Below, one piece after another: positions 1 through 64,000 of a DNA stretch of 64,000 bases. Positions within the stretch are counted from its first letter, which is position 1. Every line of letters starts with the position of its first letter. A model generated the notes under the pieces. The model saw only the letters and a list, made by a program, of their open reading frames with translations. It was not told where the DNA came from and ran no database searches. The translations under genes were made by a program, and so were the position numbers. Origin of the DNA: Deuterostichococcus epilithicus (taxonomy: Eukaryota; Chlorophyta; Trebouxiophyceae; Prasiolales; Stichococcaceae); the NCBI GenBank assembly GCA_033439295.1, contig JAVTLE010000023.1, positions 2,392,530-2,456,529 on the forward strand, read 5' to 3'.

Positions 1-667
1 GGGGTTGTCACCTAAGGAACCATGTTCACTCTTTCCGACCGTGCCGGTTTAACTGACCGTGCGGGATGAGTTTGGCAGGGCCTTGGCTTTCTCCTGCTGC
101 TGGGCGGCCGATGACGTGGGTGCCACTTGGCACTCCTTTCGTGGCTGATCCGCGCCTTGCCCGGTTGCCTGGCCTGCGGAGAAGCATCGAGTCCACCATC
201 TGCGCCGGAATTCTGTCTTGCGTTCAGTCACAGGCAACCCAAAGCATTGTGCACTGCAGCGCCATGGCGGGACAAGTGCTGAACATGCAGTGCTCAGGCC
301 GCCACGACCCAAGGATAGTCACAAAGTGTGAGCAGGCCGCCAGGCAGCAGCCCGGCCGGCCGTGCGCCGCCCAGCGTGCAGGTACGCGTGCGCTTGGTAC
401 GTTTCATGACTGAGTACCGCATCTCTGTGGCAGATCATTCCAAAATGCGGAACCGCGTTGAGGCGGACATCCCCCCGCTTGTGCAGGCGGCGCCGCAGCG
501 CCCCAGCGGCGTGCAGACAGAAACAGCCTAAACAGCCGCCTTCTACAAACGTCTCGTGCGGAGCGCCTGACGCTGTGTAGGCAGGCAGCGGCTGTGGATG
601 AGGGTGCGAGGCCTTGCTCTGCTGTCGACTGCCACTCATATCGGTTTCAGGCATGTACCTGTCCGCT
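1..667. other. Upstream region without a recognisable gene
   Basis: This stretch precedes the first exon of the TypA gene. Open frames exist on both strands but none shows a recognisable domain or a convincing splice pattern. It probably contains the TypA promoter and 5' leader, and possibly the end of a gene outside the window. Confidence 0.4.
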
Positions 668-3600
668 ATGTTTAGGCGTGATGCCTTCGTCGCGCCTTCG
701 TGTCCAAGCACCAGCTGCAACAGGCCACGCTCCGCTGGACTGACGTGCAGCGTTTCCACCCGAGCAGCCGTCCCCAGCACAGATGCGGCGGCGCCGCACG
801 ACGAGTTCCCATTCGTGCTGCGCGAGGGCATCCGCAACATCGCCATGTGAGGAACCGATGCACGAGCACAGTATCTCATATCATTCGGGCCCCATTGCAG
901 TCGTCCTGTAGCATGACGCCCGCGGTACCGCCATGCACGACGCCTGCATGCTCATCTTGGAGTTCAGCAGAGTGTGGTGCCCTCATGCTGTCTGCCAACC
1001 CCCTGATTCTATCCTCTGTCCGCAGCATTGCCCACATTGACCACGGGAAGACCACGCTGGTCGACGCCATGCTCAAGCAGTCGAATGTGTTCCGGGACAA
1101 CCAGGCAACGGAGACCCGCATGATGGACAGCAACAATCTGGAGCGTGAGCGCGGCATCACCATTCTGTCCAAAAACACGGCAGTTACATACAAGGGCTGC
1201 AAGATCAACATCATCGACACGCCCGGTCACGCCGACTTCGGCGGCGAGGTGGAGCGCGTGCTGAACATGTGTGATGGTGCGTCTTGCTCTGTGCAGTCTG
1301 CGCGTTTCGTCGCCCACCTGGCAGCCGGTCTGTGTGCGAGCCTGCTCCTGGCTGCGGTGGCAAGGGCCATGTCACAGTGATGGGCTGCCAAGAGCTGCGC
1401 AGGCAGAGATGCTCCCTTGCATGAACTGTGCGCTGCGCCTCATTGCCAACATCTGTCTTGCTTTCTAACCCCACAGGCGTGCTGCTGCTGGTGGACTCGG
1501 TGGAGGGGCCTATGCCGCAGACGCGTTTCGTGCTGCGCAAGGCGTTGGAGCTGAACAAGCGCGTGGTGGTTGTGGTTAACAAGATCGACCGCGCCGCTGC
1601 TAGGTAGGCAGGAGAGGACGGCCTGCGGTCTGCCGCCTGCCGCATGGTCGTGCTCACGCCGAGCTTTTGATGGGGCTGGTCGAGGTTCCTGTGCATCTCG
1701 ACCTGCCTCTCAAGAGTGTAGGCCTCTGCTTCTGCAGGCCGGACTTCGTCATCGACGCCACGTTCGACCTGTTCTGCGACCTGGGCGCGAATGATACGCA
1801 GTGCGACTTCCCGGTGAGCGATGGCGCATCAACAGCCAATTGATTTCGAGCCGTCACCGTGTCTGCTGGTGTCACCGCTTACTGCTCCCCGTGAGCAGCT
1901 GCCTTTTGACAGTGTGGCGTGTGCTCGCCTGCTACAGGTCGTGTACGCGTCAGGCGCAAACGGCATTGCGGGCGACGATCCAGCAACGCTCGCAGAGGAC
2001 CTGGAGCCGCTGTTCGAGTGCATTGTGCGGGAGGTGGCGCCGCCGTCAGTGCGCCTGGAGGCGCCGCTGCAGCTGCAAATCACCTCCCTGGACTGTGAGT
2101 CGAAAGTTTCTTCTCCCACTGAGGCGCTGGCCACCATCTAGCGGACTTCAACATGGCTGTGCAATGTCCGGTTTCCGTGCAGCCCTTTAACGCGCCGTCC
2201 AGTGGCTGGCGAGCTGCCAATAGACGGCGCCTGACGAAAGGGGCTTTGCATCGGGGGCTGTCACGTGCTGCCCCGACTTGCCCCCTGCGTCCACTTGCGT
2301 ACCCACTGAGCCCTGCTCCCCTTCCTCTGCACAGTCGATGAGCACAAGGGCCGCATTTGCATCGGCCGCGTCAGCTCCGGCAGCGTGCGTGTCAGCGAGC
2401 AGATCGTCATTCTCAAGCCGGGTGCGCTCCGACTTTGCCGACCAACCGCTGTTTGCTGGCTGTATCCACATCTCCCATGCCGCTGGCGAGCCAATCGAGT
2501 CCTTGCATGGTTGTTAGAGCACTGCCGGCGCCTCCGCTGCCTCTGAATACAGCGCAAAGACACTTCGTCACGACAGAAGATGTTGTGCATGTTGTGCATT
2601 TGGAACCTGCAGGCGAGGAAAAGCCGCGCACTGGCAAGGTCACCGAGCTGTTCGTCTACAAGGACTTCGCCCGGGTGAGTGGCAGCTGCCGTCGAGCGCC
2701 GAGTTGCTAAACTGTAGCCGTTCAAGGATTTCACAGGTCCCTATGCCCATTAAGCACACTCCTGCAAGCCAGTGGGAGCAGGTGGCGGGCGCGCCAGTTC
2801 CCGCCGTCGCCGCGAGAGCGCTGCTAAAGCTGCATCTTCGACAGCGATAACCGACCACCTCTACTCCTGCTCCTGCAGGTGGCGGCGGAGGAGGTGCAGG
2901 CGGGCGACATCTGTGCGCTGACGGGCATCCAGAACGTGTCCATCGGCGACACCATCTGCAACCGGGACTTCCCAGCGCCGCTGCCGGCAATCACTATCGA
3001 GGAGCCCACCGTGCGCATGACCTTCCTGGTCAACACCTCCCCCTTCGCGGGGCGCGAGGGCAAATTCGTAACCTCGTGAGTCCCCCCGTCCCCCTTGAGC
3101 TCGTTTGTGACTTGCTGTGTCATCAGGCAGCGGTTGACGACGGGAGGGGGCAGTCCGTTGCTGCTAGTGGATCCTGCTGGTATGTGCGGAATGCTGGCTC
3201 CCTGCAATCACTGGCCAGAGAGTGGGAGTCGCAAAGCGAGCGGCCAGAGGAGGAGCTGGATTGCACCGCGGCGCCGCCATTGGATGCCGACAGAACCCGC
3301 TTTCGCTAGTTGTCAAGCCACAACCAGAGCTGTGGCTCCTCCGGCCCGCAGGCGTAACATCAAGGAGCGGCTGGAAAAGGAGCTGGAGCGCAATCTGGCG
3401 CTGCGGGTGGAGCCGGGGGAGACCGCCGACGCCTTTGTGGTGTCGGGGCGCGGAGCGCTGCACATCTCCATCCTCATCGAGAACATGCGGTGCGGCGTCT
3501 GGTCGTGGCCCCTCGCCTCTGACCCTTCCAGACCTGCACACGCTGTCTCGGCAGGCAGCCCGGGCTCTGGAACGGCCTGCAAGGGTCGTGCGCTGACATA

Positions 3601-5617
3601 TCGGCAATGCTACGTGGGCTCCGTCCGGGACTGTGCAGGCGCCGCCATGCTAGCGCCGAGCCACCTTCCAACTCGCCAGGGTGCTGCACACCGCAGGCGG
3701 GAGGGCTTCGAGTTTGCGGTGGGGCCGCCGCAGGTCATCACCAGGGACGTCGGCGGCAAGAAGCACGAGCCGTACGAGGAGGCGCTGGTGGAGGTGCCCC
3801 AGGAGCACATGGGCCAGGTGCGGCTGCTGACTGGGACGCCTGTTCCACCGGATCCAGCTGCCGGATGCCTGCGTGCAGTGCGTTCCCCAGGGTTTTCAAA
3901 CACCAAGGCTGCCTTGACGTTGGTTTGCTGGCTCGGTAGCTGGACTCAGGCCAGATGCTGCTGAGGCGGCTTTAGCACCCGTGGGCACGACCCCAGAGGG
4001 ATGTGCTCGCCATGCCATCTTATGGCGGAACTCGGGCGGCTTCTCCTCTGCCGTGATGCACAATGTGTCGAATGCCCAGGGCAGCGCACAGTGCACGCTC
4101 TGCTGCGACCCAGTCGCCCGCCGACATGAACGTCCAGTGTTGGTTATCGTCTAGTGGTGTTCCTTCACAGGTGGTGGACCTGCTGGGCCAGCGCAAGGGG
4201 CAGATGACGGAGATGAGCGCGGCAGTGGGGGAGGGCACCACACAGCGTGTCAAGTACCGCATCCCCACACGCGGCCTGCTGGTGTGCTCCCTGAGACAAC
4301 TTTTCCGGAAAAATACTGTTTCCCCTGGCCGCATTGATCATGTCCCCATGCCAACTCACATGCAGGGCCACTCGTCTGCCTGCGCGCCGGCTGCCAGGCT
4401 GGCCCCACCCAGCTGCGCAGCTTGTGACAGCGGCTTGCTGGTGCAGGTACAGCAGCGCGCAACAGCGCCGAGCAGCCGTGTCTACAAGTTGCACCATCCG
4501 TATGCAGCTTTCTTGGATTGGTGCAATCGATCGTCAAGCCATGCCGTCCGTTCGATGCACAGGGCCTGCGAAACGCCATCTTGACAGCGACAAAGGGCAC
4601 CGCAGTGCTCAATACCAACTTCCTGGAGTACGCGCCCTGGGCGGGAGACCTGAGCATGCGCGAGTTCGGCTCCCTGACCGCCTTCGAGACCGGCCAGAGC
4701 AGCACCTACGCCCTCACCAGGTCGGCTCCAATGGCACCTGGCAATGGGGGGACGCATGGGCATCTGATGCATGCCGCCTTTCAAGCGAAGCGTCCAGTGT
4801 CAATGCATGGTAAACTACCTCGACTGAGTCATGCTCTGCATGCCTGCTGCGAAGGTGCTACTCTGGCACCATCGTACTGCTGCATGCTGCTCACTTGTAC
4901 AACGATTCAGCAGGGACGATCTACAACATCTGACTGTTGTGCTGACATTACTGCGATTGTTGTGTGGTGCAGCATTGAGGCGCGTGGCAAGCTGATGATC
5001 CCGCCGGGCGTGGACATCTATGCGGGCCAGGTCATTGGCATCCACCAGCGGGCGGGCGACCTCGCCGTCAACGCCTGCAAGCGCAAGGCGGCCACCAACA
5101 TCCGCAGGTGCGCACTGCCTGAGCAGCAGCTGTCTTCTTATCGGAACCCAACGATCTTGGGGCCATTGCTGCATGTCTGGGCAATGAAACGATGGACTGT
5201 TTCCGCCGCCTGGACCGGTGTAGTTTTGCATCTCCACAATGCCGCTGCTGCCAGTTTCTTAAGCTGGCAGGAGAACGAGCTCATTGCTCGCCTCGTGTGC
5301 TCCGCAGCGCCACGAAGGACGCCACGTTCGTGCTCAGCCCGCCCATCGTGATGAGCCTGGACGACTGCCTCGAGTACATCGTCGCCGACGAGCTGGTGGA
5401 GGTGCTGAACCTGTGTCATCATGACTTTGAGGTTTTTAGTCGCTGACAGGGTGATCATTTACACGTTTCATCCGCGTGAGCGCTGCAGCATTTTAAATGC
5501 ACAGTATTGCGACTGCATACCTGGTTGCCAATGCGGCTTTCTTCCCTGGTGCAGGTGACGCCCCTGAACGTGCGCATTCGGAAGAACCCGGCGCTGGCTG
5601 GTAAGAAGGGGAAATGA
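668..5617 (+). CDS. typA: TypA/BipA ribosome-associated GTPase, chloroplast-type
   Basis: This is a translational GTPase of the TypA/BipA family, which binds ribosomes and is linked to stress tolerance; in plants it acts in the chloroplast. Fifteen exons join in phase: 668-846, 1026-1276, 1477-1603, 1738-1813, 1938-2094, 2335-2421, 2613-2674, 2879-3075, 3352-3489, 3697-3817, 4171-4281, 4563-4720, 4973-5107, 5308-5401 and 5555-5617, giving 651 residues. The G motifs are visible: AHIDHGKTT (P-loop), [14 protein letters not shown] and NKID. The BipA-type C-terminal region follows ([25 protein letters not shown], then DELVEV and a short basic tail). The first about 45 residues are Ser/Arg/Ala-rich with no acids near the start and look like a transit peptide. 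I chose ATG 668 for this; in-frame ATG codons at 653 and 614 are alternatives. Confidence 0.93.
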
Positions 5618-6606
5618 GCTGGGGTCAGTTGACCGGGTTGGGAGTCAAGCTTGGAAAGTCTTGTCTGGTTTTCATGGTCTTGTCTGGATTCGATTTGTGG
5701 AACGAACAATTCGTTTTTGTGAACGAACCTTGTATTGAAATTGATCCGAGTTGCAAGCAAGCGGCTGTGTTGCAATAAAGAGTGCTGGCAGGAGTCGGCA
5801 AGCCTGTACAGCGTGCCCACCAGCTGCGTTGCCGCTGAATGGCATCACAGTGCGGGTTTTTTACGCGGTCGTCCCGCTTGTCTGGGAGAACATCAGTGAC
5901 CATTAAAGATCCTGTTGTACAAACGGCAGGGTGCGCTGCCGCCGCCTCTGTACTTCATGTGAATTCCTGATCTTGGCATACCGTGACAGGTAGCTATGCA
6001 AGTGTTGCAAAGCCGCAAAATGGATGTGTCTGCGGCGATGGTTGAGCTATAGGTACATGCGATCAGTCTGCAGGGGTGTCTCTGAGTTTGCAATGGATCC
6101 GGTTTGCGCCCTGGGGGTTGGAGGCGAACCCGCCGGGGATGCATGCTACGGGATCCCAGAACCTCAGTCCAATGTCCGCTGCTGGCGCTCAACAACGCCG
6201 AGCAGCCGTGCCATAGATGATATTGCACGTGCTCGAGTCCTCACCAGGCAAGAAAAACGATATAGGCAGTACTTTCCTTGTTGATGGTGCCCTCGTTGAG
6301 GTGCAAGGCGGTGCGGCATGTGGCATCACCGTGTCGGTGGGGAGCGTGCAGGCCATAGCTAGAAACAGGAGAATTCTGAGAAGGAAGAGAGGAAGAGAGA
6401 AGGGAGGGAGGGAGTTAGGGAGTGTACATATGGTGGGGTTTCAACTTTGCCCCATTTACATTGTTTGCAAAATGCGGCAACAGGTCAGATCGTAGCTAAA
6501 ACATGGAAGGTCAACTGCCTGCCATATGTTGCAGCAGTGGTGTGATGGCAAGCCTAGGATGAGCCCAGGGGGTCTTGAATATCCCAAATGGGGTAATCGG
6601 CACAGC
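5618..6606. other. Convergent intergenic region between typA and LHCII
   Basis: The 3' ends of typA (+) and the LHCII gene (-) face each other here. No coding pattern was found. A purine-rich tract on the + strand lies at about 6361-6420. Confidence 0.5.
6456..6460 (-). terminator. Candidate TGTAA polyadenylation signal of the LHCII gene
   Basis: TTACA on the + strand reads TGTAA on the minus strand, about 147 bases beyond the LHCII stop codon. TGTAA is the usual poly(A) signal of chlorophyte nuclear genes. A five-base match alone is weak evidence. Confidence 0.35.
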
Positions 6607-8641
6607 TTATTGTGGAGTAAATTTCGTCGCGTAGTTGAACGCATTGGTAGCCGACGGATCGGCCAGGTGGTCGTTCAGCTGCAAGCAGAAAGCATTCCCG
6701 GCATCAGTATCAAGCTCATGTCCACAGTGGGTGACAGGACACTGCCGCCGTCAGGCAAAAATCGGCACTTGTGGGGAGAGGGGATGGCGGCGCACGTTCT
6801 CGAGCGGGCCCTTGCCGGTGACGATGGCCTGCACGAAGAAGCCGAGCATGGAGACCATGGCGAGGCGGCCGTTCTTCAGCTCCTTCACCTGTGTGAAGGC
6901 ACAAACGGCGAGTCATCAGTGCTGCCAAAAACAAGCGCAGGCAAAGACAAGGACGTCAAGTGTGCTCGGGACCGGGCATGCAGCCATCCTGACGACATGT
7001 CGGGCAAAGCACACTGTGCGCAAGGCCACAGGACCACTCTCGAGATCGCTGGCAGACCTTGAGCTCGGCGAAGGTGTCGGGGTCGTCGGCCAGGCCCAGG
7101 GGGTCAAAGTAGTCGCCGCCCGGGTACACGCGGTCGAGGCCCTCGCCCGCGGGGCCGCCGTCCACACGGTATGCCTCGGCGCCGCCCATCAGCACGACCT
7201 GTGATCGTAGGCCATCAGAAGCTGAGCTTCCCATGGACTGAAATTGGGAACATGCTTCGCACTACAGGTCACTTTGAGTCTGACAAGAAGCGGCGTAGCG
7301 GCAGGGCACGCGCATATGCAGCACTACAGCAAGCTACAGCAGGTGGGCGCAAGAAGGACGGGAGGCACATACCTGGACCCCCAGGGTGGCGATGATGCTC
7401 TGCGCGTGCACCAGGCTGGGGTTGCCCAGGTAGTTCAGGCCATCGCTGCCAAAGATCTGTGCGCCCGCCTTGAACCACACTGGCTCACCAAAAGTGAAGC
7501 CGTTCTGCGTGGGCACACAGCACGACGGGGATCAGCCGGCTCCACACGCTTTCCTGGAAGGCGGTGCACTCGAAGGCGGGCAACAGTCTCAAAGGTGGTA
7601 GCAAGGGAATGTGTCGCAGGCACAGCGAGCTTTCAATAGCATGTAACGTCAGCAGCAGCTGAACAGGCAGCTATGTCAGCAGCAGCTCCAAGCCTGGTGC
7701 TGTCAGTCAGGATCGCACCTGGGCCAGCAGCTCCGGGGTGATGCAGCCGAGTGCGCCCAGCAGCGCCCACCGGGAGTGGATGACCTCGATCTCCCTGTAG
7801 CGCTCGAAGGTCTGCGGGTCGGCCGACAGGCCGGCGGTGTCCCACCTGTACAGGGACATGAGCTCGCCATCGCAGCCGCTTAGTGACCTGCAAAACTGTG
7901 TGCCGCCTTCCACTGTCAGAGCGACGCGCCTGGGTTGCGGTGCCCTCTGCACGAACCACTGCGATCATGTACCTGCACGGCTGTTCAGTGGGGATTGTGC
8001 AAGACAGTGCAGCAACTGGAGCATTGGCCTGGATAAGGGTCCTGAAAACAACCGCTCACCCGTAGTCACCCGCGAACTCGCCGCTCAGGTAGCTGGGGGT
8101 GACCGCATCCGAGAAGGGGCCTAGGAACTTGGGCCGGTCCGGGCCTGCAGCGAGAAGCAGGAACGTCAGTCTTTTGCATGCAGAGCGAGCTGCGTGCTGG
8201 CGCAGGCGCATGCTGCACTTCAGATAGCATAAGATGTACACACAGCAGCCATCAACAGCGCACACATGCTATCTGCTGAAAGCGCCCATGCACGTAGATT
8301 CAGCTGCTCAGCCCTTCAGATGTCTACTCACCGTACCAGCTGCTCGATGGGCCTGCGGCCTGCTTCACCGTCCGGCGCATCACCGTCGTCTTCTGCAAAT
8401 GCAGCACAACGGCATGTTGAGGTCCGTCTGTATCAGGATCCCGAACCCCGTCTTGCTGCGCGAAGCGGTCATGAACTGGGAACTGAGCACGACACATGCA
8501 AGCCGGCGCCGTTCGGAGCCGCTGTGCAGGTAGATCCCGGGCAGATCACGCAGGCTGCAGCACCTTATTGCCGGAGGTGGCCTTGGCTTGGCCAAGGGCC
8601 AGGCGCGAGCCGGTCATGAAGGCAGACATGGTGGACGCCAT
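6607..8641 (-). CDS. Major light-harvesting chlorophyll a/b protein of LHCII
   Basis: This is an LHCII antenna protein that binds chlorophyll a/b and xanthophylls in the thylakoid membrane. Eight exons (minus strand, 5' to 3'): 8641-8564, 8392-8332, 8144-8060, 7845-7719, 7504-7373, 7198-7058, 6888-6796 and 6678-6607, giving 262 residues. The protein starts [20 protein letters not shown], a typical Ser/Thr/Ala-rich plastid transit peptide. Next come the WYGPDR trimerisation motif, [14 protein letters not shown], helix B with [16 protein letters not shown], the middle segment with GAQIF and YLGNPS, and helix A with [10 protein letters not shown]. The C-terminus is [20 protein letters not shown] plus Q. 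The ExxHxR and ExxNxR chlorophyll/ion-pair motifs of helices 1 and 3 are intact. Exon 1 is ended at 8564 because that phase keeps the frame; a nearby GT at 8549 does not. The exact LHCBM paralogue cannot be assigned without alignment. Confidence 0.95.
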
Positions 8642-9791
8642 GGTATCAGCTGGTGTGTGGTTGGCTGCGAAGGGAGAGGTAGATCACAATGTGATGGGAT
8701 GTGTTTCGCACGCGATGAGGGTGTGGATTGCGCAAGGGATATAACAAATGGATCAAGGTGGCGGGAAGCTCAAATCACTTCGCGTTCTATTGGAGTCGCC
8801 GAAAACTTACTGCCTTGATGAAGGCCACGAGAAGCGCGCAGGTGGGACGATAGGGTCAGCGCAGCTGCGCAACAACAGGAACACAAGGAAATTTTCTGCG
8901 TGCACGGAGACTCCAGGGTTAGACTCCAAGTCACCAGGAGTGGGCAGCGAGGAGGGAGATGGTAGCATGGTACGAACGGCAATGTTGAGCAGCGCACGAC
9001 GACTTGATGTACACGGCTCAGGAATGGTGGCATAATTACTGCATTTTGCAGGCAGACGCCGCAAGCGAGTTGACACTGCAGCGGCTGACCTCGCACAAGG
9101 TATGGCTTTGAGGGCGACTTAGCGCAGCACCTTGCTGAGACACAGCAGCAGCCTGCAGCAGCTGAAGTGGCCTGCAACGTTTGATGCAGGGCGTCTTTAA
9201 AGACATGGTCCTTTCGACCGACGGAGTTCCCATCTGAACCTTATGCAATATGCGTCACAGCTTCGAGCTGCCGCCGGGACAGACGTGCTCATCAAGATCC
9301 GCACATGTCCCACAGCCTCCGTGGAATGCAGATCACGCTTGTCTCAATGACAGCCTGTTCACGTTGCACAGGCGGCTACGACAGCACTCCATGCCGCCGC
9401 CATCCCTCAGCTGGTCATGCCTGAGCGACAGTGACGACCGAGACCAGCTGAGGGATGGCTGCGGCATGCGATGGTATGGGATCTCGACCCACAGGTGATG
9501 GGTGTCTGACATTCAATGCGGTGACTATAGAACCTCCTGCTGTCAATCTCTGCTTTGGTCTGTTCCATGAACATCGATCATGTTGAGCAGAACCATCTTG
9601 AGTTTTTGCGGATCTGGTCGTTCAAGCACGAGCTCATGGTGGCAGCAAGTAAGCTGCTGGCTGCCAGTCTGTGTCTTCGCAGCAAGGTTTCCATGCATTG
9701 TCCGGCTGAGCACAATCTGAACGACCCGGTTCTGTCGTTGTGCAGCTGAAGACTTCATACTGATTGCCGTACAAGAGGTGCCACATGCCGC
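8642..9791. other. Intergenic region upstream of LHCII and downstream of hslV
   Basis: This 1.15 kb stretch should hold the LHCII promoter and the hslV 3' UTR. No coding exon is recognisable. Its main structural feature is the long hairpin at 9390-9468. Confidence 0.5.
9390..9468. repeat. Near-perfect 27-bp inverted repeat with a 25-base loop
   Basis: Bases 9390-9416 and 9442-9468 are reverse complements over 27 positions with one mismatch, separated by a 25-base loop (9417-9441). The pairing stops abruptly at the base of the stem. It lies about 325 bases beyond the hslV stop and 750 bases upstream of the LHCII start. It could be a small-RNA precursor, a remnant of a miniature inverted-repeat element, or a UTR structure. 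The sequence alone does not decide. Confidence 0.8.
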
Positions 9792-11141
9792 CTAGCTTTG
9801 AGGCTCCCCGATCACCTCCGTCTGGAAGTTCAGGTTGGTGTAGATATCAGAATCCGCCGCGATTTTCATCGCCTTGGCCGCTGCGCATCAGCACGGCGCG
9901 AATGCATTGATAAGCACGTTGCGCAAAGTGCAGACATCCGGAATTACCCGACAGGATCATGGCTGGCACCCCTCACCGATTGCCTGGGCGTCCATGCCAT
10001 CTATGTCCCGCAATGCCCTTGCAGCCGCGCCAGCAAATGCGCCCCCAGAGCCAATCGCTGCACACAAGCGTGCAGCAGCTCGACGACAGTCGCTCATGAC
10101 ATGGTGGCATAGGCGGTCATGACTCACGATGCAGCCTGAGGTCGACCCAACATGCTCGGTGCACAGAGCATGTTGCAACCTGGAGTTGCCCAGCAGATGC
10201 ACGGCTCCTCATCAGCAAGGCTTACCAATGACGTCGTCGTGCGGCTCTAGCACATCACCGTTACCCGTGATTTGCAGTGACTGCTTGCCGTCCGCCACAA
10301 TCATGACGGCCTGCACTCAGCAAGGGAGAGACTTCAGCGATCAGCTTCTGCTCGTTGGCCTAAGGCTCCATGCGCTAGCACCGGGTACAGCACCCACTTG
10401 CTGGTGCACAAGCACATCTCCGGAGGAAAAGTCTGAACACCACTCACGTCAAGCTTTCGCAGGAACTTGTCTGTCCGCCACTGCTTGGCCAGCTCCACCG
10501 CCGCCCGCGTCAGCTGCCCTGGGTGCTCCTCCAGCTTCACCTCCAGCCGCTCAAACAGGGTGAATGCGTCCGCAGTGGCACCTTCGGAAGGAGGCAATGA
10601 GTTGGTGTCGTTCTCTGCGAAGGTTCGTCTTCAGGCAACCATGCTGTTTTGAATAGCAGCTTGCGAGGAGGGTACACCAAGTAGCAGAAGGCGGACCCGC
10701 AAAGCCGCCAATGACGTTGTCATTGATGCGCCGCACTTTCCGCACATTGGGCTTGACGATCTCGCTGCCCTGCGTGACCTGGCCATCCGCCATGATGACC
10801 ACCTGCATATTGGTCCACGATATCAATTTGCTATGGAAACCCACTCGCTGTTGTTCAGCTGGGCTGCTGGCGGCATGACACTGGTGAGTTTACATTCTCG
10901 AGCAGCGTGCGACTCGCCTGGTCATCCTTCCTGACGCACAGGACGGTCGTGCCTCGCGCAGGCACCACGCTGCCCGATGCACTGCATTGGTCCAGCTGTG
11001 CCGCTATGCTCGGCGCAACTGTGCGCTCCACAATGCCGCCGGCACCTTCAGCGATTGGACGATTCGAAGGAGATCAGCCCAGCTTGAAGCTGCACCCGCA
11101 ACCATCTTGCGCCCTCTGAGAGAACGCATGCATGTTATCAT
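9792..11141 (-). CDS. hslV: HslV (ClpQ) peptidase subunit of a bacterial-type proteasome, probably mitochondrial
   Basis: HslV is the threonine peptidase of the HslUV protease. Exons (minus strand): 11141-11046, 10995-10918, 10802-10697, 10581-10448, 10310-10226, 10057-9977 and 9880-9792, giving 222 residues. After an about 47-residue N-terminal extension the mature core would begin at the catalytic threonine of [10 protein letters not shown], leaving 175 residues, the usual mature HslV length. Also visible are [10 protein letters not shown]-like [65 protein letters not shown] and SDIYTN near the end. The basic N-terminal extension suggests mitochondrial import. The first intron (50 bases) and start are tentative. 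Intron 2 begins GC instead of GT (10917-10916). HslU was not seen in the window. Confidence 0.88.
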
Positions 11142-11648
11142 GATGTGCACGCTGCCGCTTTGCCGCAGCCAGCGGTGTATTGTCACCTCTGAGCAGCGTC
11201 GATGCAGCGAGCCTCGAAGCTCGTAGGGACTGCATCATGGCTCTGCTGTCTGTGTGCAGAGACAGCTCTAGGAGGTTTCGACGTCGAGCGGCGGGTCCAC
11301 CAGCTGGTGAAATTCGCAGGGATGATGTGTGCCAGCAATTCGCAGGGATGATGTGTGATCTCGCGCAGGCCAGTAGCTGGGGTACAAGTCTCTGGATGTG
11401 AGCGCTTAAGCTATTGCAAACTTACTTCAAGGGACTTGTGTGCGACTGCTGCACACGACACAACATTGCATCATTACTAAATGCATGCGAATTTCTGTCC
11501 CAGAAAAGCAGGATGCCAGCGCATCCATTTCAGCACTTGTCGGGTCGCGGCCCAGCATTGCCCTGCTCAGCAATCCCGCCATTTTGGCTGCTTGTCGCGG
11601 CGTCGCATGGCTGCGTAGGTGGAGGTTCGCAATGCAGTCTTGAAAACC
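11142..11648. other. Divergent intergenic region between hslV and the nucleotidyltransferase gene
   Basis: About 0.5 kb between two divergent genes, so it probably contains both promoters. A 21-base direct repeat lies at 11311-11331 and 11337-11357. No further gene was seen. Confidence 0.5.
11311..11357. repeat. Two-copy 21-base direct repeat, period 26
   Basis: The 21 bases at 11311-11331 recur exactly at 11337-11357, five bases apart. The repeat sits in the shared upstream region of hslV and the nucleotidyltransferase gene and may be a local tandem duplication or a paired regulatory site. Confidence 0.75.
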
Positions 11649-14600
11649 ATGGCCCTGAACATTGAAGCTCTGAAACCACCTCACACCGCACGCAGCGAGA
11701 AGGCTGACGAGGTCACTGATCAATCGAATGCACTGGCGGTCGGCACTCTGCTCGAGGCGCACGTAGACCAGCTGCTGGCCCGGGTCAGTCCTACAGACGC
11801 CTCACAAGTGCAGCGAGACAGCATCATCGCCTTCGTACAGGCGCTTGTGCGACGGTGTTTCGCACACTATGGACCGGTGAGAGCCCAGCCCAAGCTTGCC
11901 CTGTTGCATAGCTTGCAGATGGCAGGCATGATGTGCTAGCAGGCTGTGTTGCTGAGCCTGTCCCGTCTCCTGGCAGGTGAACGCCCACGTCTTCGGCTCG
12001 GTGGCTCTCCAGGCGTACCTGCCGGACGGTGACATCGACTTCTCCCTGTTCCAGGAGCACGGGCCGTCGATTCGGGAGTCGTGGGCCGCCCGCCTGCATG
12101 CGGCTCTGCAGCGGGAGCAGCGCAAGCCCTCCTCCGGCGCCTTCGTCGTCACGGACCCACAAGTCATCAACGCAGACGTGAGCAATGCGCGCTGGTCTCG
12201 TCGTCTTAACCTGCAGTGCCTGCACGCCGCGCGGCATGGACGGCCTGGCCGAATCGATTGGCGCTGCCTGATGCCTACCTGGTCGCTGGGGGCAAGCCTC
12301 GATGCACTCACCCTAATACCGTTGCAGGTGAAACTGGTCAAGTTCCTGGTGAACGACGTGGTGGTGGACGTGTCCTATGAGACGCTGGGCGGCCTGTGCG
12401 CCGTCAATTTCCTCTCGGAGCTGGACCTCAAAATCGGCCAGAAGTCGCTCTTTAGGCGCAGCATCATCCTGGTGCGTGCTGCTGGCTTTGCGTGCGAGAG
12501 GTTGCTCCTTGTGGGAGCTGGTGACGTCATGCACCTAACACCCGTCAGCGCAGGGTGGGTAATGTAGGTCTTTGCAAGGAAACATCAGCCGGCCGGCTGC
12601 TCGCTACACCCACAGTCGGACGGACTGCACCAGCAGCACGTAGGGGTCGTCAGGCAGGTTGCTCGGCAATGTCGGGACAGCTGCAGCTGGCTGAGCAAGG
12701 TCCCGACCAGCTGCCGTGTGCTCCAGATCGCTCCCTGACCTTAGCGACTCTGCTGGCGTGCAGACCAAAGCCTGGTGCTACTACGAGAGCCGGCTGCTGG
12801 GCGCCCACCATGGGCTGCTGTCCTCGTACGCGCTGGAGGTTCTGGTCCTGCACATCTGCAATGTGTCCCATGGCAACGTCAGCACGCCGCTGCAGGTGCG
12901 TTCTGAAGCCGCACACCAGAAACTCCAGCATGGTCGCGAGCACTGATGCGGTAGTGCGACCTGGATTGTGACTGACTCCTCGCGAAGCAGAGTGCCTACT
13001 GTCTTTTAGGACGATTGGCTTCAAGATGTGTGCTCGTAGTAAGCCAGATAACAGGCGGAAACTTGCGAGGAAATGCTTGATGCACTGCCCTGTACCTGTG
13101 CAACAGGTCCTGCACCGCTTCCTGCAAGTGTACGGCAACTTCGACTGGGACTCCATGTGCCTGACTCTGCATGGTCCGGTCCCGCTTGCCAAGGTGTCGC
13201 ACCAAAAGGGTGAGTCTGACGTGGGACTGGCCACGTTCCACAGTGTTCCACACCGGTGCCGCGCCGCCACTGCAGCTGAACTACAACGCTGTGCAGCGTG
13301 ACATTGTCATTGATGCAAGCGTGGTGGCAGGCCGATCCACCAGACGCAGGGGTTTGCGCCTTCATCAGCTGGTCCGCCGCTGTCACTCACATCCGGCATC
13401 CTGCCATCGTGCAGAGCCGCAGCTGCCGGCACCCAAGGAGGGGGTGCTGCTGCAGAACGAGTACCTGGCAGAGCTGCTGGACACCGTGAAGTCGACGGTA
13501 GGAGTGAACCCCCCACTGGCGAGCTCCTTCGCCTGCTGTGTGCGCTGCCTTCGAAAGCAGCGCGCTGACCTGCCGCAATGCAGAGGAACCTCTCCCGAGA
13601 TCTTGACCAAGACATCTGCACCTGCAGTTTATGTGCTCCAGGCACCGCCCACCAGTCCACCCTGCCACATCCTGGTGCCCTTTGGGCAACGCCGACTGCA
13701 GTGGACGACGAGCTGCCCAGCCCATTCTCGCCATCTTGAAAAGCCGTCCAGTGCTCAGTCAGATGTTCAGACGGACTGATCATCTTACCCACTGCTGCAT
13801 CAGGACGGCACGGTGTACGGGCCAGAGGCATTCCAGCCCAAGTTCCTGAACATCATGGACCCCATGCTGGCGACCAACAACCTGGGGCGCAGCGTCAGCA
13901 AGGCCAACGCCGCGCGCATCCGCACAGCCTGGTCGCACGCCGCGCACACGCTCACCGGCATCCTGCAGCAGGTGCGGTGATCATCGCGTGCTGCCATACT
14001 GCCAGCACTGACCAGCCGGTGGGATGACAGTGAGGCTAACAAGAACGCTGCATGCATGTCGAACACGGCACGTTTGGCTGTATCACTAGCAACATGTGCG
14101 CACTGCCTACATTGCGGCATGTGATTTGTCCTGCTCGCCACAACAGGAGCCGGGCCCGGCGCAGGCGGGCCTGCAGCGCTTCTTCTCCCGCGTCTGCCGC
14201 TGCAGGCAGGTGCAGCGGCCGCTGCCAGTGCCGCAGCTGCAGCACAGCTTCCTGCTGCCGCCACCACCGCACTTGCTGGCGGCCCAGCCGGCCCTGAATG
14301 GCAACCACCGACTGCTGCCGGGCATACAGCAGGACCAGCGGCCGGGCCACCCTGGGGCAGGCACCCAGGTGGGCCGCCACAGCCGCCCCAGTGGCGGCGG
14401 CGCAAACGGGCAGCTCCCGGTGGGCTGGCACTCCAGCCTGCTGCAGGGCCTGCCGCCGGAGCTGCAGCGGGCGCACGCTGCGGCGGCAGCGGCGGCAGCG
14501 GCGGGCGGCGTGCCCAACTCGCGGCGCCAGCCGCCGCAGGAGCGCGCCAACGGCAGCGGCAAGGACGGCAGTGGCGGTGGCCGGCCTCGGTTGCCGCAGC

Positions 14601-15610
14601 ATAGCCTGGCCACCGGCCGCGCCAGTGCCAAGCCCAGTCAGCTGGCAGGCCTCGCCGGCGGCAGCGACCCTCGGGCCGTGGACATGCGGAACATGGATCT
14701 GCGCAGCCTGGCGGACCTGCGCATTGGCAGTGCCACCGACATGCGGGCGCTGGACGGACGGGATGCGAGGGATGTTCGAGGCATGCGTGGCGACGGTAGC
14801 GTCCCGGCCGATGCACGGCCAGAATGCGTCGGTGGCGGCGGGGGGTTCCAGCAGCGGTCAGTGGCGCCGGACATGTTCCGCAGCTACTCAGCGGACGCCC
14901 CGCCATTCTCCGAGGCGCACACGGCGTTGCTGGCCAGCTACGGTCTCCCCCAGCAGCCGAATGGGCAGTACCCGGATGCGCCGCTGCCGCTGCTTAATGG
15001 CTTTGCGGGCGCCCATGTCGCCGACGCCGCAAGGCTCCGCGGCCTGCAGCTGCGGCGGCCCGCCGCCGGCCTGGCGCCCGGCTTTGCGCCAGCCGCGCTG
15101 CCGGATCGGCAACCGGCGCAGCAACAGCAGGCGCAGCAACAGCAGGCTCAGAAGCAGCAGGCTCAGCAGCAGGTGCAGCACCAGCAGCAGCCGCTGCGGC
15201 CGGGACACAGCCGATCAGGCTCCGCGTCAGATTCGGGGCGCAGCCCAAGACACCCAGGGCGCGACCTTGTGCATGTTGATAAGGCACCATCCCTCACAGA
15301 CCTCGCGCTGCTGGGCAGCCAGGCTCCGCTGACGAGCCACTTGTCAGCGAGTGTGCCGGTGACGCCTGCGCAGCGGCTGGATGGCGCCATGCCGCCGCCA
15401 CCGCCGCGGTTGCCGCTAGACGGGGAGTCTACCGCTGGCATCAGCTCGGCACCGCTGGACAGCATCAATGCCAACGGCGCTGGGCGCGGGTCAACCTCGG
15501 CGAGCGTGCGCAGCCACTCGTCAGGGCAGCTCGGGCGGCCGGGGGTGATCCGCCCTATCGCCCTGGTGCCGCCGCTGGCCGGCAGCAGCCATATGGGGCG
15601 GCCGCCCCCG

Positions 15611-15641
<31 letters not shown>

Positions 15642-17966
15642 AGCAGCAGCAGCAGCAGCAGCAGACAGAGGTGCCCTCAACGACACAAGCCGCAGCGGAG
15701 GCGCTCTTTGAGCAGCAGCGGCGGCGGCCAGAGGTGGCGGCGGCTTCGCACAGCGCGCCGCCCATCGCGCCGCAACACAGCGCCAACGGAGCAGCAGGCG
15801 CATCGGCTCTGCCAGGTCATTTTCGATGCCTTTGTTGTCGCAACCTTCGTTCCACTTCTCAGGGACACATACGCGCTGTTCCTGTTGCCATATAGGTGCT
15901 TTGCCATACTCCACAGCATGACCAGCACAGGGTGCATGCAAAGTGGCCGCATTACCGAGCATGTTTTATCAGGCCAAGCCTGCGGATCTGCATACACCGC
16001 CTGCCACCTCAGGCAAAAGCTCTGTGTCGGTGCTCGTGTCTTTCCAGGCTGGTCAAATGTGATGCCGTCACGTCAGAGGGATACACATGCGGCGCTGGCA
16101 TCGCTGAGCTTGTGGCCTCGATGCTCTGCAGACAGCCTGCCGCCGCATTCGCCGCAGTCACCGGAGCAGCTGCGGGCGGGGTTGCCGCGAGCAGGCAACC
16201 TGCCGCCGGGGTCTCCCAAGGAGATGTGGGACGACCTGTTCCCCAGTGAGGCGGTCGCCGCTGCAGACAAGCGGCCGCCGGTCCAGCCGCCGGCATTGCC
16301 GCTGGACCCCGCATTGCCGCGACAGCCGTCAAGGCCCGCCGCCCAGCAGGCTGGCCTCCCCGCGGCGCCGGCGCGGGACCAGCAGCCGCAGCAGGCGAGG
16401 CAGGTTCCAAACGGCGCTGCAGAGGCGCCGCCCATGCTGCAGCGCTTCGGCGGCGAGGGCGCCCGCTCCGGCGCCAGCGCTGCCCAGCTGCGCACCGCCA
16501 GCATGACGGCGCAGTACAATCCGCCGCTGGGCGCCAGTCCCCGTACGGCGGCGGCAGTGTCAGCGCCGTCCAGCGTCACGGACGGCCGGTCGCCCGCCAG
16601 CTCGCCGCCTGGCAGCGCCCCCTTCTTTCAGCCGGCAACGAGCATGCCGTTCGCCGGCAGCGGCGGCCAGCAGGGCGGGCTGCGGGTGCACGTGCCCAGC
16701 AGTGCGCCGGTGGCAATGCCAAACAGCCCGGCCGTCTTTGGCAGCCACGGCGTGAATGGCGTGGGGGACGAGTTTGGGCCGCCGCTGCCGGCCTCGCCGC
16801 CTGATATGATGGGCCTGCCCCCGGTGCTAGCGCTGGCGGTGGCGCACGAGCGGGATGCCTCCGTTGTCGCCGGCGAGATCCCCACAAAGTCTCCTGGAGT
16901 GCCGCTGACGGGCGCCGACTTTCCGGCGCTGACGCGCCCGCCGGCCAGCGGGCGGCTGGCATCCTCACGCCGTGGCTCGCAGCACAGCGACGGCAACGGC
17001 TCCCCCGCCGGGGGCTCCGCTGCCGGCAGCTCCGTCACGGCCAGCAGCTCGCAGCCGCAGCTGGCGCCTGGCTCACCCGCGGCGAATGGGTACCTCGGCG
17101 GCGGCGGCTCCGAGGCGGACGCTGCGGAGCGGCCATCGCTGCAGCGCGTGAGCTACAAGGCGGCTTTCCAATCGACGCACGCGCAGCGGTCGTACCTGCG
17201 CAGCGCCAGTGTCGGCGCGGGCGGCGAGGCCTGGAGGCAAGCGCCATCCAACCACTACATCAATCCTCCCCCGCCGCCCAGCTCGGTCAGCAGCGCTGCG
17301 GCGGACACACCACGCAGCAGCGCCTCGGCGCCACTCGTCTTCGGCAGCGGGCCCCTCTCCCGGCAGCAGTCCACGGAGCGGCAGTCCCTGCGCAGCTCGA
17401 GCGACCGACTTGGCACGCTGGAGCGGCACTCAGACAGCATGTCTACATACCGCCCTGGCGACCGCACATCTGGCGACCGCATGTCGGCCGACCGGCCTGC
17501 CAGCAGCCGGCCGCAGGGCGACCGCACCGCGACGCAGGCAAGGAGCATGGATGCGGGCAGCAGGCGGCTGCCGTCGCTGCGGCCGCCGGCTGCGGCGCGC
17601 GCCGGCGCAACGCAGTCCGCGGGCANCCCCCCGCGGCCGCATGCTGCCGCCGTACCCGCTGGCGGCGGCCCTGCCGGCGGCCGTCGGCGCCATGGGGGCC
17701 TCCTACTCAAGAGACACACCCCACGGCTTCGTGGCGGCGCGCCGCCGCTGCCCGCCGCTGCGCCTGCGGACGGCCCCTCCTTGAGGGGGGTGCCATCAGC
17801 ACACGCTTTGCCAGTTGCGGCGGAGACACCGGCGTTCGAGCTGACGACGGACGACTTCCCATCGTTGGGGCAGCAGCAGCCCGCATACCGGCGCCGGCGC
17901 GGCCGCGTGGCGGGCGGCGACTCGAAGCAGCTGGCGCAGCGGACACGCTCAGCGGACAGCACGTGA
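11649..17966 (+). CDS. Plant-type noncanonical poly(A)-polymerase-like nucleotidyltransferase with long disordered tail
   Basis: Nine exons join in phase: 11649-11876, 11977-12177, 12328-12471, 12764-12895, 13107-13209, 13415-13497, 13804-13971, 14147-15815 and 16132-17966, giving 1520 residues. The first about 350 residues form a polymerase-beta-type nucleotidyltransferase. They show the FGSVALQAYLPDGDIDFSLF signature (GS...DxD), a third Asp in VNDVVVDVSY, the substrate-binding part with TKAWCYYESRLLGAHHGLLS, and PKFLNIMDPMLATNNLGRSV. That last motif is typical of the land-plant family that includes At3g51620. The remaining about 1150 residues are rich in Pro, Gln, Ser, Ala and Gly, with poly-Q and poly-P runs. 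Short DFPAL and DFPSL motifs sit near the end. In this family the core probably adds nucleotides to RNA 3' ends; the tail has no recognised function. One undetermined base (N) lies at 17626. ATG 11649 is the first in-frame ATG. Confidence 0.85.
15118..15194 (+). repeat. CAG/CAACAG-rich low-complexity tract encoding poly-Gln
   Basis: An imperfect run of CAG, CAA and GCG codons inside the large eighth exon of the nucleotidyltransferase gene encodes a Gln/Ala-rich stretch. Confidence 0.85.
15605..15664 (+). repeat. Adjacent CCG and CAG trinucleotide repeats
   Basis: A CCG run (about 15605-15640, poly-Pro) is followed directly by a CAG run (about 15641-15664, poly-Gln). Both are in frame within the nucleotidyltransferase tail. 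Such tracts tend to vary in length between strains. Confidence 0.9.
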
Positions 17967-18673
17967 AGGGTAGAATTTCGCACCCTGCGGGGCACAAGGC
18001 AGGAAGCAGCGCAGGCACTAACGAATGATGAGGGCAAGCTGCGACTGAAACAGCAACATGTCCAGCAACAATAGGCTCTCGGGCGCACGCAGGCACAACC
18101 TGACGCTTGTGGATCATGCTTCAGGAACTCCCTCTGCCTCTCTCCTTGCATACGTGGTTTTTGCACAGACTTGAGTCAATCTGACGCGTGTCTGCCGACT
18201 GTCTCCGTGAGCGACCCTGATGCCACCTTTTGTGCACAGTCGCTGAACGATGTTCTGGCCTCACGGACCACCGACTTCGTTCTACCGAATCGTTTGCTTA
18301 CGCATCAGATCAGTACTTTTACTTGAATGCATACGAAGCAACAGTCTGGGGTTGGTGTTTGAAAGGCTGGTGTACGCGGAAGGAGCGTGTTACAACTCCC
18401 GACTCTTACAATGGTTGCAAAAGCAAAGGCACACAATGGCCGAAGGACCTGCTCGCCCCAGGATCGGCACAAGCGAGTCTACTTGCGCGCGAGAAGAGGG
18501 TGCACAAGCATATGTTCGTCTTCTACTGTACAACAGTTGATGCTTGGTCAGCGAGATCTACATGTGGTAGTGCTACAATCATTCAGCAAGGCGCTGTCCT
18601 CGCGCCAGCGCAGCCGCTAGCACCGATGAGAATCGCCCCATGCGTGCGACGCAGCGCTTCAGAGAGCGCGGTC
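17967..18673. other. Convergent intergenic region, nucleotidyltransferase to ATG8
   Basis: About 0.7 kb between two convergent genes; presumably both 3' UTRs. TTACA at 18390-18394 and 18406-18410 would read TGTAA on the minus strand and could serve ATG8. No coding exon was recognised. Confidence 0.45.
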
Positions 18674-19791
<1,118 letters not shown>

Positions 19792-20251
19792 CGCGCGTGC
19801 GGGCAGCGGCTTCCCCAACGAATCACAGGGAATACCCTCGCAAGGACGCTGCTCGACTCCCTCAACCCACACAGTCCCAGGCGCTGACGGTCGCGCTGCG
19901 CTCGGAGGCCGGGATGTAGGTCTCTGTGTCGCAGCAGGCACTTGAACGGCTGCTAGGCGCTGGCTTTGCAACCGAACACAGGTGCTGACGAGTGTCATCT
20001 GGAAGGGGCGTGATGAAACTCCGGAACAAAGCCACTTCGCCAGGCGAAGCTGGCAGGCGTTGCAGCGCTGGGCCTCGGCATGACAGATCGCTGTCAAGTG
20101 CGCATCGTGATCGATCGCTGTTTAGATCGCGCCGTGTGTGCCGCGCCGCGCCGCGCCATCGCGTCTTCCGTCACGCAGCCACGCTCCCAGCTTCAGGGGC
20201 GTGTGCAGCCGGTCGTCCGACAGCACAAGCTGACTGCGAAGCCGCAGAGCC
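19792..20251. other. Divergent promoter region between ATG8 and the RTRAF homologue
   Basis: About 460 bases separate two start codons that point away from each other, so both promoters must lie here. A short GCCGC-type repeat lies near 20140-20160. No clear TATA box was identified. Confidence 0.45.
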
Positions 20252-21878
20252 ATGGCCACGATGCAGCTCCTGCTGCGCGCGCTAGGCCACCCGCTGGCGG
20301 ACAGCATGCAGATGGATGCGCTGAGGAGCCTAGTGGCTTGGCTGGAGGATCGTAAGATCCGGGCGTACAAGGTGGAAGACCGCGCAGCGCTCACCTCGCC
20401 GGACGCTCCGGGATGGCAGGCGGCCTACGACAAGGTTTGGGCTTCGCATGGCAGCACAGCTCGCCAAAATGCATCAATTGCCGGCAGGCAATGCCGCCGG
20501 CATGCCTGAATGCCTGCCATGCACGCAATGCCGCAAACTCACGTTCAGGACGGACATATGAATGTGCTCAGATCATCATTAACATGTTGCCCTACAGTAC
20601 CTGCAAGACGTGGGCTGCCCGCCGCCAGTGCGCGGCGACACGCCCCAGGCACAGTTGCTGTGGCTACTACGACTAGCAGTCGCTCGAGAATATGAGGACA
20701 AAAGTGAGGCTTGGGACATAACTCCTTACTGTCATCACTTGTGGGCAGGCGTCGCTCGAGGCCTGGTCAGCCGTCTGACTGCAGCGCACATGAGCTTCCT
20801 GCAGGTCGGCTGGAATGATGCAGAGCTGGACTGTCATGGGTGATGATGGTGCTGTGACTGATCTCAGCGGCGGTGCCCGGCTGAATTGCAGAGGCGGCGC
20901 TGGGCCGGCCACCGCCGCCTGCGGCTGCGCCTGGTAAGGCACAGGCAGCCAAGCCGCGGAAGGAGAAGCCACATCTGGACGGTGCGATATACACGAGCAC
21001 TGAGGAGTGCGCCCATGAACAACGCACGCCTTACTGCAAACTGTGACGTCCATCAGTGATTGCTGTGCGTTTGTTTGGGGAGCTTGCTGCGGCGCGCCCT
21101 TGGCGCTGTAGACCAGTTGTCCCCATGTACCTGACGCTGTCGACGACACCTGGACCGCAGTGTCATCCCCCGTCGTGCAAGAGCAGCTGCAAGCGCTGCT
21201 CCAGCGGGTGGCTTCCGCTGCGGGCGGCGCGCCTATCGACGCTGCCACGCCGCTGCCGCAGGCGCTCCAGGTGGCTGCGCCTCTTCCGGTGTCGCGGCTG
21301 TGATGAGCCTGCAAACCCCGTTCACAACAGCTGCCTGCAGCGCTTTCGACATCTCCTGCAACATCTCGGCTTCCAAGGATTGAGCGCCTGTGCGACTGGT
21401 GGCGGAACCTGTCTTGAACAGGAGGCACACACGGCACTGACACACCGCATCCTGCCAGCGCTGGCCGCACAGCGGCAGGACGCCGGCGACACCAGCGCCT
21501 CCGACTTCCCGCTCGGCTTCAGCACACAAGGTGCCCCACACGCAACCTGCGCATTCCGTGGCGGCTGCACGTGTCGGGATCGGAGGTGCACAAGCACATG
21601 AGTCCGCTGCGCCAGTGCTTCCGCGGCAATTCGAATCGCAGGATCAGCTCAATTGCCAGCATGATGCGGTAGCTGGTCCATCGCAGCCTCGCTCGCACTG
21701 ATATTCTGGCTACGCCGCCGCAGATGCGGGGGTGGACAAGGCGGCGACTCTGCTGCGCATCCTCTACACCCAAGAGCTGCGCAAGCTGCAGTCGCAGATC
21801 GATGACACCATCGTGGAGGTGCAGGAGTTCACCTCGAACCCACGCACTGACAGCGCCCTCGGTCGCACCGGTCGTTAA
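20252..21878 (+). CDS. RTRAF / C14orf166 (hCLE, UPF0568) homologue
   Basis: In animals this family associates with RNA polymerase II, the tRNA-ligase complex and RNA granules. Supported exons are 20252-20434, 20598-20703, one from 20892 (end 20981 or 21042), one ending at 21270, 21422-21530 and 21724-21878. The N-terminal part reads ALRSLVAWLEDRKIRAYKVE and then YLQDVGCPPPVRGDTPQAQL, WLLRLAVAREYEDK. Human C14orf166 has the same order (IVWLEDQKIRHYKIEDR, YLRDVNCPF, WLLGLAVRLEYGD). The C-terminus has FPLGFST and LLRILYTQELRKLQSQIDDT, ending SNPRTDSALGRTGR, again as in the human protein. The middle, about 20982-21123, is unresolved: there the frame needs an intron I could place only tentatively (21043-21116). 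An extra Pro/Ala/Lys-rich insert follows residue about 97. Confidence 0.8.
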
Positions 21879-22545
21879 GGCCGTTCGATAGGCTGGATCA
21901 CAGGCCCTTGGATTCAATGCAGGCTGCTTGCGCTTGCCATTTGATGCATGGAAGGAACGCCGCGTAGGAAACCCAACAACCCAATAAAGGCACTACAATG
22001 AGCACTCCGATGCACTCGTGTCGCTCAGCCGACCAGCTGCAGCCTCTGTGTGCCAACTCAGGAGGGCACGTCCGCCACTGCCTGGTTTATCATCTGGATT
22101 GCCACTGCCCATCGCATGGCCTTCACCCCGGGGTCTAGTGCCGCGTTGGCCCACATGTATATGCAAGTTGCTTGATGTATTAGCAGACCGTCGTTTGCAG
22201 GTTCTTTCTGATTCTTCGCAACATCTACTACATTGGAGACTTCCAACACAGGATCATCCTCAGCGTGCCCGGCAACTTGCACACAACGTGGATTGCCACG
22301 TAACACATGCACCATGCAGCAACCCAGCGAGGAGGTGCAGAAGGGCAGAGTGGCGCAGCAGGCGTTCGTGAAAGCTGCGCGACAGCCCTCCACACAGCGC
22401 CCCGCTCCTGACAGTGAGCAACGTCCAAATCTCTGGGGATGCGCGTGCAAGCACAGCGCCCGCGTGAGTGCGCTGAGCATCGGCACGTCTCAAGCGCCGA
22501 TTGACGCTTGCTTACCTGCTGCAGGGCTCGCAAACATCGGCTTCG
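21879..22545. other. Intergenic region between the RTRAF homologue and HCCS
   Basis: About 0.67 kb between two genes on the same strand. Presumably the 3' UTR of one and the promoter of the next. Open frames here show no recognisable domain. Confidence 0.4.
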
Positions 22546-23913
22546 ATGGGAAACCTCTCGGTGGCGGAGGTGAGGCCATGGCCATGGCTTCTGCGGACGA
22601 CTGCACTGCGAACGCCTGCGGACTTCGCCCAGCCTGCGCAAAGCGATCCCGAGATGAGTTCTTATTGGTTATTTTTGTCGACTGCCAATAGGTTGCCCGG
22701 TTGTTGGTGCGTCGCCCAGCGGAGACGGCGCTCCGCACGAGCTGCCGCCTGGCCACCCCGCGCTGCCGACGGACCGCCAGACGTCCAGCATTCCCTGCGG
22801 TGTGTCGCACTCCCAGCTGCGCCATGATGAGCTGACCCGGCCCTCGTGGCTTCACCCTGTCACGACGAGGCTCTCCGTGGCTCGAGCACCAAGCCGATCA
22901 CCATGCACGCTGATCCACTGTGCAGCGAAGCCTGGTGCATGCATGCCAAGTCGTCCAATTGCACGGTATCTACCTGTACCTGCCTCAATGCGCAGCCGCG
23001 GACGAGGTTCCGCAGCACCAGGGCGGCAAGGCGGACAGGTGGGTGTATCCCTCAGAGGCGCAGTTTTACAACGCAATGCGGCGCAAGGGCTGGCCGGCCG
23101 AGCCGGGCGACATGCGCAACATTCTCGCCATCCACAATGGAGTCAACGAGCGTGCTTGGCACCAGATCCTCAAATACGAGGTGCACGAGCAAAACTCTCA
23201 TTGTACCAGACAGGGTGGAGCAGGTTGTAAGCCATGCTGCACTGTGCAGTGTGCCGCAGGTTGCGCTGCGCTGCGCATGACCAGGATGTAGGTACCCAAA
23301 CGGTGTGGCCTCGCAGGTGCAACTGTTGTGTGCTGAACGCGGCATACGCAACAACTCGTGCAGGCCCTGCACGATGGCTGCATCCCCAAGCTGAAGAAGT
23401 TTATGGGGCGGCCGCAAGAGTACAGCCCTAAGGCGCGGCTGCTCAATTTCCTCGGGTACAAGCTGCCCTTCGACCGCCACGACTGGGTCGTGGACCGCTG
23501 CGGCCGGGAGGTGCGCCTGGCACGCTGTACATCTGATTGAGGACCTGAGAATCACAGCGCCGGATGCACAAGAGCTGCAGGCGTGCATGCATCGGCCAGC
23601 ATGTGCCAGTGTTTCCTGCGGTGTCCCTTGGCAGCACCTGCTGAGCGCAATGCCCCACAGGTTCCACAGGTTGTTGCGTGGTGACACCCCCGCCTGCTGC
23701 ATTGCTGCGCCAAGAGAGGAAGCCCACCCACCTGTGCTGCGGTGGGTACAGGTGCGGTATGTGATTGACTTCTACAATGCGGCGCCACTGCCGGACATGC
23801 CGGTGGCAATGCATCTGGATGCGCGGCCGGCGCTGGATTCCTTTGGAGCGCTGCTGGACCGACTGCGGCTGCAGGTCAATTTCATGGCTAGCGGCAACTG
23901 GCGGCGCGGCTAG
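22546..23913 (+). CDS. HCCS: Holocytochrome c synthase (cytochrome c heme lyase, System III)
   Basis: This enzyme attaches heme covalently to mitochondrial cytochrome c in the intermembrane space. Firm exons are 22996-23180, 23364-23510 and 23752-23913; an upstream exon ends at 22799. That exon contains a CPV heme-regulatory-type motif and [17 protein letters not shown], like the family's PLSTERVxSTIP. Further motifs are [77 protein letters not shown] and [12 protein letters not shown]. The His of DRHDW is the residue implicated in heme ligation in this family. The start is uncertain: ATG 22546 begins a short MGNLSVAE exon, but its junction to the CPV exon (starting somewhere after 22657) was not resolved. 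System III is used by animals, fungi and many algae, whereas land-plant mitochondria use System I. Confidence 0.87.
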
Positions 23914-25016
23914 GGCCGCGGCGCATGCCATGAACCCTGGAAACCGGGAGAGGCAGGCGACGGCCTGCAGCACCGTGCCGCGGCTCAGAGGCTGGTCCTG
24001 CCAGCAGCGTCTTGGCACAGACCCTGAAAACCGTGTCATGGGTGCCAGCTTGCACAACTCGGAAAGGGGGAGCAAAATGAGAGCCACCGCACCTCACTCA
24101 TCAAATGTTTGGACGAGGCTAGCTACGAGCTTGGAGTGGCACACAGCGTCTCGAAGGAGAGTGGAATGACAGAGTGAACATCATGCGGCAACGGTAAACA
24201 GGTTGCATTACGCTACAAAGAAAGGATGCCATGCATCCTGACATCGATCGGTACCTGTGCTGTATCGATGTGTTGCAGATTCCGGGGGCGATGGTAAGCG
24301 GAACAACCTACTCTACAGATACGATTCCCCCCTCTGCAAAGCACACTGCTGGCGCACAAGTGCTGCTGCAACGATGACCACTCAACAAAACCCATGACTG
24401 GTTGAGCGATGGGTGGCTCGACGACTGCAGGTACGCGTCGCATATTAGGAGGTGTGTCGTTCCGATGGCTTCCCGAGGAACAGGCTATCCTTCAATAGGT
24501 AGCTGGTCTGAGGCGTCTGGGACCCTTGCGTGTTTCAGGCAGAAAGGCACTAAAGTTGCATGCCAGCAGACCGCCGTGCCTCTGACGGAACCTGCCTCAG
24601 GCAGCGTCTTCCCACGACTCCAAACGTGTGCGCCAGCCCGTTCTTCCTTCAAGCGTGCGCGGGGGGCTTGCAATTCAAAAAGTGCGCCCCGGTGTGACCG
24701 CCCGTTGCGGCGGCGGCGGCGCTCGCCGCCCGTGCATCATCATTTCCTCCAGCTGCGAGAGCGCCCAGAGTTGCGGCACCGCCATGCCAAGGCTGTCGCA
24801 GCCTGCAGTGCGTACACAAGCATAACGTGAGCAAGTTTCATAACCTGCGGTAATCGAGCTTTCAGGCTGGTGTCCAAAGCCGCGGCACGTGCGTTCTCTG
24901 CGCACATACACAACTTGTGCCTCCTCATAACAGTGGTCTCATAGAAGAGTCAAGGCGAGGCAGGTGAGGAGCAGCGGCAGTGGCACCGGCGGCGGCGGCG
25001 GCCCACCTGACCATGC
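23914..25016. other. Convergent intergenic region between HCCS and casein kinase 1
   Basis: About 1.1 kb holding the 3' UTRs of two convergent genes. A short CGG-rich run lies near 24708-24730. No gene was recognised. Confidence 0.45.
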
Positions 25017-27723
25017 TCAGCGGCGGCGGGAGGCGTCGCCGCCGGTGGCACGCGCAAAGCTGCCGCCGGCTGCGTCATCGCGCTGTCGCGCCGCGCCCGC
25101 ACCCGCCTCTGATGGCCGCGCATTCTGCTGCAGCTGCTGGTACTTGAGGATGGTCCAATCAAAGACGTAGTCCCACTGGTAGCCTGCGATAATTGGGTCA
25201 CAGCTGCTTCAGCCATCGGGATTTCAGCCATCGGAGTTCGGGCATTACTGGGGGGTGCAGACGGGCGGGCATGGCAACCCCCCCCAGGGCAACCGCTTCA
25301 GAGCAGGCTGGGTGATGAAACAGCCTGCTCCGAAAACATCGACCAGGGATTGCACAATTGCGGGCCATGATTGCGGGACATGGCCACGCCAGGCGTCAGG
25401 TCCTGTACACGAGTGGCGACTAAACGGTTGATGCAGTGGACGCCATACCTTCCCGGGCAAACAGGTCGCGGAAGAGCTTGCGCAGGTACGAGTAGTCCGG
25501 CTTGTCATCGAAGCGCAGCGAGCGGCAGTACTGGAAGTAGGTGACAAACTCCAGTGGGAAGCCCTTGCACAGCACCTGTGGCAGCAGCAGCGGAGGCACA
25601 TCAGAATGGGCCGGAGGGCACAATGGTGAGCACGCCGTCAGCTGCCTGACACTGAAAATTGCGGCCATGGCGAAGCCGAGCACAGGCTTTGTTGTTGCCA
25701 TTCCACCGCCCTGCCTCCAGACGCCTCCCTTGCTGCTGCGCTTGCGTAATCGAGCGCTGCCTGTCATTGACACAACTCAGGCTGGACACTATAGGAGTTG
25801 TACCCCACCTCGATGGGGGTGCTCATCTTCTTCTCGCTGATCTTCTCGTATTTCTGCTTCTTTGTGGCCGCCTTGAGGCCCTGCCAGGGCAGGCTGCCGC
25901 GCAGGAAGTACATGACCACATAGCCCAGCGACTCTATGTCATCGCGCCGGCTCTGCTCGATGCCCAGGTGCGTATTGATGCTCGCGTACCGCGCCGTCCC
26001 CGTCAGGTTCTTGTTCTCTCTGCGGCAGGCAGAAGAAGGACGCATTCGTTTGCGTCAAAACCCCCGTCAAGTTCGTTCCCATCCTTCCCATACTGTCTCC
26101 CTTCCTCCCACTGACTTGAAAGTCAGTTTGAAACCTGGCCTTCGACTGAGCTTGGCCATCAAGTGCAGACAAGGCCGGACCCGGTTTAGAAGCAAGGCAC
26201 TGCTGCAGCGTGCACAGCTCAGCGCACCTGTAGGGGATGTGGATGTGCGTCTTGGGGTCCCGGTACTTCTTCGCCAGCCCAAAGTCGATGATGCTGACCT
26301 GTGCAGGGTAGACGCCCAGCACGGGTCACAACAGCACATTGCAAGGCTCGTCAGCGGCACGCTTCATCATGCCCAGAGAATGCACGGGCGCCGACTTCTG
26401 CTCCCACAAGATTGTCTGAGCCGTCCAATGTGTCACGTACCTGGTTGGCACGCTTGCCGAGACCCATGAGGAAGTTGTCCGGCTTGATGTCCCGGTGGAT
26501 GAAGCTCTTCGAGTGCACGAACTCGATCCTCGATATCTACGGGATGTATGAGAGCGTGCTTCAGGTGCATGCAGCACGCTGACGGGGAGGGGCACTTCCT
26601 GGCATGCAAAGGGTGTGAAATAGGAAGCGACGCGGCAACAGTTCCCACATGCTTTTGCCGAAACGCGCGCCCAGCGGGTGGCTCCGCACGTGAACAGCAA
26701 TACCTCCAGTGGTCATCAGCAAAGCATATGACAGAAACGCACCAGCTGGTCCGCCAGCATGAGCACTGTTTTGAGGCTGAACTTCCGATTACAGAAGTTG
26801 AACAGGTCCTCCAGGCTAGGCCCTAGCAGGTCCAGCACCATGACGTTGTAGTCGCCCTCGATGCCATACCACCTGATATTCGGGATGCCCGCTGCGATGC
26901 CAGAGCAGGAAACCTCGTCAGCACCACGCACACCATGATGACCGGGGAGCGCACCGCCCACCGGTACGCCACTGTGAGGATGTGCATTGGGATGCTCGGT
27001 CGCGTGCAAGCAGGCTTGTAGGACACTCACTTCCGCCCTGCAGGATCTTGTACAGCTTCGACTCGTAGAGGAGCTGCGGGTGCTTCGTCTTCACCGATTC
27101 CTGTGGTACCCGCACCAGGAGGCACAGTCAACAAGCGGCAGGCAGGATCCTGGCTGCCTTGCACCAGACGAATGCTGCGTGCTTTAAGTGTCGCAAAGGG
27201 CAAAGCGTCGTTGCACTCACCAGCTTTATGCCGACCTCCTCGCCCGTCTGTATGTGCACGCCTGCGCGTGCCGAAAGAGCGCTGATGCGTCAATGCGTCC
27301 AAGAGCATCGCGGTTCAGCTGCTGCCGCAATGCTGCGCAGATCCAGAGGCGCTTGCAAGATGTGCTGCGATGATGCGACCAGCTGCTTGCGACCAGGCTG
27401 GGCCAGCGAGGTCACAGCTGTGCATCACAAGTGTGAGCCAGCCTCGAAAGCCGGGATGCGGCTATAGCACGCGACGCAGCAAGCCCGCGCTGCTGTGCAG
27501 CTGGCTACTGACCATACAGCTGTCAGGGCGGGCAGCTGGAGGCTCACCCAGGTAAATGTCGCCGAAGGAGCCGGAGCCAATTTTTCTGCCGAGCCGGTAC
27601 CGCCCCTGCAGCAAAGCAGAGCGGGTGTGCTCGGGCGTGTTCCAGCACGTGAAAACCATCACAGTAGTGGGCGCATCGGCGCGGCGCTGCACCACTCACC
27701 GCAATTCTAATATCGAGGGCCAT
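25017..27723 (-). CDS. Casein kinase 1 Ser/Thr protein kinase
   Basis: Ten exons (minus strand): 27723-27700, 27605-27548, 27261-27221, 27100-27031, 26891-26743, 26536-26441, 26298-26228, 26019-25809, 25575-25449 and 25183-25017, giving 337 residues. The protein starts [20 protein letters not shown] (glycine loop). It continues with the lysine strand [18 protein letters not shown] and [20 protein letters not shown]. The catalytic loop is [14 protein letters not shown], the metal-binding motif [12 protein letters not shown], and the CK1 signature [19 protein letters not shown] is present. [20 protein letters not shown] and the [13 protein letters not shown] end follow. The tail after the kinase domain is only about 40 residues and ends in a basic RRR. 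This is shorter than in most plant CKL proteins, which carry about 100-150-residue tails. All kinase residues look intact. The subfamily cannot be fixed without a tree. Confidence 0.96.
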
Positions 27724-28806
27724 TATTGGGGCTGTTCGCCCTGTCCGAAACTGCTCAAAGGCTGCAGGCCCGCACTCTGCCGGCCTGCAGGCTGCGGGAC
27801 CGGCTGCCGGGCCACCGCTGCGGCTGTCCTGCCGCGCTGGGTGGTCACTCCCTCAGGTGATCCTTCGACTGTGTCACGTCGACTTCATGGTGTACTCTGC
27901 ACCCAGCTGTGGTGCAACACTTGACCGGCGCGCTGTCGGGCTGACCTCACGTCCTGTGCGCAGCCAACCACGGCCTCATCTGCAGGCCTCCAGGCCCCAC
28001 AACCGCTGTGAGCAGGATGCAAGTTTTGCTTGACAGTGGGACTATAAGAATCTCGAAACGGGACTACCATCTACCGCAGCTGGGCCGCCACCGCATGCTT
28101 CATGCGGGGACGCCAAAGTGCGAGCCGGTGGAGTGCACTCAGGCGGGGTCGGCCAAGCAGCATGCACACAACAGAAAAGGCGCCTGGCTCGAGGGTCAGG
28201 CTGACAGGAAGTGTCCCAGGTTCGCTAGACGGTGGCTGTAGGGGTCAGTGTCAACAGGCTAGAGCTATAGCGAAACGTATTGGACAAGGCAGTGTGCTTT
28301 GCTTCATGCGGGCGACTCAGTTCAGTGCTGATATGCGTGCAACGAGAGCTAGTTACAGGATCGCTGTGAATATCATAATTCTGGGCCAATATCGTGAAGC
28401 TTCCTTGGCACCAACCTGCCGCCAGTGCCGCGGTGGCGGCATCATACCAGGCTTCAAACAAAATCACAGGAGCTCCTGACAACACAAATCCATTACCTCA
28501 ACGGTTCCTGTTCCGGTGGCTGGATGTTACATGACGCGCTCCGGACACGTGGGCTGTCGTGCTATACACGCCCCAGAGCTGCAAAGCGCGGGTTTTAAGT
28601 GCTCATGGACTCGCATCCGCACTGCACGCCAGCATCATGTCCCGGCACCTACCTATACCCAACCTCGTCTGTCATGCCGTAAACCATAGCCCTGTGCACA
28701 TTGGTTGCTGATCGGTCGTGTCAGCTGTCATGCCGCATGCACTCAAGCTGATTGGCCCCACCAGCGGCGCAGTTCTGCTGGACCCCTGATGCTGCCAGCC
28801 TGTCGT
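27724..28806. other. Intergenic region upstream of casein kinase 1
   Basis: About 1.08 kb between the CK1 start and the SDHAF4 stop, both on the minus strand. A TTACA at 28527-28531 reads TGTAA on the minus strand and could be the SDHAF4 poly(A) signal. Nothing else was recognised. Confidence 0.4.
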
Positions 28807-29479
28807 TCAGAAGTCTGAGCAGCGGCCCTTCTGCTCCCAATCACCTGCGCGATGCACAGAACCATGCGTGAGAGCGACAGAGAGCCACGCTTTCACATAC
28901 GTGTTGGTCGTAAGTATGTCCTCAGGATGAGCAACACTTCCGCACATGTGTTTGCACACTTGTCGGTTGTAAGTATGTCCTCAGCATATCATTGCAGCTT
29001 GGTGTGGCAGACATGCACCTCTTCCACTCACCAAATCTGGTAGGCTCAGGGCCCCGCGGTCCATCCTCTTCCAGCAGCGCAGCGTTGGCCTGCTCGGACA
29101 CACCGCCACATCAGAGTTGCACAAGCCATAAGCGCCAACGTACGAAACATCAAAGAGAAAACATGCTGCAGATTCTTCTCCTTGCAATATCTCGATTCAG
29201 TATGTGCGATATCGTCGGTTGCTGCACCTCCGCCTGTGCGCCACCCTTTGCTCGCGGAGCTGCAGCATCAGACGCCTGTGAGCTTGGCTGATTGCGCTGA
29301 TTCCTCTCTAGCAGCTCCATCAGCTCGCGTTCCGTCTTCGACTGTAGCTTTGCGGCGAACGCATCTCCCGGGCTGGCGCTGGACTGCGCGTGTGATGCCA
29401 TCATGCGCCGCGAGCTTTGTAGCACTGCGGCAATGCAATTTGGCGACGTGCGCAGCCTGTTAAGCTGCAGGAGGGACAT
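28807..29479 (-). CDS. SDHAF4: SDHAF4 succinate dehydrogenase assembly factor (DUF1674)
   Basis: SDHAF4 is a small mitochondrial chaperone that binds flavinylated SDHA and helps assemble complex II. Three exons (minus strand): 29479-29228, 29089-29032 and 28844-28807, giving 115 residues. The diagnostic C-terminal motif is assembled only after splicing: GPRGPEPTRF from exon 2 and GDWEQKGRCSDF from exon 3. This matches the family pattern GP.GPEPTRYGDWE.KGR.SDF. Exon 1 begins MSLLQLNRLRTSPNCIAAVL, an Arg- and Ser-rich, acid-free stretch that fits a mitochondrial presequence. A charged KTERELMELLERNQ segment comes next. The start is the first ATG of the frame. The gene is easy to miss because no single exon reveals it. 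Confidence 0.9.
28910..28984. repeat. 16-base direct repeat, spacing 59
   Basis: Bases 28910-28925 recur at 28969-28984. Both copies lie within the second SDHAF4 intron. Flanking bases are partly similar, suggesting an old local duplication. Confidence 0.6.
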
Positions 29480-30051
29480 CGCAGCCGGTCAAGACAGTTT
29501 TGCCCTTCAGAAGGCAACCGACGCGGCAGCAGGGGAGTGACGTCAACGGCTGCTGCTGTCAGACAGAGTGTAGGTAGGCTGTCGTCCACTGATTCCCGCT
29601 GTTTGATTACAATGGTGTGCTGCTGCAGGTTTCTGTGGTGACCAGGGCTTTGTTCGACACGGCAGAAGTTGTTTCAAGCTGACTGCACGTCGACAACATT
29701 TTTGGCTCACGTAACGAGTGCACGTGAGCCAGCTGACCCTAGGGTTTTTAGCGACTGCACGAGAGGCACCTGTCGCCATGCTGCATTGACAGACAGAAGC
29801 ATCGACTGACGTTGGCGACAATCGACCTCAGGTTGCCCGTGGCCACACCCTGTACAACCCCTCGGCTTGCAACTTTTGCCCTTCCCGAATCTACGCTGGG
29901 TAGATTGCAAGGGATCTGCCGACTTCAGGGACACCACCAAGTTTGTTTCGAGCTCACTAAGCTGAGCAGAGACATATCAGATTGCTGCATAGCGTTTACT
30001 AGCAATCTCTAAGATAGCGGCTGACACTCATGCGTGTCGCTGCGGTGCTGC
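29480..30051. other. Divergent region between SDHAF4 and the nucleotide-sugar transporter
   Basis: About 0.57 kb between two divergent start codons; both promoters should be here. No coding exon was recognised. Confidence 0.45.
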
Positions 30052-31728
30052 ATGTCCTTGTCAGCCGCTAAGAGCAGAGGCGCCGCGCTCATGTCAAATG
30101 GACAGAGGTACGAGCACGACGACCAGGATGAGAAGAAGCCTCTCAGACCCTTCGATGAGGATGAGCCCTCTTCTCCTCGTGAAGGTGCGTTGTGTTACAT
30201 CCTGTGCCGGCAGGCCTGCACTGGCGTGCTGGCGGCCGTGAACATTACTGGCTGGATCATTCCATCAGTTATTTTTCTGGACCAGATCCCGCCTCATCGA
30301 CTGATACTTGCCTACTCCCCACAGAAAAGGAAAAGGGTCACGCCCTCGATGTGGAGGCGGGCAAGCCAGGGCCAGCGGCGGCCAGCGGCCAGGACCTGCA
30401 GCGGATCTGTGGGCTGCCGCTGCCGGTGCTAGCGGGCCTGTCCTACTGCACCGCCTCCGCCAGCATGGTGCTGCTGAACAAGTTCGCGCTCAGCTCCTTC
30501 GACTTCCACTCCATCACGATGCTGCTGCTCTTCCAGTGCATCTTCTGCGTCACCGCCGTCAAGGCCTCGGCGCTGCTAGGCATCATCACAATGGAGGTGG
30601 GCGGCTGCTGCACGTAATCCCTGCCTCTGCCTGGCCACAGCAGGTTCTTCTGCACGATCTCCTGCAGCCACTTATCCGGTTGGCCGACCCCGTCTGCGGC
30701 AGACAGTCCCAATGCCACTCACCACGCGCAGGAGTGGAACTGGAAGATTGCGCGCGCATGGTTCCCGGTCAACGTCATCTTCGTGTGCATGATCTGGACC
30801 AGCTTCCCGTCGCTTCAGCTGCTTGGGGTGGCCATGGTCACCGTGCTGAAGAACCTGACGAACCTGTTCACCATTTCTGGCGACATCATATTCTTTGGCA
30901 AGCGCTACAACCTGGGTGAGTGCCGTGCACGACATGGCGTGCGCACTGCACAGTGCTAGCTGCTGCATTGCTATGCCAGGTCCGCGGTGCACCAAGCACC
31001 TGCCAAGTCTGACGTGTGTTCGCCTCTGCATTGCCGCAGGGGTGTGGGCCACGCTCGTGCTGATGTCCATTTCTGCACTGTGCGGCGCGGTCACCGACAT
31101 CCACTTCAATCTGAGGGGCTACATGTGGCAGCTGCTCAATTGCCTCTTCACTGCCGCCTACGCACTGACGCTGCGCAACGTCATGGATAAGGTGGTCTAC
31201 ATGCAACCGTCACGCCTGCCTGCTGCATGATTCTGCCTCGCTCTGATTGGGTTTCGGACCACACAGGCAGCTGCTGGCTGGATAGCAGGGCGACTTATTC
31301 TGGATCTCAACCTGCCAGTTCACCGATCCCCGCAGGTGGCACCGCTGACGAGGAACCAGCGCAAGCTGGACGAGTTCTCCATGGTGCTGTACAACAACGT
31401 GCTGTCAGTGCCCATGCTGCTGGTGGCGGCAGCCGCCAATGGCGAGTTTGCTACCATCCTGTCGGAGCCGGCGCTGCATAACCCGCGCTTCCAGGCAGCG
31501 GCGTGCTTGTCTGCCATCTGCGGCTTTATGATCAGCTTTTGTTCGCTTTGGTTCCTGTCCACAACAACGGCCACCACGTACAGCCTGGTAGGGTCGCTGA
31601 ACAAACTGCCCATCGCGTTGCTGGGGCTGCTGTTCTTCGACTCGTCCTGGGACATTAAGAACCTGGCGAGCATAGGCGTGGGGCTCATCGCGGGCGTCGT
31701 CTTCGTGCGCGCAAAACAGGCAAGCTAG
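30052..31728 (+). CDS. GDP-mannose-type nucleotide-sugar transporter (GONST/VRG4-like)
   Basis: This is a drug/metabolite-superfamily antiporter expected in the Golgi membrane, exchanging a GDP-sugar for GMP. Five exons: 30052-30184, 30325-30596, 30732-30915, 31040-31191 and 31336-31728, giving 377 residues. The N-terminus is charged and cytosolic. Then come about ten hydrophobic helices, starting with LAGLSYCTASASMVLLNKFA. Characteristic pieces are NLTNLFTISGDIIFFGKRYN, the LSTTTATTYSLVGSLNKLPI segment and a closing GLIAGVVFVRAKQAS. The SLNK tetrapeptide sits where GDP-mannose transporters carry the GALNK nucleotide-binding motif, so the Ala is replaced by Ser. ATG 30091 is an alternative start. 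Substrate (GDP-mannose, -fucose or another) is inferred from family resemblance only. Confidence 0.88.
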
Positions 31729-32331
31729 GGCGGCTGCGGGGCCCCGCGACGCTGGCGCGGCTTCTACTGACAGCCTTGCGTTGGTTCAGTACATTTTTTT
31801 TGTCGATTGTCCCGTGTGGTGCAGCAGCAGCGTGACGGGTGTGTTGGCGTGTTGGCCAGCGGCAGGTGTCTTCTGTTTTCGGTTCTGTCTTGCCATCGCA
31901 TGTGAGGTTGGATTTTCAAAGCGATGGTCCTGTCAGCGGTGCCTTGAGAGCTTCATGCAAGGAAGCCCAGCGCTATCGCGCCTGATGGTTAAACGAGCGC
32001 CACAGCAAGCGTTGAACGGGAAATCTGTGCTGTGAGGTTTGATGCAAAGCTCAAATTCAGCAACCAAATTGCCAGCCGTGACAGTGGGTAGGCATCTGGG
32101 CACGGCGCAAGGCACAAAGTAGCCCCACGATGCACATTGGCAGTCCAGCGCTGCCCCCTTCGGACGATGTGTGTGTGCCTGTGGGTGAGGCGCTTGGGAA
32201 AAACGCAACTTTACACAGTCGTCCTCAAGCTCAATGCGACTAGTTGAACATATACGGTGCTCCGGCCGCGCTGCCGCCAAACAGCGCCAGAGCAGCCTGC
32301 CACGGGTGGGTCTTCGCAAGCGTGCTCTATT
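31729..32331. other. Convergent intergenic region, transporter to Rieske gene
   Basis: About 0.6 kb with the 3' UTRs of two convergent genes. Apart from the candidate poly(A) signal at 32211-32215 nothing was recognised. Confidence 0.45.
32211..32215 (-). terminator. Candidate TGTAA polyadenylation signal of the Rieske gene
   Basis: TTACA (+) reads TGTAA on the minus strand, 117 bases beyond the distal Rieske stop codon. It lies after both alternative last exons, so one poly(A) site could serve both forms. Confidence 0.4.
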
Positions 32332-32372
32332 CTAACCGACTTGCAGCGTGTTCTCGTCGAGGAACTTGTATT
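32332..32372 (-). other. Distal alternative last exon of the Rieske gene
   Basis: This 41-base exon follows a CCCGCAG acceptor. It joins in phase to exon 5 (one base carried over) to give [13 protein letters not shown] and a TAG stop. It closely resembles the usual Rieske C-terminus and may be the ancestral copy. Confidence 0.85.
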
Positions 32373-34346
32373 CTGCGGGCACAGGACACCCCCGGGTCAG
32401 CTGGTCCACCGGCTCGTGCTTCACCTACCCGACCTGCAGCAATTGCTCCTCCAGAAATTTGTACGCTGCGCAGACACAGCCGGGTCAGCTGCTGCAGCGC
32501 CACGGCATGAAAGCTTGTCGTGGTGCCTCCTCGTAACTGCTGTGGTCTGCAGTAGTTTCGTAGCTAGGTAGAACTACCACGCACCAAATCGACCTGACAG
32601 CTGCAAGCTGCGTTGATGAGGATGCGTGTCATTCAGGACGAGACCGAGCTGGCGCAAGGAGAGCATATAAGCAGCGCTGCTCACCTGGGACCTCCAGGTT
32701 GTACGGCGCCGGACCCTTGCGCACGCGGCCGGATGTGTCGTAGTGGCTGCCATGGCACGGGCAGAACCAGCCGTGCCAGTCGCCGGCGTTGGGCAGCGGC
32801 ACACAGCCCAAGTGCGTGCACACGCCCACCACCACCAGCCACTGCGGCACAGCAACACCATGCCAGGCAGTCAGAGAAGGTCCAGATTCGACATCTCTGC
32901 GTCATCACACACCGCACCAGGAGATCTGACTGCCCGGCAAGCATCTAGCCTCTGAAAACCAGCCGAGCTCCCTCAAGGCATGCGAGAGTCCGACTAGCCT
33001 AGGAGTTCAGCAAACGTTCTCTGAGGCCTGCCATGCTGCAATCATTGGGTTCACAGATGTTCCTTTCAGGCTCATGGCCTGGATTATTCTATAGATTCAC
33101 ATTTGTTGCTTCGAGGCTCCTGCCCTCGGTGTTCGAATGCACCATATCTCTCTGATGCACGTCGGGGTTGGTGGTGCGATCGCATGAACGAAGCCACCGG
33201 TTGGTGGTTTGGTGGGGCGGTCGAGGGCTTCTGGCCAGCACAACAACTCACCAGAGTGCGGCCCACATTGCAGCACCCTGCTGGCGACGCCAGAACAGCG
33301 ACGCCTGAGTGCACCCAGTCAAGCACCTCGGGGTTGGTGGCGCGGTCGGAGTCGGGCTCCGGGTCGCGAAGCTCCTTGAGGTCCACCTTGCTTGCGGCTT
33401 CCACCTCCTGCTCGCTGCGCCTCCGCACGAAGACGGGCTTGCCGCGCCACTTCACCGTGACCGTCTGCCCCATCTCGATCTTCGACAAGTCCACCTCCAG
33501 CGCCGCCATGGCCAGCACGTCCTTCGTCGCCTGGTGCGCAACGGCGTGGCAGATTCGAGCGCCCGGAAACTCTACGCACTCTGAACAGTGATCGGTACGA
33601 GACATGTGTCCATGGGAGCAGGCTGAGCGCGACGCGGCTCGCTGCATTGTTGCTTGCGGCTCACCGTCATGGAAAGGATGAGCTTGAGCACCGCCAGCCG
33701 CAGCGCGGAGGCGTACACGAAGCGGCCGCTGGTCAGCACAAAATACGTGAACGCGCGCTTGCTGGGGTCGCCCACCGGGAAACGGTCGTGCACGTGCTCG
33801 TCATACCTGCGGTTTGGCAAGACAGATGTGACGACAGGCGGAGTGGTTTCACATGCACTTGAGCCGACGGTGCGCGTGGCAGATGGAGCACGGACTCACT
33901 GGATGATGTTGGTGGGGTTCTTCGCCGCGAACACAGTGGGCGGCAGGCCGGAGGCAGCAGCCGAGTTTGTGATGTCCGTCGTGGCGTGGGCTTCGCCTGC
34001 GGGTCAGCAGCACGTACCACTCGTGCTCCAAACCTTGTGCAGTTCGCACCGATGATCGCACAGTACTTGGCAGCAGCTGGCCTATTCGGATGCGCGTGAA
34101 TTCATGTGAACGTCTCCCGCGATCGGCCAATCTCCCCTTCGCTGCTGTGACTGTCCCAGCAGGGCAACATCGGTGGTGGCAGCTCGACTCACGTCGCTGT
34201 TGGCCGAACTGCGCAGCGTCCGACAGCAGGGACGACTGCGCAGCGTCCGAGAGCACGGCTGGCACGGTAGACAGAGCGCCGACGCTGCTGGACACGCTCG
34301 GCAGCAGCCTGGAGCCAAACAACTGGGCACCCCTGCGGAGCGCCAT
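32332..34346 (-). CDS. Mitochondrial Rieske iron-sulfur protein of the cytochrome bc1 complex
   Basis: This is the 2Fe-2S subunit of respiratory complex III. Exons (minus strand): 34346-34193, 33996-33900, 33806-33665, 33530-33327 and 32841-32685, plus one of two terminal exons (32465-32425 or 32372-32332). Either choice gives 264 residues. The presequence ([20 protein letters not shown]) is basic and contains a duplicated SDAAQ unit. Plant-type features follow: [20 protein letters not shown], the membrane helix [32 protein letters not shown] and [16 protein letters not shown]. The cluster ligands are CTHLGC and CPCHGSH. The protein continues [15 protein letters not shown] and then splits between two nearly equivalent C-termini. 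The helix and short hinge rule out the chloroplast b6f homologue. The duplicated last exon is described separately. Confidence 0.95.
32425..32465 (-). other. Proximal alternative last exon of the Rieske gene
   Basis: This 41-base exon follows a TGCGCAG acceptor and joins in the same phase to give [13 protein letters not shown] and a TAG stop. It and its upstream intron sequence (AGCTGACCCGG...) are a tandem copy of the distal exon 93 bases away. Confidence 0.85.
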
Positions 34347-34751
34347 GCCGGGCCCTGAGACCGCCTTCTTCGGTGCAGATGCCACTCAGTAACCAGTCTG
34401 GGTATCACCTAGCCTGGTATATCTTCGTGCGCACCGCGCTGCGGCAATCTGCAAATTGCGCTGCAAAGCATCACGCTGGCAGTCAGGGTACAAAACCCTT
34501 GCATGACTTCCACCAGCTAAACCCTGAGCTGAATCATGGCAGGGCGCCCCGGCCGTAGCGTTTCGATCGATCGAAGGCCGGAAATTCAAAAGGCGTATGA
34601 AATGCCCTTTCAATCGCGATGAGTAATCGCCAAGGTCGCTGGTCTGTCTGTTGCAGCAGCGCCTCGTGGTCTGTCGTAAGTCTGGTAGTCGCAGAAACAA
34701 CGGCGCCCAATCTGCCTTCAGGTGCCATCCGACACCCCGGCCGGCACAGCG
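34347..34751. other. Divergent region between the Rieske and desaturase genes
   Basis: About 400 bases between two divergent starts, presumably carrying both promoters. No coding pattern was seen. Confidence 0.45.
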
Positions 34752-37700
34752 ATGTGCGCGACGCTGCGAAGCCGCGCAGACGAGGCCACGCGCGATGCAG
34801 TCGCTGCCGTTCCTAGGGAATCTCATGCGCCCGAGCCGGTCTGCGTCTACAGCCTCGCTGATGTGGCCCGCCACAACACCCCGTCAGACTGCTGGGTCAT
34901 CGTGCGGCGCCAGGCATGTACTTTCCGATGGCTGGCTTCAAACCCCATCACCGTGCCTGTGCAGCGAATCACATCGTGTCTAGCTCCTGTGCACATTCCA
35001 ACCTGCAAGTAACTTCGCGTCATGCGCTGTCTCAGGTGTACAACGTGACGGCCTGGGTGCCGCAACACCCCGGAGGCCACCTGATCACACTGCGTGCTGG
35101 CAGGGACTGCACGCAGCTGTTCGACTCGTACCACCCGATCTCGGCACGGTGAGCACGCCGTGCTTGGTGCTCTGTCAATTGTACATCGCTGCCCGTGCTA
35201 TAATGCATGCCGATCCTGCGCACCTGGGCGGCTGCCGCGGCGGCGGCCAATGCCGTCATTGCTTGCCCGCAGGGCGGTGCTCGCCAAGTACTACATCGGC
35301 GACGTCACGGCGGAGGATAAGGAGCTGGAGCAGCTGCACGTCGACGACGAGCTGGCCGAGGGCACCTTCTATGCGGTGCTGAAGCAGCGGGTGCAGGCGT
35401 ACATGCGCGCCAACAAGGTGCAGTGCACTGAGCCTCTGGATGGGTGGTGATGTGCGTCAATTTCACACCATTGCACCCGCTTGCTGCATGTCTGCGCTTG
35501 CTGCACGTCGGACTGCCTGAGAAGTGACGGCCGTTCACGTCTGCCAGCTGATGGTGCCATGCTCAAAGGCAGCCATGGCGCTGACGTTGGGGCAATCCTT
35601 ACTGCGCTCTGAATTTCATCTGCTGCAGATTAACCCACGCACGTCGACGGCGCTGTTTGTTAAGACGGGCCTCATCCTGGCGACGCTGGCGCTGTCCTAC
35701 TATGGCACCTTCTTTGCCTTCAGCAGCGTGACGGTGAGAAGTTCTGTGTGACATCTTGACTGCAGCTTGACATCGGAAGTTTGACACATGCTGATTTCGG
35801 TCGAGGGTCTCCAGCACCGCAGTTGGCGCTGCTCAGCAATATTAATGCTGTGTGCGTCTTGAGGGGCCGCCGAACTGCCGACGGGCTGCGTCGCTGCCCC
35901 GCAGGCGACGCTCGTCAGCGCGGTCATCCTGGGCATCGCCATGGCGGAGGTCGGCGTGTCCATCCAGCACGACGCCAACCATGGCGCGTTCAGCACCAAC
36001 AGCCGCACCGGCGCAGCGCTGGTGAGCTGCTTGTGTGGGGTAATCAAGTGGTGGCCTCGTCTGGCGCAAGGCGGGGCCGGATGATGGCGGGCCGCTCCTC
36101 CTGAAGTATCCTGGGCGCCGTGGTGCGCCTCGTGGGCATGATCAGCTGGTCGTGAGAGGCCGCAATGCTTGCCACAGGAGGGGTGGCGTTGGCGCCGTGC
36201 TGAATGGGGCAGCGAGCCCTGCCCTTACTCCTGCCCTGGATCGGCTGCAAACCCCGCCCTGAGCCCCGCCCCTGGTCTCGCACTTGACCCGAGCCTGAAA
36301 TTCCGCAGCTGAACCTTGCACCCTGCCGCTGGCAGGGCGCTGCGCCGACGCAGCGCCGGCGCCGCCAGGACTCTGCCCTGAAGTCCGTCCTGAACCGTGG
36401 CCCTGAACCCTGAACCCTGCCGCTGGACAACAGGGCGCGACGCTGGACCTGGTGGGTGCCTCCTCCTACATGTGGCGGCAGCAGCATGTTGCGGGACATC
36501 ATGTCTGGACCAACGTGCACGGCCTGGACCCGGACATCCGGGTGTCGGAGGCGGACGTGCGCCGCGTCACCCCCTTCCAGCCATGGCACCCCTACCAGGC
36601 GCGTGCCTCATTTGTCGCCACCAGAGATGAGAAGACCTCGTGTCTCCATGCGGGGCCTCGCGTCAGAGGGCGCTGATGCAGCCTCGCGCTGGACGCTGGC
36701 TGCTTGCTGTGCGGCAGCGACTCGCCACCCATGCGGCAGGCTGGCGCCGCCACACGAGCTCTGGACATGGGCGTATCTGCTTTGGTCGGCTGCGTCAAAG
36801 GCAGGCGTGTACGTATCCACAACATGCTGGTCTGGACGGCGCGCCAGCGCCGACATGCTCGCCAGACCACCAGCGGTCACGCATCACTATCGGAGTCACG
36901 GCATCACTGAGCCTAAGTTTATATTACCAGGCTACTGCAGCTGACGAGCACGCCTGTCGCCCGCTGCCGCTGGAGTCACGGCAGCGTATGCTCCCGCCGT
37001 TGCTGCCATTCCGCTGCAGTAGAACAGCGTGACATCGTACAGCATCTATCATTCAGAGTTATGATTAACCACAATCACAAGATTATGCCGTGCAGGCGTA
37101 CCAGCACCTGTACTTGGGCGCGCTGTACGGCCTGCTGGCGGTCAAGAGCGTGGTGCTGGACGACTTCCAGGCTCTGGCTTCCGGCGCCATCGGCAGCCTG
37201 CGCCTCAAGCCGCTCAGCAGCGAGGAGAAGGCGGTCTTCTGGGGCGGCAAGGTCGCGTTCGCGCTGCTGTTCGTGGCGGCGCCGGTCGCGTTCAGCCGTC
37301 ACTCGTGGCCCCTGCTGGCGGGCGCCTGGCTGCTGGCAGAGCTGGTCACCGGCTGGATGCTGGCCTTCCTGTTCCAGGCGCGCCTCCACAGACATGACAC
37401 GCTCTGCGTGTTGTGGCCCTGCTGTCGGTTTCGGTTTGCCACTCTGGCAACGCGAGACCATTGCGCAGTCGGTTCGTGCGGTGAGCACGTGAATGGAACC
37501 TGGCAGAGCCGTCTGGGTCGGAGCTGGGGCAGTCGAGTGGTCGACGGCGAACCTGCCGACTCAGTTACAGTTCTCTCGTCGCGGCGCAGGTGGCACACGT
37601 TGTGGGGGAGGTGTCGTACCTGCAGTCCGACGGCAGAGCAGCGGACGTGCCCAAGGGCTGGGCCGCGGCACAGGCAGCCGCATCGGCAGACTTCAGCCAT

Positions 37701-38355
37701 GGGTCCTTCTTCTGGACGCACATCAGCGGCGGCCTGAACTACCAGGTCTGGGTTTTGACTTGCATCCTGTGAGCAATGCAAGGTGCCAGTATCTCGTCAT
37801 GTTCCTTCTGATGTGGTGACCCAGCCCCTGCCACGGCCTTATGAGCTGCATGACCGTGAGGCCTCTAGCGTTGCCTGCTCACCAACTTTAGCCAGGGCGT
37901 GGCTCAAGTGTCTAAACCCTACCGAACCCTGCTGCAGGTGGTGCACCACCTGTTTCCTGGCATCTGCCACACGCACTATCCGGCCATCGCGCCCATCGTG
38001 CTGCAGACGTGCATGGAGTTTGGTGTTCCCTACAAGGTTTACCCCACGGTGCGGTCCTGTCGCTGCCGCCTTGCGAATGGGTTTTCAGTTGCATCTGGCT
38101 GTGGCGCCTGTGTGAATATGGCGGGCGCTGTGCCATCTGGGTAGCTGTCTGTCTTCTCTTTTGCATGCGGAAGCGAGATGGCAAAGCCTGACATTGTGCA
38201 GCATGCCCCCAGTTGGCATGCCCCTATCGCTGACTCTAGATGTAGTGCCGCCGCAGTTCATGTCGGCCATCAAGGCGCACTTCAAGCACCTGGAGTCCAT
38301 GGGCAGGGTCGGCGCAAAGATGATCAAGATGCCGTCGCTGGCAACCATCGGATGA
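34752..38355 (+). CDS. Cytochrome b5-fused front-end fatty acid desaturase
   Basis: This is a membrane desaturase that would insert a double bond between an existing one and the carboxyl end of a polyunsaturated acyl chain. Ten exons: 34752-34913, 35036-35148, 35273-35417, 35629-35733, 35905-36021, 36434-36598, 37096-37377, 37590-37745, 37938-38048 and 38257-38355, giving 484 residues. The N-terminal cytochrome b5 domain has the heme motif QHPGGH. The three histidine boxes are HDANH, QHVAGHH and QVVHH; the Gln in the third marks front-end enzymes. [20 protein letters not shown] and [11 protein letters not shown] recall the algal delta-4/delta-5 group, but position specificity is not readable from sequence. 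Introns 1, 6 and 7 start with GC. ATG 34752 follows no upstream in-frame evidence; the ORF could begin slightly earlier. Confidence 0.92.
36401..36419 (+). repeat. Short CCCTGAA repeat in desaturase intron 5
   Basis: Just under three units of CCCTGAA lie in a pyrimidine-rich intron (36022-36433) that also repeats CCCTG and CCCCGCCC words. It resembles a degenerate plant-type telomere repeat (CCCTAAA) but is too short to call one. Confidence 0.5.
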
Positions 38356-38940
38356 CGGCAGCTCAGCGCCGCTTGACGTTGACGGTCTTGAGACTCCATA
38401 CACACTACGATCCGGTGGGACATCGGACACCGTCAGTGTGCTGTACCAAGAGGGGGACCTGCCGCTCGTTAGGAGAGCGCTCAGGGTGCTTGGGAACTAG
38501 GTAAGTGGGCAGAGTTGGGGAGTGCTAAATCGGATCTGAGACAGACTGTTCCGCGCACTGGGGTCAGGGGCATCTTGCGCTGGGGATCTGGCTGGAGGGA
38601 GACTTTGTGTTTGATTTCGCATGCTGTGCTATCCGCTGACTAGACATTGCGTTGAACACCTCACACGCGGTGCGGTACAGACAAAGAATTGGATTGCTTT
38701 TCTAATTGCGATTGCGTGCACTCGAAAAGAGCCTTTGGCTAGCCTCCCGGACAGCCTCCTTCGCTTTCCTCTTCAGAATGCAGCAGGCGGTGCCCCAGAT
38801 GTAAGGGTTTTGCAGCATCTCTAGGCACAGGGGTCGCTTCCTCCGCTAAGCGCCATACCTAGCTCTGGGTGCGTTCATCTCGAAAGCCAAAGCGCATGAC
38901 CCCTCGACGCTGTGCTCCAGTTGCAGGCCACACACAACCC
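38356..38940. other. Convergent intergenic region between desaturase and SAC1
   Basis: About 0.58 kb with two facing 3' ends. A TGTAA at 38800-38804 could be the desaturase poly(A) signal, although it lies 445 bases beyond the stop. No coding exon was recognised. Confidence 0.4.
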
Positions 38941-41900
38941 CTACCAGGGCTGTGACAGGTCGGGGCACAGTTGCGGCTGCCGCACCAGGTCTGCGCCGCG
39001 CTTTGCCACCTGCCCATTGCAGCACACGAGCAACTCAAGGCTGAGTTCCTAGCTGCGAAACACCTCTGCACTTGCCCGCAGGCCTGCGCATCTGACAGCT
39101 GCTCAGACTGCAGCGCCTTTAATTAAAGAATTCAAGAGCAAAAGCAAAACCCCAACAGTGCAGATGCATTACTGGGTCCGCCTCAATGCCACTGTCAGAC
39201 AAAGCAGCATGTGGTCAGACAACTTTACATGCACCATATGCGGCAGGCCGGCTCACCTGCTGCAGGGTCAGCAGGCCGATGAACAGCGGCAGCACCACCA
39301 CCTGCAGCACGTTGGTTGTTGATGTGTCGCCGTGTCCCTGCATGCGCCAAGAATTGCCCGTCGTTGTCTGCCAACCCAGTGGCTGCGCATGTTTGAACTT
39401 ACACGAGCCAGCGCATGGCAGTCCCAGCTGCTGGGTTGCTGGGCGAACATCGAGACCTGCCGACAAGCACAGCGACAAGCACATGACCACTGCATACTCA
39501 AGCACACACCGCACGCTCAGGCATCGTCCAGGAGCTAGGAGGCAGTGCTGCGCACCGTGAGCAGCAGGACCGACATGTAGAGGCCCCAGACAATGGAGAA
39601 GGCCGCGGCCAGCAGCGGCACCGTCGGCGACTTGTGGTCCTTGAATGGCGAGCCTGCGCCTGCAGTGCAGGCCGCTGTGTGTTCAGGGGCCGAGGCGGGT
39701 GAAGCCAGGCTGAGGATGTAGGCCTGGGGCCCGCCCGACGAAGCACGGTGCCTGAGGCTGGGTCATGCAGCTGGGCCGGTTCACAAGCAGCAGGCCGCAA
39801 CGGGTGGCGCAATCTTTGCCGCGGAAACTGCATGGTGCACCCTTTTTGACGGCGTAGTTGCCGGTGACGAAGTCGATGGCGTCCTGCTTGGCACCGTCGC
39901 GGAAGTTGTTGAGGTAGTAGCGGGTCACAGACTTGACGCCGTCCTCCAGCAGGCCGCCGGTGGTGCGCTTGCCAGTGCGCGTGAACCCCGACTTGAGCGC
40001 GCCCGTGCCGGCATACTGGCGGCTGACATCGTCGCCGTGGTCCGCCCAGATGATGCGGAACTGGTTGAACACCTGCTCCGCACAGGTGCGCAAGATTTGG
40101 CGAGATTGCCGGGCTGGCAGGGGCTGAGAGCAACAGAAAGCGTGGCATGCACAGGCGCCAAGACCAGCCGGAGGCGATTGCCTGTGCACAAGCCAATTGC
40201 CGCGACTCGAGCAAAACAAGAAGGGGTCAGGCCACGAACATGGGGGGCCTGCACAGTGCACTCGCTGGCTGAGAGGGCGCACCGCAGGGAAGGCGGTCTG
40301 CAAGGAGGTACCCTCCGGCAACAGGCCGCCGCGCCGCAGCACATGCTCCAGGTGCTTCCGCCCCAGCAGCCCCTGCAGGACATTGCACAGCACAGTCGGA
40401 AGAACGCCTGACATCAAAGAGCGTTGATGGCTGCTTTGATATCTCGCCAGGTTGCTGCCACCGCCCTGGCATACGGCCGATTTCGTCAGAGTGTCAGCCG
40501 GACATGCCGTCAGCATTGGCATGTCAGCCTGCAGGGGTTGTCGCAGGGTCTTTTGCGAGTTCACCGAGCGCTGATGTGAAACCCAGCACAACTCCTCACG
40601 ACACCGGCGGGCTGCCACCTCCGCCTAGCGAGGCAGCCCCACCTGCACGACGTTGGTGCGGTCGAGGCAGTCGATGCAGTTGGTGCGGAAGACCCCGCCC
40701 TGCCGCACGGTGCCCGCGTCGCCGCCCTCCGCGTAGAAGCCCCACCGCTCGAAGTCGCCCTCGATCTCGTCCCACAGCTTAGATAGGCTGCAGCACAGAA
40801 TCAGAGCCCTTGGCCGTTCGTACCTCCCTCAGGTGCGGCAACACTGCGGCGTGCTGCCCCGGCGCACCTTTATCAGAACCACCCGTAACTTACCCTGATG
40901 CTTGACCAGGACGCAGCGCAGGCGTGTGTGTATGCCGAGACGTCGGATTTGTAGGCAACTCAGAAAATCTGAGCATCCGAGGCGTCCCCTCTTGCCGCTT
41001 TGGCTGCCAGAAGGCAACCAGAGGAGCGCTGCATGGTGTGCAGCCACTCAAGCAGGACTGCCACAACATGCGCCGCCGACCCTGAAGGTGTCAGCATCTT
41101 CTCTTCTCGAGTGACGACGGGGCGGGGGAGCGCACTTGTGGTAGGAGGTGGCGCCGCATTGCTTGTGGAAGTCAAAGGCGATCAGCCGGAAGTTGGAAGC
41201 CGTCTTTCCAAAGCGGTCCGCCTCCTCCTGGAATTTGTGCGCCAGGATGCCCTCCGAGCCGTGCTGGTTCACCAGGTTGATGGCGTCCACGTCCTGTGCA
41301 ACGAATTATACCATACGGCGATACAGCATCTTGAAAGGATGTTCAGGTGTTCAGTTGGCACCATCGCTGTCACGTTCACGACGGTTTCAAGAAGGGGTGC
41401 AATCACACCACCAGAGTATTGGATCTGGGAAGGCGCCAGGTCTGCGCTCGCGCTGACCACTGCGTCACTAGGGTGAGCAGATCGTGCTGCACCGTGAGTA
41501 ATTACAAGACTTCCTGTTGACGTGCCTCGCCGCCACCAGCTGCATGTGTCCAAGGGCCGCCAATATGCAGATGCAGCCCAGCGCCGCACCCACTCTTCCA
41601 TCTCCAGCAAGAGGGACGAAGGCAAATGGGCACAAATGCTTGCTCAACTCGAATAGCTCAGTTCGAACAGCATGGGGCAGCGTGTTAATACCTTGTAGAT
41701 GTCCAGCAGGTCCATGACATGGCGGTCGAAAGCCTTGGCAAAGGTCTCGGGCGGCGCGATGCGCGTCGTCGGCTTGTACTTGATGTTGGGGATCTGGCTC
41801 CACATCAGCGGGATGCTGCCGCGTACTTGCACGAAGGAGGAGAGAATGGTGCCCTTTGGGCTGGACTGCTCAATAAGCTGCTCCGTCTCCACGAAGTTGG

Positions 41901-44012
41901 CAACCCGCCCCTGCGCAAAGCAAGCACGACATGGCCACTCTCAGATAATCACCAACAGCGGCATCGGAAATGTACACACGAAGATATGCACACGATGGGA
42001 TCGCATGGCAAATGGCGACTCTCGGGAGCTCGTCGTCCCTGAGCATCTTCCGAATCTTGACCGAGAAGCATGCAGCAGCAGCCCCTCATCGCAGCCATTC
42101 AGCCCCTCACGAGCTGCAGCTCCCTCGTGAGATCGGGAGAACGGGAATCGTGCTGTCTGGCTGAGCACCTGGGGGTCGGCGCCGCGGCGCCAGTGGCGCA
42201 CGCCGGCGCGCTGCGCCGCGCGGCGGCCGACCAGCGTGATGCTGGCGTCGTAGTCGCCAAACTTGATGCCCCGCATCTGATGGAAGCTGGCCAGCATGAG
42301 CGGCACCGCAAAGCGCCCTGCCTTCTCGACTGCAGAGGAGGATACCCAAGACCAGATGGCATCGTGACGGGAGCCGATTGGATCAGCGGTGTCGACTGCG
42401 CCGCCGCCCAGCGGCTTTGCACCATGCAGGTTAGCAAGCTCACTCCGAAAACAGCGCCATGGCCAGGAAAAAGTTATCACCGACGAGCTTCTGCGTGAGG
42501 AACTTGTTCCAGTAGAAGCGCGGGTCCGCACGCTCGTGCAGCGACTTGGACGCCGATGCCGGGTCCGCCGCCAGCGCGGCGTACCTTTCAGGCATAGTGC
42601 AGGAGAGAACATTTGAACATCAACTCTGGATATTCCGGTGGCTTCCTGACACCGGAGTCAACGGCAGCGGGCTTGAGTCCCGGCCAGGCTGACTAGCTCG
42701 GCAGGGGTGGGGACAGCCAGTGCTGCCTCAGTCCGTTGTGACAGGAGCGTGCACGCACATTCATGCTCATCACTCAGAAGCCCCTTGGACTGCACTTCGG
42801 TCTGGTGGGATTCGGAAACTTGCACTTACTGGTGCACAGGATGCGAGCTCACCGCTGCTGCGTGAGGGTGATGTCGGCATCGAAGGAAAAGAACAGGCCA
42901 CGCCCCGCGCCGGCCGGGTTGAAGGCGTCCTTCAGCAGGCCTGTGTACCTGCGGGTGACATACGGCTGTGTTTGAGGCGTCTAGACAGTGCAAAAATCGG
43001 CCATCACACACAGCGTTTGTCAAGCGCGCTGGCAGGCCCGCAGGCAGGATCCGCCCCTGCCCATGCACCATGAGACTCAACCTCTCACACAGCAGGAAAC
43101 AGCAGACATGACGAGAGCCCATGGACACTCACTGCGCATTCAGCTTGCCATCTGCCGAGACAGCTGTACTGTCAGTCAGCACCGTTGTCTTGGTAACCTT
43201 CCATACCAGGTTGTCGCGCAGCGTGCCCACCTGCCCCGTGAAGCACATCGGTGTTGGCTATTGGCAAGAAAAACCCAGAGGATGATAGACCGGAGGATGG
43301 GTCCCACAGCACGGCACCGGCATGGCGCTGAAGGCATTCGGCAGCAGCAGCCTAGATGCTCTGCAGGCATGTGACGGTCGAACAGACAAGCAGTCCGCTG
43401 GCCGCAGGAATGCAAGCACCGCGCTTGGCTAATGCCAGTCCGTCGTGGACACCCTGACAGACCAGCTCACGACTGGCTTACGAGTAGGCAGGGCATGACT
43501 CACGTTCTCGCCCGCTAGGATGAGGACGAGGGCGTAGCCAGACGCCAGCTGTGCCAGCCCAGCGATGCCGAATGCGATGAAGAACCTGGAGTCCAGCCGT
43601 TGCTGCATGACAAGTGAACCACAGCGTCAGGCGGGATTCCTGCGTTGAAGCAATGCGGACAGGAGACACATGCACCCACTTGCTTTTCGCAACTTGGCGC
43701 AGGGCCAGGATACACAGCTGCCATGCACGTGCAAGCGAGCCGTCCGCGTCCACCCAGCTGCCGATGCTGATGACGCATTTCAGTCTTGCCTGATTGTGCT
43801 GCTGTCGAGGCTGCCACTTGCCAGGATGGAAGCAGCAGGGACCGGCGCCATCAGAAAAGTGCAAGACCTACCTCTTTCTTGAGGCGGATGCTGCCAGTGG
43901 CCAGGTCGATGCTGAGGGTGTCTCCATCCTGATCCTGCCCGTTGAACGGCTGCAGCTGCACGATGGATCCTGACTGCCGCACACGCAGCACACTGTGCAG
44001 ATGGACTGCCAT
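38941..44012 (-). CDS. SAC1-type phosphoinositide phosphatase
   Basis: SAC1 removes phosphate from PI4P and related lipids at ER/Golgi membranes. Fourteen exons (minus strand): 44012-43872, 43602-43504, 43230-43133, 42948-42853, 42584-42481, 42329-42169, 41910-41692, 41293-41136, 40787-40643, 40372-40312, 40113-39841, 39653-39556, 39337-39257 and 39009-38941, giving 600 residues. The N-terminal SAC domain contains AGVRHWRRGADPQGRVANFV, then ETEQLI and VRGSIPLMWSQIPNIKYKP. IAFDFHKQC precedes the catalytic CX5RT motif in FRTNCIDCLDRTNVVQ. IWADHGDDVSRQYAGTGALK, GKRTTGGLLEDGVKSVTRYY and LNNFRDGAKQDAIDF follow. Two C-terminal hydrophobic helices (around VPLLAAAFSIVWGLYMSVLL and VVVLPLFIGLLTL) anchor it to the membrane. 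The acceptors of exons 11 and 14 are the least certain. Active-site residues are intact. Confidence 0.93.
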
Positions 44013-44205
44013 TCTGACACTGGTATCGGCGATTGCCGCGGAAAATATACTGTCGCTGCTGGCACGCTGCTGCTCCTGGCGTTGCGCGGCTATGCGGACG
44101 AGCTGAAGCTCTGTGGCGTGCTCGGCGCCGGCACTGCCTTGAATTCTGCTGCTGATGCTGTGGTTTGTTGCTGCTGCGTGTCTTGCAATATGCCCAGCTG
44201 GAGCT

Positions 44206-44568
44206 CTACTTCCAGTAGCGGCCTGAGGTGTGCTTCGCCTCTTCGTCCAGCTGGTCCACGATAGAAGGCTTGCGTGGCAGGGCGACGCCAGCACCGGGCG
44301 CCACTGCTGCTGTGCCTGCCGCTGCCGCACGTCCCAGAGCAGTAGGCTCGTTCTCACTATTTGAAGACTGAGACTGAGGCTGCCGGAAGAAGGTGTGATA
44401 CCCGAGGGCCAGGCCAGCCAGACCGACTGCGACCTGCAATTCAGTTTAAGGGCTCAGGCTCAGCGCAGATTGTGTCAACGTGACAAGGTGCACGAGATCG
44501 AGAAGCGCTAGTCACAGCGGGCTTACCTGGGACCCGATTTGGAGAGCCGAGCCTTTACTGGCTGCCAT
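44206..44568 (-). CDS. Small single-span protein of unknown function
   Basis: Two exons (44568-44527 and 44433-44206, minus strand) join in phase to an 89-residue protein starting MAASKGSALQIGSQ. A weakly hydrophobic segment VAVGLAGLALGYHTFF at about residues 15-30 could span a membrane once. The rest is Ala/Pro/Gly-rich linker and a charged end, IVDQLDEEAKHTSGRYWK. I do not recognise the family. The intron has a good GTAAGC donor and a TTGCAG acceptor. The stop lies 194 bases before the SAC1 start on the same strand, so it is not a SAC1 exon. The short N-terminus before the helix is compatible with an organelle or tail-out membrane protein, which is inference. Confidence 0.6.
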
Positions 44569-45083
44569 CAACTGGTTTGGATCCGATGGAAATGTGCTAT
44601 GTGCAGCTCAGCTGAGTGTCATGACCAGGTTCTACACGGTTCACGTGAGGTGCTCCGAAAGTGCACCAGACTGTAGGATCATTTATCGATTGCAACCAGA
44701 AGTGCACAAGTTTCAGAAGTGCTTGGTATCTTATTGAGTCGTTGAGGTTTATCAAGCACTCGATCAGCAGCAGGTCCGGTGTCAGCTGGAAGCATATACC
44801 AACCCAGCGGCAAGCATGCTGCAGCAGTGCAGCAAGACGCGCCCCGTACCGTGCAGCACCCGTGCTACATGCACCAGCTCGACGTGCACAGCGAGGTAAT
44901 ACTCGCGACTTACGACGGCACAAACACGACCGATCGTTTTGTCACAAAGCAGATCATGCTCAACTGCTGGCACCCGCGACACATTGATCAGGCTTCTGCA
45001 TTCACCATGCTGCATGGTCATGTTGATAGAGAAACCGCCATCGACCTGGAACCATGATTCGTGATCGATCAAAGCTTTCGCAG
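44569..45083. other. Divergent region upstream of the small gene and the epimerase
   Basis: About 0.5 kb. The first exon of the epimerase may lie here, because the frame that reads into its transit peptide has no ATG of its own. Confidence 0.4.
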
Positions 45084-47423
45084 GGCGGCGCCGCCATGCA
45101 GCCGCGTGGCACCGCTGGCAGCCTTCCGCCCATTCGTGGCTGGCAGCAGGCAGCCAGGGAGCAGCACAGCCAGCCGCGCGGCGTCGCGGCGCAGCAGCTC
45201 AGTCCGATGCGCAGCGACGGCAGATGCGACGCAGGACATTGAGGAGCTAAACGCCAAGTTTGGCATCCCGGAGCACGTCCAGATCAAGGCTGGTCGGGAG
45301 GGCCTGCCCATGGTGCACCTGCAGCACTCGTGCGGCGCGTCGGCAGAGGTGCGGGTGTTGGCATCAACGACCTGACGTTGCATGGGAAGCTTGCCGCTTG
45401 CGTCTCCATATTCGCATAGTCGGAAGCATGCATGATGATGATGCGGCAGCCGAGCACAGGTACATCGCTGCTGCACGGCTTGCGTGTGTTGCCCGCGGCA
45501 GGCCTGCCTCTGCGCGATCCACTGGGCGATGCGGTTGTGACACGCAGGTGTACCTGTTTGGCGGCGTCGTGCTGTCGTGGAAGATGGCCAGCGGCGACGA
45601 GGTCCTGTACGTCCGTCCCGACGCCAAGTTTGATGGGTACGCTGTGAATCCATCAGTGTCACGACGACCAATGTCAGGATGATCATTGTCACTATGAAGC
45701 ACACATGTGCTGGGTCGACGAGCGACATGCCGCCTCGCGTCCCTACGATCGCATGCAGTATGCTCACCCTGTGTGAAGGCAGTCGGGTTGTTGGCCATAG
45801 GTCAAAGCCCATCTCCGGCGGCATCCCGCACTGCTTCCCGCAGTTCGGCCCCGGAGAGCTGCAGCAGCACGGCTTTGCGCGCAACCTGAACTGGAGCATC
45901 GCCTCCACCTCCGCAGACCTGCAGCCTGACGAGAAGGACCCCCAGGCACGCGTCACGGTGCCATCTTATGCCGGTTCACTGCAGCAGGCAGGCGGAGGGC
46001 CCTGCCTGCACCGACCTGCCTATGATGTGTGGAGTCTGCCAGAAATTCGCGTCAGGAACGCATCGCCATGCAGCTCTGACAGGTCAGCACGCTATGGTGA
46101 GGGTGTCAGGGGACATCATTGCGCGCCGCAGGTGGAGCTGGTGCTGACGGACAACGACTACACCCGCGCGATGTGGTGCGTGCGCCTGGTCCTGTGCCCG
46201 CAGCTTTGGTGGTGATTCTGCCGCTTTGCATCCCATGCTATGCAGTGACACAGCCAAGCGCGCTCATGGTTGCGTCACGGGTCCTGCTTACGGTTCCAAC
46301 CTGCCAACAAGGCACCTGGAACCTGCGGCTGTTGCCCCGTGGCAGCACAGCCCAGGTACCATGCGCAAGGCGCCCTGGTCACTCTCGATTTCCTCATCTT
46401 ATTCCTCATTCCGTTTGCCCAGTTCCTGTTAATCAAACGACGAACGCTTCCGCCCTTGCAGGCCACACAAGTTCAAGGCGGTGTACAGCGTGCACCTGCA
46501 CGGCGAGAACCTGCACACCGACTTCCGCGTGTTCAACGAGGACGACGCGGCCTTCGAGTTCACCGCGGCGCTGCACTCCTACTTCGAGGTCCTCGGCATC
46601 GACAAGGCCAAGGTGTACGGCCTGCAGGGCCTGACCTACCTCGACAAGGTGCGCTGATGGAAGGGGGACTTGTTGCAGCTCTGATGCTGACCTGCAGAAG
46701 CCAGAGCGCGCAGCCGAGGCGGGTTCGTTGCACAAGGCGACTCGCCGCACGTCTGCTGGCGACTCGCATGATTGCTGAGCTGCCCTGAAACGCGTGCTCA
46801 CACGGGGCGGGCGCAGGGCGACAGCAGCGGAAGGCAGTGCCTCACCTCTCGCATGCCAGGAGCTCAGTCTGTCCCGCCTGCGCTGCCGCAGACGAAGAAC
46901 GCCGAGGACCCGCCATCGGCAAAGGAAGAGCGCAAGGCGGTTGACTTCACAGGCCCCGTCGACTCCGTGTACCTGGACACGCCCGGCTACGTGGAGCTGG
47001 ACGTGGGCACAGGTGCAGGGCTTTGCCCGCCCCTGACGCTGACTGACCGACATTCCAGGCTGGCTTCAGTCCCGAGCTGCGCAGCGCCTGCAAGCAAGTA
47101 CCACGGAAGCTCGGCGAGGCTTCCGATGCAGATTATTGTTTGAAACCCAGCGATTGAAACCCAGCATTTGTTTCTTGATGGTGTTGGATGGTGTGGGACA
47201 GTCAGATCTGGCGCTGATTGGAGGTGTTGGCCTCCTTGTCGCAGGTGCGGCGGTGGCGATCACCTCCTCGGAGTGGAGCGACGTAGTGGTGTGGTCCCCC
47301 TGGACCGACATGGACTGCTACCAGAGCTTCTGCTGCGTGGAGAACGCCAAGTTCAAGCCTGTTACCGTAGCGCCTGGCGACAGCTGGCGTGCCCAGACGA
47401 CGCTGGAGGTCAAGGACCTCTGA
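45084..47423 (+). CDS. Glucose-6-phosphate 1-epimerase-like (YeaD family) enzyme, probably plastid
   Basis: This aldose-1-epimerase relative interconverts alpha and beta anomers of hexose phosphates. Exons: (start unresolved, about 45084)-45348, 45548-45636, 45801-45957, 46132-46175, 46462-46648, 46892-47012 and 47245-47423. From exon 2 on the phases close exactly. Visible family motifs are YLFGGVVLSWKM, GGIPHCFPQFGP, QHGFARNLNWS with the conserved His, DYTRAMWPHKFKAVYSVHL, ALHSYFEV with the second His, and SDVVVWSPWTDM. The end is YQSFCCVENAK with CVE near the acid position of the family. The first exon reads an Arg/Ser/Ala-rich stretch ending RRSSSVRCAATADA, a good chloroplast transit peptide with a VRC-AA cleavage site. 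That frame has no ATG before a stop at 45055-45057, so an upstream exon is needed. An ATG at 45096 is in another frame. Confidence 0.85.
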
Positions 47424-48000
47424 AGCTCCCCAGAAGAAAACGTGTTAAAGGCTGCATACTGCGTCTGCAGCTTGTCGTCCTAGCTTACATGCGAGACAAA
47501 TTTCATTGCCAAGCACTGCTGATGTCCGGGTACTGTGGGTACTGTGTAAGTGGCGGCTCTTGTATCAGAGGACCCATACCAAGGACGCACATGTGTTCAA
47601 GCAGGCTTCACTACGGTGCTGTTGCCAATGAATGAGGAAAGTTTCGCAATGAAGTCTACATGTGACAGAGCTCATCATGATTGCGGCGCACGCACATTGG
47701 GAGAGGTTGCTTCCACTCACGTGCAACGGACTATAGGTGCATGTCCAGGTTCATGCCCAAGCTGAATCACAGGCCGTGAAGATGGAGTTGACGTCGACTT
47801 TTCATCGCAGCCGTCAAACAAATTCAAACAAGTCCAAGGTCAAGATCAACCGAATAATGCGCAGGCAAAGATAGGTAACAAATGCCAACAAAAACCAGAT
47901 GACAAACCACACGAGAAATTTGTAGCTAGGTCAACAACAGCTATGACTACGTCTCGATTTGCAACGCCCAGGCCCAACTTCAGCAACAGCTCCAGCGCCG
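47424..48000. other. Convergent intergenic region between epimerase and RETICULATA-like gene
   Basis: About 0.58 kb with two facing 3' ends. It is noticeably AT-richer than the genes. No coding exon was recognised. Confidence 0.45.
47545..47549 (+). terminator. Candidate TGTAA polyadenylation signal of the epimerase gene
   Basis: TGTAA lies about 120 bases beyond the epimerase stop codon, a usual distance for chlorophyte poly(A) signals. Confidence 0.4.
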
Positions 48001-49767
48001 TCAGTGGCCCATGGCTCTCTGCATGCCCAGTAGCCGGATGAAGTCGATCCAGAGCATTGAGCCCACAAATGTGTTGGACGTCCGCACGATGAAGGAAAGG
48101 ATGCCGCATAGCCGCGCATTGCCCTCGAACAGCCGCTCGATGCCGCGCTCCTCAATCACACCCGCAATTATCTGATACCTATGCGGCAAGTTAATACGAG
48201 GGTGAGCTAGATTGCACACGGCAACGATGAGCGCGGCTCGACCTGTCGATTCACAGTGAGTGAACGAGACCAACAAGACAGCTTCGCTCACTGCGCCAGG
48301 CTGCACAATCCGCATCTGGTGCATCACATTGCAGAGGCGAGTGCAGCATCTTCGGTAGTGAGCAGGGAAGCAAGGGGCACCTGAGGTTGCTGGAGACGGC
48401 CATGTACAGGCCGTAGTACAGGCTGGTGGCCAAGATGCTCTGCGGCGGGTTGAGCGGCGTCCAGGCCGGGTCCAGGGCCTGCCGCACGTGTATCAGGCCG
48501 TTCACGATGCCGACGCCCACGAGCGAGGCAGTGGTGCCCACCGCCAGCAGCTTGGCACCGTTAACAGCCAGCGCGCCGGCGCGCTGCTGCAGGGTGTACG
48601 GCTCAGCGCCCGGTTGCACCGACTGGAAGCAGTTGCCGGGGCACGAGCGCACAAAGCCGTACAGCGGGCTGGCCTGCAGCGCGGCCACCGCCGAGTCCTT
48701 GCCGGACCTGCAGGGCATAGCATGGGTTTGATGGTGCAGGGACACAGCAGGAAAAGAGCGCAACATCAGAGGCTGAGTGTTGATCAATGCATCCTGTCTG
48801 CTTGCCTTGGGACCTCGGGAATTGGCTCAACCAAAACGTTGCCCAGAACACATTGCGCGGGGTCGATAAGCACTCACCTCCAGGTCACCGTCGGTGCGGG
48901 CAGCCAGACGAGGCAGAAGTCCGCCACCAGGGCCATGATAACATTGGCCACGACAAAATCCAGCTCGCTGAAAAAATAGGGGCCCCGCTTGGTCGCCTCC
49001 GCAGTCGTCTTTGTGCAGATGCCGATGCCGACCTGTTGAGGCAATGAAGGGCAGCACATGGAGTGTTCAATAGAACTGTCGGCCACCTAGTCCCGTTTTA
49101 CACCTGCCAGCAGACACGCCTGGCATCACACACATCCGCTCATTGGCTAGCCTCCAGAGAGCCCGCAATTTGCCAATTAACAGCAGTTTCACCTCGATGC
49201 CGACCTTGACCATGAACGACGGGTCTGCCAGGAGGCGCTCCTCAAAGCCCTGCCACTGCAACAGCGGGGCTAGCAGCGTGCTGCTTTTCAGTGCTGCATA
49301 TCGCTGCTGCACCTCGGGCGACACCTTGCCCGAATCTACCGCTCGCTGCCACTCTGCAAGTGATATAACGAGGTTCTGGACCAGAATGACCTGGACATCA
49401 AGCCGTCAGTTTGCCGCTAGCCGTCATGTGTGCGACATGCGGCTGCCGACACTCCGGAAGGCGGCGCGGCAAGCTTGGGTCAGAAGTGCGCACCGTCAGG
49501 CAGCGACGCTGCAGCAGACGAAGTCATGTCACCACTGCTGCTGGGGCTGCTATCCTGACTGCTGAGTGCCTGCTCATCAATGGACTGGTGGACCGCCCGG
49601 CAGTGACGGCGCAGTGCGCCTCGGGAGTCACGACAGACTCGCCTCCTCAGACTGCTGTACAGTGCTCTGCTGATGCCTGTATGACTGTTGTGACGCTTGC
49701 ACCTTTTCGACGATGAAGCTGCTCGTAAAGCCAGATTGGCAGCTCGCGACAGCAAACCGCCTTGCAT
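48001..49767 (-). CDS. RETICULATA-like (DUF3411) chloroplast membrane protein
   Basis: RETICULATA-related proteins are plant- and alga-specific plastid envelope proteins needed for normal leaf and plastid development; their molecular role is not settled. Five exons (minus strand): 49767-49494, 49353-49193, 49032-48878, 48707-48381 and 48178-48001, giving 364 residues. The domain reads GFEERLLADPSFMVKVGIEV, then GIGICTKTTAE and ELDFVVANVIMALVADFCLV. WLPAPTVTW, YTLQQRAGALAVNGAKLLAV, GTTASLVGVGIVN, YMAVSSNLRYQIIAGVIEER and VRTSNTFVGSMLWIDFIRLL follow. The order and spacing match Arabidopsis RETICULATA throughout. The first about 80 residues are Arg/Ser-rich and fit a transit peptide. Several hydrophobic segments should span the membrane. 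The exon 1 to 2 junction was chosen because it gives LPDEWQRAVDSGKVSPEVQQ, matching the family. Confidence 0.92.
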
Positions 49768-50165
49768 GCCGGCTTCTGAGCAGGCTGTCAGCGCAGACCG
49801 CGCAAACTTCTGAGTGTACTTGTACTGGAGAGTAAATTGGGTTTAGTTACATTTTGGGCTGCCTAGCGCGTTTGGTGCGGTGCACCTCCGTCACCGCGAG
49901 CCCGAACGTCATCCAGGTGCTGAGTCACATGGTGGGCATGGTGAGAGGTGAACGGGGAAAAGTGCGGTGGCTGAACTCACAGGCTGATAACTGCGCTTTC
50001 ACTCTCCGATTCACTGCGCACTGCACCCTCTAGCGAAGCCACCGTCCAACAGAGCGACGGCCGCTGCATGATCAAATCAAGCGATTCGGTGCATCGTCGC
50101 ATGCCCGCCACACCCGCGGCGTGCCTTGGCCTCAATCAATTCTGTACAACAGCCTGACGATGCCC
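49768..50165. other. Intergenic region between the ESCO and RETICULATA-like genes
   Basis: About 0.4 kb on the minus strand between an upstream stop and a downstream start. TTACA at 49847-49851 (TGTAA on the minus strand) may be the ESCO poly(A) signal, 315 bases past its stop. Confidence 0.4.
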
Positions 50166-52836
50166 TCATCCATATACTAGCACATCAGAACTGCCTGTGT
50201 ATGCCTGGGCGAAGCGCATGCCGTCGAGCGTCAGCTGCGAGAAGGCGACCTCTCGGGTGGACGCGACCCAGCCCGGCACTAGGTTGCTCCTGCACCAAAA
50301 CATGGCGGACGCATCAGACCATCAGATACGTTGCATCAGAGTCGAAGAGGCGAACGAAGGGCACAGTCGGAGCTCCAATAGCTCAGTCGACCCTGGTTCG
50401 TGGTGGCGCACGCCGGGGTGTCCAGGAGTCAGGGCTGCAGCCACATCGGCGGCCAACTTGGGCAGCTCAAGTCAGGGCAGCCAGCCCACCTGACAGCGTC
50501 TAGCAGCTTGCCCGCGATGCCGGAGTGGCGCGCTTCGGACGACACCCAGATGATGCGCACGCCGCACACCGCGTGCACCAGGCTGTGGCGGTCCACTACC
50601 AGCGCGCAGGGGGCGCCCGGCCGCTGCGCCCGCTGCTGCTGCCGCTCCGACAGCTGCCTGCCGGCCTGCTGCTGCGCCAGCGGCGTGCGGCATGCGGCCG
50701 CTGCAGGCGTAGGCGGCTGCTCGCGCTCCGCGGCTGAGCCATGCGCCGCTGCTGCATCTGTGTCTGCTGCTGCCGCTGCTGCTGTCGCCTGCCCATCTGG
50801 GGCTGCCGCAGGAGCTGCCCCTGCTGCGGCTGCCTGGCCACATCCGTCAGCCGCTGGGCTGCCGAAGTGGGGCGTGCAAGGCTGAGGCACATTGTTGCCG
50901 GCTACTGCCATAGGGTCGGCGCGCCCTGGCAGCGGCGCCAGCGGAGTGCGCAGAGCCCGAGTGCTGCTCGCCTGCACGCTGGCTGCCGGACATGCGCCGG
51001 GCGTCAGCCGCGGCGTCGCTGGCTCGCTGCAGGCCGACACCGCTGGCTGCGTCGCTGCGCCGCTACCACCTGGCGGCCTCGCCTGCCCCACCACCACGAA
51101 CCGCGTCAACGCATTGGGCTTGTGCCGCTTTGCGGTGCTCTGGCTAGACAGCCGCCGCTGCGCATCGGGCGCCGTGGCTGACGACGTGCCTGCCACCGCT
51201 TCCGCTGCCGCCGCGCTGGGCGCCTGGGCTCCAGAGGGCGAGCCGGCATTGCCGGCGGCCAGGTCGGCGGGCGGCGGCGTGCCACACTCCGGTGCTGGTG
51301 CCACCTGCCCCATCCCCTCCGTGCTGTCTGCGGCAAAGGCCGCTGCCGGGTCGTGCTGTGCATGGCCATCTGGCTGGGCGGAGCCGCCCAGCCAATTGGC
51401 GGCGGGCTGGGAGCCAGCCAGCCCCGCGGGGTCAGGCACTAGGGCCCGGTGGGCGCGCTTGATGCGCTGCGCCACTGCAACGCCCACAATCTGCTCCGCG
51501 TCCGCCCGGCTGCCAGTAATGTACAGGAACATCTGCGGCGGCAGTTGCGGCATTTCAAGTCACAAGCCCTTTGCATCAGCGATGTCTAACGATGTGCCCA
51601 GGTGCCTGGCACGGAAGCGTGCGTCGTCCGCGGTCAAACAGAGAATATTGCCAGCCTTCCGAAAGTGGGCACTGAAGTTGTGATATCAGCATCCTATGGT
51701 ACCAGGTGGCGCATGCATTCGCCGCCCCGCGCCTCACCTTGCAGGGCACGGACAGGAGCCAACGGTCGGGCAGGCCCAGCTGCTGGGCCAGCAGGCCGCT
51801 GATGTCCTGGACCTGCACCCAGACGCTGTTCAAATGCTCACATGCAAGCGCAGTTAACGGGGCATGCAATATGAGATGAGACGAGACGACCTGAGCGTGC
51901 AATGCCTGACAACAATCACAGGACCGCCAGGACCAACCTTCTTCTGCTGGTCACCGGAGCCTTGAAGGTCCAGAGCCACTAGCCTGTGCCGACCTGAGGA
52001 GCGGCTGATGACGCGCTCGTGCTGCAGGCCCTGCGGCAATGGCCATCCCCTGCTCAGATTCAGGCATGGACGAGCTTGACGGCTGATCAGCCCAGCAGTG
52101 CACTCGAACAAGAGCGCCAACCGGTTGATTGCTCATTCCCTGCCCGCTGCAATGCTGAGGCACCTGAGCCTTGACGCCCTGCGTCACTGCGGCGTGGTGT
52201 GCCTTATGCGTCTTCTCGTCCGCCGCCACGCCGCGTGCGTACACAAATCCGCACTTGCGGCAGGTTGTCATGTCAAAGTCCGACTGCGCAGTCGATCGAA
52301 AGAAGCGTTCAACTGCCTGTAATCGAATTTGAACATGCACACGAGCCAGTGGGTCGGCAGCTGGGCTAGACAGCTGCAATGCAGATGTGAATCTCACCTG
52401 CCCGCAGTTGAGGAACATCTGCATCGGCTTGCTGGCAGGGCGCCGTCTCGCAGCCTGCTGCCGCTGCTCCTGCATGTGCGACTCATGCCGCGACGGGCTC
52501 TCCGCCCGGGCCACGGGCACAAAAGCGCTGTTCGGCCGCGCTGCCCCAGCCGCAGGGCTACCCCAGGCGCTGATACGCAGCGGGCTGCTGGGCTCACCCA
52601 CCGGCCTGCAGAGCCAGGTCTCCGGGGTCACATAACAGCTTGAGAGCGCAAACTCGTACTGCAAACGCGCGAACATGAGCGCGCCTGTCACGGCGTGGCT
52701 TCTTCCGAGAGAACGTCGTCGTGAAGGGGTCTCGAGCCTGGGACGGTCCCGGCGTCTGAGCGGCTCTCAGGACCTCTGGAACAATCTTTGTGCCTGCTAC
52801 GGATCGTTTCCGCTGCTCAGCCTCACGGTTGACCAT
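50166..52836 (-). CDS. Eco1/CTF7/ESCO-type cohesin acetyltransferase with a large insertion
   Basis: ESCO proteins acetylate SMC3 in the nucleus to establish sister-chromatid cohesion. Seven exons (minus strand): 52836-52598, 52527-52398, 52283-52164, 52030-51938, 51812-51738, 51532-50490 and 50289-50166, giving 607 residues. The C2H2 zinc finger reads TTCRKCGFVYARG and DEKTHKAHH. The acetyltransferase part has MFLYITGSRADAEQIVGVAV, then, after the insertion, CGVRIIWVSSEARHSGIAGK and LLDAVR. The end is VAFSQLTLDGMRFAQAYTGS, closing SDVLVYG; the human protein ends in the same order (AFSDPTPDGKLFA, GTGQFLVY). About 260 Ala/Pro/Gln-rich residues are inserted between two strands of the GNAT fold, all within one 1043-base exon. 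The start and first intron are the least certain; an alternative first ATG lies at 52676 in another frame. Confidence 0.87.
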
Positions 52837-53383
52837 CTGCTGCTGCTGTCTGCTGCCAGCATACGCAGTGTGTCTGAGCTGCCCGACCTTATCGAGAGGT
52901 CCAGTAGCAGTGGTAGCGCCGAGGCGACAGCCAGCAAGGCTTAGTCTGAAGTGATAGCCCTGCCAAAGATGCTCTGGCTGGTCTTGCACTGCTTGCTGAT
53001 GTTGCCAGCTGGTGCACCGCGCAAAAGTTCGAAATCCAAATGTTTGGCGGGAAGCACATTGGATTAGTAATGAAGCTGGTGAGAAGTCACCAGCGCAGCT
53101 CACACGGCCAAAGGAAGAGAACGGGAGTTATATGCATGTTCTCGATCAGAACGATGAGGGTTGTCGCGACGCTACGTATCTAGTATTCCGTCCGTCAACG
53201 CAGCGCTGACGGATTGGCCCTGTGCGGACCTGCACGACACTGGATGGGGCGGCCGCTGACGTAACGAAGCAGCCTTGTTGAAAAGTGAAGCCTGAAATCT
53301 TGTAGTCTTGGGACCCCGTGTTGGCGAGGCACTGCTACCTGTTACTAAGCACACACCGCCGGCAGCCGCGCGGCGTGCCCAGA
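52837..53383. other. Divergent region between the ESCO and MCTP genes
   Basis: About 0.55 kb between two divergent starts; both promoters should lie here. No coding exon was recognised. Confidence 0.45.
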
Positions 53384-56300
53384 ATGTCGCCCGGTCAGCC
53401 CATGGACGGCCAGCCGGCAGCAAATGACCAGCCTGTGCCGCCGCAGCCCACTCCTGGCGATGGCGGCAGCCAAGTCATGGTGCGCCCATGTCGACCAGCT
53501 GAACCCTGCTGTCAAGGATGCATAATTAAAATACACCTGCGGACCGGCATTGCAAAGCACATGTGCTTTGCTGTTCCTACAGGAGACACAGGACCGCGAC
53601 TGGAAGCTCTCGCCGAAGCAGGCTCCCGACGCAGCAAAGAGGCTGGGCCAGAGGGTGCGCCGGCGGCTGAAAAACGCGGTGCGCCGCATCAAGCACATCG
53701 GGGACGGCAGCAACACAGACGACGACGGCAGCGGCAGCGACGATGAACCCGTCGGTCAAGGCAGGCGCACCGGCGACGAGGGCGCCACCTCGTCAGACGA
53801 CAGCCGGGTGCGCACCCTGGGGCTGTCCCAGCTGCAGCGTGAGTAGAAATGCTGGACCCTCACAGCCACAACATTCATGGAGTCGCATTGTGTGCAGCTT
53901 GAATGCAGCTTTGAACAGTATGCTGTGTCTCACCTGCAGGACCAGCGGCTGCGGCGGCTGCCCAGCTCTCACGTGCGCACGCCCCCGGGCGGCGTGCCGC
54001 AGCCGTCGGCGCATGCGCCGGCCACGCAGCCCGCCAGCGGTCGCACGGTGGCTGTGCAGGTCCTCATGGCCCGCGGCCTGCCGCCGGCGGACCTCAACGG
54101 CCTGGCGGACCCGTACTGCAGCGTGCTGTGCGGCAGCGAGGAGGGTCTGACGGCACCCATCTTTAACAGCCTGGCACCACGCTGGAACGAGACCTTTGTG
54201 TTCGCCAACTCGGAGGCGACGAGCGAGGAGTTTCCGCACCGCCAGCGCATCAGCATCACCATCAAGGACAGCAACAAGCACCTCCCAGATGATTACCTCG
54301 GCAAGGTGTGCGTATTGGCGGCAATGATTATCACATTCCTCAGGCTGGCATCCGCGGGTCGCTGCAGCAGTGGTCATGTTGTGAGGCAGCGCTCTTTCGC
54401 GGCAGCAAATGCATGAATCAGGAAGACTCGAAGCATTCAACTAAGTCTGAAAGGTGCTTGACGGCTTAAAATGTGTCACAGGTGGAGGTTATGCTGTCGG
54501 ACTTTGCGCATTCTCCGACACCTCGGTGGCTGGACCTGCAGCGGCCGCGCAAGGGCGCCGTAACAGATAAGGGCGACAGCTGCGGCCAGGTCTGCATCGC
54601 CATGTGGCTCGGCCCCAAGGTCACGCCGCAGGAGCCAGGTGAGGCGGCCCCGCTGGCGAGTGACGCAGGCAATGCCTGCTGGTGTCATCGCCATCTGATA
54701 CTCTGGTCCTGTGCACTGTTGTTGGAAATGCCCCAGCCGTGGAGCTGGAACTTTCGTGTCAAGCTGCTGGGCTCTTGGGCGAGCAATTGCGAGGCGTGCA
54801 CTCCGTCGGTCGAAGGAAACATCGAACATGAACATCCACCATCACTGCGAAATGGAGGGTGTGTGGCCGCCTGGCAGGCAAGGGGCCGCGGCCTGTGGTG
54901 TCCACCCTGTGCTTCCCGGTGGGCGCCTGCAAGATGCTGCCAGCGGTGCTGCACAGCCAGTCGCACGCCCTGTTCGAGGAGCCTGCCACTGTGTACTTGG
55001 ACTTCACCTTCGACCAGGTGGGTCAGCAGCCTGTTGCTGTGACGGGACATGTCAGGAGCCTTTCAGGTCCTGCTGGAGTCAACCTGCGAACCCTTGGCGG
55101 CTGATCATTCTGGCCCGATTGCAGCAGCGAGGGACCCTCGATGACGATGCTTCTATCGTGCTGAACCTGCAGCTGACGATCTCCGATGTCACGGCGCTCC
55201 GGCTGCCTGACCAGCGGACGCGCAAGCAGAGGCGGCAGCAGCGGTTTTCGTCAGCCTCGCCAGACGCTGCCGGCACAGCCCAGCAGTCGGCTGCCACAGA
55301 TGCGCAGCCCATTGCTGGGGACGGCGCAGCTGCTGACAGCCGGCAACATCAGGTGAGATGTCGTCACAGCGACGTGCTGTTAGGGGGCACTCGCAAACAA
55401 CAGGCAGCAGTCACTCTGCATGGCACCTACTTTCCGAACACTTTGGTGGTCTGCATGGATTGATCTGCATGGATCAAGATATTCATTACACATCATACCC
55501 TAGTACTATCCTGAACACGGGCTGGCTTCGAATGCGGCGCAGAGCTACATGGAGGCTGCACAGCCCAGCTTCGCACCAACAGCCGAAACAGCGTCCACGT
55601 CCGATGAGAGCGTCGCACCAGAATCCGCAGACGAGTGCGTTTGGAACACGTCATGCCAGTCTACTCGTACACAGTCCATGCAAGCATCCTTCGCTCGTAA
55701 GTGTTGGAGTTGGGGTCCCAGCCGCCGTCGGCACGAGTCAATCACAGCATCGCGACGTATCATCAGCAGCTGGGGAGGAGGAGCTCACACGCAGGCAGGC
55801 GTACGGTGCTGACGAGTCATTCCCTTTGCATAGGCTCACTTGGAGGCACAACCGTGCGCATGCAGGCAGGAGGACGATGCCGAGGAGTCGGGCGGCTACG
55901 GAATGGACTTCAGCTCCGTCACCAACCCCTTTGACGATGGCGACGATGGCGGCGGCAAGGGCGACGGGCCGCAGGACGGTCCGCAGGACGTCAAGCGGCA
56001 GGACCAACAGCGAAACGATGATGACGGACAGTCGAGCTCGCAGCCGCCGCAGTCCCAGCCGGACGAGACGTGGCTGTTTCTGAAGGTCGGTCTGCTGCCT
56101 CAGCCTGACTTCTAACACAAGATGTGCTCTGAGCTGCACAGCTGGTCTGTCACGGCGTCATATAGCTCGTTTTGGTTGGCGCAACCCACCACAGCTGCAT
56201 CTGAAACTGATGAGATTGCTTTCAATCAAACGTATCCAATATTTAGACTGAAAGGGTTCGTTGAAAGCCGACACGCTCATGTGGGTGGTGGCACGGCGCA

Positions 56301-59300
56301 GGCGAAGCTGGCCGACCAGGAGCAGAAGTCGAAGATGCGGCAGCTGCAGGGCAGCACCATCTCCATGCGGGAGCACTTCCCCTTCGTGGTTAGCAGCCCC
56401 ACCAGCCCACTACTTCTGCTACTGTTTTGTATGGCGAGATGCCCGTGGGTCGTTTCTGGCTTGCGCCACCAAACATTCGTCTCTGGCATGCAACCCACAT
56501 CTGTGCCCGATTGGCGTCATTGACGACATTTGTATGACTCTTGGAGTCTCAGCTTTAAAAAGACATGGTTTCGATCTTTTGGGCCCACATTCTCCGGCAT
56601 TGGGTGATTGTGCTGGGACGGCACACTGCTGGCGGTGCAACTGCTTCAAGAGCAAGCTAGAAAGAGTTCGTGTGGATTGTTCCATCTACAGCAGCGCTTT
56701 GTAGCTGTTGCGGGCGCAGACACGCTTGACTTCGAAAAGTTTATGTGTGCTTACATGTGCCTGTTTCCGGCGCTAGGTGATTGCGCCAATGCGGCACACG
56801 CTGCTGGAGGTGCAGCTGTTTAGGGCGCTGGCGGACAAGTCGCGGGGGCGCCTGCTGGCCAGCGCCCTCATCCCCCTCGTCGACCTCATGGACAGCGCTG
56901 CAGACCTGGGTACGCGCCGACTCCGCTGCAATGATCAGTGGCCTGGGGCTGAAACCCTGTAACTTTGCTTGGGATGCTTCTTGGTGTGCCCGACACCGGG
57001 AAAGAGTGGCGTGTGGCTGCTGGTTGGTGTCATCGCGCAGAGGCGCAACATGGTTTGGTCCATGATACAGCATGTTGCCGACCTGTGCTGTGCTTCAGCA
57101 GCTTGTGCCTGGCCTGCAGCGGCCCCGGGCGTGGAGGCGGCCACAGCTAGCAGCAGGGAGAAGCGCTGGTTCCAGGTGAGGCTGCGCCACCGCTCAGCTG
57201 CTATGCGCAGCGGCGTCTACAGACATGCTGGATGCAGTCTTGCTGTGCAGAGAGGCTCCACATGCACGTAGTACACAAAAATAAAAGGTCGACGGTACCA
57301 AGTGCCAGCTGCCGGCTCCTCTGCATGCCCTCGTGGGCGCCACAGGCTGGCCGGACATCGCAGCTCCGGTGACTCTGCTCCAAGCCGTGTGCCCCATTGC
57401 ATCCCAGATGCACCGGCACGGCTTGGAGGGCGCGGTGATGGGCGCCGTGCGGCTAAGGCTGGACGCGGTGGACGCCGATGACAGGCGGCAGCTGTATCGG
57501 CAGCCGCTGGTGGACCTGCAGGAGCCCGCTTCAGGTCCGGTCCGCAGCCCACATGCCACTCGGCGCCTGCCTCACCCCAGCGACTCCCGAGCACGCCTGT
57601 CGCACGACAGCCCCATGCCTGTGGCAGGTGTTCCTGGAGTCGGAGGCCCTTGGTGTTTGTCTGTCCACACGGACAGACAGGCAGTCAGGAGGCCGAGGCA
57701 CGCGATGCTGTGGCATGGCTTTTTCGCCGTTTGGGCGGCGCCTCACGTCCTTTATGGCGGTGTGACAGGAGCAAGGGAGAGCACGCTGGTGTCGGCGACT
57801 GGCGGCGTCGACCCCGTGGTGGCGCGGGCAGCGTCGGTCCCCCGCCCCATGCCATCAGTTGCGCAGCGGTGCGCTGTAGGCCACTCCTCAAACTTATCAA
57901 ACGTGCTCACACAGCCGGGTGAACCTTGAGCTCGAATCATGAAAAGTGTGGCGCGCAATGGCTTCTGTGCCGCTTTTACCACGGGACATCCGCAGCCCGG
58001 CTTGGGACATCCAAAACCACCCGCAATTCCTGTGTTTGCCCGTAAATCTCCTCGGTACTACTGACGCCATGCTTTGCGCAGTTCGCTGGGCACGCTGAGC
58101 CTGACGCTCAGCCACGTGGAGCTGGCAGAGAAGGTGCACGCTTTCGGCGTCATCACCTGCGGCCCGCACTGGGGGGTGACGCCTATCGTGGCCGACACAG
58201 ACGAGCCCTGGTTCAACTGGCAGGTGCGCCGCCGGCATGCGCATCCGCAGCTCTGCAAGGTCAAGCATGCGGGCACGCCGTCACATGCACAAGTGGGTCG
58301 GGCTCGCGGCCGGTACCCGTGTATCACCTGCTTCATGCACTCTCTCGCAGCATATTTTGGTATCGCTGATTGCAGGTCCACATCCCAATCCACGACCCAT
58401 ACACGCTCTTCCAGCTGGGCATCTTCAAGAGGTGCGCATGTAGTTGCATCGGGGATAATTGACAGGCTGCCCACACAGCAACGGCTCACACTTGGAGACA
58501 CCGCCGCCTAGCCCACAGCAAAGCAGCCGCTGAGCAGCGCATATGTCTTCTGCAGCAACGACCCAAAGCGCATTGAGGCGGTCAAGCGGCGGTTCCGCAA
58601 GAATCGGCCGCTGCTGCTGGGCAAGCTGCGGGTGCGGCTGTCCACGGTGGCTCCCGGCAAGACCTTCACTGTGGCGCTGCCAATGCTGGCGGGGCGTCGC
58701 AACGGTGGCGACCGCACCGCTACGGCGCACCTGTCCATGCGGGTGCTGCAGCTCTCCCCCTTCTCTGGAGGTTTTTCCATCCAGCAACAGGCACCGTCAT
58801 CGCCTGGGAAAGTGGAGCGGCTGCCATACACGGGGCTGATTTCTGCCGAGCGATGCTGCACATGAGAAAAAATCGACACCTCCTGGCCTGGCTCCTACCC
58901 TTCAACCGCTTGCCGACTGCGCCGTCCAGGTGGACTACACCAGCAGGAAGGAGCAGCTGAGGGCATACACCAAGCCGCCGCTGCAGAAGAAGGCCTACAC
59001 CTCCGCTCTGTCTGCCTACACCAACAACAAGGAGGTGGGCGTGCTGACCAGCAGACGCCCATTGGCCAGCCCGTGTGCGCCGGCGCGCGCATCACGCCCT
59101 GCCGATTGGGGCACCGGGTTCAGCATACACCGCATTGTGCCCCAGGGCATAACACGCGCTTGCAAATTGGTGTTCGTCTCCATCCATCGTTGCGAGGACA
59201 GTAGTGTGCGCACTCCGGCAGCAGATCACGAAGGACCTCAATGCATGCGACGATGCTGATCACAGGTGAACATCCACGGGCGCAAGATGGTGGCGCAGTG

Positions 59301-61082
59301 GCTGGAGGCGTCACTGCCCTCCATCCCGGAGAGCGTTGCAGACTCGATGGCGGACGACGCCCGGTGCGATGCCCCACGGTCCCAGCTCTGCAGACGACTT
59401 TGTGGCGGGGTAGGATTGCGAGTCACCACCTCTTGAGATGGCACATGCGGGTTGGGCCACCCCATCAGCGCAGCCTGTCACAACAATTGGCATGCAGCAC
59501 ACCTCCCCCTGCTCGATCGCCACCTGCTTGATGTGTGCAGGGACGACTTCTCGCTGCCGCGGGCGCACATCAACTTCCGCCGCTGCCAGGAGGCCCTGAA
59601 TGGCTTCAGCCGGCTCAAGGTGCAATTTACAGCAAACATCGGCTGGGACTTACTGCTGCATGGCCGTGCCTGGACATGTTAAATCGTGCATGAAGTTCTC
59701 TGGGGTCTGACAAGAGAAGGTGACACAAAAGTGTCCATGAAGCGCAGAACCTCTACGAGCGCGCCAAGAGCTGGCGCAACCCGCTGCTGAGCCTGTACGT
59801 GCATGGCATGGTGTGGCTGATGTGCTACCGGACCACCGTCTTCGTGCTGCTGTGTATTGGCGGCGCCATCCGCCACACCATCCGCCGGGCAGACCCGGCC
59901 AAGGGTGAGATTGGGGTTGTGCTTCTGATGGCAGGATGAATCGATGCCCGGCATGCTGAAGTGCACTCGTCGTCGTTTCACAGCGCTGCCAGCGATTCCG
60001 TACGTCAGCTGCACCACTGCCTCACTGCAGCATTGTTGGGTGCCCGATGACGCTGATGCCATGTGCTGGAGGAATGCATGCAAGCGCTTCATGCACGATG
60101 CTGGATGGTCGAATCATCCGTTCTCCCTGCGCAGGCGCGCCGGAGGCCATGGATGAGGATCCCACAGGGCTCAAGGCACAGGGCGGCGATGACGACAAGG
60201 ACCGCAAAAAGAGCCTTAGCATCAAAATCAAGGTGCTGCAGCGTCGCCTGGTGTGATATCACCAAGAAGTTTTCAAGTGCCTATCAAGGTGGCAAGGATG
60301 CAGAAGCATGTCGTGCAGTTGTGTTGAGTCCCTGGTCGGTGCCCCGTCGATTCTCATGGACCAACGGGGCATGAGCACCGGCGCAGTTTGGAGGCACACA
60401 ACAATGCCAAACTGAGACAGTACACTGGCGGCTGCAGCTGAAGGGGAAGTACGACGAGCTCTTTGCCGTCTGCCTGCGCTTCTCTAACGGCCTGGACGAC
60501 ATCGCCGGCTTTTTCGAGCGGTGCGTCTGTCTGCAATCACCTTCAGCTGCCTCGTGGGCAATTTTGGGGTCCCCGCCAAGCAGTAAGAGCATGTGTGCTT
60601 GCGACAAGCTTCTCTCGTCGAAACTCGCTGTTTTTGATGCTGTTTCGATCTTGAACATATCCTTGCCCTTTTGACACCTCGTGTTGGTGTGTCCTGTGGC
60701 GATTAGGTGGCAGGCATCCCTTGCATGGAAGGACCCAACGGCAACGGCCGTGTGCCTGTTCCTGCTGGTCATGCTGGGCCTTAGCTGCACCGTGTTTGGC
60801 TTCCCCACGACGCTGTGCACCATCCTCTTTATCATGGTGCGTCTTCGTCTCTCAGCAAGCACCATATCTTTCATGCTTCAACCGCTTGTTTGCGTGCATT
60901 GCGCGGCAGCACCCGACTCTGACACTGCTGCTGACTGTCGATCACCCAAAAGAGTACTGATGACTGATATCTCTTCAGTGTCTGGCGGGCAGCTGCGGCA
61001 CCCGGTGCTGCGGAGCCCGACGCCGCCGGCGCCGGCAAACTTTTTTATGCGTCTGCCAACCAGATCGGACCAGATCATGTAG
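53384..61082 (+). CDS. Multiple C2 domain and transmembrane region protein (MCTP-like)
   Basis: MCTPs tether the ER to the plasma membrane through C2 domains and C-terminal helices. About 23 exons. Well-phased ones: 53384-53473, 53583-about 53807, 53940-54305, 54482-54638, 54878-55017, 55125-55352, 56302-56388, 56777-56909, 57120-57175, 58376-58431, 58556-58811, 58930-59034, 59266-59363, 59541-59619, 59748-59904, 60135-60232, 60438-60520, 60707-60836 and 60993-61082. Exons near 55543-55696, 55870-56085, 57408-57600 and 58082-58223 are supported but some junctions are open. A first C2 domain has VAVQVLMARGLPPADLNGLA followed by DPYC. The last C2 has GTLSLTLSHVELAEKV and VHIPIHDPYTLFQLGIFKS. 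The plant PRT_C region has KSWRNPLLSLYVHG, hydrophobic helices, WQASLAWKDPTATAVCLFLL, and the closing LRHPVLRSP with NFFMRLPTRSDQIM. An acidic, Asp/Ser-rich linker precedes the first C2. Confidence 0.85.
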
Positions 61083-61466
61083 GAGCCCATGGGGTATGTG
61101 GGCGGAGGGAAAGGATGCCTTGAGGAATTTGTACGGCGTTTTGAGGGCTGAATTTGTCAGGTGCATATCTAACGTTTCAGACACAAACTTGACTTTGACT
61201 GTACATATGTGAAGCAGACTGGTGTAGAGGACTGTCGCATGTCGCATTCCTTGTCAAGAGGCCAGAAGGTACATGAAAATCTCGTTTCGGCGTCATTTCT
61301 ATCCTTGAAGTCCAGTGAGACGGTGTTATCAACAGCTTGAGAACTGAAACACGCTGCCTGCACCAGAGCAGTAGGAGCCAGTTCAGCAATCAGGCTGCAT
61401 GTGCTGTGAGAGCATGCGTCAAAGCGTGTACAGCAACATGAGCATCCAGGCTATTTTGTGAACGGC
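61083..61466. other. Convergent intergenic region after MCTP
   Basis: About 0.38 kb holding the 3' UTRs of the MCTP gene and of the unknown minus-strand gene. Nothing else was recognised. Confidence 0.4.
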
Positions 61467-62540
61467 TCACTTCGCTGGGCTCGTCTGGGCTCTGGTGAAT
61501 CGCTGAAGGTTGCTGGCTCGTTGCCACTTTAGCTGCTTCATTCTGGCATCGGAGAGTTTGACTGCATGTGACCTGCACATGCTACAAAGTGTGATTGGTA
61601 ACGCCAAAGGGCCCCCACCTCGCAGAGGCTGGTAGCCAATGCGGTGCTAGGTTACTATAGTGGCAGTCTCACCAATGAGTTTCTCCAGGGTGTGCGCCAG
61701 CTCGAGGTTCGCCTCAGACCGCCGCTGTGCCATCGCAAATGCTCGCTTCACTGACGCCTTGTCCTGGACGATCAGCAGTAGCCTTCAGGTGATGCGTGCG
61801 GCACATCGGTTGGAACAGGAAGAGCTCGCCACTCAATGCAGTGGTGACCATACTTGCTCATGTGGCCCATGCCGAGGCGTTTCCACTGCTGAATCAAGAC
61901 GAATGCAAGCAAATGCCTTGTCGTTAGAAGGTGACACAACATGCCCTCGCCTGCAGCAGCCGCCGCGCTTCAGCCTCTTCGTCTGCCTTCACATGGCGCA
62001 GCGCAGCGGCGTCAATGCTTTCCAGCTTCATCGCCAGCCGCGTGCGCTTGGCGGTGCACTTCCGGGCTGCAACGCACCGTCTTGCGGCGTGTGTCGTCGC
62101 CGATCTCGGGCCCGAAGGCGACCAGAATGGCATATGTGTACAAAGCAATGGGTTTGACCATGCAGATTGCTGGCGCTGCACTGAATGCAAAGACACTCAC
62201 CAATCTGCAGCGCCCTGTCTCGCTCCTCCTGCAATGCTGCCAATTCTGACCGTGCCGAGCTGTGCGGTGCTGACCTGCCTGCAGACCCCACATCGTCCCT
62301 CATTGCTCTGACCATGCAAAGGAGCTAGACGCATGCATGAAGTTTTTGTTCATGCATGGAAGACCTACAGACCATACGAGACTGTAGGCAGCTGCTTCTT
62401 GTCACCGCACCGGCGTACTTGCCCCCTTGGAGGTTGGCCACAGGTCGATATTGCCTGCATGCTTGCGCATGGTGCACCTGCGGCGTGCGCGGTGCAGGAT
62501 GCAGCTCTGTTACACCAGTGAGTCCATGCACGACAGCCAT
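61467..62540 (-). CDS. Unknown charged, probably coiled-coil protein; tentative exon set
   Basis: Several minus-strand exon pieces look coding and can be chained. Reading 5' to 3' they give SARSELAALQEERDRALQI (about 62280-62200), then an exon with MVKPIALYTYAILVAFGPEI (about 62175-62090). RTRLAMKLESIDAAALRHVK and ADEEAEARRLLQ (about 62040-61945) follow, then DKASVKRAFAMAQRRSEANL and ELAHTLEKLI (about 61764-61674). A last exon KLSDARMKQLKWQRASNLQR ends at a stop at 61467. The chain is rich in Lys, Arg, Glu and Ala with heptad-like Leu spacing, plus one short hydrophobic segment. The donor after RRLLQ would be CAG/GCGAGG, a GC type. If the GTGAGA at about 61671 is not used, the protein ends instead at 61647. 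The 5' end is uncertain. I do not recognise the family. Confidence 0.45.
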
Positions 62541-62976
62541 GGGCGTTCAAGCATACAGATTGACCGAGAAGAGCAACACTGACTCGCTGACTCGCGTCTG
62601 GTCAGGCTGCTGACGGGTATGCTTCCGAGGTCGAATTTCCGACACCAAATCTCTCCGTCTGCGGACCTGCCACCAGCAAGCGCGATCACATTTGTCATGT
62701 CCGGACAAGTACGTTGAGCTTTTCATGGACGTGAGTGACGTATGCTGAAACGCAGCCAGGGACACCCCTTGTCCAAGGCCGGATCTCCGGCACCGATTGG
62801 CTGTGGCTAATCTGCCTAACCGAACCAGGCGGCTGGTGAGCTTTGGGCAGCTCAAGATTGGCTTTGCAACCGGCTGCTCGACTCGCAAAGCTGGTCAGAG
62901 ACGTCCAGTAGCGCTGTGCATGTTTGCCAGCAAGTGATTCTCCCTCCTCAAAGTTGGCAGCCTCACATCCTTCAGG
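62541..62976. other. Upstream region of eIF3e
   Basis: About 0.44 kb before the eIF3e start, also upstream of the divergent unknown gene. No firm coding exon was seen. Confidence 0.35.
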
Positions 62977-63783
62977 ATGGCGGGTGCCACCGCAGGCGAC
63001 CTCACGCAGCAGCTGTCCAAATTCCTGGACCGTCACCTGGTATTTCCGCTGCTAGAGTTCCTCTACAACAGGCAGCTGTACGATGCGGACGACATTCAGA
63101 AGGCCAAAATCGCACTGTTGGGCAACACCAACATGGTCGACTATGCCATGGACATCCATGAGAGCCTCTACGGCAAGGGCAGCGTGCCGCAGGCGATGAA
63201 CGACCGGCGAGCGGAGGTGGGTGCAACCCGCTCTGCGCTGTGCATGCTCAAATGCTGAAATTTGTCTGCGCGGACACTAATTGGCGGGCGGCACTTGCAT
63301 CTGGCAGGTCATCGCGCGGCTCAGGACGCTGCAGGCGGACGCGGAGACCATCGTGGCGTTTCTCTCGAACGAGAGCTCGGTGAAGCAGCTCAAGCAGGAC
63401 AAAACATACAACCTGAAGTTTCTGCAGGAGGTGAGCCACCCCATACTGCGATGGGCGGTGCCTGTGTCTGTTACCTAAACGCAGCCTGACCACTGATGGC
63501 TATGGTATCTTTATATGGCACGGTGTGGGATGTCCTCCTGCATACTGCGGCCTGGCTTGCTGTCAAACCGGCCGACAAACCCGGCCCACGTTGGGTGGTG
63601 CAGGAGTTCAACATTGGGCCGCACCAGATCGACGCGCTGTACCACTATGCGAAGTTCCAGTTCGAGTGCGGAAACTACTCAGCGGCGTCGGAGTTTCTGT
63701 ACCACTACCGCACGCTCAGCACGGACGGCGAGCGCAATCTGAGCGCGCTGTGGGGCAAGCTGGCCGCGGAGATCCTGCTGCAG
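62977..63783 (+). CDS. eIF3e: Translation initiation factor 3 subunit e (INT6), 5' part only
   Basis: eIF3e is a PCI-domain subunit of the eIF3 complex that helps recruit mRNA to the 40S ribosome. Three exons are visible: 62977-63216, 63308-63430 and 63604-63783, 181 residues in all. The protein begins MAGATAGDLTQQLSKFLDRH, then LVFPLLEFLYNRQLY and GNTNMVDYAMDIHESLYG. Further on come IARLRTLQADAETIVAFL, ALYHYAKFQFECGNYSAASE and ALWGKLAAEILLQ. This is the conserved eIF3e N-terminus (human FLDRHLVFPLLEFL, YAKFQYECGNYSGAAEYL, LWGKLASEIL). The following donor GTGAGG at 63784 leads into an intron, and the remaining exons, including the PCI domain, lie beyond the window. Confidence 0.94.
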
Positions 63784-64000
63784 GTGAGGGCTGCCGAGGG
63801 TGCCAGACGACTGTCGCGAGGGGGGATTGTTTTGTCATTTGGGACTGTGGAGCAGCTGCCCGAAGAGGGCTTGCAGCGCGGTGTGTGGAGCCTCGACAGG
63901 GAGCGGGCTGACAGTGGGGTCGATCTTTGGAGAGCAGCCAGAGCAGCAGCGGCATTAGCGGCATGGACGCAGCGCGCACTGGGAGCAGTTGCATGCGGCG
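63784..64000 (+). other. eIF3e intron running off the window
   Basis: After the donor at 63784 no eIF3e coding sequence resumes before the end. The family's next residues (NW after EILLQ) are not found, so this is intron sequence. Confidence 0.6.

Follow-up and report, generated by a model that had tools for sequence, protein, structure and literature searches.

Why does a gene for an essential subunit of complex III end in two candidate terminal exons, each of which could complete its reading frame? In the window, i.e. the whole analysed stretch of 64,000 nucleotides, which belongs to a 46.8-Mb assembly of 21 contigs, the minus strand encodes the mitochondrial-type Rieske iron-sulfur subunit of this complex, and the model of this gene is intact. 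Its first five exons are arranged as follows:

34193..34346, minus strand: exon 1, with the start codon and the presumed targeting region; the protein search of the organism's own genome matches here only.
33900..33996, minus strand: exon 2, from the gene model.
33665..33806, minus strand: exon 3, carrying the larger part of the UCR_TM match (residues 97-135), from the gene model and the domain search.
33327..33530, minus strand: exon 4, with the atypical donor GAG/GTGCTT (the slash marks the junction); the frame is consistent with PDB alignments.
32685..32841, minus strand: exon 5, with the cluster-binding motifs CTHLGC and CPCHGS and the donor GTGAGC.

Exon 5 can be joined in phase to two copies of the last exon, 6a and 6b, and the protein models of both forms are 264 aa long. 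Both match TIGR01416, the profile of the mitochondrial/proteobacterial Rieske subunit of complex III, up to its last position, with 184.2 bits for the 6a form and 187.5 bits for the 6b form (curated cut-off 97.4 bits). Moreover, PF00355 and PF02921 exceed their cut-offs, the transmembrane region and both cluster motifs are present, and the solved structures that match best are mitochondrial Rieske chains (7jrg, 8zno and 8bel), which we take to be plant proteins. A whole-genome search with the protein gave five matches, all inside this gene on contig 19, and found no second copy of a mitochondrial-type Rieske gene; a search with the general Rieske domain hit seven contigs with 11 matches in total, a single one of which lies in this gene. 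Donors read GTGAGT or GTGAGC in four of the five introns (intron 5 being counted with the 6a acceptor), the fifth being GTGCTT at the end of exon 4 (33327), where the protein frame requires the join, and acceptors end in CGCAG in four of five, including that of 6a; the acceptor of 6b likewise ends in CGCAG. Exon 1 (34193-34346) also encodes a short internal repeat, two copies of LSDAAQ, inside the presumed targeting region.

The two terminal exons are parts of a repeated unit:

32425..32504, minus strand: first copy of the unit, with CTGAC block, acceptor and exon 6a, from local alignment.
32425..32465, minus strand: terminal exon copy 6a (proximal), with the acceptor CTGCGCAG and a TAG stop that is directly followed by a donor-like GTGAAG.
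32332..32416, minus strand: second copy of the unit, with CTGAC block, acceptor and exon 6b, from local alignment.
32332..32372, minus strand: terminal exon copy 6b (distal), with the acceptor GCCCGCAG and a TAG stop.

Both exons comprise 41 bases and share the same phase onto exon 5, their starts are 93 bases apart with 52 bases between the exons themselves, and intron 5 is 219 bases long up to the 6a acceptor and 312 bases up to the 6b acceptor. Aligned without any gap, the exons share 29 of 41 bases, and the 12 differences change four of the 13 residues of the tail (positions 1, 6, 8 and 9); the gaps in the alignment of the units are confined to the intron part. A 12-base block, CAGCTGACCCGG, is identical between both units. 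The local alignment score of the units is 71, whereas none of 2000 mononucleotide shuffles scores above 40. The duplication, the phase and the splice signals can thus be read directly from the locus, and 6a and 6b go back to the tandem duplication of a single terminal splice unit. A preliminary description of this DNA had proposed such a duplication and two 41-base exons with good acceptors, a common phase and TAG stops, all of which holds, the 93 bases given there being the start-to-start spacing.

The unit has no second site in the genome according to a DNA search, which skips simple repeats, and in eight comparisons that drew on introns 4 and 5, the 3' flank and the gene's 5' part, no additional degenerate copy scored above the null maximum. 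The score of unit A against 34346-33800 (29) lies above the 95% null (25) and below the null maximum (33), and that of unit B against intron 4 (25) equals its 95% null. The divergence of the exons at 12 of 41 bases makes it unlikely that the second copy is very recent or due to an assembly error. Similarity of adjacent stretches is common, however: in a survey of 264 kb, i.e. the window and 20 chosen stretches (L014-L033), 30 loci score at least 60 and 19 at least 71, the Rieske unit included, and three of 2000 random draws from the window, at two places, score above 71. Since neighbouring stretches are often equally alike in this genome, the duplication as such needs no special explanation; it is the presence of two intact in-phase terminal exons that is unusual.

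One repeat locus of this survey (piece starts 50441-50641) overlaps the second of two open frames on the minus strand (50432-52766) with matches to the ESCO zinc finger and acetyltransferase. The domain scan of the window, which covered 20 chosen open frames, also matched a BipA/TypA C-terminal domain in an open frame on the plus strand (4428-5348), and gave a sub-threshold match to an EamA transporter in an open frame on the plus strand at 31231-31725, i.e. downstream of the Rieske gene on the opposite strand.

In the 264 kb, CTGAC is not clearly enriched 20-39 bases before YGCAG, with 19.5 and 17.6 occurrences per 1000 YGCAG sites in the two ten-base bins versus 9.6-22.1 for three control motifs, so that we infer a branch point from this block only weakly.

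How the two exons relate to each other depends on where the transcript ends. UGUAA is the poly(A) signal in derived chlorophytes (PMC1868727), and on the assumption that a signal of this type is used here, one candidate is available:

32211..32215, minus strand: TGTAA as candidate poly(A) signal; it lies downstream of 6a as well as 6b, and the minus strand has no other TGTAA within 31700-32700.

Within the same scanned range no TGTAA is found on the minus strand between 6a and 6b, and thus the two copies are more likely competing acceptors within one terminal region than distinct last exons; the separate last exons of the preliminary description are the less probable arrangement. The window as a whole has eight TGTAA on the plus strand and 24 on the minus strand, which may mean that more genes end on the latter.

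Based on this arrangement we propose the following scheme. A 93-base tandem duplication would have copied the end of the last intron, i.e. a branch-point-like region and the acceptor, together with the entire 41-base terminal coding exon. Exon 5 may then be joined to either acceptor, either product being a full-length Rieske protein with a tail of the family type, and both isoforms would have a common 3' end close to the TGTAA that follows 6b. Use of 6a would place 6b in the 3' UTR, and skipping of 6a would bring 6b into use, the choice probably being a constitutive competition between the acceptors. Both tails would stay intact because damage to either of them would, while both acceptors are active, lead to a defective subunit. 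We give an about even chance to this reading, namely that a leaky duplicated acceptor forces both tails to remain functional.

The donor-like sequence at the end of 6a (GGGTAG/GTGAAG, the slash marking the putative junction), which is followed by a good acceptor 52 bases on, raises the possibility that both exons reside in one mRNA, with 6a being spliced after its TAG to 6b and the latter serving as a 3' UTR exon. This would leave the Rieske-type reading frame of 6b unexplained, and the resulting intron, with 52 bases, would be the shortest of the gene, the other five having 93 to 485 bases; hence we consider it very improbable.

That both tails fit the family can be observed directly. The model lacking any tail scores 166.1 bits against TIGR01416, and the score increases to 178.6 bits with 6a, to 181.9 bits with 6b and to 180.4 bits with the tail of PDB 8bel_D, i.e. 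by 12.5, 15.8 and 14.3 bits, respectively; three hand-shuffled tails give 167.4-168.2 bits (a gain of 1.3 to 2.1 bits) and read-through into the intron 166.7 bits (0.6 bits). By this measure both tails are recognised as C-termini of the Rieske type.

For a closer view of the tail, family columns were derived from 50 distinct bacterial and three eukaryotic tails, the latter being taken from PDB alignments and given a weight of 5 each. The bacterial sequences go back to at least 595 pattern matches in genome_contigs, at least 529 of which are relatives; 80 of these loci, all titled as bacteria, were kept and used for the tail pattern only. A tail was obtained from 79 of them (L099 was missed), one with a C-terminal extension was dropped by the filter, and merging of identical tails left the 50. 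In viral_contigs three pattern matches occur, none of which encodes a relative.

The pattern of the differences between 6a and 6b is likewise a direct observation. Per codon position the exons differ at 2, 2 and 8 sites, an excess at third positions (binomial P 0.022), and all four residue differences fall within those five of the 13 columns that vary most in the family (post hoc P 0.007). Three of the residues specific to 6a also occur in the tails of solved relatives, E6 and Q8 in 8bel or 9f5x and L9 in 3cwb. Moreover, 6a has kept its stop, its acceptor, the CTGAC block and the residues of 6b at the conserved columns. When pairs with one neutral copy and one copy changing silently were simulated (6000 pairs conditioned on 12 differences, with substitutions only and no indels), 13-14% remained open with no more than four residue changes, and in about 0.4% all changes were, in addition, located in the variable columns. 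With some of these tests being post hoc, the evidence favours, moderately rather than strongly, a constraint on both copies, neither of which would then have drifted freely.

The same data allow a different explanation, in which one exon is live and the other one a fossil, i.e. 6b works and 6a is decaying and rarely used, or else 6a is used by default, with 6b left as a relic in the 3' UTR. Tandem duplications are frequent in this genome, a neutral copy stays open with four or fewer residue changes in 13-14% of the above simulations, and 6a shows weaker family scores and an anomalous codon usage. In our tail profile, which is self-built and flatters the bacterial tails as they went into it, 6a scores 13.0, less than any of the 50 bacterial tails (minimum 23.7), and 6b scores 24.8. 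At position 1 the Ala of 6a, which scores -3.65, lies outside the seven commonest residues listed for this column. The codons of 6a are very poor (AAA, TTT, CAA, TTG): when exons 1-5 are scanned in overlapping windows of 13 codons, a usage as low or lower is seen in only 0.4% of them; the corresponding value for 6b is 19%. Six changes in a neutral copy starting from 6b match the profile score of 6a in 14% of the runs, and under the stricter test of kept conserved columns they equal 6a in 1.3%. Codon usage and the lower family scores are thus signs of a looser constraint that may act on 6a. Nevertheless, the stop, acceptor, CTGAC block and conserved-column residues that 6a retains speak against this explanation, and if 6a were the default, the likely relic would be the downstream 6b, which is the better-preserved copy. 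We regard the combination of a live and a fossil exon as possible, though on balance rather doubtful.

Selection to keep two isoforms, as put forward in the preliminary description, is consequently backed only in part: a moderate constraint is indicated by the third-position excess (P 0.022) and by the location of four of four residue differences in variable columns, but codon usage and scores of 6a are weak. The locus is in itself no evidence for two functional isoforms. Keeping two tails would, we infer, not even require that two isoforms are useful, as it would suffice that both acceptors fire: a broken tail, once spliced, would harm an essential subunit, so each tail would be protected while its acceptor is active.

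A regulated choice, in which the growth condition sets the tail and thereby tunes stability, translocation by Bcs1 or the movement of the cluster domain, would fit two tails that are both intact, yet differ at 12 of 41 bases and 4 of 13 residues, and that carry a signal of constraint. There is also a precedent in the respiratory chain, the mutually exclusive duplicated exons of mtacp1, which are conserved in insects (PMC551531), and the folded Rieske head is a cargo of Bcs1 (PMC12219900). However, all four residue differences are located in the most variable columns of the family and the conserved columns are untouched, 6a has a poor codon usage and the weaker scores, no TGTAA separates the copies, and a 401-base region of the locus folds no better than its shuffles (z 0.53, with 69 of 100 shuffles folding equally well or better). 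As the tails agree at all conserved columns, near-equivalent proteins are to be expected, which speaks against the suggestion that the choice of the exon tunes the protein. Two regulated isoforms are thus unlikely in our view, and we are still more sceptical of a switch in which competing duplicated acceptors would provide two condition-dependent C-terminal strands that alter the stability of the Rieske head, its translocation by Bcs1 or electron transfer.

Tandemly duplicated exons that are used one at a time form a well-described class (PMC9013439). Like the exons of insect mtacp1 (PMC551531) and those outlined in the survey of Ivanov and Pervouchine (PMC9013439), 6a and 6b are homologous, arranged in tandem, of the same phase and, in principle, included one per mRNA, and mtacp1 is a gene of the respiratory chain as well. 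In contrast, the mtacp1 exons are internal, with phase 1 introns on both sides, and are backed by transcribed sequences and conservation among insects (PMC551531), whereas the Rieske exons are terminal and have their own stops. In a green alga, Volvox cyn23, the sample gene for mutually exclusive exons in PMC4378016, has two such exons of 106 nt each that give rise to proteins of equal length differing at several residues; these are, however, exons 4 and 5 of a cyclophilin-related gene and were tested experimentally (PMC4378016). If the poly(A) site is shared, the choice in the Rieske gene would formally be the same event as the alternative 3' splice sites of Chlamydomonas (PMC7534427), although the latter are a genome-wide event class, and a duplicated terminal coding exon is not known to be among them. 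The Rieske case would thus differ from the known class by the terminal exon with its own stop and by the gene affected. Among the respiratory complexes of mammals, tissue- and condition-specific isoforms are, according to a review (PMC5448071), reported for cytochrome c oxidase only. No description of an alternative C-terminus of a Rieske protein was found among the titles and abstract openings listed from an open-access library; unlisted papers, subscription papers or full texts may differ.

Taken together, if both junctions are used, the locus would be a compact natural example of a trapped duplicated terminal exon, for which no benefit of a second isoform would be needed, and a core subunit of complex III, the Rieske protein, would have an alternative C-terminus.
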